Shown in pieces: positions 1 to 46,846 of a stretch of DNA of 46,846 nucleotides; the stretch's first letter is position 1; every line of letters begins with the position of its first letter. The notes below the pieces were generated by a model that did no database searches, was not told the origin of the DNA, and worked only from the letters and a program-made list of their open reading frames with translations. The DNA lies in the NCBI GenBank assembly GCA_027066325.1, contig JAMONY010000016.1, forward strand, positions 1 through 46,846, in the 5' to 3' direction. Position numbers and translations under genes: made by a program. The stretch comes from Helicobacteraceae bacterium (GTDB taxonomy: Bacteria > Campylobacterota > Campylobacteria > Campylobacterales > Sulfurimonadaceae).

Positions 1-1
1 A

Positions 2-79
2 TCTCTGGAAGCTAGAGGAGCTACAATAAAGCAGTCAAATTTGAATGCAAAAAGCATTGTAGCCAGCCGTTTTATATGA
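2..79 (+). CDS. C-terminal tail of an unidentified protein (5' truncated)
   Basis: An open frame enters from the left edge and ends at the TGA at 77-79, giving about 25 residues ending in ...KSIVASRFI. The next gene starts nine bases later behind a strong ribosome binding site, which fits a two-gene operon. The residues alternate small, polar and charged types with no recognisable motif. It may be the end of a larger gene, but so short a stretch could also be open by chance. No function can be assigned. Confidence 0.35.
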   Translation, partial: SLEARGATIKQSNLNAKSIVASRFI

Positions 80-88
80 AGGAGGAGT

Positions 89-475
89 ATGAGTACCAAT
101 ATTGACATGGTTAAAAATTCTATCAAACAGTTTAAAGCTGTTTTAGAAATTAGTTTTGATCATGAGACTTTAGAAGATGTTGAAGCCCCCGAATTTGTGG
201 AGATGGGTTGGCTTGAATTTAAAATTGACAAATCTGAATTAGGATGGAGAACACTTGAGTTTATCTCTTGGGTTTGTGAGGACATGAAAAATGCAGGTGA
301 AAGAATAAAATTATTTCCATCTTCACCACCACCTTATCTCAATACACCAGGCGATAGCTTGATTTTTAATATAGAAATTTATCCAAAAGACAACGACAGC
401 CAAGAGCGATTTGAAAACATTGCAAATCATTTTACATATTGTTATGAGAAGTACTGGAGTGAGTGCACTGTGTAA
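89..475 (+). CDS. Hypothetical small acidic protein
   Basis: This encodes 128 residues rich in Asp and Glu, with several aromatic residues (WLEF, LGWRTLEF, HFTYCYEKYW) and a Pro-rich turn near residue 80 (SSPPPYLNTPG). There is no signal peptide and no clear transmembrane segment, so it is probably cytoplasmic. The ATG at 89 is set by the strong Shine-Dalgarno GGAGGAG at 81-87. I do not recognise the family. Its small size, acidity and position directly behind the end of another gene are compatible with an immunity or chaperone partner of the upstream protein, but nothing in the sequence proves that. It converges on the ABC transporter gene at 578. Confidence 0.7.
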   Translation: MSTNIDMVKNSIKQFKAVLEISFDHETLEDVEAPEFVEMGWLEFKIDKSELGWRTLEFISWVCEDMKNAGERIKLFPSSPPPYLNTPGDSLIFNIEIYPKDNDSQERFENIANHFTYCYEKYWSECTV

Positions 476-577
476 CAGGCTTGTGCGGCACAATAATTTA
501 TCTAGTAAGACATTTTATAAAAAATCTTATAGACTTTAGGAGAAGGTATAGAGTGTGATGATGCATCAAAAATAATT

Positions 578-2284
578 TTAACTATACCCTTTTGCCATCT
601 TTTGAAACTCACCACACCCATCTAGTAGCTCTTTAAAGCTACCAGAACTTACGATCTCACCCGCTCTAAAGAGATATAGACATTTGGACTCTTCGATACT
701 GCTTAATCTGTGTGCTATTGTGATGGTAATCATGTCGGATGTGTAGTTTTTGAGTGCTCTATTGATACGCTCTTCGCTCTCATTGTCAAGCGCACTTGTG
801 GCTTCATCTAGTATGAGCAAAGAGGCATTTTTGTAGATGGCTCTAGCTATGGCTATGCGTTGGCGCTGTCCGCCTGAAAGGTTTGTGCCAGCCTCATCCA
901 TTGTTGTATATATACCATCACTAAGCGACTTGGCAAACTCATAGGCATCTGCTAGTTTTAACGCTTCAATAACACGCTCTTCGTCTATCTCTTCTGCATA
1001 TGCAACATTTTGAGCTAGTGTATCTTGTAGGATGTATATGCGTTGAGACACCATGGCGATCTGCGAGCGCAAAGAGGAGGTGGAGTATGTTCTGATATCT
1101 TTACCGTTGATCTTGACTACGCCACTATCAGCATCATAAAATCTAAGTATCAGGTTGACAAGTGAACTCTTGCCACCACCGCTATCGCCTATGAGAGCTA
1201 CGGTTGTTGGGCTCTGTATGTTTAGGTTGATATCTTTGAGCACTGTTGAGTCTTGATATAGAAGAGATACGCTCTCAAAACTTATCTCCCTTATGGGATC
1301 TTTAAGTTCAATCTCACCCTCTGTAATAGTACTTTTTTTGTCCATAAGTTCAAAAACTCTCTGGCTAGCAGCTAAAGCATCTTGTATCTTGCCATATATA
1401 GACCCTATGCGCCTAATAGGTTGAAAAAGCAACCCAACAGCAGTTAAAAATGCGCTAAATTCGCCAACGCTCATCTTCTCATCATAGACTAGTTGTCCAC
1501 CTATAAAGATGACACCAGCAAGACCGATAGCGCCAACGATCTCAAGTAGCGGAGAGACAAGCTCATTGGTATATACAGACTTCATGTTGATGCGAAAAAA
1601 TCGCCAGTTTTCAGCGCTAAATCGCTCTAGCTCATACTCTTGTGTTGAGTTTGCTTTTATAATCTCTGAGTTGTTAAAAACCTCACTTAGTCTATTGATC
1701 ATGTCTGCATTTTTCTCTTGAGATCGGTGTGAGAGACGGCGCAATCTTTTAGCTATAAGTATGAGAGGATATATAATGACAGGTAGGACAACAAGTGCAT
1801 AGAAAGCTAGTGTTGCATTGAGGTAGATAACATATGCCAAGAGTGCAACAACGGTTAGACTCTCACGCAGCAGTTCAGGAAGCATAAATGAGACAAAGTA
1901 CTGTATGCGACTTATATCATTTGTGATGCGACTAATCAGCTCTCCACTTCTATTGGTATATAAAAACTCCATATCAAGATGTAGTATCTTGCTAAGTAGA
2001 TCTTCACGCAGTCGTGTTATGACATGTCCGCCTATGTAGTTCATGTAGATAGCAGCTATGTAGCGACCTATAGATTTAAGTAGGTAGATCCCTATAAGCA
2101 TGAGCGGGATGATGTAGAGCATCTGCTCATCTTTAGCTATAAACATGTCATCCATTAGAGGCTGCATGATTTGAGCCGTAGCTGCAGTGGCTGTAACTGT
2201 AAGGAGTATGCCTATGAGTATGTAAAAGTAGTGAAGCTTATGCTCTTTGAGGTACGGTAGGTAGCGTTTAAAAGTTTTTTTCAT
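578..2284 (-). CDS. msbA: MsbA-type ABC exporter (fused permease and ATPase)
   Basis: This 568-residue half-transporter has an N-terminal six-helix membrane domain (about residues 15-300) and a C-terminal ATPase domain. Walker A is GDSGGGKSS near residue 365, the signature LSGGQRQRIAIARA is near 468, and Walker B with the catalytic Glu (LLILDEATSALD) is near 490, followed by the H-loop IAHRLSS. The intracellular-loop pattern LYTNRSGELISRITND is typical of the MsbA/lipid-exporter subfamily. It probably works as a homodimer flipping lipid A-core or a related lipid across the inner membrane, although multidrug exporters look alike, so the substrate is inferred. The gene stands alone. Its ATG has no Shine-Dalgarno and lies only a few bases from a TATAAT box. 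Confidence 0.85.
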   Translation of the reverse strand: MKKTFKRYLPYLKEHKLHYFYILIGILLTVTATAATAQIMQPLMDDMFIAKDEQMLYIIPLMLIGIYLLKSIGRYIAAIYMNYIGGHVITRLREDLLSKILHLDMEFLYTNRSGELISRITNDISRIQYFVSFMLPELLRESLTVVALLAYVIYLNATLAFYALVVLPVIIYPLILIAKRLRRLSHRSQEKNADMINRLSEVFNNSEIIKANSTQEYELERFSAENWRFFRINMKSVYTNELVSPLLEIVGAIGLAGVIFIGGQLVYDEKMSVGEFSAFLTAVGLLFQPIRRIGSIYGKIQDALAASQRVFELMDKKSTITEGEIELKDPIREISFESVSLLYQDSTVLKDINLNIQSPTTVALIGDSGGGKSSLVNLILRFYDADSGVVKINGKDIRTYSTSSLRSQIAMVSQRIYILQDTLAQNVAYAEEIDEERVIEALKLADAYEFAKSLSDGIYTTMDEAGTNLSGGQRQRIAIARAIYKNASLLILDEATSALDNESEERINRALKNYTSDMITITIAHRLSSIEESKCLYLFRAGEIVSSGSFKELLDGCGEFQKMAKGYS

Positions 2285-2293
2285 GATGATAGT

Positions 2294-2299
2294 ATTATA
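2294..2299 (-). promoter_or_regulatory. -10 box of the ABC exporter gene
   Basis: On the minus strand a perfect TATAAT lies with its last base ten bases upstream of the start codon at 2284. The expected transcription start would leave a leader of only about 3-5 bases, and no Shine-Dalgarno is visible. No clear -35 box is seen, which is usual in this phylum. Confidence 0.45.
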
Positions 2300-2376
2300 G
2301 TATAGATGCCCTTAAAGTATAAAAAGTAGCTTTACAGTTTTATTTAGATAAATTTATATATGGCTAAGTGCTAGAT

Positions 2377-2414
2377 AGATAAGATAGCATACTACTCTAG
2401 TATATATCTTATCT
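2377..2414. repeat. Long imperfect palindrome / hairpin
   Basis: The arms AGATAAGATA (2377-2386) and TATCTTATCT (2405-2414) are perfectly complementary. Inside them ATACT (2389-2393) pairs with AGTAT (2399-2403) around a five-base loop, with a 2-versus-1 base internal bulge. That gives 15 base pairs in 38 bases. It ends 20 bases before the start codon of the secreted-protein gene and is not followed by a run of T, so it looks more like an operator or a 5'-leader structure than a classical terminator. Confidence 0.6.
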
Positions 2415-2434
2415 CACACCAAAGGTCCTTTTTT

Positions 2435-2842
2435 ATGCATAAAATCACAACGCTACCAATCATCACCTCACTTTTTAGCTTATCTGTTTTAGCAAAGCCT
2501 ATAGAACACTCTAGTTTAGATACGATACAGCAGCTCTTGCCATCTGGTACCACTATCGCCTTAGATGAGTGCAAGATGAGTATCAAGCAAGATGGACATA
2601 GGAGCTCTTTGTTTGGGGTAGTCTGGTTTAGACTCCAAGAGATAGATAGCTCAAAAATTAAAAAAAATAACAATTTTAACTATGGTGCAGTTGCTCTATC
2701 ATGCTTAGATGATAGAGAGTGCATATCTGTTAGATCAACAGAATCAAAGTTAGAGCATACAACTTCATCGTATGTACTAAAAACTTCTAAGGCAACTGAA
2801 GTTGCAAATAGGTTAAGCAAGATAGCAAAAACATGTAGATAA
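2435..2842 (+). CDS. Small secreted cysteine-containing protein, unknown function
   Basis: The 135-residue product begins with a clear Sec signal peptide (hydrophobic residues 5-18, likely cleavage after SVLA near residue 20). The mature part has four cysteines (in DECKM, SCLDD, RECIS and KTCR), which could form two disulfide bonds in the periplasm. No known domain was recognised. The start is supported by AAAGG about a dozen bases upstream. It is monocistronic, between the divergent ABC exporter and the nuo operon, and follows the 2377-2414 hairpin. Open frames on the other strand here lack a convincing start or composition, and the signal peptide argues for the plus-strand reading. Confidence 0.65.
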   Translation: MHKITTLPIITSLFSLSVLAKPIEHSSLDTIQQLLPSGTTIALDECKMSIKQDGHRSSLFGVVWFRLQEIDSSKIKKNNNFNYGAVALSCLDDRECISVRSTESKLEHTTSSYVLKTSKATEVANRLSKIAKTCR

Positions 2843-2927
2843 GCTACCCATAGTGTTCGATTTGTGTTTCTATTTGTGACATGTCTCATATTTGTCCGCT
2901 TACTCTTCTATCCTTTAAAGAGCTTTT

Positions 2928-2936
2928 TGCTATATT
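2928..2936 (+). promoter_or_regulatory. Extended -10 promoter of the nuo operon
   Basis: A T-rich run precedes TGC-TATATT (TG at 2928-2929, hexamer 2931-2936), an extended -10 typical of housekeeping promoters in Campylobacterota, which often lack a -35 box. Transcription would start near 2943, about 23 bases before nuoA. A very similar string (TTTTGCTATATC) precedes the lipoprotein gene at 24012. Confidence 0.5.
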
Positions 2937-2965
2937 GCTAACAATTATTGAAAAGGTTGAATACT

Positions 2966-3355
2966 ATGGAGCACGCAAGTACAGCACACCCATACTTTGG
3001 AGTATTTGTTCTATTTGTCCTAACATTTGGTGCATTTATTCTTACTACTATTGCCGCAAGGTTTGTTAGTAGAAGGCTAGCAGCAAAAGATACAGAGAAG
3101 ATCAAGCTCTCTATATATGAGTGTGGTCCAGAGGTGACAAAGCAACCAAATAGGATCTCACCGCAATTCTATCTGTTTGCGCTACTATTTTTACTATTTG
3201 ATGTAGAGATTGTGTTTATGTTTCCTTGGGCTATTGACTTTAAGATACTGGGTTGGTTTGGGTTTATTGAGATGCTACTCTTTATACTACTACTAACTAT
3301 CGGTTTTATATATGCATGGAAAAAAGGAGCACTTGAATGGCACAACATCAAGTAG
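2966..3355 (+). CDS. nuoA: NADH-quinone oxidoreductase (complex I) subunit A
   Basis: This membrane subunit of complex I has 129 residues. It shows three hydrophobic helices and the family hallmark YECGPEV near residue 50 on the loop close to the quinone site, followed by [22 protein letters not shown]. The start is placed at the ATG at 2966, nine bases after AAAAGG. An upstream TTG at 2948 would overlap that ribosome binding site. It is the first gene of the operon and overlaps nuoB by 19 bases, so the two are probably translationally coupled. Confidence 0.95.
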
Positions 3356-3846
3356 ATTATACAAAAGATGGTGGTCTACCCATCGCGCTAACTTCAGTAG
3401 ACAAGCTTATAAACTGGGGTCGATCAAACTCTCTATGGCCATTAACTTACGGTCTTGCGTGTTGTGGTATTGAGCTTATGGCATCAGGTGCATCGCGTTA
3501 TGATTTTGATAGATTTGGTACTATATTTCGCGCCTCACCAAGACAGGCAGAGGTACTTATAGTAGCAGGCACACTAACAAAAAAACATGCAGAGTTTATC
3601 CGTCGTCTTTATGATCAGATGACAGAGCCAAAATGGGTAATATCCATGGGTTCATGTGCCAATACAGGTGGCATGTTTAACACATATGCAACTGTACAAG
3701 GTGTAGATCGTGTTATACCAGTTGATCTATATCTGCCAGGGTGTGCTCCAAGACCGGAGACTCTTCAGTATGCTGTTATGATGCTTCAGCAGAAGATTCG
3801 TCGTGAGAGTGCCAACAAGGCTCAAAAGAAGAAGAGGTTACTTTAA
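3337..3846 (+). CDS. nuoB: Complex I subunit B (N2 cluster subunit)
   Basis: The 169-residue peripheral-arm subunit carries the last iron-sulfur cluster, N2, that hands electrons to quinone. The four ligands are visible: the adjacent C42-C43 in LACCGIEL, C107 in GSCANTGG and C136 in PGCAPRPE. Length and motif order are standard. The start lies inside the end of nuoA, and the stop overlaps the start of nuoC by one base (TAATG). The tail is very basic (Lys/Arg-rich). Confidence 0.96.
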
Positions 3847-4652
3847 TGAGACGCTATAGCCCAAAAGATAATGTTCAGAAAAAACCGTACTATACAGATC
3901 GATACTATGTAGCTCCACAGGTACCAAAACTAGATGTTGAGAGTGATGAAGAGTTTGCCTCTGATCTAGCAGCTATTGAGTCCAAGTTTACAGTTAGTGA
4001 GTCATATATACAGCTAGATCAGCTTGTAGTATACATAGACATAGCCGATAATCTTGGTGTGTTGGAGCTACTTAGAGATGAGAGAGCTTACACTCAACTA
4101 TCAGAACTTAGCGCTATAGATTGGCTTGCTAAAGATGGAAAGTTTGAGATCTTCTATCAGTTGCTTAGCATGAGTAGACGAAAACGAATTCGTATCAAAG
4201 CCTACATAGATGAGGCGCAACCCGTAAAGAGCGTGCAGTCTCTATGGCGCTCTGCTGATTGGAGTGAGCGCGAGATGTATGATATGTTTGGTATTAAACT
4301 GATCAATCACCCATTCCCTAAGCGCATTTTGATGCCTGATGATTGGGAGGGGTTTCCGCTTCGCAAATCTTACCCTCTTCAGGGTGATGAGGCTGCGTCA
4401 TGGTATGAGGTAGATAAGATCTTTGGTAAAGAGCATAGAGAGACTATAGGCGCAGAGCTTAGAGATTGTGCCAAAGTAGATCGGTATGATACTGAGCGAT
4501 TTTCGAGACTTGGCTTTGAGGTTCCTAAGGGGGCTGATATCAGTGGCGGTGAGAAGCGTAAAAAAGTACAGTATCAAGAGGATGGAGGTGTCTTTTTGAT
4601 TGATAGATTTGATGAAGAGAAGACGGTTATCATCAGAGACAAAGATAGGTAG
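3846..4652 (+). CDS. nuoC: Complex I subunit C (30 kDa subunit)
   Basis: This hydrophilic subunit of the quinone-reducing module has 268 residues. The conserved core is in the middle: the WRSADWSEREMYDMFGI stretch and the HPFPKRILMPDDWEGFPLRKSYPL block match the 30 kDa subunit signature. It remains a separate gene here, not fused to nuoD as in E. coli. An N-terminal extension of some 50 charged residues and a C-terminal tail of about 50 residues flank the core. It starts by one-base overlap with nuoB and ends six bases before nuoD. Confidence 0.94.
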   Translation: MRRYSPKDNVQKKPYYTDRYYVAPQVPKLDVESDEEFASDLAAIESKFTVSESYIQLDQLVVYIDIADNLGVLELLRDERAYTQLSELSAIDWLAKDGKFEIFYQLLSMSRRKRIRIKAYIDEAQPVKSVQSLWRSADWSEREMYDMFGIKLINHPFPKRILMPDDWEGFPLRKSYPLQGDEAASWYEVDKIFGKEHRETIGAELRDCAKVDRYDTERFSRLGFEVPKGADISGGEKRKKVQYQEDGGVFLIDRFDEEKTVIIRDKDR

Positions 4653-4658
4653 GGGCAG

Positions 4659-5897
4659 ATGCAACAGACAAATAGATTACGACCATTTTTTGAAAATATT
4701 ACATTTGATAGAGATGATAATGAATTGGTGCTAAACTTTGGACCTCAACACCCATCAGCACACGGTCAGCTAAGACTTATGCTCCATCTTCAACAAGAGC
4801 AGGTGGTTAAAGCTCATCCAGATATAGGTTATCTTCACCGCGGTATAGAGAAGATGGCAGAGAATATGATTTATAATGAGTTTATGCCAACAACAGATCG
4901 TACAGACTACATAGCGGCTAGCTCAAATAACTATGGCTTTGCTTTAGCGGTTGAGAGATTGATAGATGTGAAGGTGCCGCGTCGTGCTAAAGTGATACGG
5001 ATGATGTTGTTAGAGATCAACCGTCTTATATCACACCTATTTTGGTTGGCTACAACCGCTCTTGATATAGGCGCTATGACTGTATTTTTATACGCATTTC
5101 GAGAGCGTGAGTATCTACTAGATCTTATAGAGGACTATTGTGGTGCTAGACTTACTCACTCTGCTATACGCATAGGTGGAGTACCTCTTGATATACCAGA
5201 TAGTTTCCTGATAGATCTGAAGCGATTTTTAGACAATATGCCACAAAATCTAAAAGATTATGAGGATCTTATAGATCAGAACCGAATCTGGAAGATGCGT
5301 ATGGAAAATGTAGGTATTATCCCAACGCAGATGGCACTTTCATGGGGTTGTACTGGTCCTATGCTTAGAGCTTCTGGTGTACAGTGGGATATACGAAAAG
5401 AGGAGCCTTATGAGCTTTATGATGAGGTAGAGTTTGATGTGCCTTACTCTGACAAGTGCGATAACTATGCGCGTTATAAGATCTATATGGCAGAGATGAG
5501 AGAGAGTACAAAGATACTCTATCAGACCATCGATATGTATAAAGAGTGTGTAGAGAAAAATGAGACTGCACTTATGGCACATGCGCCTCAATATATAAGT
5601 GCACCAAAGCTAGACCTTATGACTCAAAACTACTCACTTATGCAACACTTTGTACTTGTAACGCAGGGCATGAGACCTCCAGTTGGTGAGGTTTATGCGG
5701 CTACTGAGTCACCAAAAGGTGAGCTTGGATACTACATAAACTCTCAAGGTGATGCTTATCCGTATCGTCTTAAGATGAGAGCACCATCTTTTTGGCACAC
5801 TGGAGTCTTAACTGATCTACTTCCAGGTAGCTATATACCAGATGTTGTCTCTATCATCGGTACAACAAACATCGTCTTTGGCGAAGTAGATCGTTAA
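4659..5897 (+). CDS. nuoD: Complex I subunit D (49 kDa subunit)
   Basis: The 412-residue subunit forms the quinone-binding pocket with nuoB and is related to NiFe hydrogenase large subunits. The hallmark GPQHPSAHG is at residues 28-36, with RGIEKMAE and TDRTDYIA further on. The C-terminal [23 protein letters not shown] is typical of the family. AGGGG just upstream of the ATG serves as ribosome binding site. Length is normal for a stand-alone NuoD. It is followed directly by the atypical nuoE and nuoF stand-ins. Confidence 0.96.
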
Positions 5898-5907
5898 GGA
5901 GAGGTTG

Positions 5908-6129
5908 ATGAAAAGATATGATCTTAGAGGACTTGGCGCAGATTTTGATAGAAGAATGTTGGAGATTTTAGCCTCTCAAGAGAGTGGTAGTGTTACTATC
6001 TTTCTATTTGAAGTTGGTGATTTTTCATCTATACAGAGGAGTGCAGATCTTGTTAAAGAGCAGGGTTGTACACTCATAAATTCACTAAAATTCAACGAGG
6101 TTGACTGGACCATCGTTGTGCAGAAGTAG
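5908..6129 (+). CDS. Short protein in the nuoE position
   Basis: Only 73 residues, compared with about 160 for a normal NuoE, and without the [2Fe-2S] cysteine set (one Cys only, in KEQGCTL). It resembles the small proteins found at the nuoE position in Campylobacter and Helicobacter complex I operons (Cj1575c / HP1264 type). By position it should be a peripheral-arm component helping to dock the electron-input module. The start is set at the ATG at 5908 because AAGGAG at 5896-5901 lies six bases upstream. The in-frame TTG at 5905 is too close. It lies between nuoD and the flavoprotein fusion. Confidence 0.7.
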   Translation: MKRYDLRGLGADFDRRMLEILASQESGSVTIFLFEVGDFSSIQRSADLVKEQGCTLINSLKFNEVDWTIVVQK

Positions 6130-6138
6130 GAGAGCAGA

Positions 6139-8133
6139 GTGAGCAGAGTCTACTTTTCTACATGGAGATCAGAGCAGATCAACAATATAGGTAAGAGTGA
6201 AGATGTATGGGAAGAGTCAGCATACAAATTGCCACAGCAGTACGGTGAACACGGTAGTGCTAAGGCATTTATAGGCTGGGATGGTGTTGCTCTTTATGAT
6301 ACAGATGTTGATGTTGTTCGACTAGCAACAGAGTATGCAGCACAGTATCAAAAATACTCAGAAGCTTGTGGTAGATGTGCGCCTGGTAGATGGGGTGGTC
6401 GTATACTATATGATCTACTTGATAAGATCGCGCGTGGTGATGGAGAGAGAGATGATATCACTCATCTACAAGATGTCTCTAAGAACATGCAACTAACATC
6501 AAAGTGTGAGATAGGTAAAACAGTACCAAACCCACTTTTAGATCTACTAGAGCATTTTGAGAGTGATTTTCTTAAGTGTATTGATACCAAACAGCCATCA
6601 AAACACTATCATCAAGAGATAGGATATATCGCAAAGATAACCGCTCCTTGTATGGATGCATGTCCAGCACATGTAGATATACCAGCATACATAGAGGGAG
6701 TTAGAGACTTGCGTTTTGATGACGCACTTATCGCCACCAGAGAGACTATGCCTCTAGCCCATACATGTGGTAGGGTATGTCCTCACCCATGTGAAGATGA
6801 GTGTAGACGGGTAAATCTTGATGAGGCTGTATCTATAATGGCTCTTAAAAGACTTGGTGCAGACTATGAGACCGATAGAGGCTTTAGCTTTTTTCATCCA
6901 GCCAATCCTAAAGAGCCAAATGGCAAGAGAGTAGCTATTATTGGTGCAGGTCCAGCTGGGCTTACAACTGCTTACTATTTGGCACTTGAGGGTGTTGCTT
7001 GTGATGTTTATGAGGAGCTTCCTGTTCTAGGTGGTGAAGTTGCTGTTGGTGTTCCTGAGTACCGCATGCCGATAGATAAGTACAATCAAGATATAGATCT
7101 TGTAAAAGATGTAGGTGTTAATTTTATAACAAATACTAAAGTAACTGCAGATATGATGCGAGAGATAGAGAGTGAGTATGACGCTGTTATGGTTGCTACT
7201 GGCACAAGAATCTCAAAAAAAGTCCGTTGTGAGAACGAGAGAGCAGAGATAGAGGGCTACTGGTCTGCTATAGAGATGTTAGATCAGATTAATCTCTATG
7301 TGAAGTATGGCATAGGTCAAGATACAGATCTTAGTGGTAAAACTGTTGTATGTGTTGGTGGTGGATTTACATCTATGGATGTTGTACGGTGTGCTATCCG
7401 TGCCAATGCATCTAAAGTAGTTATGCTCTATCGCCGTGATGAGAAGACGATCATCAGAAATACAACCTATGAGGAGTATCATGAGGCTGTAGAAGAGGGT
7501 GTTGAGTTTATATTTCACTCCGCTGTAGCTAAGATGGAAGATGAAGATAATGTGCTAAAGTCACTATTGGTCGATAGATTTGAGTTGGTTCCAGATCCAG
7601 ATGGTGGGCGAGCACAGTTGGTTAAGATAGAGGGTGACTCTTTTGTGTTGGAGTGTGACTATCTCATACCAGCTGTATCACAGAGCGCTGATCTTGATCT
7701 GTTGCCAGAGGAGTGGGAGATTGAGATGACATCTTGGGCAACAATTAAGACTAATGGTAAAGACTATATGACTTCACGCAAGGGGATTTTTGCTTCTGGT
7801 GATTGTGAATATGGACCTATGACCATAGTTAATGCCGTAGGTCAAGCCAAACGCGCTGCATCTGTTATGTCCAGATATGTACATACAGGAGAGATTACAC
7901 TTAGTGATGATGAGGTGATGGAGGATCAGCTTAGGCGTATGAGAGTTTATGATAAGAGTGAAAAGATATCGGGGTATCTGCCAGGTATGCCTAGACAGAG
8001 TAGTGAAGTGTTACCTACAGATATCAGAAAGTCTAACAATCAAGAGGTAAACTTTGGTTTAACTCAAGAGCAGGCAATAAGCGAATCAGAGCGCTGTATG
8101 CGTTGCTACTATATAGCAATGGTGGCATCATGA
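6139..8133 (+). CDS. NuoF-type 4Fe-4S domain fused to a GltD-like FAD/NAD(P)H oxidoreductase
   Basis: This 664-residue protein sits where nuoF should be. Residues 60-145 match only the C-terminal iron-sulfur domain of NuoF (C77, C80 and C123; the usual third ligand is Gly83). The FMN/NADH-binding half of NuoF is absent. Residues 165-250 form a GltD/dihydropyrimidine dehydrogenase-type cluster domain (C171, C175, C210, C214, C218, C222). An FAD fingerprint GAGPAG follows at 269-274 and a second dinucleotide site at about 405-433 (VGGGFTSMD...YRR, arginines typical of NADPH binding). A Cys-x-x-Cys pair closes the protein (653, 656). The start is GTG with GGAG six bases upstream. It probably feeds electrons into complex I or takes them out. 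The partner could be NADPH, NADH or a ferredoxin. It overlaps nuoG by four bases. Confidence 0.85.
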   Translation: MSRVYFSTWRSEQINNIGKSEDVWEESAYKLPQQYGEHGSAKAFIGWDGVALYDTDVDVVRLATEYAAQYQKYSEACGRCAPGRWGGRILYDLLDKIARGDGERDDITHLQDVSKNMQLTSKCEIGKTVPNPLLDLLEHFESDFLKCIDTKQPSKHYHQEIGYIAKITAPCMDACPAHVDIPAYIEGVRDLRFDDALIATRETMPLAHTCGRVCPHPCEDECRRVNLDEAVSIMALKRLGADYETDRGFSFFHPANPKEPNGKRVAIIGAGPAGLTTAYYLALEGVACDVYEELPVLGGEVAVGVPEYRMPIDKYNQDIDLVKDVGVNFITNTKVTADMMREIESEYDAVMVATGTRISKKVRCENERAEIEGYWSAIEMLDQINLYVKYGIGQDTDLSGKTVVCVGGGFTSMDVVRCAIRANASKVVMLYRRDEKTIIRNTTYEEYHEAVEEGVEFIFHSAVAKMEDEDNVLKSLLVDRFELVPDPDGGRAQLVKIEGDSFVLECDYLIPAVSQSADLDLLPEEWEIEMTSWATIKTNGKDYMTSRKGIFASGDCEYGPMTIVNAVGQAKRAASVMSRYVHTGEITLSDDEVMEDQLRRMRVYDKSEKISGYLPGMPRQSSEVLPTDIRKSNNQEVNFGLTQEQAISESERCMRCYYIAMVAS

Positions 8134-10355
8134 ACAAGATTAACTTTAAGTTAGATGGTATAGATGTTGAGGCTAGTTCAGATGAGACTATTTTAAGTGT
8201 GGCGCGTAGAGTTGGTCTCTATATCCCAACTATGTGCTATCTGAAAAAGACAACCCCTTCAGCTTCTTGTAGACTGTGCGTAGTAGAGGTTGAGGGAGTT
8301 GATGGTATGATACTTAGCTGCCAAGCTAAGCCAACTCAAGATATCAGCGTAACAACAAACTCAGAGGCACTCATAAAAGAGCGTACAAATATCATGAAGC
8401 TCTATAGTGTAAATCACCCATTAGAGTGTGGTGTTTGTGATAAATCAGGTGAGTGTGACCTGCAGAATAAAACAGCAGAATTTGGCATAGATCAGCAAAG
8501 TTTCAGTGCAAAAGATCAATATAGAGAGGTCAAAGAGTGGGGTCTTTTAGGCTACAATCCATCTTTATGTATCATGTGTGAAAAATGTACGCATGTCTGC
8601 AATGAGATCATAGGTGATGATGCCATAGAGATAGAGTATGGTGGATATAGCTCAACTATTACTCCAAAAGGTAGCGATACGCTAGATTGTACATTTTGTG
8701 GTGAGTGTATTGCTGTGTGTCCTGTAGGTGCACTTACTAGTTCAGATTTTCACTATAGAGCAAACTCTTGGGAGCTTACTAAAGTACCATCTACATGCCC
8801 ACACTGCTCTGCTGGTTGTGCTCTAGAGTATGAGGTGAAAAATAGCCATGGTGGTGAGAAGATATATAGAGTAGTAAATGATTATGAGCACACTACACTT
8901 TGTGGAGCTGGTAGATTTGGATTTGACTACATAGCAGATGGTAGCAAAGATGAGATGAAGCTACAGAGTGCAGTAGATGCCATCAAGGGTGCAAAAGCTA
9001 TCCGTTTCTCATCACAAATTAGCAATGAAGAGGCACTTATGCTTCAGAAAATTAAAGAGCAGCAAGGTCTAAAGCTTTTTAATGAAGATGCTAGAGTCTA
9101 CTCAAAATTTACTACACCTTTTAGCTCTTTAGCAACTAGAGAAGATGTTAAAAGTAGTGATGCTATCTTGATTTTAGGAAGTAGAATTAGTAGCGACAAT
9201 CCAGCTATCCGTTATGCTATCACAGAAGCCTCACGACATAGAGGAGCTTCTGTAGTCAATCTTCACCCCATAGAAGATGCTCTGATGCAAAATGTTATAA
9301 CTCAGTTTGTCAAATATGAAGCTGGTTCAGAAGAGGGCGTTATGGCTCTATTGGTGCAGAGATTGGTGTGTGATGTAGATGATGCTACTAAAAGATATCT
9401 AGACTCATTAGATGATGGATATCTTAGCGCAGAGAGTAACTTTGGCGAAGATGAGCTAGATGAGATTGCTGCTATGTTAAGCCGAAAAGAGAGTAGAGTC
9501 ATCATTTTAGGCGCAGATCTTCTCTCTCACCCACGCGCAGAAAACATAGCAGTCTTAGCTTCACTTCTGCAGAGATATGCAGGTTTTAAGGTGCTAGTTG
9601 TGGCTTCCCAGATCAATACGGTTGGGGTATCATTAATCTGTGATCTTGACCTTGACGATAAGAGCATAGACGGCACAGTAGGCTATGGTATGCCAGCTGA
9701 ATTTACTATATCTTATGATGATAGTGCAGATCTACAAGTGGCTCCATTGAGCCAACAAGAGGGTACGGTGGTAACACTTGATCATCAACTTCTGCCTTTA
9801 AATGTTGCTGTTGAGTTTAATGGCTATGTTCTTAATGATATAGCCAATATACTTGGTATTGGTAAGAGAGATACAGTTGATTTCACATCAGAGCTACCAC
9901 AAAGTGCAGGCTTTAAGAGCACTGCTTTTGATCTACTTGAGAACTTCTATCAACATGATGGTCTAGATACTAGAGGCTACTTTATAGACCAGACAGAGAG
10001 TGGAGCCAACTCTACTCTTGAAGATATAGAAGATTTAGCAGAGTTTAATGGTACTGTGATCTATAGATGTGATGAGGTGTTACAGTTTAATGCTCTAACA
10101 GCTAAATGTGCCGCTCTTGGAGCAGATAGTGCACTTGTAGGTTCTGCTCAGTTTGCTGTTGCTGCTAGAGTTAGCGATGGTGATCTGATCACTATCACAA
10201 GTGCAGGTACAGATAGAGTAAGAGAGTTTAAGTTAGACAACACCCTTAAGGGAACTATCGCTTTAGAGCCTATGGTAGATAGAGAACCGCTATCTCTTCT
10301 AGGTAGATATAGATATGAGAAAGTAACAATAACAAAAGGCAGCTGTGATGAGTAG
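8130..10355 (+). CDS. nuoG: Complex I subunit G, first copy
   Basis: The 741-residue iron-sulfur subunit carries electrons along the peripheral arm. The N-terminal [2Fe-2S] ligands are C36, C47, C50 and C64. The His-Cys3 cluster uses H96, C100, C103 and C109. Two further [4Fe-4S] sets are C147/150/153/157 and C187/190/193/197. The molybdopterin-family domain begins with C223, C226, C230 and C258, the set that holds cluster N7 in some bacteria. The rest resembles the cofactor-free molybdopterin oxidoreductase fold. The ATG at 8130 is chosen because it overlaps the stop of the previous gene (ATGA). An in-frame TTG at 8103 lies well inside that gene. Confidence 0.92.
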   Translation: MNKINFKLDGIDVEASSDETILSVARRVGLYIPTMCYLKKTTPSASCRLCVVEVEGVDGMILSCQAKPTQDISVTTNSEALIKERTNIMKLYSVNHPLECGVCDKSGECDLQNKTAEFGIDQQSFSAKDQYREVKEWGLLGYNPSLCIMCEKCTHVCNEIIGDDAIEIEYGGYSSTITPKGSDTLDCTFCGECIAVCPVGALTSSDFHYRANSWELTKVPSTCPHCSAGCALEYEVKNSHGGEKIYRVVNDYEHTTLCGAGRFGFDYIADGSKDEMKLQSAVDAIKGAKAIRFSSQISNEEALMLQKIKEQQGLKLFNEDARVYSKFTTPFSSLATREDVKSSDAILILGSRISSDNPAIRYAITEASRHRGASVVNLHPIEDALMQNVITQFVKYEAGSEEGVMALLVQRLVCDVDDATKRYLDSLDDGYLSAESNFGEDELDEIAAMLSRKESRVIILGADLLSHPRAENIAVLASLLQRYAGFKVLVVASQINTVGVSLICDLDLDDKSIDGTVGYGMPAEFTISYDDSADLQVAPLSQQEGTVVTLDHQLLPLNVAVEFNGYVLNDIANILGIGKRDTVDFTSELPQSAGFKSTAFDLLENFYQHDGLDTRGYFIDQTESGANSTLEDIEDLAEFNGTVIYRCDEVLQFNALTAKCAALGADSALVGSAQFAVAARVSDGDLITITSAGTDRVREFKLDNTLKGTIALEPMVDREPLSLLGRYRYEKVTITKGSCDE

Positions 10356-12816
10356 AGTTAACATAACCATTGATGGCAAAAATATTGAGTGTGAAGAGGG
10401 TGAGTATATTCTCAATGTAGCAAGGGCAAATGATATATTTATACCTGCTATATGTTACCTTACAAGATGTAGCCCAACACTAGCTTGTCGCATATGCCTT
10501 GTTGAGGCAAATGGCAAGCAAGTCTATGCCTGTAATGCAAAAGCAAAAGATGAGATGAGTGTAACAGTCACAACACCAAATATCCAAGCAGAACGCAGAG
10601 CTATTATGGAGGTGTATGATGTTAATCACCCTCTACAGTGTGGTGTGTGTGATCAATCGGGTGAGTGTGAGCTTCAAAACTATACACTTGAGCTAGGAGT
10701 TGACTCACAAAGTTATGCTATTGCTGATGTGCCACGCGAGGTAAAAGATTGGGGTCATCTCCATTATGATCCTGCTCTATGTATAGTTTGTGAACGCTGC
10801 GTGAAAGCTTGTAAAGATATGATCGGTGACAATTCACTAAAAACTGTACCACGCAACTCAGGCGATATAGACCCATCTTTTAAAGAGAGTATGCCAAAAG
10901 ATGCATATGCTATGTGGAATAAACTCAACAAATCAGTCATAGGTCTTACTAGTGGTGAAGATATGTTAGAGTGTACAAGTTGTGGAGAGTGTGCAGCAGT
11001 ATGTCCTGTGGGAGCACTAGTAGATACAGACTTTATCTACAAAACTAATGCTTGGGAACAAGAGCGCATACCAGCTACTTGTGCACACTGCTCTGCTGGC
11101 TGTTCGATCAACTATGAGGTTAAACCAAAGAGCATTGCAGATGATGAGCCTATGATCTACAGGGTTACCAATGAGTGGAATTATGTATCTTTGTGTGGAG
11201 CTGGTAGATATGGCTATGATTTTGAGAATCGAGATGTTAGTAAAAATGAACAGTCGTTCATTAAAGCTAAAGAGGCATTTTTAAGAGCAGATACCATTAA
11301 GTTTACAAGTACCATTACAAATGAAGAGGCTCTGATTTTACAAAAACTCAAAGAGTTGCGCGGATATAAATTGATCAATGATGAAGCTAGAGCATTTCAG
11401 CAGTTTTTAGGAGAATATAGCGCTGTTAGTGGTAGGAGTTTGTATAGCTCAGATCTTAAAAGTGTACACAACAGCAACTTTGTAGTATCTGTAGCAACAG
11501 CTCTAAAAAGCGACAACCCAAATGCAAGATATGCTTTTAATAATTCGATGAAGATGAATAAAGGGGCAGGGCTATATTTTCACCCAGTAGGTGATAAACT
11601 TATAGATGATATGGGCAAGAGTGTATTGAGTGTAACTTATGCTCCACTGCGTGAAGAGGCGGTGCTCTATCTTCTTTTGGATCTATTTGCCGATAAGAGC
11701 ATGTTACCTACAGATGTTGTTGAGTATTTGGCATCTTTTCACTCTACAAAGACCATTACTGTAGAAGAGGTGGTTAAAGAAAAGGTTGTTGAGTTAGTAA
11801 AAGTCAAAAAGATAGATGAGAGTAGCGGTGAAGAGATTGAGGTTGAAGAAGAGACAAGTAAGATGGTTAGCAAAAAGGTTAGCAAAGAGGTAGAGGTTGA
11901 TGATAATCGTCTACTTGAGCTAGTTGGTGCACCTAAGCAGTGGGATTCATTTATGGAGAAAAATCTTAAGAAAAAAGATAGATTTTCTCTTATTGTGGGA
12001 GCGGACATGTATGCTCACCCAAACTCTACTAATCTAGCTAGATTAGTAGCTCTAGTTGAGAAGTGTAGTCAGTTTGAGGTTGTAATGATACCGCCACTAT
12101 CAAACTCTTTAGGTGTTGCTCTTATATGTGATCTTGATGAGAGTTGTGGCGAGTTTAGCATAGGCTATAACTGTGATGGAGAGTTTAAGCTTAGTGCTAC
12201 TGGTGATGGTGATCTTGATATGCCAGCTCTAAATCAGCAAGAGGGCACCTTAACATCTATCAATAAGCAGGTAAATCCTACCAATGTTGCACTACCGTAT
12301 GGCGGATATACACTTAATGATCTTGCATCATCTTTGGGTTTAGAGGCAGAACATACAGTAGAGTACACTAAGAGCTTACCGGTTGAGAAGGGTTTTTGTA
12401 GTGTTGAGTTTGATGAGTTGCAAAACTACTACCTCAATGATGGGTCTGAAGTTCGTGGGTATAGACTGGAGTGTATATATGACGATGCTGCTAAGATAGA
12501 GGTTAAGCCTATCGATGAAGAGCTATCTTTACAAAGTGGGTCTATTGTCTATCTAGTAGATCCAGTACGCCAGTTTAACCAATTTACTAAAAAGGCTCAT
12601 CAGTTAGATGAGAGAGCAGGTCTATATGTTTCAGAAGAGCACAATCTAGCAGAGCAGGAGAGAGTAGTTGTTAATGGTGTTGAGTTAGATGTTGTGGTAG
12701 ATAGATATATCGATTCAGAGATCACCTGCTTGAGTGCATTTGATCCAGATATAGAGATCAATAAAATTATGGGTAGCTATAGATTTACTACAGCTAAAAT
12801 AGAGAAGGAGAGCTAG
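10348..12816 (+). CDS. nuoG: Complex I subunit G, second tandem copy
   Basis: This 822-residue paralogue of the preceding gene keeps every cluster motif: C36/C47/C50/C62; H94/C98/C101/C107; C145/148/151/155; C209/212/215/219; and C245/C248/C252/C283. It has an extra loop of about 40 residues between the second and third cluster sets (160-200). It also carries a highly charged Glu/Lys/Val-rich insertion at about 471-518 in the molybdopterin-like domain. Clear but diverged similarity to the first copy indicates an old duplication. The ATG at 10348 has AAAAGG eight bases upstream, and an in-frame GTG at 10345 is less well placed. It overlaps the first copy by eight bases and abuts nuoH. Confidence 0.92.
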   Translation: MSRVNITIDGKNIECEEGEYILNVARANDIFIPAICYLTRCSPTLACRICLVEANGKQVYACNAKAKDEMSVTVTTPNIQAERRAIMEVYDVNHPLQCGVCDQSGECELQNYTLELGVDSQSYAIADVPREVKDWGHLHYDPALCIVCERCVKACKDMIGDNSLKTVPRNSGDIDPSFKESMPKDAYAMWNKLNKSVIGLTSGEDMLECTSCGECAAVCPVGALVDTDFIYKTNAWEQERIPATCAHCSAGCSINYEVKPKSIADDEPMIYRVTNEWNYVSLCGAGRYGYDFENRDVSKNEQSFIKAKEAFLRADTIKFTSTITNEEALILQKLKELRGYKLINDEARAFQQFLGEYSAVSGRSLYSSDLKSVHNSNFVVSVATALKSDNPNARYAFNNSMKMNKGAGLYFHPVGDKLIDDMGKSVLSVTYAPLREEAVLYLLLDLFADKSMLPTDVVEYLASFHSTKTITVEEVVKEKVVELVKVKKIDESSGEEIEVEEETSKMVSKKVSKEVEVDDNRLLELVGAPKQWDSFMEKNLKKKDRFSLIVGADMYAHPNSTNLARLVALVEKCSQFEVVMIPPLSNSLGVALICDLDESCGEFSIGYNCDGEFKLSATGDGDLDMPALNQQEGTLTSINKQVNPTNVALPYGGYTLNDLASSLGLEAEHTVEYTKSLPVEKGFCSVEFDELQNYYLNDGSEVRGYRLECIYDDAAKIEVKPIDEELSLQSGSIVYLVDPVRQFNQFTKKAHQLDERAGLYVSEEHNLAEQERVVVNGVELDVVVDRYIDSEITCLSAFDPDIEINKIMGSYRFTTAKIEKES

Positions 12817-13812
12817 ATGGAGTGGGCATTTATCGCAGAGACTATCATTAAAGTACTGGTAGTTGTATTGGTTTTTTCAGCACTTGCAGGTATAGGAACC
12901 TATTTTGAGAGAAAAGTTTTGGCATTTATGCAACGCCGTTTAGGACCTATGCATGTTGGTCCATTTGGACTATTGCAAGTTGCAGCAGATGGCATTAAGC
13001 TCTTTACTAAAGAGGATATCATCCCAACAGGTGTTGTGAAGCCTATCTTTAAAATAGCACCAGTTATTACCGCAGCTACTGCTTTTATGGCAGCTGCTGC
13101 TATACCGTTTTGGCCAGAGTTTACGGTTCCATTTACTGACTATGTAGTTAGTCCCATTATCTCTGATCTAAATATCGGTGTGCTCTATATACTCAGTGTA
13201 ATGGCTATTGGGCTCTATGGACCACTCTTGGGAGGTATGGCATCAAACAATAAGTGGTCACTTATCTCAGCGGCGCGTGGAGCATCTATCTTTATCTCTT
13301 ATGAGGTGATTACTGGTCTCTCTTTACTTGCCCCTTTGATGATTGTTGGCTCATTCTCTCTGCTTGACTTTAACGCTTATCAGAGCGCTGGTGTAACAGA
13401 TTGGATAGTTTGGCAACAGCCAGTTGCATTTATACTTTTTTGGATAGCTGCATTTGCAGAGACTGGAAGAACCCCTTTTCACCTTGTAGCTAATGATCAT
13501 GAGATTATAGATGGTTTTGGTACAGAGTACTCTGGTATGAGATGGGGTCTGTTTGCTATTGGTGAGTATGCCAACATGTTCTTTTTAGCATTTGTTATGG
13601 CACTTATCTTTTTAGGTGGTTTTGGAGATGGATCTGTACTTGGTGCGCTTGGGCTACTGCTTAAGGTCTCACTGATCTTCTTCTTCTTTTTATGGACGCG
13701 TGCTGCTTGGCCAGATGTTAGGCCAGATCAGCTTATGTGGCTATGTTGGAAAGTGTTAATGCCTTTAGCGATTATCAATATCGTAATTACCGGCTTTGTG
13801 CTGATGTTTTAA
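12817..13812 (+). CDS. nuoH: Complex I subunit H
   Basis: The 331-residue polytopic membrane subunit forms the junction between the peripheral arm and the proton channel and lines the quinone tunnel. Conserved motifs include ERKVLAFMQRRLGPMHVGPFGLLQ near residue 31 and AAFAETGRTPFHL near 211, followed by EIIDGFGTEYSGMRWG. About eight transmembrane helices are apparent. The start codon follows the nuoG stop immediately, with AAGGAG six bases upstream. Length is normal. Confidence 0.96.
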   Translation: MEWAFIAETIIKVLVVVLVFSALAGIGTYFERKVLAFMQRRLGPMHVGPFGLLQVAADGIKLFTKEDIIPTGVVKPIFKIAPVITAATAFMAAAAIPFWPEFTVPFTDYVVSPIISDLNIGVLYILSVMAIGLYGPLLGGMASNNKWSLISAARGASIFISYEVITGLSLLAPLMIVGSFSLLDFNAYQSAGVTDWIVWQQPVAFILFWIAAFAETGRTPFHLVANDHEIIDGFGTEYSGMRWGLFAIGEYANMFFLAFVMALIFLGGFGDGSVLGALGLLLKVSLIFFFFLWTRAAWPDVRPDQLMWLCWKVLMPLAIINIVITGFVLMF

Positions 13813-13821
13813 GGAGCTATG

Positions 13822-14433
13822 ATGAGTCTAGAAGAGTTTAAGAATCGAGATATCTCACAGAGTAACTACTATAAAGTAGATATAGATGAGTATCCAACAA
13901 CCAATAGTGCAAAGTTTTTTCAGGTAGTAAGGCGTACTTTTAAAGGTGAGATGTTTGTTGGGCTTTGGGTGGTGTTGCGTGAGATGTTTAAGTTTAACAT
14001 TCACACACTTCAGTATCCAAAAGAGAAGTTACCTATCACCCCCAGATATAGAGCCATCCATGAGATGCAAAGACTTTTTGAGTCAGGAACCGATAGATGT
14101 ATAGGGTGTGGGCTATGTGAGAAGATCTGTATATCTGATTGTATTAGAATTGATACAAGATACGATGAGTCTAGCCGTAAAGAGGTGAGTGAGTATACAA
14201 TCAACTTAGGACGGTGTATCTTTTGTGGCTACTGTGCTGAAGTCTGCCCAGAGCTAGCAATTGTACATGGCGGACGGTATGAGAATGTATCAGAACAGCG
14301 CGAACATTTTACACTATATGAAGATATGTTAACACCGATAGACTCCGCTATCAATGGGACTCAAAAAGAGTATCCAGGTTTTGGAGCCATAACACCAAAT
14401 GAGAGCGTCAAGAAGACGCCTCTAGCTTACTAA
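13822..14433 (+). CDS. nuoI: Complex I subunit I (two 4Fe-4S ferredoxin-like)
   Basis: This 203-residue subunit carries clusters N6a and N6b between nuoG and nuoB. The first binding motif runs C93, C96, C99, C103, with an additional Cys at 107 in the position of the usual Pro region. The second is CIFCGYCAEVCPELAI around residue 133. Two ATG codons lie in tandem; the second (13822) sits five bases from AAGGAG and is preferred, the first (13819) would add one Met. An N-terminal amphipathic segment probably lies along the membrane, as in other NuoI proteins. Confidence 0.95.
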   Translation: MSLEEFKNRDISQSNYYKVDIDEYPTTNSAKFFQVVRRTFKGEMFVGLWVVLREMFKFNIHTLQYPKEKLPITPRYRAIHEMQRLFESGTDRCIGCGLCEKICISDCIRIDTRYDESSRKEVSEYTINLGRCIFCGYCAEVCPELAIVHGGRYENVSEQREHFTLYEDMLTPIDSAINGTQKEYPGFGAITPNESVKKTPLAY

Positions 14434-14442
14434 GGAGCCTGT

Positions 14443-15018
14443 ATGGAAGCAATAGCATTTTACACCTTCTCATTTTTGACTATCGCTATGTTTTGGATAG
14501 CTGTTATGAGTAATCAAGCACTATATGCACTAAGTGCAACTGCTGCTGGCATGATATTTATATCTGCTTTTTTCTTTCTGCTCGGAGCAGATTTTTTAGG
14601 AGCGTTGCAGATTATCGTATATACAGGCGCAATTATGGCAATATACGCTTTTGGTATGATGTTTTTTGACACTACCAGAGTTGTAAAGGAGAGACATAGA
14701 CCACCATTTTTAGTTATGGGTTTATCTATACTCTCAGCAGTGTTGATTGTCTTTATAGTCTCAGCTCCAATCATTAGTGAAAATATCGTAGCGCACCATC
14801 CTGTGATTGAGGGTATTGATAATCCTCAGGCTATTGGTGTTGTACTTTTTACTAAGTATCTCATACCATTTGAGCTAGCTGCTGTTATGCTCTTAGTTGC
14901 TATGATAGCTGGAATTATTTTAGCAGGTAAAAAGATGGATAGATCATTAACTCTAATGAGAGATGAAGAGATTGAGATAGCACAAGAGCTTCAAGATAGC
15001 AAGAGGGTATCAGTATGA
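14443..15018 (+). CDS. nuoJ: Complex I subunit J
   Basis: This membrane subunit has 191 residues and about five hydrophobic helices. The family pattern GADFLGALQIIVYTGAIMAIYAFGMMF is present near residues 48-74, containing the pi-bulge helix linked to proton transfer. A charged C-terminal tail of about 25 residues is cytoplasmic. AAGGAG precedes the ATG by seven bases, and the gene overlaps nuoK by four bases (ATGA). Confidence 0.95.
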   Translation: MEAIAFYTFSFLTIAMFWIAVMSNQALYALSATAAGMIFISAFFFLLGADFLGALQIIVYTGAIMAIYAFGMMFFDTTRVVKERHRPPFLVMGLSILSAVLIVFIVSAPIISENIVAHHPVIEGIDNPQAIGVVLFTKYLIPFELAAVMLLVAMIAGIILAGKKMDRSLTLMRDEEIEIAQELQDSKRVSV

Positions 15019-15323
15019 TAGAGATTACATTAGCTCACTATTTAGCACTAGCAACAATACTATTTTGCATAGGTCTTATAGGTGTACTTAGAAGAAAGAA
15101 TCTACTACTTCTATTTATGGCGACTGAGATCATGTTAAATTCAGTCAATATCGGTTTTGCGGCTATCGGTCACTACTATGGAGACCTTAGCGGACAGATG
15201 TTTGCATTTTTTGTCATAGCTATTGCAGCCTCTGAAGTAGCTGTTGGACTTGGACTGCTTATAGTCTGGTATAAACGAACTGGCTCAATTGACCTTGACA
15301 GTTTATCATCGATGAGAGGATAG
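15015..15323 (+). CDS. nuoK: Complex I subunit K
   Basis: The 102-residue three-helix membrane subunit has the typical conserved residues: ATEIMLNSVNIGF near residue 36 and AASEVAVGLGLLIVWYKR near 73, which include the two buried Glu residues of the proton path. Length is exactly that of the family. The start overlaps the nuoJ stop. Confidence 0.96.
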   Translation: MIEITLAHYLALATILFCIGLIGVLRRKNLLLLFMATEIMLNSVNIGFAAIGHYYGDLSGQMFAFFVIAIAASEVAVGLGLLIVWYKRTGSIDLDSLSSMRG

Positions 15324-15327
15324 CAGA

Positions 15328-17193
15328 ATGGAAATCTATTTATACATAGCACTATTTGCTCCATTAGTAGGCTCACTTATAGCTGGTATCTTTGGAGCTT
15401 CAAAAAAGCTACTATTTACAGGTATTGTTACATCTAGCTTGTTAGCACTATCATTTTTTAGCTCAATTGTACTATTGGTTCACCTGCTTGGTGGAGGAGA
15501 TGAGATACATGTTGAGATGATGACTTGGATAGCAGCTGGAGAGCTCTATATACCATTTGGCTTTTTAGTTGATGAGATCAGTGCAACTATGATGATGGTA
15601 GTTACACTTGTCTCAACGCTAGTTCATATCTACTCTATTGGTTATATGAAGCATGATGCAGGGTTTAACCGCTTCTTCTCATATCTATCAGCATTTGTAT
15701 TCTCTATGATGGTACTTGTGATGAGTGACAACTTTGCTGGTCTATTTATAGGCTGGGAGGGTGTTGGTCTCTGCTCTTGGTTGCTAATTGGTTTTTGGTA
15801 CAAGAAAGATATTGCAACTTGGTCGGCTAATGAGGCATTTATCATGAATCGTATAGCAGATCTTGGTATGTTAATTGGAATCTTCCTTATCTATTGGAAC
15901 ACGGGAAGTTTGCAGTATGATACTGTATTTGCCGCAGCTCCTTCACTTGATGAGACCATTTTGGTTCTTATAGCTCTGTTTTTATTTATTGGAGCTATGG
16001 GCAAATCTGCTCAATTTCCACTTCATACTTGGTTGGCAGATGCGATGGAGGGACCAACTCCAGTCTCTGCTCTAATCCATGCAGCTACCATGGTTACAGC
16101 TGGTGTATATCTTGTTGTTCGTGCTCACCCCATATATGAGCTTACTCCAGATGTTAGTTATTTCATAGCTTGTGTTGGAGCATTTGTAGCTATTTTTGCT
16201 GCTAGCATGGCTCTTGTAAATCGTGATATTAAGCGGATTATAGCTTACTCAACACTCTCACAGTTAGGCTATATGTTTGTTGCAGCTGGACTTGGTGCGT
16301 ATTGGGTAGCACTATTTCATCTTATGGCCCATGCATTCTTTAAAGCTCTTCTATTCTTAGGTGCTGGTAATGTTATGCACGCTATGAGGGATGAGTTAGA
16401 TCCATACAAGATGGGTGGACTGTTTAAGGTTATGAAATATACAGCTATTTTGATGATAATTGCTTCAGTTGCACTAGCTGGTATATTTCCACTGGCTGGC
16501 TTCTTCTCTAAAGATAAGATTTTAGAGGTAGCTTTTGGGTCTGAAAACTACATACTTTGGGGTGTATTGTGGGTGAGTGCAGGTCTTACGGCTTTCTACT
16601 CATTTCGTCTTATTATGCTCACATTTTTCTCAGATTCACGCTACAAAAAGCTTGGATTTGATCCACATGAGGCCTACCCTTACATGTTATGGGCAATGGC
16701 ACCATTGGCACTCTTAGCTATTATAGCTGGTTGGTTTGAGCATCAATTTGTAGAGTTTGTAACTCAAGCACTTCCTATGTTTACATTTAATGTGGCAGAT
16801 GTAGTTTGGATGCTTATAGTTGTAACTACCCTTATAGCTCTTGGTGGTATAGCACTTGCTATCTGGACATATAGAGATGGGCCTCTTGATCCAAAATGGG
16901 AGAGAAACCCTATACACAAGTTGCTTATTAATGAGTACTATATACCAGCTGCATATGAGCGATGTATCTCGCGCCCATATCGCGAGCTATCAGCATTTTT
17001 CTGGAAAGAGGTGGATTTAAAAGTGGTTGATTATACAGTTGATCTTATAGCATCTATGGTGTATGGGTCTGGTAAGAAGACGCACACAATGCAAAATGGT
17101 AATCTCTCAAGTATGTTGGGATGGGTAGCCGCAGGTGCAGTTTTACTGCTTTTAGCCGTGATATTCTCTTCTGGCATCCAAGTTGCAGGTTAA
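15328..17193 (+). CDS. nuoL: Complex I subunit L (antiporter-like proton pump)
   Basis: This 621-residue subunit has about 14-16 membrane helices and the Mrp-antiporter fold. Motifs seen are FIGWEGVGLCSWLLIGFWY near residue 140 and the HTWLADAMEGPTPVSALIHAATMVTAGVYL block near 235, which holds conserved pump residues. The HAFFKALLFLGAGNVMHA block follows near 336. The C-terminal part contains the region expected for the long lateral helix. It starts four bases after nuoK. Confidence 0.96.
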   Translation: MEIYLYIALFAPLVGSLIAGIFGASKKLLFTGIVTSSLLALSFFSSIVLLVHLLGGGDEIHVEMMTWIAAGELYIPFGFLVDEISATMMMVVTLVSTLVHIYSIGYMKHDAGFNRFFSYLSAFVFSMMVLVMSDNFAGLFIGWEGVGLCSWLLIGFWYKKDIATWSANEAFIMNRIADLGMLIGIFLIYWNTGSLQYDTVFAAAPSLDETILVLIALFLFIGAMGKSAQFPLHTWLADAMEGPTPVSALIHAATMVTAGVYLVVRAHPIYELTPDVSYFIACVGAFVAIFAASMALVNRDIKRIIAYSTLSQLGYMFVAAGLGAYWVALFHLMAHAFFKALLFLGAGNVMHAMRDELDPYKMGGLFKVMKYTAILMIIASVALAGIFPLAGFFSKDKILEVAFGSENYILWGVLWVSAGLTAFYSFRLIMLTFFSDSRYKKLGFDPHEAYPYMLWAMAPLALLAIIAGWFEHQFVEFVTQALPMFTFNVADVVWMLIVVTTLIALGGIALAIWTYRDGPLDPKWERNPIHKLLINEYYIPAAYERCISRPYRELSAFFWKEVDLKVVDYTVDLIASMVYGSGKKTHTMQNGNLSSMLGWVAAGAVLLLLAVIFSSGIQVAG

Positions 17194-17202
17194 GGAGTAG
17201 TA

Positions 17203-18735
17203 ATGTTTGAGTATATTTTATCGATTTTAATCTTCTTTCCAGCACTTGCTGCTATCTTGGGTCTTGCACTCAATAAAGATAGCATCAAAGCTTACGGTAT
17301 TGTTGTTAGTGCAATTGAGTTTTTGCTAGCCCTAATGTTATGGTATGCATATGATGCTGGTGTAACTGGTATGCAGTTTGTTGAGAGTGTGGCTATAGTT
17401 GAGGCCTTTGGTGTGCACTACTTGGTTGGAGTTGATGGTATATCACTCTTTATCATTATATTGGCAGCATTTTTTACACTTATTGGTATAGCATCTCTTC
17501 CTGAGATGAAAAATATCAAAAATCTTATCATAACACTGCTGTTTATGCAGATGACTATGGTTGGTGTGTTTGCTGCTCTTGATGTGATACTGTTTTATAT
17601 CTTTTGGGAGCTATCTTTAGTTCCTATGCTCTATATCATAGGTGCTTGGGGTGGTCCACGCCGTGTCTATGCATCGGTTAAGTTTTTCTTGTATACATTT
17701 GCAGGGTCTATGTTCTTGCTTGTTGGTATACTCTACATGGGCTATGCCTACCACGATGCTACTGGTATCTGGAGCTTTTCACTACTTGATTGGTATGAGA
17801 GTGCAACACTGCCGTTTAATGTCCAGTTGTGGTTATTTGGAGCCTTTTTCTTAGGTTTTGCGGTTAAGGTGCCTATGTTTCCATTTCACACATGGCTGCC
17901 TTATGCACACGGTGAAGCGCCAACTATAGGTTCTGTTATACTTGCAGCAATCTTGCTAAAGATGGGAACATATGCATTTGTAAGATTTTCGCTACCGCTT
18001 TTCCCAGATGCTTCATACTATTTTATGGTACCTATTGCGATCATATCGATTATCATGATTGTCTACACAGCTATGGTTGCGTATGCACAAAAAGATGTTA
18101 AACAGGTTGTTGCATATAGCTCTATATCTCACATGGGTGTGATCATTCTTGGTACATTTGCGCTCAATGTAGAAGGGATTAGTGGAGCAGTCTTTTTGAT
18201 GATAGCTCATGGTGTGGTATCTGGAGCACTATTTTTACTTGTTGGTGTAATCTATGAGAGAAGACACACTAAGCTTATGAGTGAATTTGGCGGCTTGGCA
18301 ACTGTGATGCCGTACTATGCTACCATATTTGGTGTATTTATGTTAGCATCCGTTGGCATGCCACTTACTATCAATTTTGTTGGTGAGTTTTTGTGTCTAT
18401 TGGGCTTTTACGAGCAGTCACATACTTTAACTCTACTTGCTGGACTTGCAATCATTGTTGGTGCCATCTATATGTTGGCGGCATTTAAAAAGCTCTTTTT
18501 TGGTGAGGTCACCAATGAGAAAAATAGAAATCTTCCAGATGTGACAAAAACAGAGCTAGTAGCACTACTACCTTTAGTGGTTATCACAATCTGGCTTGGA
18601 GTCTACCCAAAACCTGTATTAGGGCCTATAGATAACTCAGTTAAACCACTTGTGCAGATGATGCATGATAGAGCAATCACTCCAGAGGCACAAGCAGCTA
18701 TTGCATCACCTCTAGTACCAAAGGAGGCACGATAA
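17203..18735 (+). CDS. nuoM: Complex I subunit M (antiporter-like proton pump)
   Basis: The 510-residue polytopic proton pump is homologous to nuoL and nuoN. Visible motifs are VDGISLFIIILAAF near residue 80, FYIFWELSLVPMLYIIGAWGG near 130 with the conserved Glu, and FHTWLPYAHGEAPTIGSVILAAILLKMGTY near 229. The end of the gene overlaps nuoN by one base (TAATG), and AAGGAG stands upstream of the ATG. Confidence 0.96.
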   Translation: MFEYILSILIFFPALAAILGLALNKDSIKAYGIVVSAIEFLLALMLWYAYDAGVTGMQFVESVAIVEAFGVHYLVGVDGISLFIIILAAFFTLIGIASLPEMKNIKNLIITLLFMQMTMVGVFAALDVILFYIFWELSLVPMLYIIGAWGGPRRVYASVKFFLYTFAGSMFLLVGILYMGYAYHDATGIWSFSLLDWYESATLPFNVQLWLFGAFFLGFAVKVPMFPFHTWLPYAHGEAPTIGSVILAAILLKMGTYAFVRFSLPLFPDASYYFMVPIAIISIIMIVYTAMVAYAQKDVKQVVAYSSISHMGVIILGTFALNVEGISGAVFLMIAHGVVSGALFLLVGVIYERRHTKLMSEFGGLATVMPYYATIFGVFMLASVGMPLTINFVGEFLCLLGFYEQSHTLTLLAGLAIIVGAIYMLAAFKKLFFGEVTNEKNRNLPDVTKTELVALLPLVVITIWLGVYPKPVLGPIDNSVKPLVQMMHDRAITPEAQAAIASPLVPKEAR

Positions 18736-20243
18736 TGTTAGAGCCTATTGTAGTAACTCTTGAAGAGTTAAACCTTATCACACTTGTTCCGATGTGTATC
18801 GCCATATTTGGAGCGCTACTTATCATCTGTATAGATCTTGTTAAAGAGAGGCTAGATAAGAGTTTTTATCTTATGATAACACTACTCTTTTTAGCAGTTG
18901 ACTTTGTTGCTGTTTTAGCAAGTGCGGGACTATTTGAGCAGGTAGGATCAGTTAGAGGCTTTTTTGATGTTATGTTTATAGATGGTTTAGCTATATTGGG
19001 TCAGCTCATTATAGTTGGTGCTTCCATGTTGTTTATACCTCTAGCGCTTACATCAAAACGGTTCCATGAGTACAACTATCCTGAGTATTTTGGTATGTTT
19101 TTATTTATGGTTGGTGGCTTCCAGTTTATGGTTGCTACAGATAATCTTATATTGATATTTGTAGGTCTTGAGACTGCCTCACTTGCTCTATATACCCTTA
19201 TAGCACTTCACAATAGAGACAAATCTTTTGAAGCTGCTATTAAGTACTTTACGATGGGAGCACTTGGTGCTGCTCTCTTCTCATTTGGTGCTATGCTTCT
19301 TTATGCTGTTAGTGGCTCCATTGAGATAGCACACATAGCGGCAGTTGTGAAAGCAGATGAGTATGCCAATATAGAGATACTCTTAGTAGGTGTAGTAATG
19401 CTTCTAGCAGCTCTTGGGCTTAAAGTTTCACTTGTCCCTTTTCACACTTGGTTACCAGATGTGTATGAGGGTTCAAGTGCAGCACTAGCGGGTTATATGT
19501 CTATAGTTCCAAAGATAGCTGCTTTTGTAGTTGCTATGAGACTTTTTGAGTTCTTGATACATAGTGGTGTTGTATGGCTAGAGGTGATACTATATGCGGT
19601 TGTTGTGCTTACCATGACAGCTGCTAACCTCTGGGCACTTGTACAGAGTGATGTGAAGCGGATGTTGGCTTACAGCTCTATATCACACGCTGGTTTTGTT
19701 ATGGCGGCTATTCTTATAGCTACTACTCAAGCCAATAGTGCACTGTTTATCTACTGGATACTATTTAGCTTTACCAACCTTGGTGCTTTTACTATGTTGT
19801 GGGTGAGTCGTCAAAAAGATCTACTACCAGGTCAAAGCTCAGATCACCCATACGATAAGTTCTCAGGCATGATACGAACCATGCCGGTAGCTGCTGTTGT
19901 GATGGGGCTGTTTATGCTCTCACTTGCTGGTATGCCACCGTTTGCAATGTTCTGGGGTAAACTATATATGATCAGTGCTGCTGTAAATGCAGAGTATGTG
20001 ATCTTAGCACTCATTATGGCTATCAACTCTGCCATAGCGGCGTACTATTATCTTAAACTGATAGTTTATATGTTTATGAAAGAGCCTCACTATGAGGGTA
20101 TGCAGCAGTACTATATGACAAACTCATCAGGTGCGCTCAAAACCATTATAGGTTTTGCAGCATTTGCTACAGTCTTTATATTTTTAGCTCTCAACCCTAT
20201 CATGGAGTTTGTAACAGCGCTGGTTCAAAAATCAGGCTTTTAG
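18735..20243 (+). CDS. nuoN: Complex I subunit N (antiporter-like proton pump)
   Basis: The last gene of the nuo operon encodes 502 residues with about 14 helices. Motifs include FVGLETASLALYTLIALH near residue 140 with the conserved Glu, FHTWLPDVYEGSSAALAGYMSIVPKIAAF near 235, and AYSSISHAGFVMAA near 312. A decayed copy of its 3' region (about 20031-20160) lies some 340 bases downstream. A hairpin follows the stop codon. Confidence 0.95.
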   Translation: MLEPIVVTLEELNLITLVPMCIAIFGALLIICIDLVKERLDKSFYLMITLLFLAVDFVAVLASAGLFEQVGSVRGFFDVMFIDGLAILGQLIIVGASMLFIPLALTSKRFHEYNYPEYFGMFLFMVGGFQFMVATDNLILIFVGLETASLALYTLIALHNRDKSFEAAIKYFTMGALGAALFSFGAMLLYAVSGSIEIAHIAAVVKADEYANIEILLVGVVMLLAALGLKVSLVPFHTWLPDVYEGSSAALAGYMSIVPKIAAFVVAMRLFEFLIHSGVVWLEVILYAVVVLTMTAANLWALVQSDVKRMLAYSSISHAGFVMAAILIATTQANSALFIYWILFSFTNLGAFTMLWVSRQKDLLPGQSSDHPYDKFSGMIRTMPVAAVVMGLFMLSLAGMPPFAMFWGKLYMISAAVNAEYVILALIMAINSAIAAYYYLKLIVYMFMKEPHYEGMQQYYMTNSSGALKTIIGFAAFATVFIFLALNPIMEFVTALVQKSGF

Positions 20244-20253
20244 AGGATTTTGC

Positions 20254-20282
20254 CTTGACTAGTATCATAACAGCTAGTCAAG
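20254..20282 (+). terminator. Hairpin after nuoN, possible terminator
   Basis: CTTGACTAG (20254-20262) and CTAGTCAAG (20274-20282) form a perfect nine-base-pair stem with an 11-base loop, eleven bases after the nuoN stop. There is no immediate T run; the nearest is TTTTTT about 30 bases on. It may end transcription or protect the 3' end of the operon mRNA. Confidence 0.5.
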
Positions 20283-20580
20283 ATATCCCGTCTATGTGCT
20301 CTTTATAGCTTTTTTCCAATCTCTTCAAGATCTTTACAAAAATACAACCCAGTTAATATAGCACTCTTATTAAAAAAGATAAAATCAGAGATAAAATGAG
20401 AGGAAGAGATGAGTAGAAAAAGAGAGATATACAGTGTAGCAGTTTTATATAGATAAAGTTTAAATAAGATGCAACACCTAACATCTTGTTTATTTGTATG
20501 TTGAGTTAAAAAATCGACATCAAAATAAGGAGTACAATAGATGATATTTAGAAGCTTTATAGTAATGGTTGTGGCGGTGT
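20283..20580. other. Gene-free gap between nuoN and the nuoN relic
   Basis: About 300 AT-rich bases with no convincing gene. A 21-codon frame starts at the ATG at 20541 behind AAGGAG (20527-20532) and encodes a hydrophobic peptide, but it runs into the nuoN relic and is more likely fortuitous or part of the decayed copy. A minus-strand frame stays open for roughly 85 codons (down to about 20316) without a start codon, ending in a gene-like KDLEEIGKKL tail. Confidence 0.4.
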
Positions 20581-20703
20581 TTTATAGTAGCATACTATTA
20601 TCTTAAACTGATAGTCTATATGTTCATGAAAGAGCCTTGCTGTAAGGGGTACGCAACAGCACCACACAATAAGCTTCATCTGGCACACTCAAGACTATTG
20701 TAG
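20581..20703 (+). pseudogene. Decayed duplicate of the nuoN 3' region
   Basis: Bases 20581-20703 align co-linearly with nuoN 20031-20152, including an unbroken identical stretch TACTATTATCTTAAACTGAT. Extending the alignment to 130 columns I count about 76 percent identity with two one-base insertions that break the frame. It lacks a start and the rest of the gene, so it is a fragment and not a functional second copy. By hand count nearly all substitutions are transitions. It sits just before the convergent thiamine-binding-family gene. Confidence 0.8.
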
Positions 20704-20729
20704 TTTTTAGAGTGCATATTTAAGATTAT

Positions 20730-21044
20730 CTAACGATTAACCGCTCTTTGTAGTCTCTTCTCAATTGAGTCTACTTTACCCTCTAGACGGTTAGCACTAT
20801 TTTTTCTGATATCAAACTTGAGAGAGGAGTAGACTCTATTTGAGTATGGCTCTAGTACTTTGTAGGCATTTTTAACAATCTCTAGCGCCTCATCTATAGT
20901 ATCGGTCTCAATAACAGTACCCATACATGTTAATTTATATGGTACTCCACTACGATCTATCATATCTATGATTTTACTCACATGTTCACTTTTGCTCTCC
21001 GTAGTATCGGTTGCAAACATACTAAATTCCAATAAAACTGACAT
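20730..21044 (-). CDS. Thiamine-binding family protein (MTH1187/YkoF type)
   Basis: The 104-residue cytoplasmic protein matches the small MTH1187-like family: an N-terminal strand SVLLEFSMFATD, then GVPYKLTCMGTVIETDTIDEALEIVKNA, and the C-terminal RLEGKVDSIEKRL. Members form ferredoxin-like tetramers and some bind thiamine or related pyrimidines. Their physiological role is not well established. It starts at an ATG behind GGAG and lies eight bases after the DUF1501 gene, probably in the same transcript. It has no transport partner here. Confidence 0.8.
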   Translation of the reverse strand: MSVLLEFSMFATDTTESKSEHVSKIIDMIDRSGVPYKLTCMGTVIETDTIDEALEIVKNAYKVLEPYSNRVYSSLKFDIRKNSANRLEGKVDSIEKRLQRAVNR

Positions 21045-21052
21045 GTATTCTC

Positions 21053-22399
21053 CTATTTTAATAGACCATTTTTGATAACATCAAATCCACCAGTCAGATA
21101 GATTGGATTGGTAATGCCATATATGCTATATAGAGTTGCAGCGATAGATGCTGGCTCAAATGTGTAAGATGTGGATGTAGGCTTTAAAAATAGTCGGTTA
21201 AGCCCTCCTGTTGATTCAAGTCTAGTCTCTCCAACTATGCCTACATGGTTGAAGTAGCGTTTGCCACCAAATGTATAGAAGTTTTGAGTGTTACCATGAT
21301 CCCAACCATTGGAGCTGTTTAGATTAACATTTCTACCAAAATCACCCCAGACAACTATGTTTATGTTATCTTTTTTTTCTGCTTTCATGTGTTTTAGTGC
21401 AGTCTCAATGGCACCAATAAGAGCCTCTTTGCGTGCTGGATAATCTTCTGCTTCGTTGTGGTCATCCCAGCTACCTAGCCCGCCACTTCCAATCGATATC
21501 ATCTTAGTGTCGGGGTTATTGACCAAGATCTTTACAGCAGATTCCATCTTCTGTGCAAAATCATTATTGTCATACTCAATCTGGTCTGGAAGTGTAGTCT
21601 TATCTATCGCATCGATAAACTCTTCAAGCTCAACTCTTCTCTCAAAATTAGCTCTTATATCACCATCAATGTTGAGAGATTGTGCTAGAGAGTCCATCTC
21701 TATATCCATTTCTGCTCTAGTAGCGTTATACCCTTTTGTGTCACGCTCTTGATCATTATAGTAGTACCATCGATTAGTATAGCGTCTTTTGTATGGATTG
21801 CTAAGATCTGCTGCTAGGGCAGTTGGGCGTAAAAAGCTCTCTAGTGTAAAGTCGGGTGTTGCATAAAGTATGGACTCACCCTCCATAGATATAAATGGTA
21901 GTTTTGCATCACTACTAATAGCACCTTTCTCATAGAGTGTCTGTGCTATAGTTGATATGATGCCACCACTATCATCACTACTCATTACACCACGCTGATT
22001 TTGTGATACACAACTACCGTGAGATTTGTTGTTGTTGGCATCTCTTATCTTTGAGTAGCAGGTTCTAAAGATATTTGCCTCTTTTGCGCTAAGTAGTCTC
22101 TCTAGTGCATCTCCACCTGCCTCTGCCCATAGCTTATTGCTAGTGATACGCATTCTATTTTCAAAATACTCATAGCTATTTTGTGAGAGCGGTGCTATCT
22201 GCTCTATGTTGGTTAGGTTTGCTCCAAGCTCTGAAGCTCCACCATATAGAAAAACTATGATAGTCTGCGCGCTATTGTTATTGTAGGTATCTGCATCAAA
22301 CTCTATGTCTCTAAAATTTGTCTTAGCTTTTAGAGAGATAGGAGAGATTAAAGAGCCACTTGTTAGGGCTGCTGCTTTTAAAAAAGATCTTCGTCTCAT
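21053..22399 (-). CDS. Tat-exported DUF1501 family protein
   Basis: This 448-residue protein starts with RRRSFLKAA, a twin-arginine signal, followed by a hydrophobic stretch, so it is probably exported folded to the periplasm. The body fits the DUF1501 (sulfatase-like fold) family: FLYGGASELGANL near residue 50, SIGSGGLGSWDDHNEA and VVWGDFGRNVNLNSSNGWDHGNTQ further on, the last resembling a metal-binding region. The ATG at 22399 is chosen because GGAGGT lies six bases upstream. An in-frame GTG at 22402 fits less well. It overlaps the stop of the DUF1800-like gene by one base, and the two families are commonly paired. Function is unknown. Confidence 0.8.
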   Translation of the reverse strand: MRRRSFLKAAALTSGSLISPISLKAKTNFRDIEFDADTYNNNSAQTIIVFLYGGASELGANLTNIEQIAPLSQNSYEYFENRMRITSNKLWAEAGGDALERLLSAKEANIFRTCYSKIRDANNNKSHGSCVSQNQRGVMSSDDSGGIISTIAQTLYEKGAISSDAKLPFISMEGESILYATPDFTLESFLRPTALAADLSNPYKRRYTNRWYYYNDQERDTKGYNATRAEMDIEMDSLAQSLNIDGDIRANFERRVELEEFIDAIDKTTLPDQIEYDNNDFAQKMESAVKILVNNPDTKMISIGSGGLGSWDDHNEAEDYPARKEALIGAIETALKHMKAEKKDNINIVVWGDFGRNVNLNSSNGWDHGNTQNFYTFGGKRYFNHVGIVGETRLESTGGLNRLFLKPTSTSYTFEPASIAATLYSIYGITNPIYLTGGFDVIKNGLLK

Positions 22400-24012
22400 C
22401 ACTTCACCTCCACAAATCTATAAGTCTGAGTAAGTCTAGAGATATAGTCTAATACAACCTTTGAGGCACGGATGCGATCATCTAAGGGGTCATCTGAGTT
22501 GTTAAATATCTCAAATGCAGATCTATATTTGTTATCACTAGTTAACATGTGAGATCTAAATAGTCTATACTCCTGCTCTAGTGGCTTACGCGATACTGTA
22601 TGGGCAAATAGGTGCTCTACTAGTCTATCTAGCATCTTAGAGTGCTCATAAGCAGATATGTTATCAAATAGGTTGTCAGATATAAAATCCTCTGCTACCC
22701 ATCCAGAACTCCAGCGGTTTTTGTCGCTAATTAGTAGCTCTTCTCTTATGAACTTATGGTAAGTTATAAATGATTGAGTATCAAGTGGTACCTCTGTGTA
22801 GCGACCTAATTTGTATTTCATAGATGCTTGATGCATGGCTACTAGTGCTCTTGAGAAGCGACTAAAAAATCCTCTTTTATGTTTGAAGTGCATCTTTTTA
22901 GCCAGTGAAAAAAAGAGCTCTTCTACACTTTTTGGTTTATCTGAGTCTAGTAGATATGCCTCTGAAAATACAATCTGAAGCAGTATATCTTGCCAGCTAG
23001 ATGGATTGCTAGCTACTAGATCAGTGACTATAGCTCTTTTGTTAGACTCTGTGAATGTTGGAAAATATACCTCTACCAATCTTCTACTAACACCTGAGAT
23101 AAAATCATCATCTTTGACAAGTTCTCTATAAAAGTCAAATCCATCAGTAACAGTTGTACCAAATATCTCTAGCTCATCGCTGTTGTCGTTTACGCCTATA
23201 ACAAGTGTGTCATGGTCACGATCAAGACTCCAGTTTTGAAGTGCTTTTGCAGCTAGTGGTACAAGCTTATCATCAAAATTAAGTAAAAAGATCTCCATCA
23301 TCTCTCTGCCATTATCTTCAGGGCTTCTAAAGCGTCTCCAGTTGTCATCACTAAACATATGCAGATAAGTTAAGTACTGTAAACTAAGTTCATTGCGTTG
23401 TGATCTTACTAAAAAACTGTAGACTCTTTCGATATTTGGCGCATGTGAAGAGGCGAGCTCTTGTGCTGGTGAGAACATGATATTTTGCGCAAGCACATAA
23501 GAGCTCCAGTGCTCAAGATAACTTCTATCTAGCTTATCCATCATATAAAATCGTGCCAGTATCTTAGCTGTTTGTGCAGTTCCATTTGGCCAAGATGAGA
23601 AGTAAAATGTTGAGTTTTCATCACCATTATCATCTAGCTGATGCTCTATGTTAGCCATGTCGTTACTGTAGACTTTTAGCTTGGATGTTATGGTGCTTAT
23701 GAAGTTGTTAGAGTCTATGAGGGGTTGTAGTTTGGCTTGAGACATACCAAAAAATAGTGTCGATAGCAGTTTGTCAGCAACTATCTGTTTAGTCTGCGCA
23801 TCTAATGAGTTGAACTCTTCATCACTCAAAGAGTCTAGTCTATAAGAGCTTGAGTCCATATTTTTGGCATAAAACTTTATGCCATCATCTAGGAGCCCAT
23901 ATCTGTCGTCTGTCTGTTCGGTGCTACTATCGCTACTGCTATCTGAGCCAAGACATCCAGATAGTAGCAGAAGTATCAGTAGAGCTAGAGCTATATGTGT
24001 AGGCTTTTTCAT
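22399..24012 (-). CDS. DUF1800-like lipoprotein
   Basis: The 537-residue protein begins with a lipoprotein signal whose lipobox LSGC places the modified Cys at residue 20, followed by a Ser/Asp-rich linker. A central segment, EDNGREMMEIFLLNFDDKLVPLAAKALQNW, resembles the hallmark of DUF1800 proteins (NxARELLELFTLG...LTGW). FFGMSQAKL and SYLEHWSSYVLAQNIMF also fit, though the whole is diverged. Such proteins usually accompany a DUF1501 partner, exactly as here. Likely location is the periplasmic face of a membrane. The pair might handle a cell-surface or exported substrate, but no reaction is established. GGAGG precedes the ATG. Confidence 0.7.
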   Translation of the reverse strand: MKKPTHIALALLILLLLSGCLGSDSSSDSSTEQTDDRYGLLDDGIKFYAKNMDSSSYRLDSLSDEEFNSLDAQTKQIVADKLLSTLFFGMSQAKLQPLIDSNNFISTITSKLKVYSNDMANIEHQLDDNGDENSTFYFSSWPNGTAQTAKILARFYMMDKLDRSYLEHWSSYVLAQNIMFSPAQELASSHAPNIERVYSFLVRSQRNELSLQYLTYLHMFSDDNWRRFRSPEDNGREMMEIFLLNFDDKLVPLAAKALQNWSLDRDHDTLVIGVNDNSDELEIFGTTVTDGFDFYRELVKDDDFISGVSRRLVEVYFPTFTESNKRAIVTDLVASNPSSWQDILLQIVFSEAYLLDSDKPKSVEELFFSLAKKMHFKHKRGFFSRFSRALVAMHQASMKYKLGRYTEVPLDTQSFITYHKFIREELLISDKNRWSSGWVAEDFISDNLFDNISAYEHSKMLDRLVEHLFAHTVSRKPLEQEYRLFRSHMLTSDNKYRSAFEIFNNSDDPLDDRIRASKVVLDYISRLTQTYRFVEVK

Positions 24013-24038
24013 GAATAACCTCCAAAATCGGTATCAAT

Positions 24039-24047
24039 GATATAGCA
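24039..24047 (-). promoter_or_regulatory. Extended -10 promoter for the DUF1800/DUF1501 operon
   Basis: On the minus strand TTTTGC-TATATC (hexamer 24044 to 24039) gives an extended -10 very like that of nuoA. Transcription would begin around 24032, about 20 bases before the start codon and upstream of the GGAGG ribosome binding site. No -35 box is apparent. Confidence 0.42.
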
Positions 24048-24101
24048 AAATAGATAAATACCAACTAAAATTATCTAGTTAGTAGAGACTCTATGAGGCT
24101 T

Positions 24102-24785
24102 TTATGTGTAGTGTAGCGGTCTGTTATCTGTTACTATCTGCTCATCTGAAAATATCTCTCTATATAGTATGCCGTATGTTATCATCACAAGTGGCACTGT
24201 CCATATAAGTGCTATACCAAGTGTAAAGATACTAGCAATAATGGCAAGAGTAGAGAGTAGGTAGACAAAAAATACCTTAAACCAGTGTCTAGTTACGCTT
24301 TTGCGTGATAGCTCTAAAGAGTCCCAGATGCCAAGATTTTTCTCTATAGATAGAGGTATGGCAAAGGCGTATGCAATGCTAAGATATATACCAGGGAGTA
24401 CAAGTAGAAATAGACCAAGATATATCAAGATAAGCATGACTATATTTAGGATAACTAAAGGCCACACTTTGACAAAATAGTCAAAAACCATTGTTGTCTC
24501 TATGGGTTTATCTTGAGCGCGCTTGATACCTAGAAAGATGAGCCCAGTTACAAGAGGAATGGTTATGGGCATAGCCAGTATAGATATCGTAACAGAGGTT
24601 GTCATGTCCAATACTGAAGGCTCAGTAGATGAGGAGGTAAAACCCTCAGTGATAACCTGTATTACTATTAGTGCCATAGCGTAGATAAAAAATGCACCAA
24701 AGATAACCATCTTTGAGCCATCAACTCTTGCCCATGCCTCAGAAAAAAGATCACCTATTTCAATATCCCACTCTTTTGTCTGCAT
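24102..24785 (-). CDS. Integral membrane protein, unknown function
   Basis: A 227-residue protein with a short cytoplasmic N-terminus and about six hydrophobic helices. The stretch LLVLPGIYLSIAYAFAIPL followed by NLGIWDSLELSRKSV is the kind of pattern found in several uncharacterised bacterial membrane families (DUF975-like or the membrane domain of glycerophosphodiester phosphodiesterases). The exact family is uncertain. AGGAGA lies eight bases before the ATG and a TATAAT box further upstream, so it is probably transcribed on its own. No functional link to its neighbours is visible. Confidence 0.7.
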   Translation of the reverse strand: MQTKEWDIEIGDLFSEAWARVDGSKMVIFGAFFIYAMALIVIQVITEGFTSSSTEPSVLDMTTSVTISILAMPITIPLVTGLIFLGIKRAQDKPIETTMVFDYFVKVWPLVILNIVMLILIYLGLFLLVLPGIYLSIAYAFAIPLSIEKNLGIWDSLELSRKSVTRHWFKVFFVYLLSTLAIIASIFTLGIALIWTVPLVMITYGILYREIFSDEQIVTDNRPLHYT

Positions 24786-24817
24786 CTGCTAGATCTCCTA
24801 TGATTAATCTAAGATAA

Positions 24818-24823
24818 ATTATA
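24818..24823 (-). promoter_or_regulatory. -10 box upstream of the membrane-protein gene
   Basis: A minus-strand TATAAT sits 33 bases before the start codon at 24785. A TTGACA string occurs upstream (24838-24833) but only nine bases from the -10, too close for a standard -35. The -10 alone is the supported element. Confidence 0.42.
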
Positions 24824-24864
24824 TCTGCTATTTGTCAAGATAGTGCTTAAAAGCAGAGCTATTT

Positions 24865-26199
24865 TTACGGATTATTGAAAAAATATCTCTCTATACCGTT
24901 GGCTATGCCTGATGCTAGCTGTTTTTGGTATATGGAAGTTGCCAACCTTTTTGCCTCTTTTTTGTGTGTTAGAAAACCTACTTCTATAAGCACAGCTGGC
25001 ATTTGAGCGCCTACTAGTATCCAAAATGGTCCCTCTTTCACTCCACCATCTCTAACATCTTTATATCTGCTTCTAAGACTCTTTAACATGTTTGACTGTA
25101 TATCTATACTTAGTTTATGCGATGCAATTATCTTCTCAGAATTTAGTGCATTTAAGAAGCTATCTTTACCATACCTGCTCATCTCTTGCATGTAAGCAGA
25201 GTTCTCTTTTGCTGCTACTCTCTCTGCTCTAGCAGATCTTGATTGTGAGAGAAAGTAGGTCTCTACCCCATGTGTTGAAGCGGCACTCTTGGCAGGCATA
25301 GCATTTGCATGTATTGAGATAAACAGATCAGCATTTTTTTTGTTTGCATATTTGGTGCGACTACTAAGTCTCAAAAAGCTATCTTTTGTGCGTGTCATAT
25401 AGACCGTATGACCTCTATCTTTGAGTATCTTCTGTAGTCTTTGAGCTATCTGAAGTACTATCTTTTTCTCTACAATCTTATTGCCAACCGCACCACCATC
25501 TTTTCCGCCATGACCAGCATCTATGACGATGATTTTTGCCTCTTGTTGATTTATGCTTTTATAAGTTTTAGTAGATCTTGATCCGCCTATATGTATCTTT
25601 AGCTTATCTTTGCTACGAGAGAATCGTATCTTTATCTCTTTTGAACTCTCTAAAACAACTCTGATAGTAGATGGTTTGTATTGAGAGATTCTTATGCGCT
25701 TGAAGGTTGCGTGCGATAGTGGTAGTTTCTGGATTAGTACCGCATGTATATCAAAGACATGTCTGTACCCCTTTGAGCCACTTCTTTTAAGCTTGAAGTA
25801 GTTGATATCATTGCTACGCAACCTTTTGCTAAACTCTAAGGTGATTGTATCATCATCAACATATGCATCTAAAAGCCTCTTCTCTTTTGTGTACGATCTT
25901 TTACTCTTTTTTGTTGAGGGGGATAGTAGTTGTAGTCTGTTTTCATATCTGGAGATATCGATTCGTAATTTTTTACCACTTTTTATTATCCCCTCTAGCG
26001 CTCTTTTTTGAATCTTTTTATCTCCACTTACAACTGCCTTAAGGTATGTGGATTTATATATATCATAAGCTCCTAGTATGCGTTCTTTGTTGCCACTATT
26101 GAGAGATCTATCTGCTTGGGTTAAAGTTGAAGCTCCTAGTTGCAGAGCAAAAAGAAGGTAAAGTGCTACTAGAAGTAGCTTAAAGATAGACCTATTCAC
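24865..26199 (-). CDS. amiA: N-acetylmuramoyl-L-alanine amidase with AMIN domain
   Basis: This 444-residue exported hydrolase cuts the bond between MurNAc and the stem peptide, separating daughter cells. An N-terminal signal peptide (about 1-24) is followed by a basic helical linker, an AMIN-type domain (about 110-205), and the Amidase_3 catalytic domain from about 222. Zinc and catalytic residues are visible: DAGHGG (H230), the Glu in VEKKIVL, SIHANA, and the catalytic Glu in VLIEVGFLT. The start is GTG at 26199 inside the end of the preceding gene (eight-base overlap) with only a weak GAGG in front, so translation is probably coupled. Related Campylobacter genomes carry an amidase in this neighbourhood. 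Confidence 0.9.
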   Translation of the reverse strand: MNRSIFKLLLVALYLLFALQLGASTLTQADRSLNSGNKERILGAYDIYKSTYLKAVVSGDKKIQKRALEGIIKSGKKLRIDISRYENRLQLLSPSTKKSKRSYTKEKRLLDAYVDDDTITLEFSKRLRSNDINYFKLKRSGSKGYRHVFDIHAVLIQKLPLSHATFKRIRISQYKPSTIRVVLESSKEIKIRFSRSKDKLKIHIGGSRSTKTYKSINQQEAKIIVIDAGHGGKDGGAVGNKIVEKKIVLQIAQRLQKILKDRGHTVYMTRTKDSFLRLSSRTKYANKKNADLFISIHANAMPAKSAASTHGVETYFLSQSRSARAERVAAKENSAYMQEMSRYGKDSFLNALNSEKIIASHKLSIDIQSNMLKSLRSRYKDVRDGGVKEGPFWILVGAQMPAVLIEVGFLTHKKEAKRLATSIYQKQLASGIANGIERYFFNNP

Positions 26200-27283
26200 C
26201 CTCTATCAGCACTCTCATCAACTCTGCTACTGGTATGATTTTGTTTAGACGATAACCGTTAGATCCAGAGAAAAATAGACCAAACTCCTCATTGCCCTCA
26301 TAAGCATCGCTAAGTCGATCAGCGATACAGAACCCAACTTCACGAGCCTCTACACCTCTTTTGCACGGTGCAACACAGTTAGAGATACATCTAATAGCAG
26401 GACCCTCACGCTTTTCTACCAGATCTGTTAAGTTGGTATGTACACCTCTAGCAGGGTAGCCTACAGGTGATTTTAGAAGATATATATCCTCCTCTTTCGC
26501 CTCAAGTAGAACCTTTTTAAAAGTTGCATGAGCATCACACTCATAAGTTCCTATAAACCTTGTCCCCATCTGCACACCGCTAGCACCAAGGTCTATCATC
26601 TGCTCTATGTCACTCTTGTCCCAGATTCCGCCTGCTGCTATGACTGGTATATCACCCCAGAGTGCCGCCTCTTCTACAACTGGTTTAACAAGATTTTCAA
26701 GCGCAAACTCCTCCATGAGGCACTGCTCATAAGTAAAACCTTGATGACCACCACTTTTTGGACCCTCTAAGATCACTGCATCTGGTAGACGATTGTAGCG
26801 CTTTTGCCATCTTTTACAGATGATCTTTAGTGCTTTAGCGGATGAGATGATTGGTACAAGCGCAACATCTGGATAGCCCTCTGTAAATTCTGGCATATTA
26901 GTAGGTAGACCAGCTCCTGTTATGATGATATCAGCTCCAGCCTCACAAGCATCTTGCACAACACGCCCATACTCACTCATAGCGTAGAGTATGTTAGCTG
27001 CAAGTGGCGCATCACCACAGATTTTACGCGCATTTTCAAATATCTTACATAGAGCCTCTTTGCTGTAGAAATTTTCAGCATCTTTTGGTCGATTAGATAT
27101 AAGTTTGTGAGTATATTTTTTATCTTCATAATAGCCTGTTCCCACACTACTTATGACACCAAGTCCACCCTCTTTAGAGACTGTTCCTGCTAACTGATCC
27201 CAACTGATGCCAACACCCATACCACCTTGAACTATGGGGTATTTTATGAGATATTTTCCTATACGAAGTGGTTTGAAGCTCAT
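26192..27283 (-). CDS. Nitronate monooxygenase-like FMN enzyme
   Basis: The 363-residue protein has the TIM-barrel pattern of the nitronate monooxygenase / 2-nitropropane dioxygenase family. The N-terminal YPIVQGGMGVGIS near residue 15 is followed by GADIIITGAGLPTN, EGPKSGGHQGF (FMN contact and catalytic His region), VIAAGGIWDKSDI and ASGVQMGTRFIGT. These FMN enzymes oxidise alkyl nitronates, though some relatives act on other substrates, such as FabK-type enoyl reductases. Four Cys near residues 300-325 (ISNCVAPCKRG and GFCIA) are a noticeable extra. It starts by one-base overlap with the tyrS stop (TAATG) and so belongs to the pyrH-rpoZ-spoT-tyrS transcript. Confidence 0.8.
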   Translation of the reverse strand: MSFKPLRIGKYLIKYPIVQGGMGVGISWDQLAGTVSKEGGLGVISSVGTGYYEDKKYTHKLISNRPKDAENFYSKEALCKIFENARKICGDAPLAANILYAMSEYGRVVQDACEAGADIIITGAGLPTNMPEFTEGYPDVALVPIISSAKALKIICKRWQKRYNRLPDAVILEGPKSGGHQGFTYEQCLMEEFALENLVKPVVEEAALWGDIPVIAAGGIWDKSDIEQMIDLGASGVQMGTRFIGTYECDAHATFKKVLLEAKEEDIYLLKSPVGYPARGVHTNLTDLVEKREGPAIRCISNCVAPCKRGVEAREVGFCIADRLSDAYEGNEEFGLFFSGSNGYRLNKIIPVAELMRVLIEGE

Positions 27284-28485
27284 TATGAAACCTTTACTTT
27301 TGCAAATTTTCTTTTTCCTACTTGTAGTACATAGCTACCAGATGAGAGCTTAAGTTGTTCATCTTTGATCTGTACTTGATCTATCTTTAGTGCCCCTTGC
27401 TTGATCTCGCGACGAGCTTGAGAGCTTGAGCTTGAGAGCTTGGTCTGAACTAGCGCTTTTGCTATCCAGATACCATCTTCAAGATCAAACTCTTCTATGT
27501 TGTCTGGTAGCTCTTTTTTGGCATGAACTTTATCGAATTCAGCTTTAGCGCTATGTGCATCATCTGCACTATGAAATCGCTCAACTATCTCAAGTGCTAG
27601 CAGCTCTTTGACTTTTTTTGGATGTTTTGTGTTAGATGCAACACCATCTTTTAGCTGCTCTATCTCAAGCAAACTCTTATGGCTTAGAAGCTCATAGTAG
27701 CGCCACATAAGCTCATCGCTTATGCTTAAAATTTTACCAAACATATCTGAAGCTTTATCATTAACGGCTATAAAATTATTGAGTGACTTGCTCATCTTCT
27801 GTACACCATCAAGCCCTTCGAGTATAGGCATCATGATCACTGCTTGGCTTTTATCAAGAGCGTATGATCTTTGTAGCTGTCTACCCATCAGTAGATTAAA
27901 CTTCTGATCAGTTCCCCCTATCTCTATGTCACTTTTAAGGTGTACGCTATCGTATCCTTGTAAGAGAGGGTATAAGAACTCACTTATAGCTATAGTGGCT
28001 CCACTTCTGTACCGTTTTTCAAAGTCATCACGCTCTAACATTCTAGCAACACTACTTAAGGTAGTAAGTTCAAGTAGCCCTTTAGCGCCAAGTGGCTCTA
28101 TCCAGTTTGAGTTAAATACAATTGTTGTTCTATCTGGATCTAGTATCTTAAAAACCTGCTCTTTATAACTTTTTGCATTCTGCTCTATCTGCTCTGTTGT
28201 GAGAGGCTTTCGTGTCTCACTTTTGCCTGTTGGATCACCTATGCGTGCGGTAAAATCTCCTATGAGAAACTGCACCCTAGCACCAATGCGCTGTAGCGAG
28301 GCTAACTTGTTTAGTAACACGGTGTGACCTAAGTGAAGATCTGGCGCGGTAGGATCAAAGCCTGCCTTTACTGTGAACTCTTTACCATCTTGTAGAGCAA
28401 CTTTCACAAGCTCTACAATACGCTCATTATCTATAATCTCTGCGCTACCTCTGCGCACCTCTGCTAACGCTTCATCTATATTCAT
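27283..28485 (-). CDS. tyrS: Tyrosyl-tRNA synthetase
   Basis: The 400-residue class I aminoacyl-tRNA synthetase attaches tyrosine to tRNA-Tyr. The HIGH-type motif appears as PDLHLGHTVLL near residue 50, the KMSKS loop as KMSKSLNNF near 232, and the C-terminal S4-like RNA-binding domain contains SSSSQARREIKQGALKID. The ATG at 28485 is preferred, with AAGGA about six bases upstream; an in-frame TTG at 28488 directly precedes it. It follows the RelA/SpoT gene by eight bases in an order shared with Campylobacter relatives. Confidence 0.95.
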   Translation of the reverse strand: MNIDEALAEVRRGSAEIIDNERIVELVKVALQDGKEFTVKAGFDPTAPDLHLGHTVLLNKLASLQRIGARVQFLIGDFTARIGDPTGKSETRKPLTTEQIEQNAKSYKEQVFKILDPDRTTIVFNSNWIEPLGAKGLLELTTLSSVARMLERDDFEKRYRSGATIAISEFLYPLLQGYDSVHLKSDIEIGGTDQKFNLLMGRQLQRSYALDKSQAVIMMPILEGLDGVQKMSKSLNNFIAVNDKASDMFGKILSISDELMWRYYELLSHKSLLEIEQLKDGVASNTKHPKKVKELLALEIVERFHSADDAHSAKAEFDKVHAKKELPDNIEEFDLEDGIWIAKALVQTKLSSSSSQARREIKQGALKIDQVQIKDEQLKLSSGSYVLQVGKRKFAKVKVS

Positions 28486-28493
28486 CAACTTCC

Positions 28494-30650
28494 TTAACTT
28501 GAACGGTACGCATCATCTGTTCGTATAAACTGTATGATGTGAATTTTTCGCTCTATTTTAGCATGTAACAGATTAATATCTGCCTCTAAGCTTACAAACT
28601 CAAGCTCGCAAAGATGTATATGCTCCTTTTTCTCCTTGCCTAGCTCAATATTTGATATCTCTATGTCTAGTGAGGCTAAAAATGTCAAAAAGCTAGCTAG
28701 TGAGCCTTTGGAGTTTTGCATACTCACTATAAGCTGGTAGCGATACTCTCTCTCCTGTCTCCACTTAACAAGCAACATAGGCTCTTCTAGATCTATAAGT
28801 TTCATCGCCTTTTGGCACATTTTATGGTGTATGTTGGCTCTTGAGTTTTTTAAAAATGCAACAATCTCATCACCAGTTTTTGGGTGACAGCAGTAGTCAA
28901 AAACAGCATTTTTAATATTATGGTTTGAGTAGATCTCCAGTAGCCCAAAGCTATATTTTTTAATCTTAAATCGTCTTCTGGCAAAAAAACTAGAAAACCT
29001 CTTCTGTTCTCTGAGCTCTTTTAGATAGTGATGTAGTACTTCACGCAGATAGTCAACATCTCTGCAGATGCTCCAGACCTGTTTGATGCGCTCATGTGTA
29101 TCAATCCACTCTTTTATCCTAGAAGCATTTAACTGCATTATCGCTTTTAATACAAGATAGCCACTCTTTGTGTCTATGTCTCTTATGCGGTGTTTACAGT
29201 TGCTTTTTATGTGCTGTTTGGCGCGTGATGTTACAACAGCATCGAGCCAGCCACATCGAGCTGTCATCTCATCGGCTACCTCTATGTGTACTATGTCACC
29301 ATTTTGTAGCTCACTTAAGAGACTCCCTCTTTTTTTATTGATACTACACCCTATGGCACGATCACCAATCTCACTATGAACAGCATAGGCGAAGTCCAGT
29401 GCTGTGGCACCACGCGGTAGTGAAAAGATCTCTGCTGTTGGGGAAAATACGCTAATCTCTTCACTATATAGATCAAGCTTAGCAAGTTGATAAAACTCCT
29501 CAACACTCTCATTGGTGTGCTGTAGGCTATCGAGCCAGCCAAGGTTGATGCACTGCTCATGTTCACCTTTATACTTATAGTGTGCTGCTATGCCAAGCTC
29601 TGCTGTTTGGTGCATGTCAAATGTTCTGATCTGTACCTCTACGATAGATGTCTCATCAAAAACAGTTGTATGTAGAGTCTGGTAGCCATTCTCTTTTGGT
29701 ATAGCGATGTAGTCTTTAAATCTTGAAGTAAGAGGTGAAAAATTGAGGTGCACAACACCAAGAACGCTATAACATAGAGCTGGATCTTTAACTAAGACAC
29801 GGACAGCTAAAAGATCTAAAACTTCAGCTATCCCAACCCCTTTTCTCTGCATTTTAAGGTAGATTGAGTAGCTATGTTTTACTCTGCCCATAATCTGAAA
29901 GCTATCAGAAGATATGCCCTGTTGTTGCAGAAGTCTTGAGAGCTTATGTTCAAATTTGTTTATTGTTATGTTTATGTCTTGATGGTGCTCTTTGAGGTAG
30001 TCATCGATCTTACTCTTCTCATCTGGTAATATGTATGTAAAACTTAGATCTTCAAGGATATTTTTGATATAAGATATGCCAAGGTGGTGAGCTATTGGCG
30101 CATATACAACTAGTGTCTCCTCTGAGATTCTAACTCTCTTTTTTGGCACAAGTGCATCTAGCGTTAGCATGTTATGAAGTCTATCGCAGAGTTTTACAAC
30201 CAATACTCTAACATCTTTAGTTGAAGCTAGTAGCATCTTTCTAAAACTGAGTGCAGAGAGTGCTAACTGTTCATCTTTGTATGAGGGTATCAGCTCAGCA
30301 TCACGAATAAGATCTATCTTGGTAAGAGCTTGAACCATACTAGAGACATCATCTCCAAATTCACTCTCTATCTTCTCTATGCAGCACTCCGTATCTTCAA
30401 CTACATCATGCAACAAAGCAGCAATAACAGAGGAGCGATCATCGGTGATAGAGGCTACAATAGCCGCTGTGAGGATAGGGTGGACTATGTACGGCTCACC
30501 ACTTTTTCTAAACTGATTGTTATGAAAATTTGTGGCAAAATCTAGAGCTTTTTGCAGAGTCTCATCTTTTGTTATCTGCTTAAACAGTAGCGTAGTTGCA
30601 GCCTCTATGCCGCTAATGTTTTTAAGTTGCTCTATGTCGATATAGTACAT
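28494..30650 (-). CDS. spoT: Bifunctional (p)ppGpp synthetase/hydrolase (RelA/SpoT)
   Basis: This 718-residue stringent-response enzyme makes and degrades (p)ppGpp. The hydrolase HD domain is intact (KSGEPYIVHPI near residue 50, ALLHDVVEDTE near 80, DRLHNMLTL near 150). The synthetase domain has GRVKHSYSIYLKM near 260 and ENGYQTLHTTV near 320. A TGS domain (EISVFSPTAEIFSLPRGATALDFAYAVHSEIG) begins near 405, and an ACT-like regulatory segment forms the last 80 residues. As the only such enzyme visible here it is probably bifunctional. It lies ten bases after rpoZ. The ribosome binding site is weak, so translational coupling may matter. Confidence 0.93.
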   Translation of the reverse strand: MYYIDIEQLKNISGIEAATTLLFKQITKDETLQKALDFATNFHNNQFRKSGEPYIVHPILTAAIVASITDDRSSVIAALLHDVVEDTECCIEKIESEFGDDVSSMVQALTKIDLIRDAELIPSYKDEQLALSALSFRKMLLASTKDVRVLVVKLCDRLHNMLTLDALVPKKRVRISEETLVVYAPIAHHLGISYIKNILEDLSFTYILPDEKSKIDDYLKEHHQDINITINKFEHKLSRLLQQQGISSDSFQIMGRVKHSYSIYLKMQRKGVGIAEVLDLLAVRVLVKDPALCYSVLGVVHLNFSPLTSRFKDYIAIPKENGYQTLHTTVFDETSIVEVQIRTFDMHQTAELGIAAHYKYKGEHEQCINLGWLDSLQHTNESVEEFYQLAKLDLYSEEISVFSPTAEIFSLPRGATALDFAYAVHSEIGDRAIGCSINKKRGSLLSELQNGDIVHIEVADEMTARCGWLDAVVTSRAKQHIKSNCKHRIRDIDTKSGYLVLKAIMQLNASRIKEWIDTHERIKQVWSICRDVDYLREVLHHYLKELREQKRFSSFFARRRFKIKKYSFGLLEIYSNHNIKNAVFDYCCHPKTGDEIVAFLKNSRANIHHKMCQKAMKLIDLEEPMLLVKWRQEREYRYQLIVSMQNSKGSLASFLTFLASLDIEISNIELGKEKKEHIHLCELEFVSLEADINLLHAKIERKIHIIQFIRTDDAYRSS

Positions 30651-30660
30651 TCAGAGGTAA

Positions 30661-30876
30661 CTACTTAGAGCCCTTTATAGCTACAATACCCTCAGCTATC
30701 TCCATAAGAGCTAGATCTGTAGGTTTTGTAGATTTTAGATCTATATTGAGCTTGCTTTGTGCCCCATCTTCTAGTTCATTTGCCCGTTTTGCAACCGCTA
30801 AAGCTAATCTGTATCTATCTAGCCCAGATGTCTTCAGTGCTTTGGCTATTATCTCTTCTAGTCGTAAACTTTTCAT
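30661..30876 (-). CDS. rpoZ: RNA polymerase omega subunit
   Basis: The 71-residue omega subunit stabilises the beta-prime subunit and in some bacteria forms part of a ppGpp site. Characteristic features are RLEEIIAKAL, the DRYRLALAVAKRANEL box and the KPTDLALMEIAEG segment. AAGGA is five bases before the ATG. The position between pyrH and spoT is conserved in Campylobacterota. Confidence 0.92.
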   Translation of the reverse strand: MKSLRLEEIIAKALKTSGLDRYRLALAVAKRANELEDGAQSKLNIDLKSTKPTDLALMEIAEGIVAIKGSK

Positions 30877-30888
30877 TCTAATCCTTGT

Positions 30889-31608
<720 letters not shown>

Positions 31609-31627
31609 TCACTATATAAAGTTTTGA

Positions 31628-31633
31628 ATTATA
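31628..31633 (-). promoter_or_regulatory. -10 box of the pyrH operon
   Basis: A minus-strand perfect TATAAT (31633 to 31628) would give a start near 31621 and a leader of about 22 bases that includes the GAGGA ribosome binding site. No recognisable -35 box. Confidence 0.5.
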
Positions 31634-31666
31634 CTTTAAGGTAGCTTTAATACGGCTTTATGGGCT

Positions 31667-32659
31667 CTATTTGCTAAAAGTAGCATTTTCGATGATTACT
31701 GGGTAGAAGTAACCATACCCAAAGTCTACATCTGTATTTAGCTTACCAGTCACTACAACAACTTCATCTACATTAACATTAGATGATGGTGATGTTATAG
31801 TGAAGTCACCAGCACTAGCATCTCTACTATCATCTACAATGTGTATCCAATCTCTTCCCATGATACCTTTTGAGACTTTTGTAACCCTACCAGCAACACT
31901 AACTGAAGTTCCATTTAGATCACTCTTTTTTGAGTATAACTCTGCTATGGTGTATCCACCAGATGGTTTTGCAATCACCTGTTTTACAGCTTTAGCAGCA
32001 CTGTCTACTACCTCTGTAGCAGCTGCAGCAACTGTAGAGGCTACATTTTTTACCTCATCTACAACCTTAGATGATGAGTCTTTAACCATCTGTTCAAGAT
32101 CTTTTGCAGCTCTTTGTGCTTTGTGAGTATCGCAGTTGCTACAGTCATCCTCTTTTGTTGCTGCAGCAGTAGTTGTTGAGGCACCATCTTTTAGTGGAGC
32201 GATAGCAGCAACAAATAGTAGTCTATCAAATGTCTTGCCAAGAGCTTTGCTAGGAAAGTCTTGCATCATCATCTGAGGTGCAAATGAGACCTTTTGACCA
32301 ACTTTTACAACCGCTTTTGGTCCAGCTATCCATAGTAGTTGACCATTTGCTTCTTGGATCTGTATATAGATATACCCACCAGCATCTTTAAAATCTAACA
32401 CTTCTGCCACTTCAACTGCTACAGGTGCTGGTGGCTGATAAGCACCCTTCTGTTCTGCTGCTGCATGCATCTCTATAGGTACACTCTGTGTAACCTCTTG
32501 CGTTTTAGCACCATAGATACCTTGAGCTATAGGTTCAGCTACAGCTTTCGTCTGCTCAGTGGCACTTTTTGTAGTCTCAGCAACACTATCCTCTTGTTTC
32601 TCACCACAACCAGATAGTATCACTGTAGCTAAGATCGCACTTATGTACACTTTTTTCAT
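31667..32659 (-). CDS. Lipoprotein with two OB-fold-like domains
   Basis: This 330-residue protein has a lipoprotein signal (lipobox LSGC, Cys18) and a low-complexity Ala/Glu/Thr linker. A first small domain (AGGYIYIQIQEANGQLLWIAGP...GKTFDRLLFV) resembles NrfJ-type proteins. A middle region holds a CSNCDTHKAQ Cys pair and a helical Ala-rich segment. A C-terminal domain (LNGTSVSVAGRVTKVSKGIMGRDWIHIVDD...FGYGYFYPVIIE) looks like an OB-fold nucleic-acid-binding-type module. It is probably anchored on the periplasmic side. The start is the second of two tandem ATGs, five bases from GGAGA. A longer upstream frame would bury the signal. The role is unknown. Confidence 0.7.
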   Translation of the reverse strand: MKKVYISAILATVILSGCGEKQEDSVAETTKSATEQTKAVAEPIAQGIYGAKTQEVTQSVPIEMHAAAEQKGAYQPPAPVAVEVAEVLDFKDAGGYIYIQIQEANGQLLWIAGPKAVVKVGQKVSFAPQMMMQDFPSKALGKTFDRLLFVAAIAPLKDGASTTTAAATKEDDCSNCDTHKAQRAAKDLEQMVKDSSSKVVDEVKNVASTVAAAATEVVDSAAKAVKQVIAKPSGGYTIAELYSKKSDLNGTSVSVAGRVTKVSKGIMGRDWIHIVDDSRDASAGDFTITSPSSNVNVDEVVVVTGKLNTDVDFGYGYFYPVIIENATFSK

Positions 32660-32707
32660 CATCTTCTCCAAAGGTTCAATTAATCGCGTTAGTCTATACA
32701 AGATTTA

Positions 32708-33031
32708 TTAATCTACAGTTAACGCGTCATCTATTTCACATAAAAGTACCCTGCTTGTGTACCAAGTTGCTATTGCTAGATCTGTGTATGCGTACTCTTG
32801 TTGTATCTGCGGTATAGAGATATTGCGTATTTTGGCTCGTACGATACCTATGATTAGGTAGCTAAGTAGAGTAGATGCTATAGCAAAAAATAGATCAAAA
32901 AAGTACCACATGGGTAGAAAAGTTATAAAGATACCATAGCTAAGTAGAGTGGCTATGGTGTATGCGATCACTCTACAGGAGCGTTTTTTTAAGATTGGTG
33001 TTGGTTCTATGATAGGTATGTCTCTGTTCAT
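32708..33031 (-). CDS. Small membrane protein, unknown
   Basis: A 107-residue protein with two hydrophobic helices (about residues 22-42 and 48-64) separated by WYFFDLFF, a basic N-terminal stretch and a soluble C-terminal tail of about 40 residues. No family recognised. It follows the 33046 gene by 14 bases, suggesting co-transcription, and the Shine-Dalgarno is weak. Confidence 0.55.
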   Translation of the reverse strand: MNRDIPIIEPTPILKKRSCRVIAYTIATLLSYGIFITFLPMWYFFDLFFAIASTLLSYLIIGIVRAKIRNISIPQIQQEYAYTDLAIATWYTSRVLLCEIDDALTVD

Positions 33032-33045
33032 GGCTCTATTGTATC

Positions 33046-33303
33046 CTAATCTTTTGTGAGAGTTTTATGCATAACTCCTTGTTGCATCTTAACAAATGCT
33101 AAAAAACCAAACATGGTTCCAATCGCAATGAGCAGTACGCCCCACCAGTCATTATGTTGGTATGCCAATACAACCCAGCAGATATCAGCAGCGATATAGA
33201 CAACTACAGCTTGGTAGATCTTGCCTCTAAATGTCAAAAAAGCTCCTATATTTAGAAGAATACCACCTATGATTGCAAAAGATATAACCATGCTAAAGCC
33301 CAC
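33046..33303 (-). CDS. Small membrane protein, unknown
   Basis: An 85-residue protein with three hydrophobic segments (about 4-24, 31-47 and 52-70) and a short basic tail. It resembles small uncharacterised membrane proteins of this phylum, but no family can be named. The start is either GTG at 33303 or ATG at 33291. Neither has a Shine-Dalgarno, and a TATAAT box lies so close to the GTG that the transcript would be nearly leaderless. It is divergent from argG. Confidence 0.6.
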   Translation of the reverse strand: MGFSMVISFAIIGGILLNIGAFLTFRGKIYQAVVVYIAADICWVVLAYQHNDWWGVLLIAIGTMFGFLAFVKMQQGVMHKTLTKD

Positions 33304-33312
33304 TTTTTTACA

Positions 33313-33318
33313 ATTATA
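33313..33318 (-). promoter_or_regulatory. -10 box of the small membrane-protein gene
   Basis: A minus-strand TATAAT (33318 to 33313) lies nine bases before the GTG at 33303. The predicted transcript would start within about three bases of that codon, or about 15 bases before the alternative ATG. Confidence 0.4.
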
Positions 33319-33339
33319 ACGACTATATCATCAATAATC

Positions 33340-33348
33340 TGCTAAAAT
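33340..33348 (+). promoter_or_regulatory. Extended -10 promoter of argG
   Basis: TGC-TAAAAT (TG at 33340-33341, hexamer 33343-33348) predicts a start near 33355, about 29 bases before the argG ATG. It lies in the 80-base divergent gap shared with the minus-strand promoter. Confidence 0.42.
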
Positions 33349-33383
33349 TACACCATTAATTATGTTTGAAGGTACCAAAATAG

Positions 33384-34607
33384 ATGAAAAGAAGTATAAA
33401 AAAAGCAGTTTTAGCCTACTCAGGGGGACTAGATACTAGCGTGATACTAAAGTGGTTGCAAGATGAGTATGGGTGTGAAGTTGTAACTTTTACAGCAGAT
33501 CTTGGTCAAGGTGAAGAGGTTGAGCCAGCCAGAGTTAAAGCGCTCTCACTTGGCATTAAGAGTGAAAATATATTTATCGATGATCTAAGAGAGGAGTTTG
33601 TTAGGGATTTTGTATTTCCTATGTTTCGTGCAAATGCTATCTATGAGGGGGAGTATCTACTTGGTACATCTATAGCGCGTCCTCTCATAGCTAAAAGGCA
33701 GGTTGAGATAGCTCATCTTACAGGTGCAGATGCAGTAAGTCATGGCGCAACAGGTAAAGGCAATGATCAGGTTCGTTTTGAGCTTGGGTATCTAGCGCAA
33801 GATAGCTCATTAGCTGTTATTGCCCCATGGCGAGAGTGGGATTTAAACTCTAGAGAGAAGCTTCTAGCTTATGCATCTGAACACGGCATACAGATCGATA
33901 TGAGCGGTAAAAAATCTCCGTACTCTATGGATGCAAATCTACTCCATATCTCATACGAAGGTGGGATACTGGAGGATCCATCAGCAGAGCCAGAAGAGAG
34001 CATGTGGAAATGGACTGTTAGTCCACAGAGTGCCCCAGATGTAGCTACCTATATAGATATAGAGTATAAAAATGGTGATCCTGTAGCACTTGATGGCAAG
34101 CACCTATCACCTGCCACTATGTTAGAGAAGCTAAACGATATAGGAGGTGCTAATGGCATCGGTCGCTCAGATATAGTTGAGAACCGCTTTGTAGGCATGA
34201 AGAGTAGAGGATGTTATGAGACACCAGGCGGCACTATCATGCTGAAAGCTCATCGTGCCATAGAGTCATTGACACTTGATCGTGAAGCCTCACACTTAAA
34301 AGATGAGCTCATGCCACGATATGCTAAGTTGATATATAACGGTTTTTGGTTTTCACCAGAGCGTGAGATGTTACAAGCTGCCATAGACCATACGCAAAAA
34401 AGTGTTGAAGGTAGTGTAAAACTCAAGCTATACAAAGGCAATGTTATGGTAGTTGGTAGAAGTTCATCGAAGTCACTTTTTAATCCAGAGTACTCTACAT
34501 TTGAAGAGGACGCTGTTTATGATCAGAGTGATGCTGAAGGTTTTATTAGGTTAAATGCGCTAAGATTTATCATAGCAGGTAAAGCAGATAAGAGGGGGTC
34601 GAAGTGA
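33384..34607 (+). CDS. argG: Argininosuccinate synthase
   Basis: The 407-residue enzyme joins citrulline and aspartate using ATP in arginine synthesis. The P-loop-like ATP motif [12 protein letters not shown] is at residues 10-21. [17 protein letters not shown] and [18 protein letters not shown], with [10 protein letters not shown]-type contacts, are near residue 115, and [20 protein letters not shown] is further on. Length fits. GAAGG stands upstream of the ATG. It heads a run of genes with four-base overlaps, otherwise unrelated to arginine metabolism. Confidence 0.96.
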
Positions 34608-35050
34608 AAGTATTACTTATAAAGGATGTTAAGAGTTTAGGTAAAGCTGGAGAGATTAAAGATGTCAAAGATGGTTATGGTAAAAATTTTCTTATAGGAA
34701 AAGGTTATGCCAAAGCAGCAACTGCTGATGTGTTAAGTAACTATGCGGCTACTAAAAAAGCAGAAGCAAAAGCAGAAGCAGAAGAGATAGCCAAACTCAA
34801 TGAGCTAAAAGATCAATTAGAGGCTCTTGAGGTTAAGATATCTAAAAAACTTGGCAATACCGGACACCTATTTGGAGCAGTTACTAAAGATGAGATAGCT
34901 AAAGTATTTCAGAGCGAACATGATATAGAGATAGATAAGAGATCTATAGAGATCAAGAATGTCATTAAAATTAGTGGCAAACATGAGATAGGCATTAAAC
35001 TAGGACATGGCATACATGCACAGCTGCATGTTGAAGTAGTTGGTGAGTGA
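34604..35050 (+). CDS. rplI: Ribosomal protein L9
   Basis: This 148-residue 50S subunit protein has the N-terminal signature [29 protein letters not shown], an Ala/Glu/Lys-rich connecting helix (about 45-75), and a C-terminal rRNA-binding domain with [18 protein letters not shown]. The start is GTG, overlapping the argG stop by four bases, with GAGGGGG about six bases upstream. It is not in the usual rpsF-rpsR-rplI cluster, but next to hslV as in several Campylobacterota. Confidence 0.95.
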
Positions 35051-35595
35051 TGTTTGATGCTACAACAATATTAGCCTATAAGTGCAAAGATGGTGCAGTA
35101 ATTGGCGGAGATGGGCAAGTTACCTTTGGTAATACTGTCTTAAAAAACAATGCCACAAAGATACGCAAGCTTTACAACGGTGAGATTTTAGCAGGTTTTG
35201 CAGGCTCTACTGCGGATGCTTTTAATCTGTTTGATATGTTTGAAAACTTTTTGAGTACTAAAAAAGGTGATATTAAAAAAGCAGTCATAGAGTTCTCAAA
35301 AGCTTGGCGTAAAGATAGAGTATTGCGCCGTTTAGAGGCGATGATGATTGTACTCAATAGTGAGCATATATTTATCTTGACAGGTAGCGGTGATGTGGTT
35401 GAGCCTGAAGATGGTGAGTTGGCATCTATTGGCAGTGGAAGTAACTATGCACTCTCAAGTGCACGAGCTCTAAAAAAACATGCCTCTTTGAAGCCAGAAG
35501 AGCTAGTCAGAGAGAGTTTGGGTATAGCAGCTGATCTGTGCATCTATACAAATCACAATATATCAATCTTAACACTACAAAAAGAGTCCACATGA
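35050..35595 (+). CDS. hslV: HslV peptidase subunit of the HslUV protease
   Basis: The 181-residue proteasome-like threonine peptidase assembles as a double hexamer with HslU. The sequence starts [11 protein letters not shown], so the catalytic N-terminal Thr (TT at residues 5-6) would need removal of a four-residue propeptide rather than just Met. [32 protein letters not shown] and [29 protein letters not shown] are standard. The ATG at 35050 is preferred over an in-frame GTG at 35047, and shares one base with the rplI stop. It overlaps hslU by four bases. Confidence 0.95.
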
Positions 35596-36920
35596 ATATG
35601 ACACCAAGCCAGATAGTAGAGTATCTTGATGAGTATATTATAGCTCAAAAAGATGCAAAAAGATGTATTGCGTTAGCTCTAAGAACACGCTATAGAAGAA
35701 TGCAGCTAGATACGCAGATGCAGCAGGAGATAACACCCAAAAATATCTTAATGATAGGCTCAACTGGTGTAGGCAAAACTGAGATCTCTCGTCGATTGGC
35801 AAAGATGATGAGAGTACCATTTGTTAAAGTTGAGGCTAGCAAATTTACTGAGGTTGGATTTGTCGGACGCGATGTTGAGTCTATGGTGAGAGACCTTGTT
35901 ATGAGCTCTATTGCACTTGTTAAAGAGGAGCAGCAAGAGCTTAATGAGGATGCTATTAAAGAGTATGTGTTAGACAAGATAGTTGAGAAGCTTCTACCAC
36001 CACTACCGCCATTGGCATCTGATAGCAAAAAGAGTGAGTATGAGAGCTCAAGAGAGCGCATGAGAGCTAAGGTGATAGATGGTAAGATGGATGATAGAGT
36101 CATAAAGATAGAGATGCCACGCATTACGCTAGAGAGTAGTGACTCATCTCTGCCTCCTGAGATGGCTAAGATGCAGGAGATATTTTCCACCATGAGTGGA
36201 GCTATGAGTAAAAAAGAGAGACAAAAAGAGCTTAAAGTTAAAGATGCTATTAAAGTACTAGACATAGAGGCTAGTGAAGCACTGTTAGATATGGATGCTA
36301 TACGAACAGAAGCATTAAAAAGAGCAGAAGATGGCGGGATTATATTTTTAGATGAGATAGACAAGGTAGCAGTTAGCTCCTCATCGCAAGGTCGAAATGA
36401 TCCAAGCAAAGAGGGCGTGCAGCGCGATCTTTTGCCTATAGTTGAAGGTAGCAGTGTGGGCACTAAGTATGGCTCCATCAAGACAGATCACATACTATTT
36501 ATAGCCGCAGGCGCATTTCACTTAACAAACCCAAGTGATCTTATACCTGAACTTCAGGGTAGATTTCCACTCCGTGTAGAGCTTGAGTCTTTAACGGAGC
36601 AGACACTCTATGCGATACTATCACAGACTAAAAACTCTCTACCTAAACAGTATGAGGCACTTTTGGGTGTTGAGGGCGTAGAGTTAGTGTTTGATGATGA
36701 GGCTCTAAGATCTATAGCCTCTCTTGCACACCTAGCTAATGAGAAGAGTGAAGATATAGGTGCTAGACGATTACATACTATACTAGAAAAAGTGCTTGAA
36801 GATATCAGTTTTGATGCAGAGCTCTATAGAGATAAAAAATATGTAGTTAGTAGCGATTTTGTACATAAAAAGCTAGATTTTGTACTTGAAGATGATGATC
36901 TCTCAAGGTACATACTGTGA
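35592..36920 (+). CDS. hslU: HslU unfoldase ATPase of the HslUV protease
   Basis: This AAA+ ATPase of 442 residues unfolds substrates and feeds them to HslV. It opens with [17 protein letters not shown]. Walker [10 protein letters not shown] is near residue 56, and the pore motif region [15 protein letters not shown] follows. Walker [12 protein letters not shown] is near 250, and [16 protein letters not shown] (sensor region) follows. An intermediate domain rich in charged residues spans about 110-235. The ATG at 35592 overlaps the hslV stop (ATGA); an in-frame GTG upstream lies inside hslV and is rejected. A second ATG at 35598 is possible. Confidence 0.95.
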
Positions 36921-37792
36921 GTCGCTGTGGTTTTGTAGCTCTTATTGGTAGACCAAATGCTGGCAAGAGCACGCTACTAAATGCCATTCTTGGTGAGAAG
37001 ATAGCGCTTGTAAGTCAAAAAGCAAATGCTACAAGAAAGCGCCAAAATGCCATCGTAATGCATGACGATAGTCAGATTATTTTTGTAGATACTCCAGGAC
37101 TACATGAGATGGAGCGTCGTCTAAATCAGTTTATGTTAGAGGAGGCCTTAAAGGCGATTGGTGATTGTGATCTAGTGGTCTATCTAGCACCAGTTACCGA
37201 TAAGACAGAGCACTATAGAAAATTTTTAGAGCTAAATGGTGATCGAAAGCATATCATTGTACTTAGCAAGATAGATCAGGTCTCACAAGAGAGACTTCTT
37301 AAGTGTATCTCAGGATATAGTGAATTTGCATCTAGGTTTGAGGCTCTTATACCTATCTCGATAGGCAAGAGAGTGGGGTTTGATGACCTGCTTGGCTCTA
37401 TAGTAAAACTTCTGCCTCAAAGTGAGTACCTATATGATCCAGATGATCTTACAACAGATAGGCTACGCGATATCTACAAAGAGTTTATCCGTGAGGCTAT
37501 ATTTGACAATATTAGTGATGAGATACCATACTCATCAGATGTGATCATAAAAAAGATAGATGAGGGTAGAAAATTAGATCACATAGAGGCATCTATAGTG
37601 GTCGAAAAAGAGTCACAAAAAGGTATTATTATAGGCAAAAATGGCTCCGCTATTAAGAGAATAGGTAGAAGTGCTAGAGAGAAAATAGAGGCGCTATCAC
37701 AAAAAAAGTTATTTTTAGATCTTAGTGTCATAGTTAAGCCAAACTGGACAAAAGAGACCAAAAGCCTTGAAGAGTTCGGTTACTTTAGTTGA
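36917..37792 (+). CDS. era: GTPase Era
   Basis: The 291-residue GTPase binds 16S rRNA and helps 30S assembly. G motifs are GRPNAGKST (11-19), the Era switch region, DTPGLHEME near 58, and the SKID nucleotide-specificity motif near 121. The C-terminal KH RNA-binding domain carries GIIIGKNGSAIKRIG near 235. The start is GTG, overlapping the hslU stop by four bases. It is the last gene of the argG run; the following 220 bases hold no gene. Confidence 0.95.
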   Translation: MSRCGFVALIGRPNAGKSTLLNAILGEKIALVSQKANATRKRQNAIVMHDDSQIIFVDTPGLHEMERRLNQFMLEEALKAIGDCDLVVYLAPVTDKTEHYRKFLELNGDRKHIIVLSKIDQVSQERLLKCISGYSEFASRFEALIPISIGKRVGFDDLLGSIVKLLPQSEYLYDPDDLTTDRLRDIYKEFIREAIFDNISDEIPYSSDVIIKKIDEGRKLDHIEASIVVEKESQKGIIIGKNGSAIKRIGRSAREKIEALSQKKLFLDLSVIVKPNWTKETKSLEEFGYFS

Positions 37793-37873
37793 AAATTGCT
37801 AAAAAAGTAACAAAAAGTCGTAACTTTTACGCAAATTTACAATTTATAAGAAAAACTTTAAGTTTATTTGAGC

Positions 37874-37879
37874 TACAAT
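37874..37879 (+). promoter_or_regulatory. Candidate -10 boxes for the msh-like operon
   Basis: The 221-base gap after era (37793-38013) contains TACAAT at 37874-37879 preceded by a T-rich stretch, and a second candidate, TGG-TATAAC, with its hexamer at 37932-37937. Either could drive the downstream operon; the second gives the shorter leader. Nothing else was recognised in the gap. Confidence 0.3.
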
Positions 37880-38013
37880 CAGGAAGGTAAAAGTTTTTAT
37901 GAAGATAGCTAGCTGTTTGGTGTTATCTTGGTATAACTTAAACAAAAGAGCTTGATAAATATCAATTATCTGCTTTGATCCTGTTTTTATTTTAGAATTA
38001 GGAAGTGGGAAAC

Positions 38014-39546
38014 ATGAGTAATTATAATCAGCAACTCTTTGATACAACCCTCTCTATTAATCCATATAGAGGCACATATTATCTGAGGGCTGGAAGTAAA
38101 TTAAGTTTTAAGAGGAACCCTGCGTTTGATAAAAAACAGGGCACAATCTCTTACATAAATACAAAAGATTTTATTACCGCACTTATAGGTGTGAGTAAAA
38201 ATCTAGCAGATGATGACATAGCGTTTGTCATAGAGAGCAAAGCGTATGAGGAGCTAGCATTAGATACAGCTGTAGAGTATAGCATTGACTATGCTGAGGC
38301 TGTTGGAGAAGCTAACGATAAAGAGAGATTTTTTCATGTATTTGTTGTAGATCCACTTGTATTACAAGAGACATTTGATGATCCAGTCTCAAAAGTGCAG
38401 TATGTAGATCAGATTGTACCCGTACCTTTACTGTTAAAGTCACTCTATACAAATGAGATTATCTCAGATGATGACATACATTGTTTTGTATATTTTCAGG
38501 AAAACGATGCATTTTTTACTCTCTATAGAGATCAAGAATTTCTCTATACCAAAAGTATTAAGTACTCTTTTAGAGAGATGTATGATCGTTTTTGTGAGCT
38601 TCTGGGCGAGCAGATTACATTTGCAGATTTTACCAACCTTATCAAGGATGAGGGCTTAAGCACCCAAAATGCAGAGTACCAAAAGTATCTTATTAAACTT
38701 TTTGGCGAACTATTTTTACACATTAATGATATCTTAACATATGCAAAACGAGCTTATGAGATTGAGACTGTTTCAGAGATATATATAGGCTCTCAGATAG
38801 GTAATATCATCGGTCTTGATGAGTATTGTCAAACATACATAGGCTTTGAGTCACAACCATTTGACTTTAACTATGGGCTAAATACAGAAGAGTATGTTGA
38901 TCAGATTCACCAGTTGATGCAACTCTATGTAAATGATAGTGAAGAGGATCGATATGAGACAAACTTCTCAACTTTCCATAGACCACCACCTTTTTTCCAG
39001 CGACATAGCGGAAAACTATTTTTAGTTACTGCTGCCTCACTGATGCTTGCATTTGCTTATCCTGTTATGAACTGGACTGCTAGCTATGCTGAAGAGGTAC
39101 ATAAAGCAGCTCTTGAGAAAGAGTATAGTGTGCTGCATCCAAAAAGAGTCTCTAGAGAGATGGCTATCAACAAAGAGCTTGCAGAAAGAGAGTTGGCTAG
39201 AGAGCAGTTAGCAGCTGCGCAGGGGCTATTTGCAGAGAGAAAAGCCACTCTACATAAAATACATGAAGTTAAGGTTAACTACCCTATGAAGGGTAAAATT
39301 ATAGCTTCATTGAGTAAAGATCTAAATAAGCATAAAGTTGGTGTTAGTGAGATTCGTTATGAGGAAGATAACCGCTCAAAAGCTTTTATTTTTAATCTTA
39401 TTGCTAAAAAAGATAAGCAGATTACAAACCTTATAGAGTATCTTACTAAAAATCGCACAGATAAGTACTATTTTAGTACCGAAAAGATATATCTAGATGA
39501 CAATAGTAGTCACTATCGTAGTGAATTAAAGGTGGTATTAAAATGA
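38014..39546 (+). CDS. mshI: MshI/PilM-PilN-like pilus assembly protein
   Basis: The 510-residue protein has a long soluble N-terminal domain (about 1-325) resembling the actin-like cytoplasmic domain of PilM/GspL. One transmembrane helix (about 335-352) follows, then a coiled coil rich in Glu, Lys and Arg (about 360-415), and a PilN-like periplasmic domain. This is the layout of MshI/GspL: the cytoplasmic and membrane parts fused in one chain. It should form the inner-membrane platform with the next two proteins. Similarity is weak, so the name rests largely on position and architecture. The ATG at 38014 has AGGAAG eight bases upstream; a GTG at 38005 overlaps that site. Confidence 0.65.
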   Translation: MSNYNQQLFDTTLSINPYRGTYYLRAGSKLSFKRNPAFDKKQGTISYINTKDFITALIGVSKNLADDDIAFVIESKAYEELALDTAVEYSIDYAEAVGEANDKERFFHVFVVDPLVLQETFDDPVSKVQYVDQIVPVPLLLKSLYTNEIISDDDIHCFVYFQENDAFFTLYRDQEFLYTKSIKYSFREMYDRFCELLGEQITFADFTNLIKDEGLSTQNAEYQKYLIKLFGELFLHINDILTYAKRAYEIETVSEIYIGSQIGNIIGLDEYCQTYIGFESQPFDFNYGLNTEEYVDQIHQLMQLYVNDSEEDRYETNFSTFHRPPPFFQRHSGKLFLVTAASLMLAFAYPVMNWTASYAEEVHKAALEKEYSVLHPKRVSREMAINKELAERELAREQLAAAQGLFAERKATLHKIHEVKVNYPMKGKIIASLSKDLNKHKVGVSEIRYEEDNRSKAFIFNLIAKKDKQITNLIEYLTKNRTDKYYFSTEKIYLDDNSSHYRSELKVVLK

Positions 39547-40175
39547 CAATGAATATTGAATCAAGACTACATGCTATAGATCAGTCATTTGAAAATAAAC
39601 AGCAACGAGAGGTCTATTTTATCTATATTATGATTTTTGGCATTCTGTTTGCTGTCTCGTATCTACTCTTTTGGGACTCTTCAAAAATGGAGTTAGAGAG
39701 GGTAAAGGCTGCCAAGGTTGCAATTGAGAACAAAGTAACAGCAGATAAGCTATATCTTAAGCAGAATCCTCCTGCTAAAATTAAAGCTCTACAAGATGAG
39801 ATTGTTAGCATCAATAAAAATAGACTCCAAGTTGATAAAAACAATGAGTATATTAAGTATAAAATTAGCCAGATTTCAGAGCTTTTTTATAATGAAAAAG
39901 CTTGGGGTAAATATATAGACTCTATCTCAGAAAATGCTAAAAAATATAAGGTTAAGCTTAGTCTTATCAGCAATAAAAAATCTCTTGGTCAAGAGAAGTT
40001 TGGTCATGTGCTCGATATATCTATCTTGGCTAGTGGCAAATACGCTAGAGTGATTAAGTTTATCGATTCTATGGAGCAGAGTGATCTTGTAATAGATCTA
40101 CATGAGATGAATCTTTCAGCTACAGAGGTATTGGTAGCAGAGATAAATTCATCTGTTTGGGGGATTGTATACTAA
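39543..40175 (+). CDS. mshJ: MshJ/PilO-like pilus assembly protein
   Basis: A 210-residue bitopic protein: short cytoplasmic N-terminus, one transmembrane helix (about 25-45), a coiled coil (about 50-110) and a small ferredoxin-like domain (about 130-205). This is the standard PilO/GspM/MshJ layout, which dimerises with the PilN-like part of the preceding protein. The start overlaps the stop of mshI (ATGA); a second ATG lies two codons on. Confidence 0.65.
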   Translation: MTMNIESRLHAIDQSFENKQQREVYFIYIMIFGILFAVSYLLFWDSSKMELERVKAAKVAIENKVTADKLYLKQNPPAKIKALQDEIVSINKNRLQVDKNNEYIKYKISQISELFYNEKAWGKYIDSISENAKKYKVKLSLISNKKSLGQEKFGHVLDISILASGKYARVIKFIDSMEQSDLVIDLHEMNLSATEVLVAEINSSVWGIVY

Positions 40176-40696
40176 TGAAAAAAGTAACTATAATTGCAAT
40201 AATACCACTGTTACCACTGCTGCTTGTTGCACAGGTTGAGCATCAAAACTTAGCATCTAACACTACTCAGATGGTGCAAGTTCAACAGCAGGAGGATCTT
40301 AGTTGGGTTGATGAGCAGGTGGCTGCTATTAAGCCACCAAGAAAAGGTCTCAATAGAACACTTCTTGCAAGTGTAAAGGATCCTTTTGCAACACAGTTGC
40401 GCCTCAATCAGCCTCCAAAAGAGCCTGTAGCAGAAGATAAAAAACCTAAAGTTGCTGGTGAGAAAATTGCGTTTAAGCCAGCGTCAGAGCCTGCTCTTAA
40501 GCCTTTAACTCTTCAGACTATTATGAACAGAAGTGTTGTTCAGATAGATGGAAAATGGTATCGTCAAAATGATAAAATATATGGTTATACTATCACATCT
40601 ATAGAGGATGCTTCTGTACTGTTACAGAGGAAGAAAAAACAGGTTAGATTGTCGCTTGTAAGCAAAAATGACAAAATACAAATCAACGCTAAGTAG
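40175..40696 (+). CDS. mshK: MshK/PilP-like periplasmic linker protein
   Basis: The 173-residue exported protein has an N-terminal signal or anchor segment and a Pro/Gln/Lys-rich flexible region. A short C-terminal domain (TLQTIMNRSVVQIDGKWYRQNDKIYGYTITSI...VRLSLV) has the beta-strand pattern of PilP/GspC homology regions. Such proteins connect the inner-membrane platform with the secretin. Start is at the ATG at 40175, overlapping the mshJ stop by one base; an earlier in-frame ATG lies within mshJ. Confidence 0.6.
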   Translation: MKKVTIIAIIPLLPLLLVAQVEHQNLASNTTQMVQVQQQEDLSWVDEQVAAIKPPRKGLNRTLLASVKDPFATQLRLNQPPKEPVAEDKKPKVAGEKIAFKPASEPALKPLTLQTIMNRSVVQIDGKWYRQNDKIYGYTITSIEDASVLLQRKKKQVRLSLVSKNDKIQINAK

Positions 40697-40706
40697 GGAA
40701 TGTAAG

Positions 40707-42362
40707 ATGATGAAATATAAAAATCCGATCAAAAATATAGGAAAAGTTGCGGCGTCACTTGTGACAACAGCTCTATTGAGCTCTTCGCTATATGCAGCTG
40801 ATTGTACTTATGAGCTGTTTAATATAAACGGTATCAAAGGCACTAGTATTGCAGAGTATGTTGACCAGCTTAGTAGTGAGTGTGAGCTTACTGTTATGAT
40901 AAGTGATCCTGAAGCTGAAAAGAAGATGAACAAGAGGCTTCAGAGGACATCATTCAAAAATCTTACACTCAACGAGGTGTTTGATCTTGTACTGATTGAG
41001 AATAATCTAAACTATACTCTTGAAGACAATATCTTAAAGATCTCATTTATTGAGACAAAGACCTATAACATTGACTATATTATTAGTTCAAGAAAGAGTA
41101 CTGGTAGTACAAATGTTATTTTAAGCAACTCCTCTGGATCAACAACTGGATCTAGAAGTCAAGGATCTGGCGGTGGAGCTCAAAAAGGCAAAGGCGGTAG
41201 TCAGCAAAATACCAACAGTGCGTCAGGTATAAAGATAGAGTCTATAGATGAGGTAAAGTTCTGGGAGGAGTTAGATCTTGAGCTTCAAAGAGTTCTTAAC
41301 CGCCCAACAGACTATTATCAGGCAGAAGCACCAATTGTCAATAAAAATGCTGGTCTAGTGACAGTTACTGCAACTGTTAGACAGCAGCTTCGCCTTGAGA
41401 AGTATCTTAAGAAGTTACAGAAAAAAGTTAAGAGTCAAGTGCTTATAGATGTTAGAATGATAACAGTTGAGGTCAACAAGGGCTCATCTACAGGTATAGA
41501 TTGGTCACAGATCTATGCTCTGCAAAACTTAGCACTAAATGTTGATATGGTAGATTTTAAAAATGTGGCTGGTTTTGATGGAAACTCAATAACAGATGCT
41601 GCCACAGAGATAGCAGGTGCAACTTCTGCTGGTACACCTCTAAATGGATTTAGCGGACCCGCTTCACTAGTGAAACTCTCTGGTGGAGGAAGTATCAATG
41701 AGCTAATTAAGTTCTTAAAGACACAAGGTGATGTTGAGTCTATCTCAAACCCTAAAGTTCTTACTCTGAACAATCAGCCAGCACTAATCACAGTCGGTAC
41801 AGAGTTTTTCTATAAGACTCAGAAGTCAAATATATCTTCTGGAAGCTCATCAGGAACATCTACTACCTCAAATAGCGAGACTATTAGTTCAGTTTTTGCA
41901 GGAATACTACTTGATATCACTCCTGAGATCTCAAATAATGATACTATAACACTTAAGATTAATCCATCTATTAGCCAGACGCGCATACAGATGAGCAGTG
42001 ATGAGACATCTCAACAAAAACGCTCTATGCCACCAGATCTTGATAGAAGACAACTAGCATCAGTTGTAACTGTAAAAGATGGTAGTAGAGTTGTGATAGG
42101 TGGTCTTATAGACAAAAGAGATACATTTAAGACAAACTCTCTTCCACTTCTAGGCGATATACCAGGTCTTGGTTATCTGTTTAAGTATGAGGAGAAGAGC
42201 ACTGTTGTTACTGAGCTTGTTATCATCATAGAGCCTCATATTATTAGACATGATAGCAATACTCTATCTCTATCTAGTCTAGGTTATGAGAGATTGACAG
42301 ATGAGAGCGTTGCGATCAAGAGAGATCTCACAATTGGTAGCGAAGAGGCTAATGCAGATTAA
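40707..42362 (+). CDS. mshL: MshL/PilQ-type outer-membrane secretin
   Basis: This 551-residue secretin forms the outer-membrane channel through which the pilus or secreted substrate passes. A signal peptide is followed by an STN/N0-like domain and an N1-type repeat. An unusual Gly/Ser/Gln-rich low-complexity segment lies at about 138-180. The C-terminal secretin domain has SISNPKVLTLNNQPALITVG, SVVTVKDGSRVVIGGL, and SLPLLGDIPGLGYLFKYEEK followed by ELVIIIEPHII. A second Ser/Thr-rich insert occurs near residues 378-390. ATG 40707 has AGGGA seven bases upstream; the frame reaching back to 40668 overlaps mshK and would mask the signal peptide. Confidence 0.88.
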   Translation: MMKYKNPIKNIGKVAASLVTTALLSSSLYAADCTYELFNINGIKGTSIAEYVDQLSSECELTVMISDPEAEKKMNKRLQRTSFKNLTLNEVFDLVLIENNLNYTLEDNILKISFIETKTYNIDYIISSRKSTGSTNVILSNSSGSTTGSRSQGSGGGAQKGKGGSQQNTNSASGIKIESIDEVKFWEELDLELQRVLNRPTDYYQAEAPIVNKNAGLVTVTATVRQQLRLEKYLKKLQKKVKSQVLIDVRMITVEVNKGSSTGIDWSQIYALQNLALNVDMVDFKNVAGFDGNSITDAATEIAGATSAGTPLNGFSGPASLVKLSGGGSINELIKFLKTQGDVESISNPKVLTLNNQPALITVGTEFFYKTQKSNISSGSSSGTSTTSNSETISSVFAGILLDITPEISNNDTITLKINPSISQTRIQMSSDETSQQKRSMPPDLDRRQLASVVTVKDGSRVVIGGLIDKRDTFKTNSLPLLGDIPGLGYLFKYEEKSTVVTELVIIIEPHIIRHDSNTLSLSSLGYERLTDESVAIKRDLTIGSEEANAD

Positions 42363-43164
42363 AAATCTCTTTGAGAGCTCCAAAGATGCTTTTTTGGACA
42401 TAGTAGATGCAGATAACTATGTTCAGATTGATAGGGTTGCTATAGTATACCGCTCTTTGATTGAAGCCATACAGAAGCCCCTGAAGATGATACTTCTATA
42501 TGGCAAGCCAGGGACTGGTAAAAGCATGATGCTTGGTCGTATCTATAAAGATCTTCATAAAAAACAGAAGATAGTTCTATATCAGACTCCCATTGTTGAT
42601 GAGAGTGAGTTTTTTCGCTCTTTAGCACGCGATATCTACAACTATACACTTAAAGAAGATATCAATTTTACACGCTTTAATGAGCTATCTAAAAGTCATG
42701 ATAGTGAGTTGGTGCCTGTAGTGATGCTGGATGAGGCTCAGATGTATAGCACCACACTGATGGAGAAGATCCGTCTCATATCAGATACTAGAAAGATTAA
42801 GTTTATCATTGCTCTACATAAAACAGAGAGAGAGGATATTATCGCAAAAGAGCATTTTCAGACAAGAATCTGGGAGGCTCAACAACTACATAATGCATCT
42901 GCTGGTGAACTCAAAATCTATATACAGAAAAAGCTTATGAGAGCTAGTTGTTTTGATGTTGCAAACATGTTTAACGATAAGAACATAAGACTTATACACT
43001 CTTTGAGTGATGGTAATTATCGTGATACAAATAAGTTGCTTTTTACACTATTTTCCATAGCCTCTTGGTATGAGGAGCATCAACCTACTAAGATCAGCTA
43101 TACGGAGTTCTCATCTAAAGTTATAGAGATGGCAGCAATTGAGACAGGATTTATAGATGCTTAA
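42352..43164 (+). CDS. mshM: MshM/ExeA-like AAA ATPase
   Basis: A 270-residue cytoplasmic ATPase with Walker A GKPGTGKSM near residue 50 and Walker B VVMLDEAQM near 125. Its position behind the secretin gene and its length fit MshM/ExeA-type ATPases, which help secretin assembly or localisation. It lacks an obvious peptidoglycan-binding extension. The ATG at 42352 overlaps the secretin stop by 11 bases and is preceded by GAAGAGG. Longer frames from 42301 lie wholly inside the secretin gene. Confidence 0.75.
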   Translation: MQIKNLFESSKDAFLDIVDADNYVQIDRVAIVYRSLIEAIQKPLKMILLYGKPGTGKSMMLGRIYKDLHKKQKIVLYQTPIVDESEFFRSLARDIYNYTLKEDINFTRFNELSKSHDSELVPVVMLDEAQMYSTTLMEKIRLISDTRKIKFIIALHKTEREDIIAKEHFQTRIWEAQQLHNASAGELKIYIQKKLMRASCFDVANMFNDKNIRLIHSLSDGNYRDTNKLLFTLFSIASWYEEHQPTKISYTEFSSKVIEMAAIETGFIDA

Positions 43165-44017
43165 TGTTTTAGAGCTAGAGCAGAGACAGAAGAGGTATAG
43201 CCAGAGAAAAAAAGTACCGCTATATCTACTGGTAGTATTGGTTTTATTATTGTTTATTGTAGGTGTGATTATCTTTACTGCCATGAGTGATGAGACTAAG
43301 CCTGCTGCTCAACTAGATGGAGCAAAAGAGCTTCAAAGTACTCAAACATCTACAGAAGATACCATGTTAGAAAACAGCACATTAAGTAGTGCTAGCAGAT
43401 CATCTGTATCATCAGATATCTCTAGTGATCATGTAGCTAAGCGTATGAGACTGGAGCCATCTATGGATTTTATCCAAGATCTTGATGAGACAGACCTTGA
43501 GTACTATTTTGAGGAGCCAGAAGAGAAGGTTGTATCTGTACCTAGGGTAACTCAAAAACCAACTCAAGCTCCACAGTCTCAACAGAGACGATCAGATATC
43601 TCATCCATAGTTCCATCTAGAGAGAGAGTTGTTGCACAAAAGCCAGCACAACAGCAGCCACAAAGAGAGTATAGGGCTCCAGCGCAACATACAATGTCTA
43701 TAGAGCGTGAAAATGATATGCGTGATATTTTAGATGTGATAAAAAGATTTAAACGCAATAAAAATCCAGCACTAAGTCTGTTTGTGGCAAAACGATATTA
43801 TGCTATAGGTGAGTATCAGCAAGCTTATAACTATGCACTAGCTACAAATGAGTTAGATAGTAGCATAGAGGACTCTTGGCTTATCTTTGCAAAGTCGCTA
43901 TATCATCTTGATCAAAAAGATGTAGCTATTAGAACTCTAAAGAGCTATCTGGATCAGACAAGTTCTATCAAAGCAAAGATAGCAATTGAGCAGATGCAAA
44001 ATGGGAGTTTGAGATGA
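43157..44017 (+). CDS. mshN: MshN-like membrane protein with TPR-type C-terminus
   Basis: A 286-residue protein with a basic N-terminus, one transmembrane helix (about 21-45), a long Ser/Pro/Gln-rich low-complexity periplasmic linker (about 60-180), and a C-terminal helical domain. The pattern AKRYYAIGEYQQAYNYALATNELD followed by SLYHLDQKDVAIRTLKSYL resembles tetratricopeptide repeats. This is the layout of MshN. It overlaps mshM by eight bases. Confidence 0.65.
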   Translation: MLNVLELEQRQKRYSQRKKVPLYLLVVLVLLLFIVGVIIFTAMSDETKPAAQLDGAKELQSTQTSTEDTMLENSTLSSASRSSVSSDISSDHVAKRMRLEPSMDFIQDLDETDLEYYFEEPEEKVVSVPRVTQKPTQAPQSQQRRSDISSIVPSRERVVAQKPAQQQPQREYRAPAQHTMSIERENDMRDILDVIKRFKRNKNPALSLFVAKRYYAIGEYQQAYNYALATNELDSSIEDSWLIFAKSLYHLDQKDVAIRTLKSYLDQTSSIKAKIAIEQMQNGSLR

Positions 44018-44559
44018 AATTTTTACTACTGTTACTATCTGCTTCTGTACTCTACGCGGGAGCTGATATGTCAAAGATGTATAGCTACTATCAGGATGAC
44101 TCTTTTGTCAAGGCTTGTGATTTTGGTATAAAGAGGTTAAGTAAACATAAAAAAGATAATAAATTTATCTCTTTATATGCTTTCTCTTGTCTTAATGCAA
44201 ATAGGTTAGATAGGTTGGCGCTACCTATAACTCTTTTAAATCAGAGTGAAGAAGATAGAAAAAATGCAGCTTTTTTTTCTGTTATCTTGATGCAAAAAAA
44301 ATTACTAATAGCTTCACTAAAAGATGGTATGACATTGAGCTCTTTGAAACTTCCAACAACGGATCATCTGCTATCAATAGTTTTTGATCTCTATCAGGAG
44401 GCAGAGTTTAAGAAGATACAAAAAAGCTATAAGCTTCAAGATAAAAACTCACCAAGAAAGAGCTATAAACTGTACTATAAGAGTTCTGGATCAACAATTA
44501 AAATTGTTATTGAAGAGTATTATGATACAATAATGAAAAAAAGATATATAATTAACTAA
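44014..44559 (+). CDS. Exported protein of unknown function between mshN and mshE
   Basis: This encodes 181 residues beginning with a clear signal peptide (LLLLLSASVLYAGA), then a helical, Lys-rich mature part with two Cys (about residues 35 and 58) and a basic Tyr-rich C-terminus. The classical MSHA cluster has no gene at this point, so this is probably a lineage-specific partner of the pilus machinery. It overlaps mshN by four bases (ATGA). No family recognised; the helical repeat-like character suggests a scaffold or adaptor. Confidence 0.7.
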   Translation: MKFLLLLLSASVLYAGADMSKMYSYYQDDSFVKACDFGIKRLSKHKKDNKFISLYAFSCLNANRLDRLALPITLLNQSEEDRKNAAFFSVILMQKKLLIASLKDGMTLSSLKLPTTDHLLSIVFDLYQEAEFKKIQKSYKLQDKNSPRKSYKLYYKSSGSTIKIVIEEYYDTIMKKRYIIN

Positions 44560-44574
44560 GACTAAGGATATGGT

Positions 44575-46311
44575 TTGGATAGAGTCACACAAGATCTTTT
44601 AGCAAAAAAACATATCTCTGCAGAGCAGATAGAGAGGCTTACTAAGGTTGGTGTCGGTAGTGATGTCTTACTAGAGACTCTTACCAAAGTTGGGGCAGTA
44701 TCTGTCAACTTTGTTAAGCGGTTTATAGTTGAGCAGATTAAAGATGGGCGCTATGAGATAGATATCATTAAGCAGTACCACTTTATATCAGAGAGTGATG
44801 TTTTAAAACATCTGGCTGAAACACTTGAAGCTCAATTTGTAGATCTAGACTCCATAGATATGGACTATAGACTTGCTGAGAGGGCACCTCTTTCACAGCT
44901 ACAAAAGTTTGAGGCTATGCCTATCTATGAGGATGATATGAGTCTAACGGTGGTCTTTGCGGATCCGTTAAATATCGTAGCACAAGAGGCAATTCAGAGG
45001 CTTTTTCCACGAAAACCCATACAAGTTGCTGTTGCAACACCAAAACAGATCGATACATATCTCTACAAGATAGAGCTGAAGAGTAGCATCAAAGATCTAG
45101 TAAGCAATATACGCAAAGAGTTAAATACTATTGGTAAAAAAGAGGATGAGCAGCACGCCTCATCAATACTGCAGCTAATCAATGTTATCTTAAAGACATG
45201 TATTCGTAATCGCGCTAGTGATATCCACATAGAGCCGACTGAAAATAACTGTGTTGTAAGAGCTAGGGTGGATGGTAAGCTTCAAGAGGTCTTTATCTTT
45301 GATCAAGATATATATCCTCCACTATCATCAAGACTTAAACTACTCTCAAATCTAGATATTGCAGAGAAGAGAAAGCCTCAAGATGGCCGTTTTTCTGCTT
45401 TGGTGGGTGATAGAGAGTACGATTTTCGCTTCTCAACACTCCCTATACTCTATGGTGAATCTATAGTTATGCGTATATTGGACAAAGAGAAGGCTCTTAT
45501 ACAGCTAGAAGATGCTGGAATGGATAGTGAGGGTTACAAAAAACTCATTACAGCGCTACATAGCCCTTTTGGCATTATCTTAGTAACAGGTCCTACTGGT
45601 TCTGGTAAAACAACCACTCTATATGGCGCGCTTAATGAGCTAAGAAATGTTGAAGATAAAGTCATAACCGTTGAAGATCCAGTTGAGTACAGGATGAATC
45701 TTATACAGCAAGTTCAAGTTCAAAATAAGGTTGGCATGACATTTGCAGCCGCACTGCGCTCTATATTGAGACAGGATCCAGACAAGATCATGATAGGTGA
45801 GATTCGTGATAAAGAGACACTAGAGATAGCCATCAAAGCAGCTCTTACAGGACACCTTGTAATCTCAACACTTCACACCAATGACTCAGTAAGTGCTCTA
45901 CCTCGAATGGTCGATATGGGGATTGAGCCTTATCTTATTAGTGGTGCTGTAGTGGCGATTCAGGCTCAAAGACTTGTTAGAAAGATCTGTGATAGTTGTA
46001 AGACCCAGATGAGCATACCTCCAAATCTGCTCAAAAAGTACTCTAAGTATCTTCCAGATGGTGTAGTTTTTTACCATGGGGTAGGGTGCAAGGAGTGTAA
46101 CGCTTCTGGTTATCTTGGTCGTGAGATGATTAGTGAAGTTCTGCCTATTAGTGAAATGATAAGCAGTATGATAGCTAAAGGTGCGTCAAAAGAGGAGATT
46201 ATGAGACAGGCTATGGATGAGGGTTTTACTAGTATGTTTGAGAATGGTATGAAGAAAGTTGTAGAGGGTATTACAACTATAGATGAGATATTAAGGGTGG
46301 CAACAGAATGA
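44575..46311 (+). CDS. mshE: MshE/GspE-family assembly ATPase
   Basis: The 578-residue hexameric ATPase powers pilus or pseudopilus assembly. The N-terminal region (about 1-150) has the two-part MshEN-like fold. The catalytic domain has the Asp box SDIHIEP, Walker A GPTGSGKTTT near 339, Walker B DKIMIGEIRD near 405 and the His box STLHTND near 433. A four-Cys zinc site (KICDSCK and GVGCKECN) follows near 470 and 503. The start appears to be TTG at 44575, six bases after AAGGA. It is the most firmly identified gene of the cluster and overlaps mshG by four bases. Confidence 0.9.
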   Translation: MDRVTQDLLAKKHISAEQIERLTKVGVGSDVLLETLTKVGAVSVNFVKRFIVEQIKDGRYEIDIIKQYHFISESDVLKHLAETLEAQFVDLDSIDMDYRLAERAPLSQLQKFEAMPIYEDDMSLTVVFADPLNIVAQEAIQRLFPRKPIQVAVATPKQIDTYLYKIELKSSIKDLVSNIRKELNTIGKKEDEQHASSILQLINVILKTCIRNRASDIHIEPTENNCVVRARVDGKLQEVFIFDQDIYPPLSSRLKLLSNLDIAEKRKPQDGRFSALVGDREYDFRFSTLPILYGESIVMRILDKEKALIQLEDAGMDSEGYKKLITALHSPFGIILVTGPTGSGKTTTLYGALNELRNVEDKVITVEDPVEYRMNLIQQVQVQNKVGMTFAAALRSILRQDPDKIMIGEIRDKETLEIAIKAALTGHLVISTLHTNDSVSALPRMVDMGIEPYLISGAVVAIQAQRLVRKICDSCKTQMSIPPNLLKKYSKYLPDGVVFYHGVGCKECNASGYLGREMISEVLPISEMISSMIAKGASKEEIMRQAMDEGFTSMFENGMKKVVEGITTIDEILRVATE

Positions 46312-46846
46312 ATTATTATAACGCAACAGTGCTCTCAAAGGGGCGAAAAATAGCTTATGGGTTTTATGCAGATAGTAAAAAAGAGGCGCTATATATCGCG
46401 AAGGTAAAGTATCAAGGTATTGTGGTTAATCTTCAAGAGGCTAGTCCACCACTTGAGGAGCAGCTAAAGCGCTTTAAAGAGCGTTTTACTAGCAACATGA
46501 AAAAGAAGAAGGTTAAGCCAGATGCTCTCATAGCCTCCGTAAGACAACTTGCAGTTATGACCAATGCGGGCATCTCTGTTCATGACGCATTGGGTGAGAT
46601 AGCAGATGCTACAAACGATAAAAACTTACAAGAGATATTTGAGTCTATCGCAAGTGATATCAACTCAGGATCTAGTATGTCAAAGTCTATGCAGAACTAT
46701 AGATTTCAGTTAGGAGGCCTTACACTCGCGATGGTTGAGCTTGGTGAGAAGACTGGTAATATGGCAGAGTCTCTGTACGCATTAGCAGATATGCTAGAGG
46801 AGATTAGGCGCAATGTTATTAAGTTTAAAAAAGCGATGGCATACCC
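46308..46846 (+). CDS. mshG: MshG/GspF-family platform protein (3' truncated by window)
   Basis: The first 179 codons are present; the frame is open to the window edge. The sequence has the T2SF domain pattern: VRQLAVMTNAGISVHDALGEI near residue 85 and LVELGEKTG-type residues (AMVELGEKTGNMAESL) near 143. These polytopic inner-membrane proteins form the base on which the ATPase acts. ATGA overlap with mshE. Earlier residues carry a basic KGRKIAYGFYADSKKEAL segment typical of the family N-terminus. Confidence 0.85.
   Translation, partial: MNYYNATVLSKGRKIAYGFYADSKKEALYIAKVKYQGIVVNLQEASPPLEEQLKRFKERFTSNMKKKKVKPDALIASVRQLAVMTNAGISVHDALGEIADATNDKNLQEIFESIASDINSGSSMSKSMQNYRFQLGGLTLAMVELGEKTGNMAESLYALADMLEEIRRNVIKFKKAMAY

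Follow-up and report, generated by a model that had tools for sequence, protein, structure and literature searches.

Does the gap downstream of nuoN, the gene that closes the nuo operon in a Helicobacteraceae bacterium, carry a second piece of that gene, and if so, where did it come from and does it still have a role? The preliminary description of the window (the whole stretch of DNA analyzed, 46,846 nt) had placed a co-linear, approximately 76% identical copy of part of nuoN at 20581–20710, some 340 bases after the gene, and had attributed it either to a duplication of the end of the operon or to a second nuo cluster or rearranged operon that once ended here, with subsequent decay by frameshift. 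Local alignment of nuoN 20034–20156 against 20584–20708 gives a co-linear match of 97 identical positions in 125 with two 1-base gaps, in the same orientation, at an offset of 550 bases and after a spacer of 340 bases (20244–20583); both the position and the distance had therefore been read correctly to within a few bases. The match is significant within the window (BLASTN E 3e-21) and against the whole 1.69-Mb draft assembly (E 6.7e-20), and 500 mononucleotide shuffles of the gap never exceeded a Smith–Waterman score of 42, against 132 for the real pair; this is the homology to a parent gene that marks a pseudogene fragment. The similarity reaches well past the 23-base exact core, so that the self-alignment set beforehand as the refuting check came out in favor of the copy. 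The only counterparts of the gap in the assembly were the gap itself and the duplicated part of nuoN, the next best match having an E value of 0.06. The features discussed here are listed in table 1.

Table 1. Coordinates of the relic, its parent gene and the other features discussed; positions refer to the window unless another stretch is named.
Feature	Position	Strand	Description
nuoN	18735..20243	+	Parent sequence; intact, 502 aa, closes the nuo operon; Pfam Proton_antipo_M E 4e-60
Duplicated nuoN segment	20034..20156	+	Codons 434–474, IAAYYYLKLIVYMFMKEP...; from alignment to the relic
Hairpin	20253..20282	+	10-bp stem, CTTGACTAGT...GCTAGTCAAG; possible 3' end of the operon; fold z -3.1; without T run
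nuoN-derived relic	20584..20708	+	77.6% identical to nuoN; two frame-shifting 1-nt insertions
Relic core	20593..20637	+	Only two changes in 45 nt, each a synonymous T>C; clustering P 0.006 (post hoc)
Thiamine-binding-protein gene, convergent	20730..21044	-	Pfam PF01910 (Thiamine_BP) E 5e-20
Cut-down MutS7-like protein	L048:1492-3237 (contig C39)	-	581 aa; Pfam MutS domains III and V only

The intact nuoN shows approximately 67–76% identity to orthologues within its family, and a scan found no terminator-like site at the hairpin that follows it. As nuoN and the thiamine-binding-protein gene, whose stop lies approximately 20 nt beyond the relic, are convergent, the relic sits where neither neighbor needs a promoter. 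Members of the family mostly carry a conserved gene of approximately 790 aa, with a signal-peptide-like start and TPR-like, directly after nuoN (e.g., L043:908-3271, L035, L017, L024); a search of eight genomes of this genus, including that of the window, did not find it. The stretch 20527–20583 shares a ribosome-binding-site-like ATAAGGAGTA with the start of this TPR-type gene, but was rejected as such a start, its similarity being little or no better than that of control stretches from the same gap. A 21-codon frame, MIFRSFIVMVVAVFYSSILLS, at 20541–20606 on the forward strand has a good AAGGAG ribosome-binding-like site and reads into the relic in a different frame; a search for relatives of it found none. 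Beyond the thiamine-binding-protein gene, two reverse-strand genes near a DUF1501 gene (21053–22402) encode proteins of 537 aa (22399–24012) and 227 aa (24102–24785) without a Pfam match.

The pattern of differences is that of a sequence under relaxed constraint. The 26 substitutions between relic and nuoN fall 12 at third, six at first and eight at second codon positions, a ratio near the 2:1:1 predicted for a freely drifting relic beside an nuoN that tolerates silent changes alone. At five sites that are nearly invariant among orthologues (20038, 20112, 20122, 20148, and 20152), nuoN has the common base and the relic another. Two +1 insertions, each lengthening a short run of the same base (G near 20646, T near 20675), disrupt the frame of the 125 nt, as the proposed decay by frameshift had implied. 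On neither strand did the relic fold better than shuffled sequences (z 0.0 and -0.7), and no Rfam family reached threshold. Although derived from codons 434–474 of NuoN (NADH-quinone oxidoreductase subunit N, Proton_antipo_M family), the relic has neither start nor intact frame, covers approximately 8% of the gene and is not a NuoN. To judge from its sequence, it is a dead, non-functional nuoN fragment. It resembles truncated intergenic pseudogenes of bacteria in being a partial, frameshifted copy of a neighboring gene, diverging at all codon positions and specific to its lineage, and differs from them in its nearly pure transition spectrum and in the presence of a less diverged 45-nt core.

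The resident nuoN is also the closest match. Aligned in the nuoN register, the relic shows 79% identity to the resident gene, against 67% to the best of 36 orthologues, and the resident nuoN itself, over the duplicated segment, reaches no more than approximately 72% to the orthologues listed. Comparison of the same gap in related genomes, which the preliminary description had proposed, showed the relic to be lineage-specific: none of the 35 relatives whose sequence extends 500 or more bases past nuoN has a copy of its own nuoN there. In a search of the relatives' loci, all matches to the relic fell in nuoN except two marginal ones at E ~1. Its closest match being its own nuoN, with no similar copy in relatives, indicates that the relic likely arose in this lineage from the adjacent gene, and a horizontal origin was rejected on the same nearest match. 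The data support a lineage-specific, local partial duplication of the adjacent nuoN 3' part that would later have decayed. What remains of the original proposal is a local duplication of the 3' end of nuoN (closest to its own nuoN, co-linear, offset by 550 bases, frameshifted and lineage-specific), whereas the suggestion of a second nuo cluster, or of a rearranged operon that once ended here, is not supported, given a single nuoN, a relic nearest to the resident gene and no other nuo fragment adjoining it. The search for a second nuo operon with a nuoN closer to the relic likewise found only one nuoN in the genome; the other two full-length matches are the preceding nuoL and nuoM, and beyond these only the relic was found.

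These findings bear on a related reading, in which the relic is the leftover of another nuoN or nuo operon, diverged or acquired horizontally and otherwise deleted from this place, and its core a trace of earlier purifying selection on a working NuoN. The core does match the conserved NuoN motif YYYLKLIVYMFMKEP, and both of its changes are synonymous; yet the genome has no second nuoN, the relic is nearest to the resident gene (79% vs. 67%), and outside the core BLASTN still pairs it with the resident nuoN but with hardly any orthologue. We consider this origin very unlikely. An artefact in which a nuoN fragment of another strain was joined into the gap during assembly is hardly credible: the genome is a draft of 82 contigs, but the relic lies inside a 46.8-kb contig, 20 bp from the stop of an intact gene, and frameshifts and changes at near-invariant sites are unexpected in the working nuoN of another strain.

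It should be noted that the differences are unevenly spread along the relic, with only two in the 45-nt core that coincides with the conserved motif (P 0.006, for a window length picked post hoc, after the data had been seen). This counts against a pure neutral clock, which does not predict such a spread. The likeliest sources of the low divergence are gene conversion by nuoN or chance, and brief past constraint could also have produced it. A more far-reaching explanation is that the relic was retained as a functional element, be it a membrane peptide of approximately 43–45 aa (TTG at 20569), the 21-aa frame (ATG at 20541) or an RNA pairing with nuoN mRNA. The core has diverged less than expected, an open frame of 45 codons takes it in, and a good Shine–Dalgarno-like AAGGAG lies near 20528. 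However, the element is absent from all relatives compared, its frame is broken relative to NuoN, and it shows neither unusual folding nor an Rfam family; scans for promoters and terminators gave totals near chance, with a sole antisense promoter-like match of 9/12. For an antisense RNA, G-U pairing with nuoN mRNA would survive 15 of the 24 transitions (T>C, G>A) but not the other nine. We regard a retained function as extremely unlikely, and selective maintenance of the core as a nuoN-derived small peptide or RNA element that regulates its own operon as scarcely plausible.

Besides the core, an unexpected feature of the relic is its substitution spectrum. Transitions account for 24 of the 26 substitutions and for 13 of the 14 at first and second codon positions, so the excess is not a by-product of selection at silent sites. 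Fourfold sites of nuoN compared between two close congeners show 23 transitions and 17 transversions (Fisher P 0.002 against the relic). Between the resident nuoN and its relatives, fourfold sites are near saturation, so the lineage's own spectrum cannot be polarized from them. Coding duplicates, taken from a 365-kb sample of stretches rather than the whole genome and themselves under selection, show approximately 69% transitions (P 0.005–0.015 against the relic). In the same sample, a gene was paired with noncoding sequence in only two cases, the nuoN relic and an 86-nt overlap at a contig end (100% identical); L068 holds two more noncoding pairs, both tRNA-sized.

Loss of mismatch repair generally gives an excess of transitions and slips in runs, as in mutS and mutL mutants. 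No MutL over the cut-off was found in the window's genome or in seven congeners, and no MutS_I domain was found in the window's genome, while all seven congeners have one. The MutS7-like protein of table 1 keeps a Walker A-like GINSSGKSS. It aligns only to residues 149–438 and 595–886 of the 1024-aa protein of a congener, with 33–51% identity to the congener's MutS7 over domains III and V. The defining domains of MutS7 are I, III, V and HNH (PMC3166940). The full-length congener has all four; the shortened protein is like the MutS7 of epsilonproteobacteria in domains III and V, and differs from it in lacking MutS_I, the segment matching residues 438–595 and the C-terminal HNH, which help define MutS7. 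Epsilonproteobacteria are generally without several mismatch-repair genes, and Arcobacter butzleri has neither MutL nor MutH (PMC2147049). Mismatch recognition has possibly been lost in the small 1.69-Mb genome, as far as gene content can indicate. That the nearly pure transition spectrum reflects decay under weak or absent mismatch repair is suggestive only, because the comparison with congeners is confounded by base composition and selection.

Taken together, we regard the relic as, with high probability, an inactive partial copy of the adjacent nuoN 3' part that arose locally in this lineage and then drifted. The sequence comparisons directly support its homology and parentage, the loss of the frame and of near-invariant residues, and its restriction to this genome among those compared, whereas we infer the mechanism of duplication and the later trimming. 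A local duplication, by illegitimate recombination or replication slippage, would have placed a copy of at least 125 bp from the 3' part of nuoN between that gene and the convergent thiamine-binding-protein gene, an event confined to this lineage. Having no role, the copy would have drifted, with point changes at all codon positions, and two +1 slips in homopolymer runs would have broken its frame; flanking duplicated sequence was probably lost afterwards. Less surely than the other steps, the almost exclusive drift by transitions would perhaps stem from weak or absent mismatch repair.

Elsewhere in the genome, two tandem putative lipoprotein genes (L054:133-615 and 618-974, forward strand) were noted, the second copy of which is without the lipobox cysteine (GCGS to GYGS) and has a diverged 3' part; this pair is perhaps another local duplication in decay.

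The relic is a real but ordinary pseudogene fragment in a marine bacterium. In itself it matters little, since decaying partial duplications between convergent genes are to be expected. It is useful only as a small neutral record of mutation, and as such it suggests a strongly transition-biased spectrum (24/26) in a lineage seemingly without mismatch recognition.
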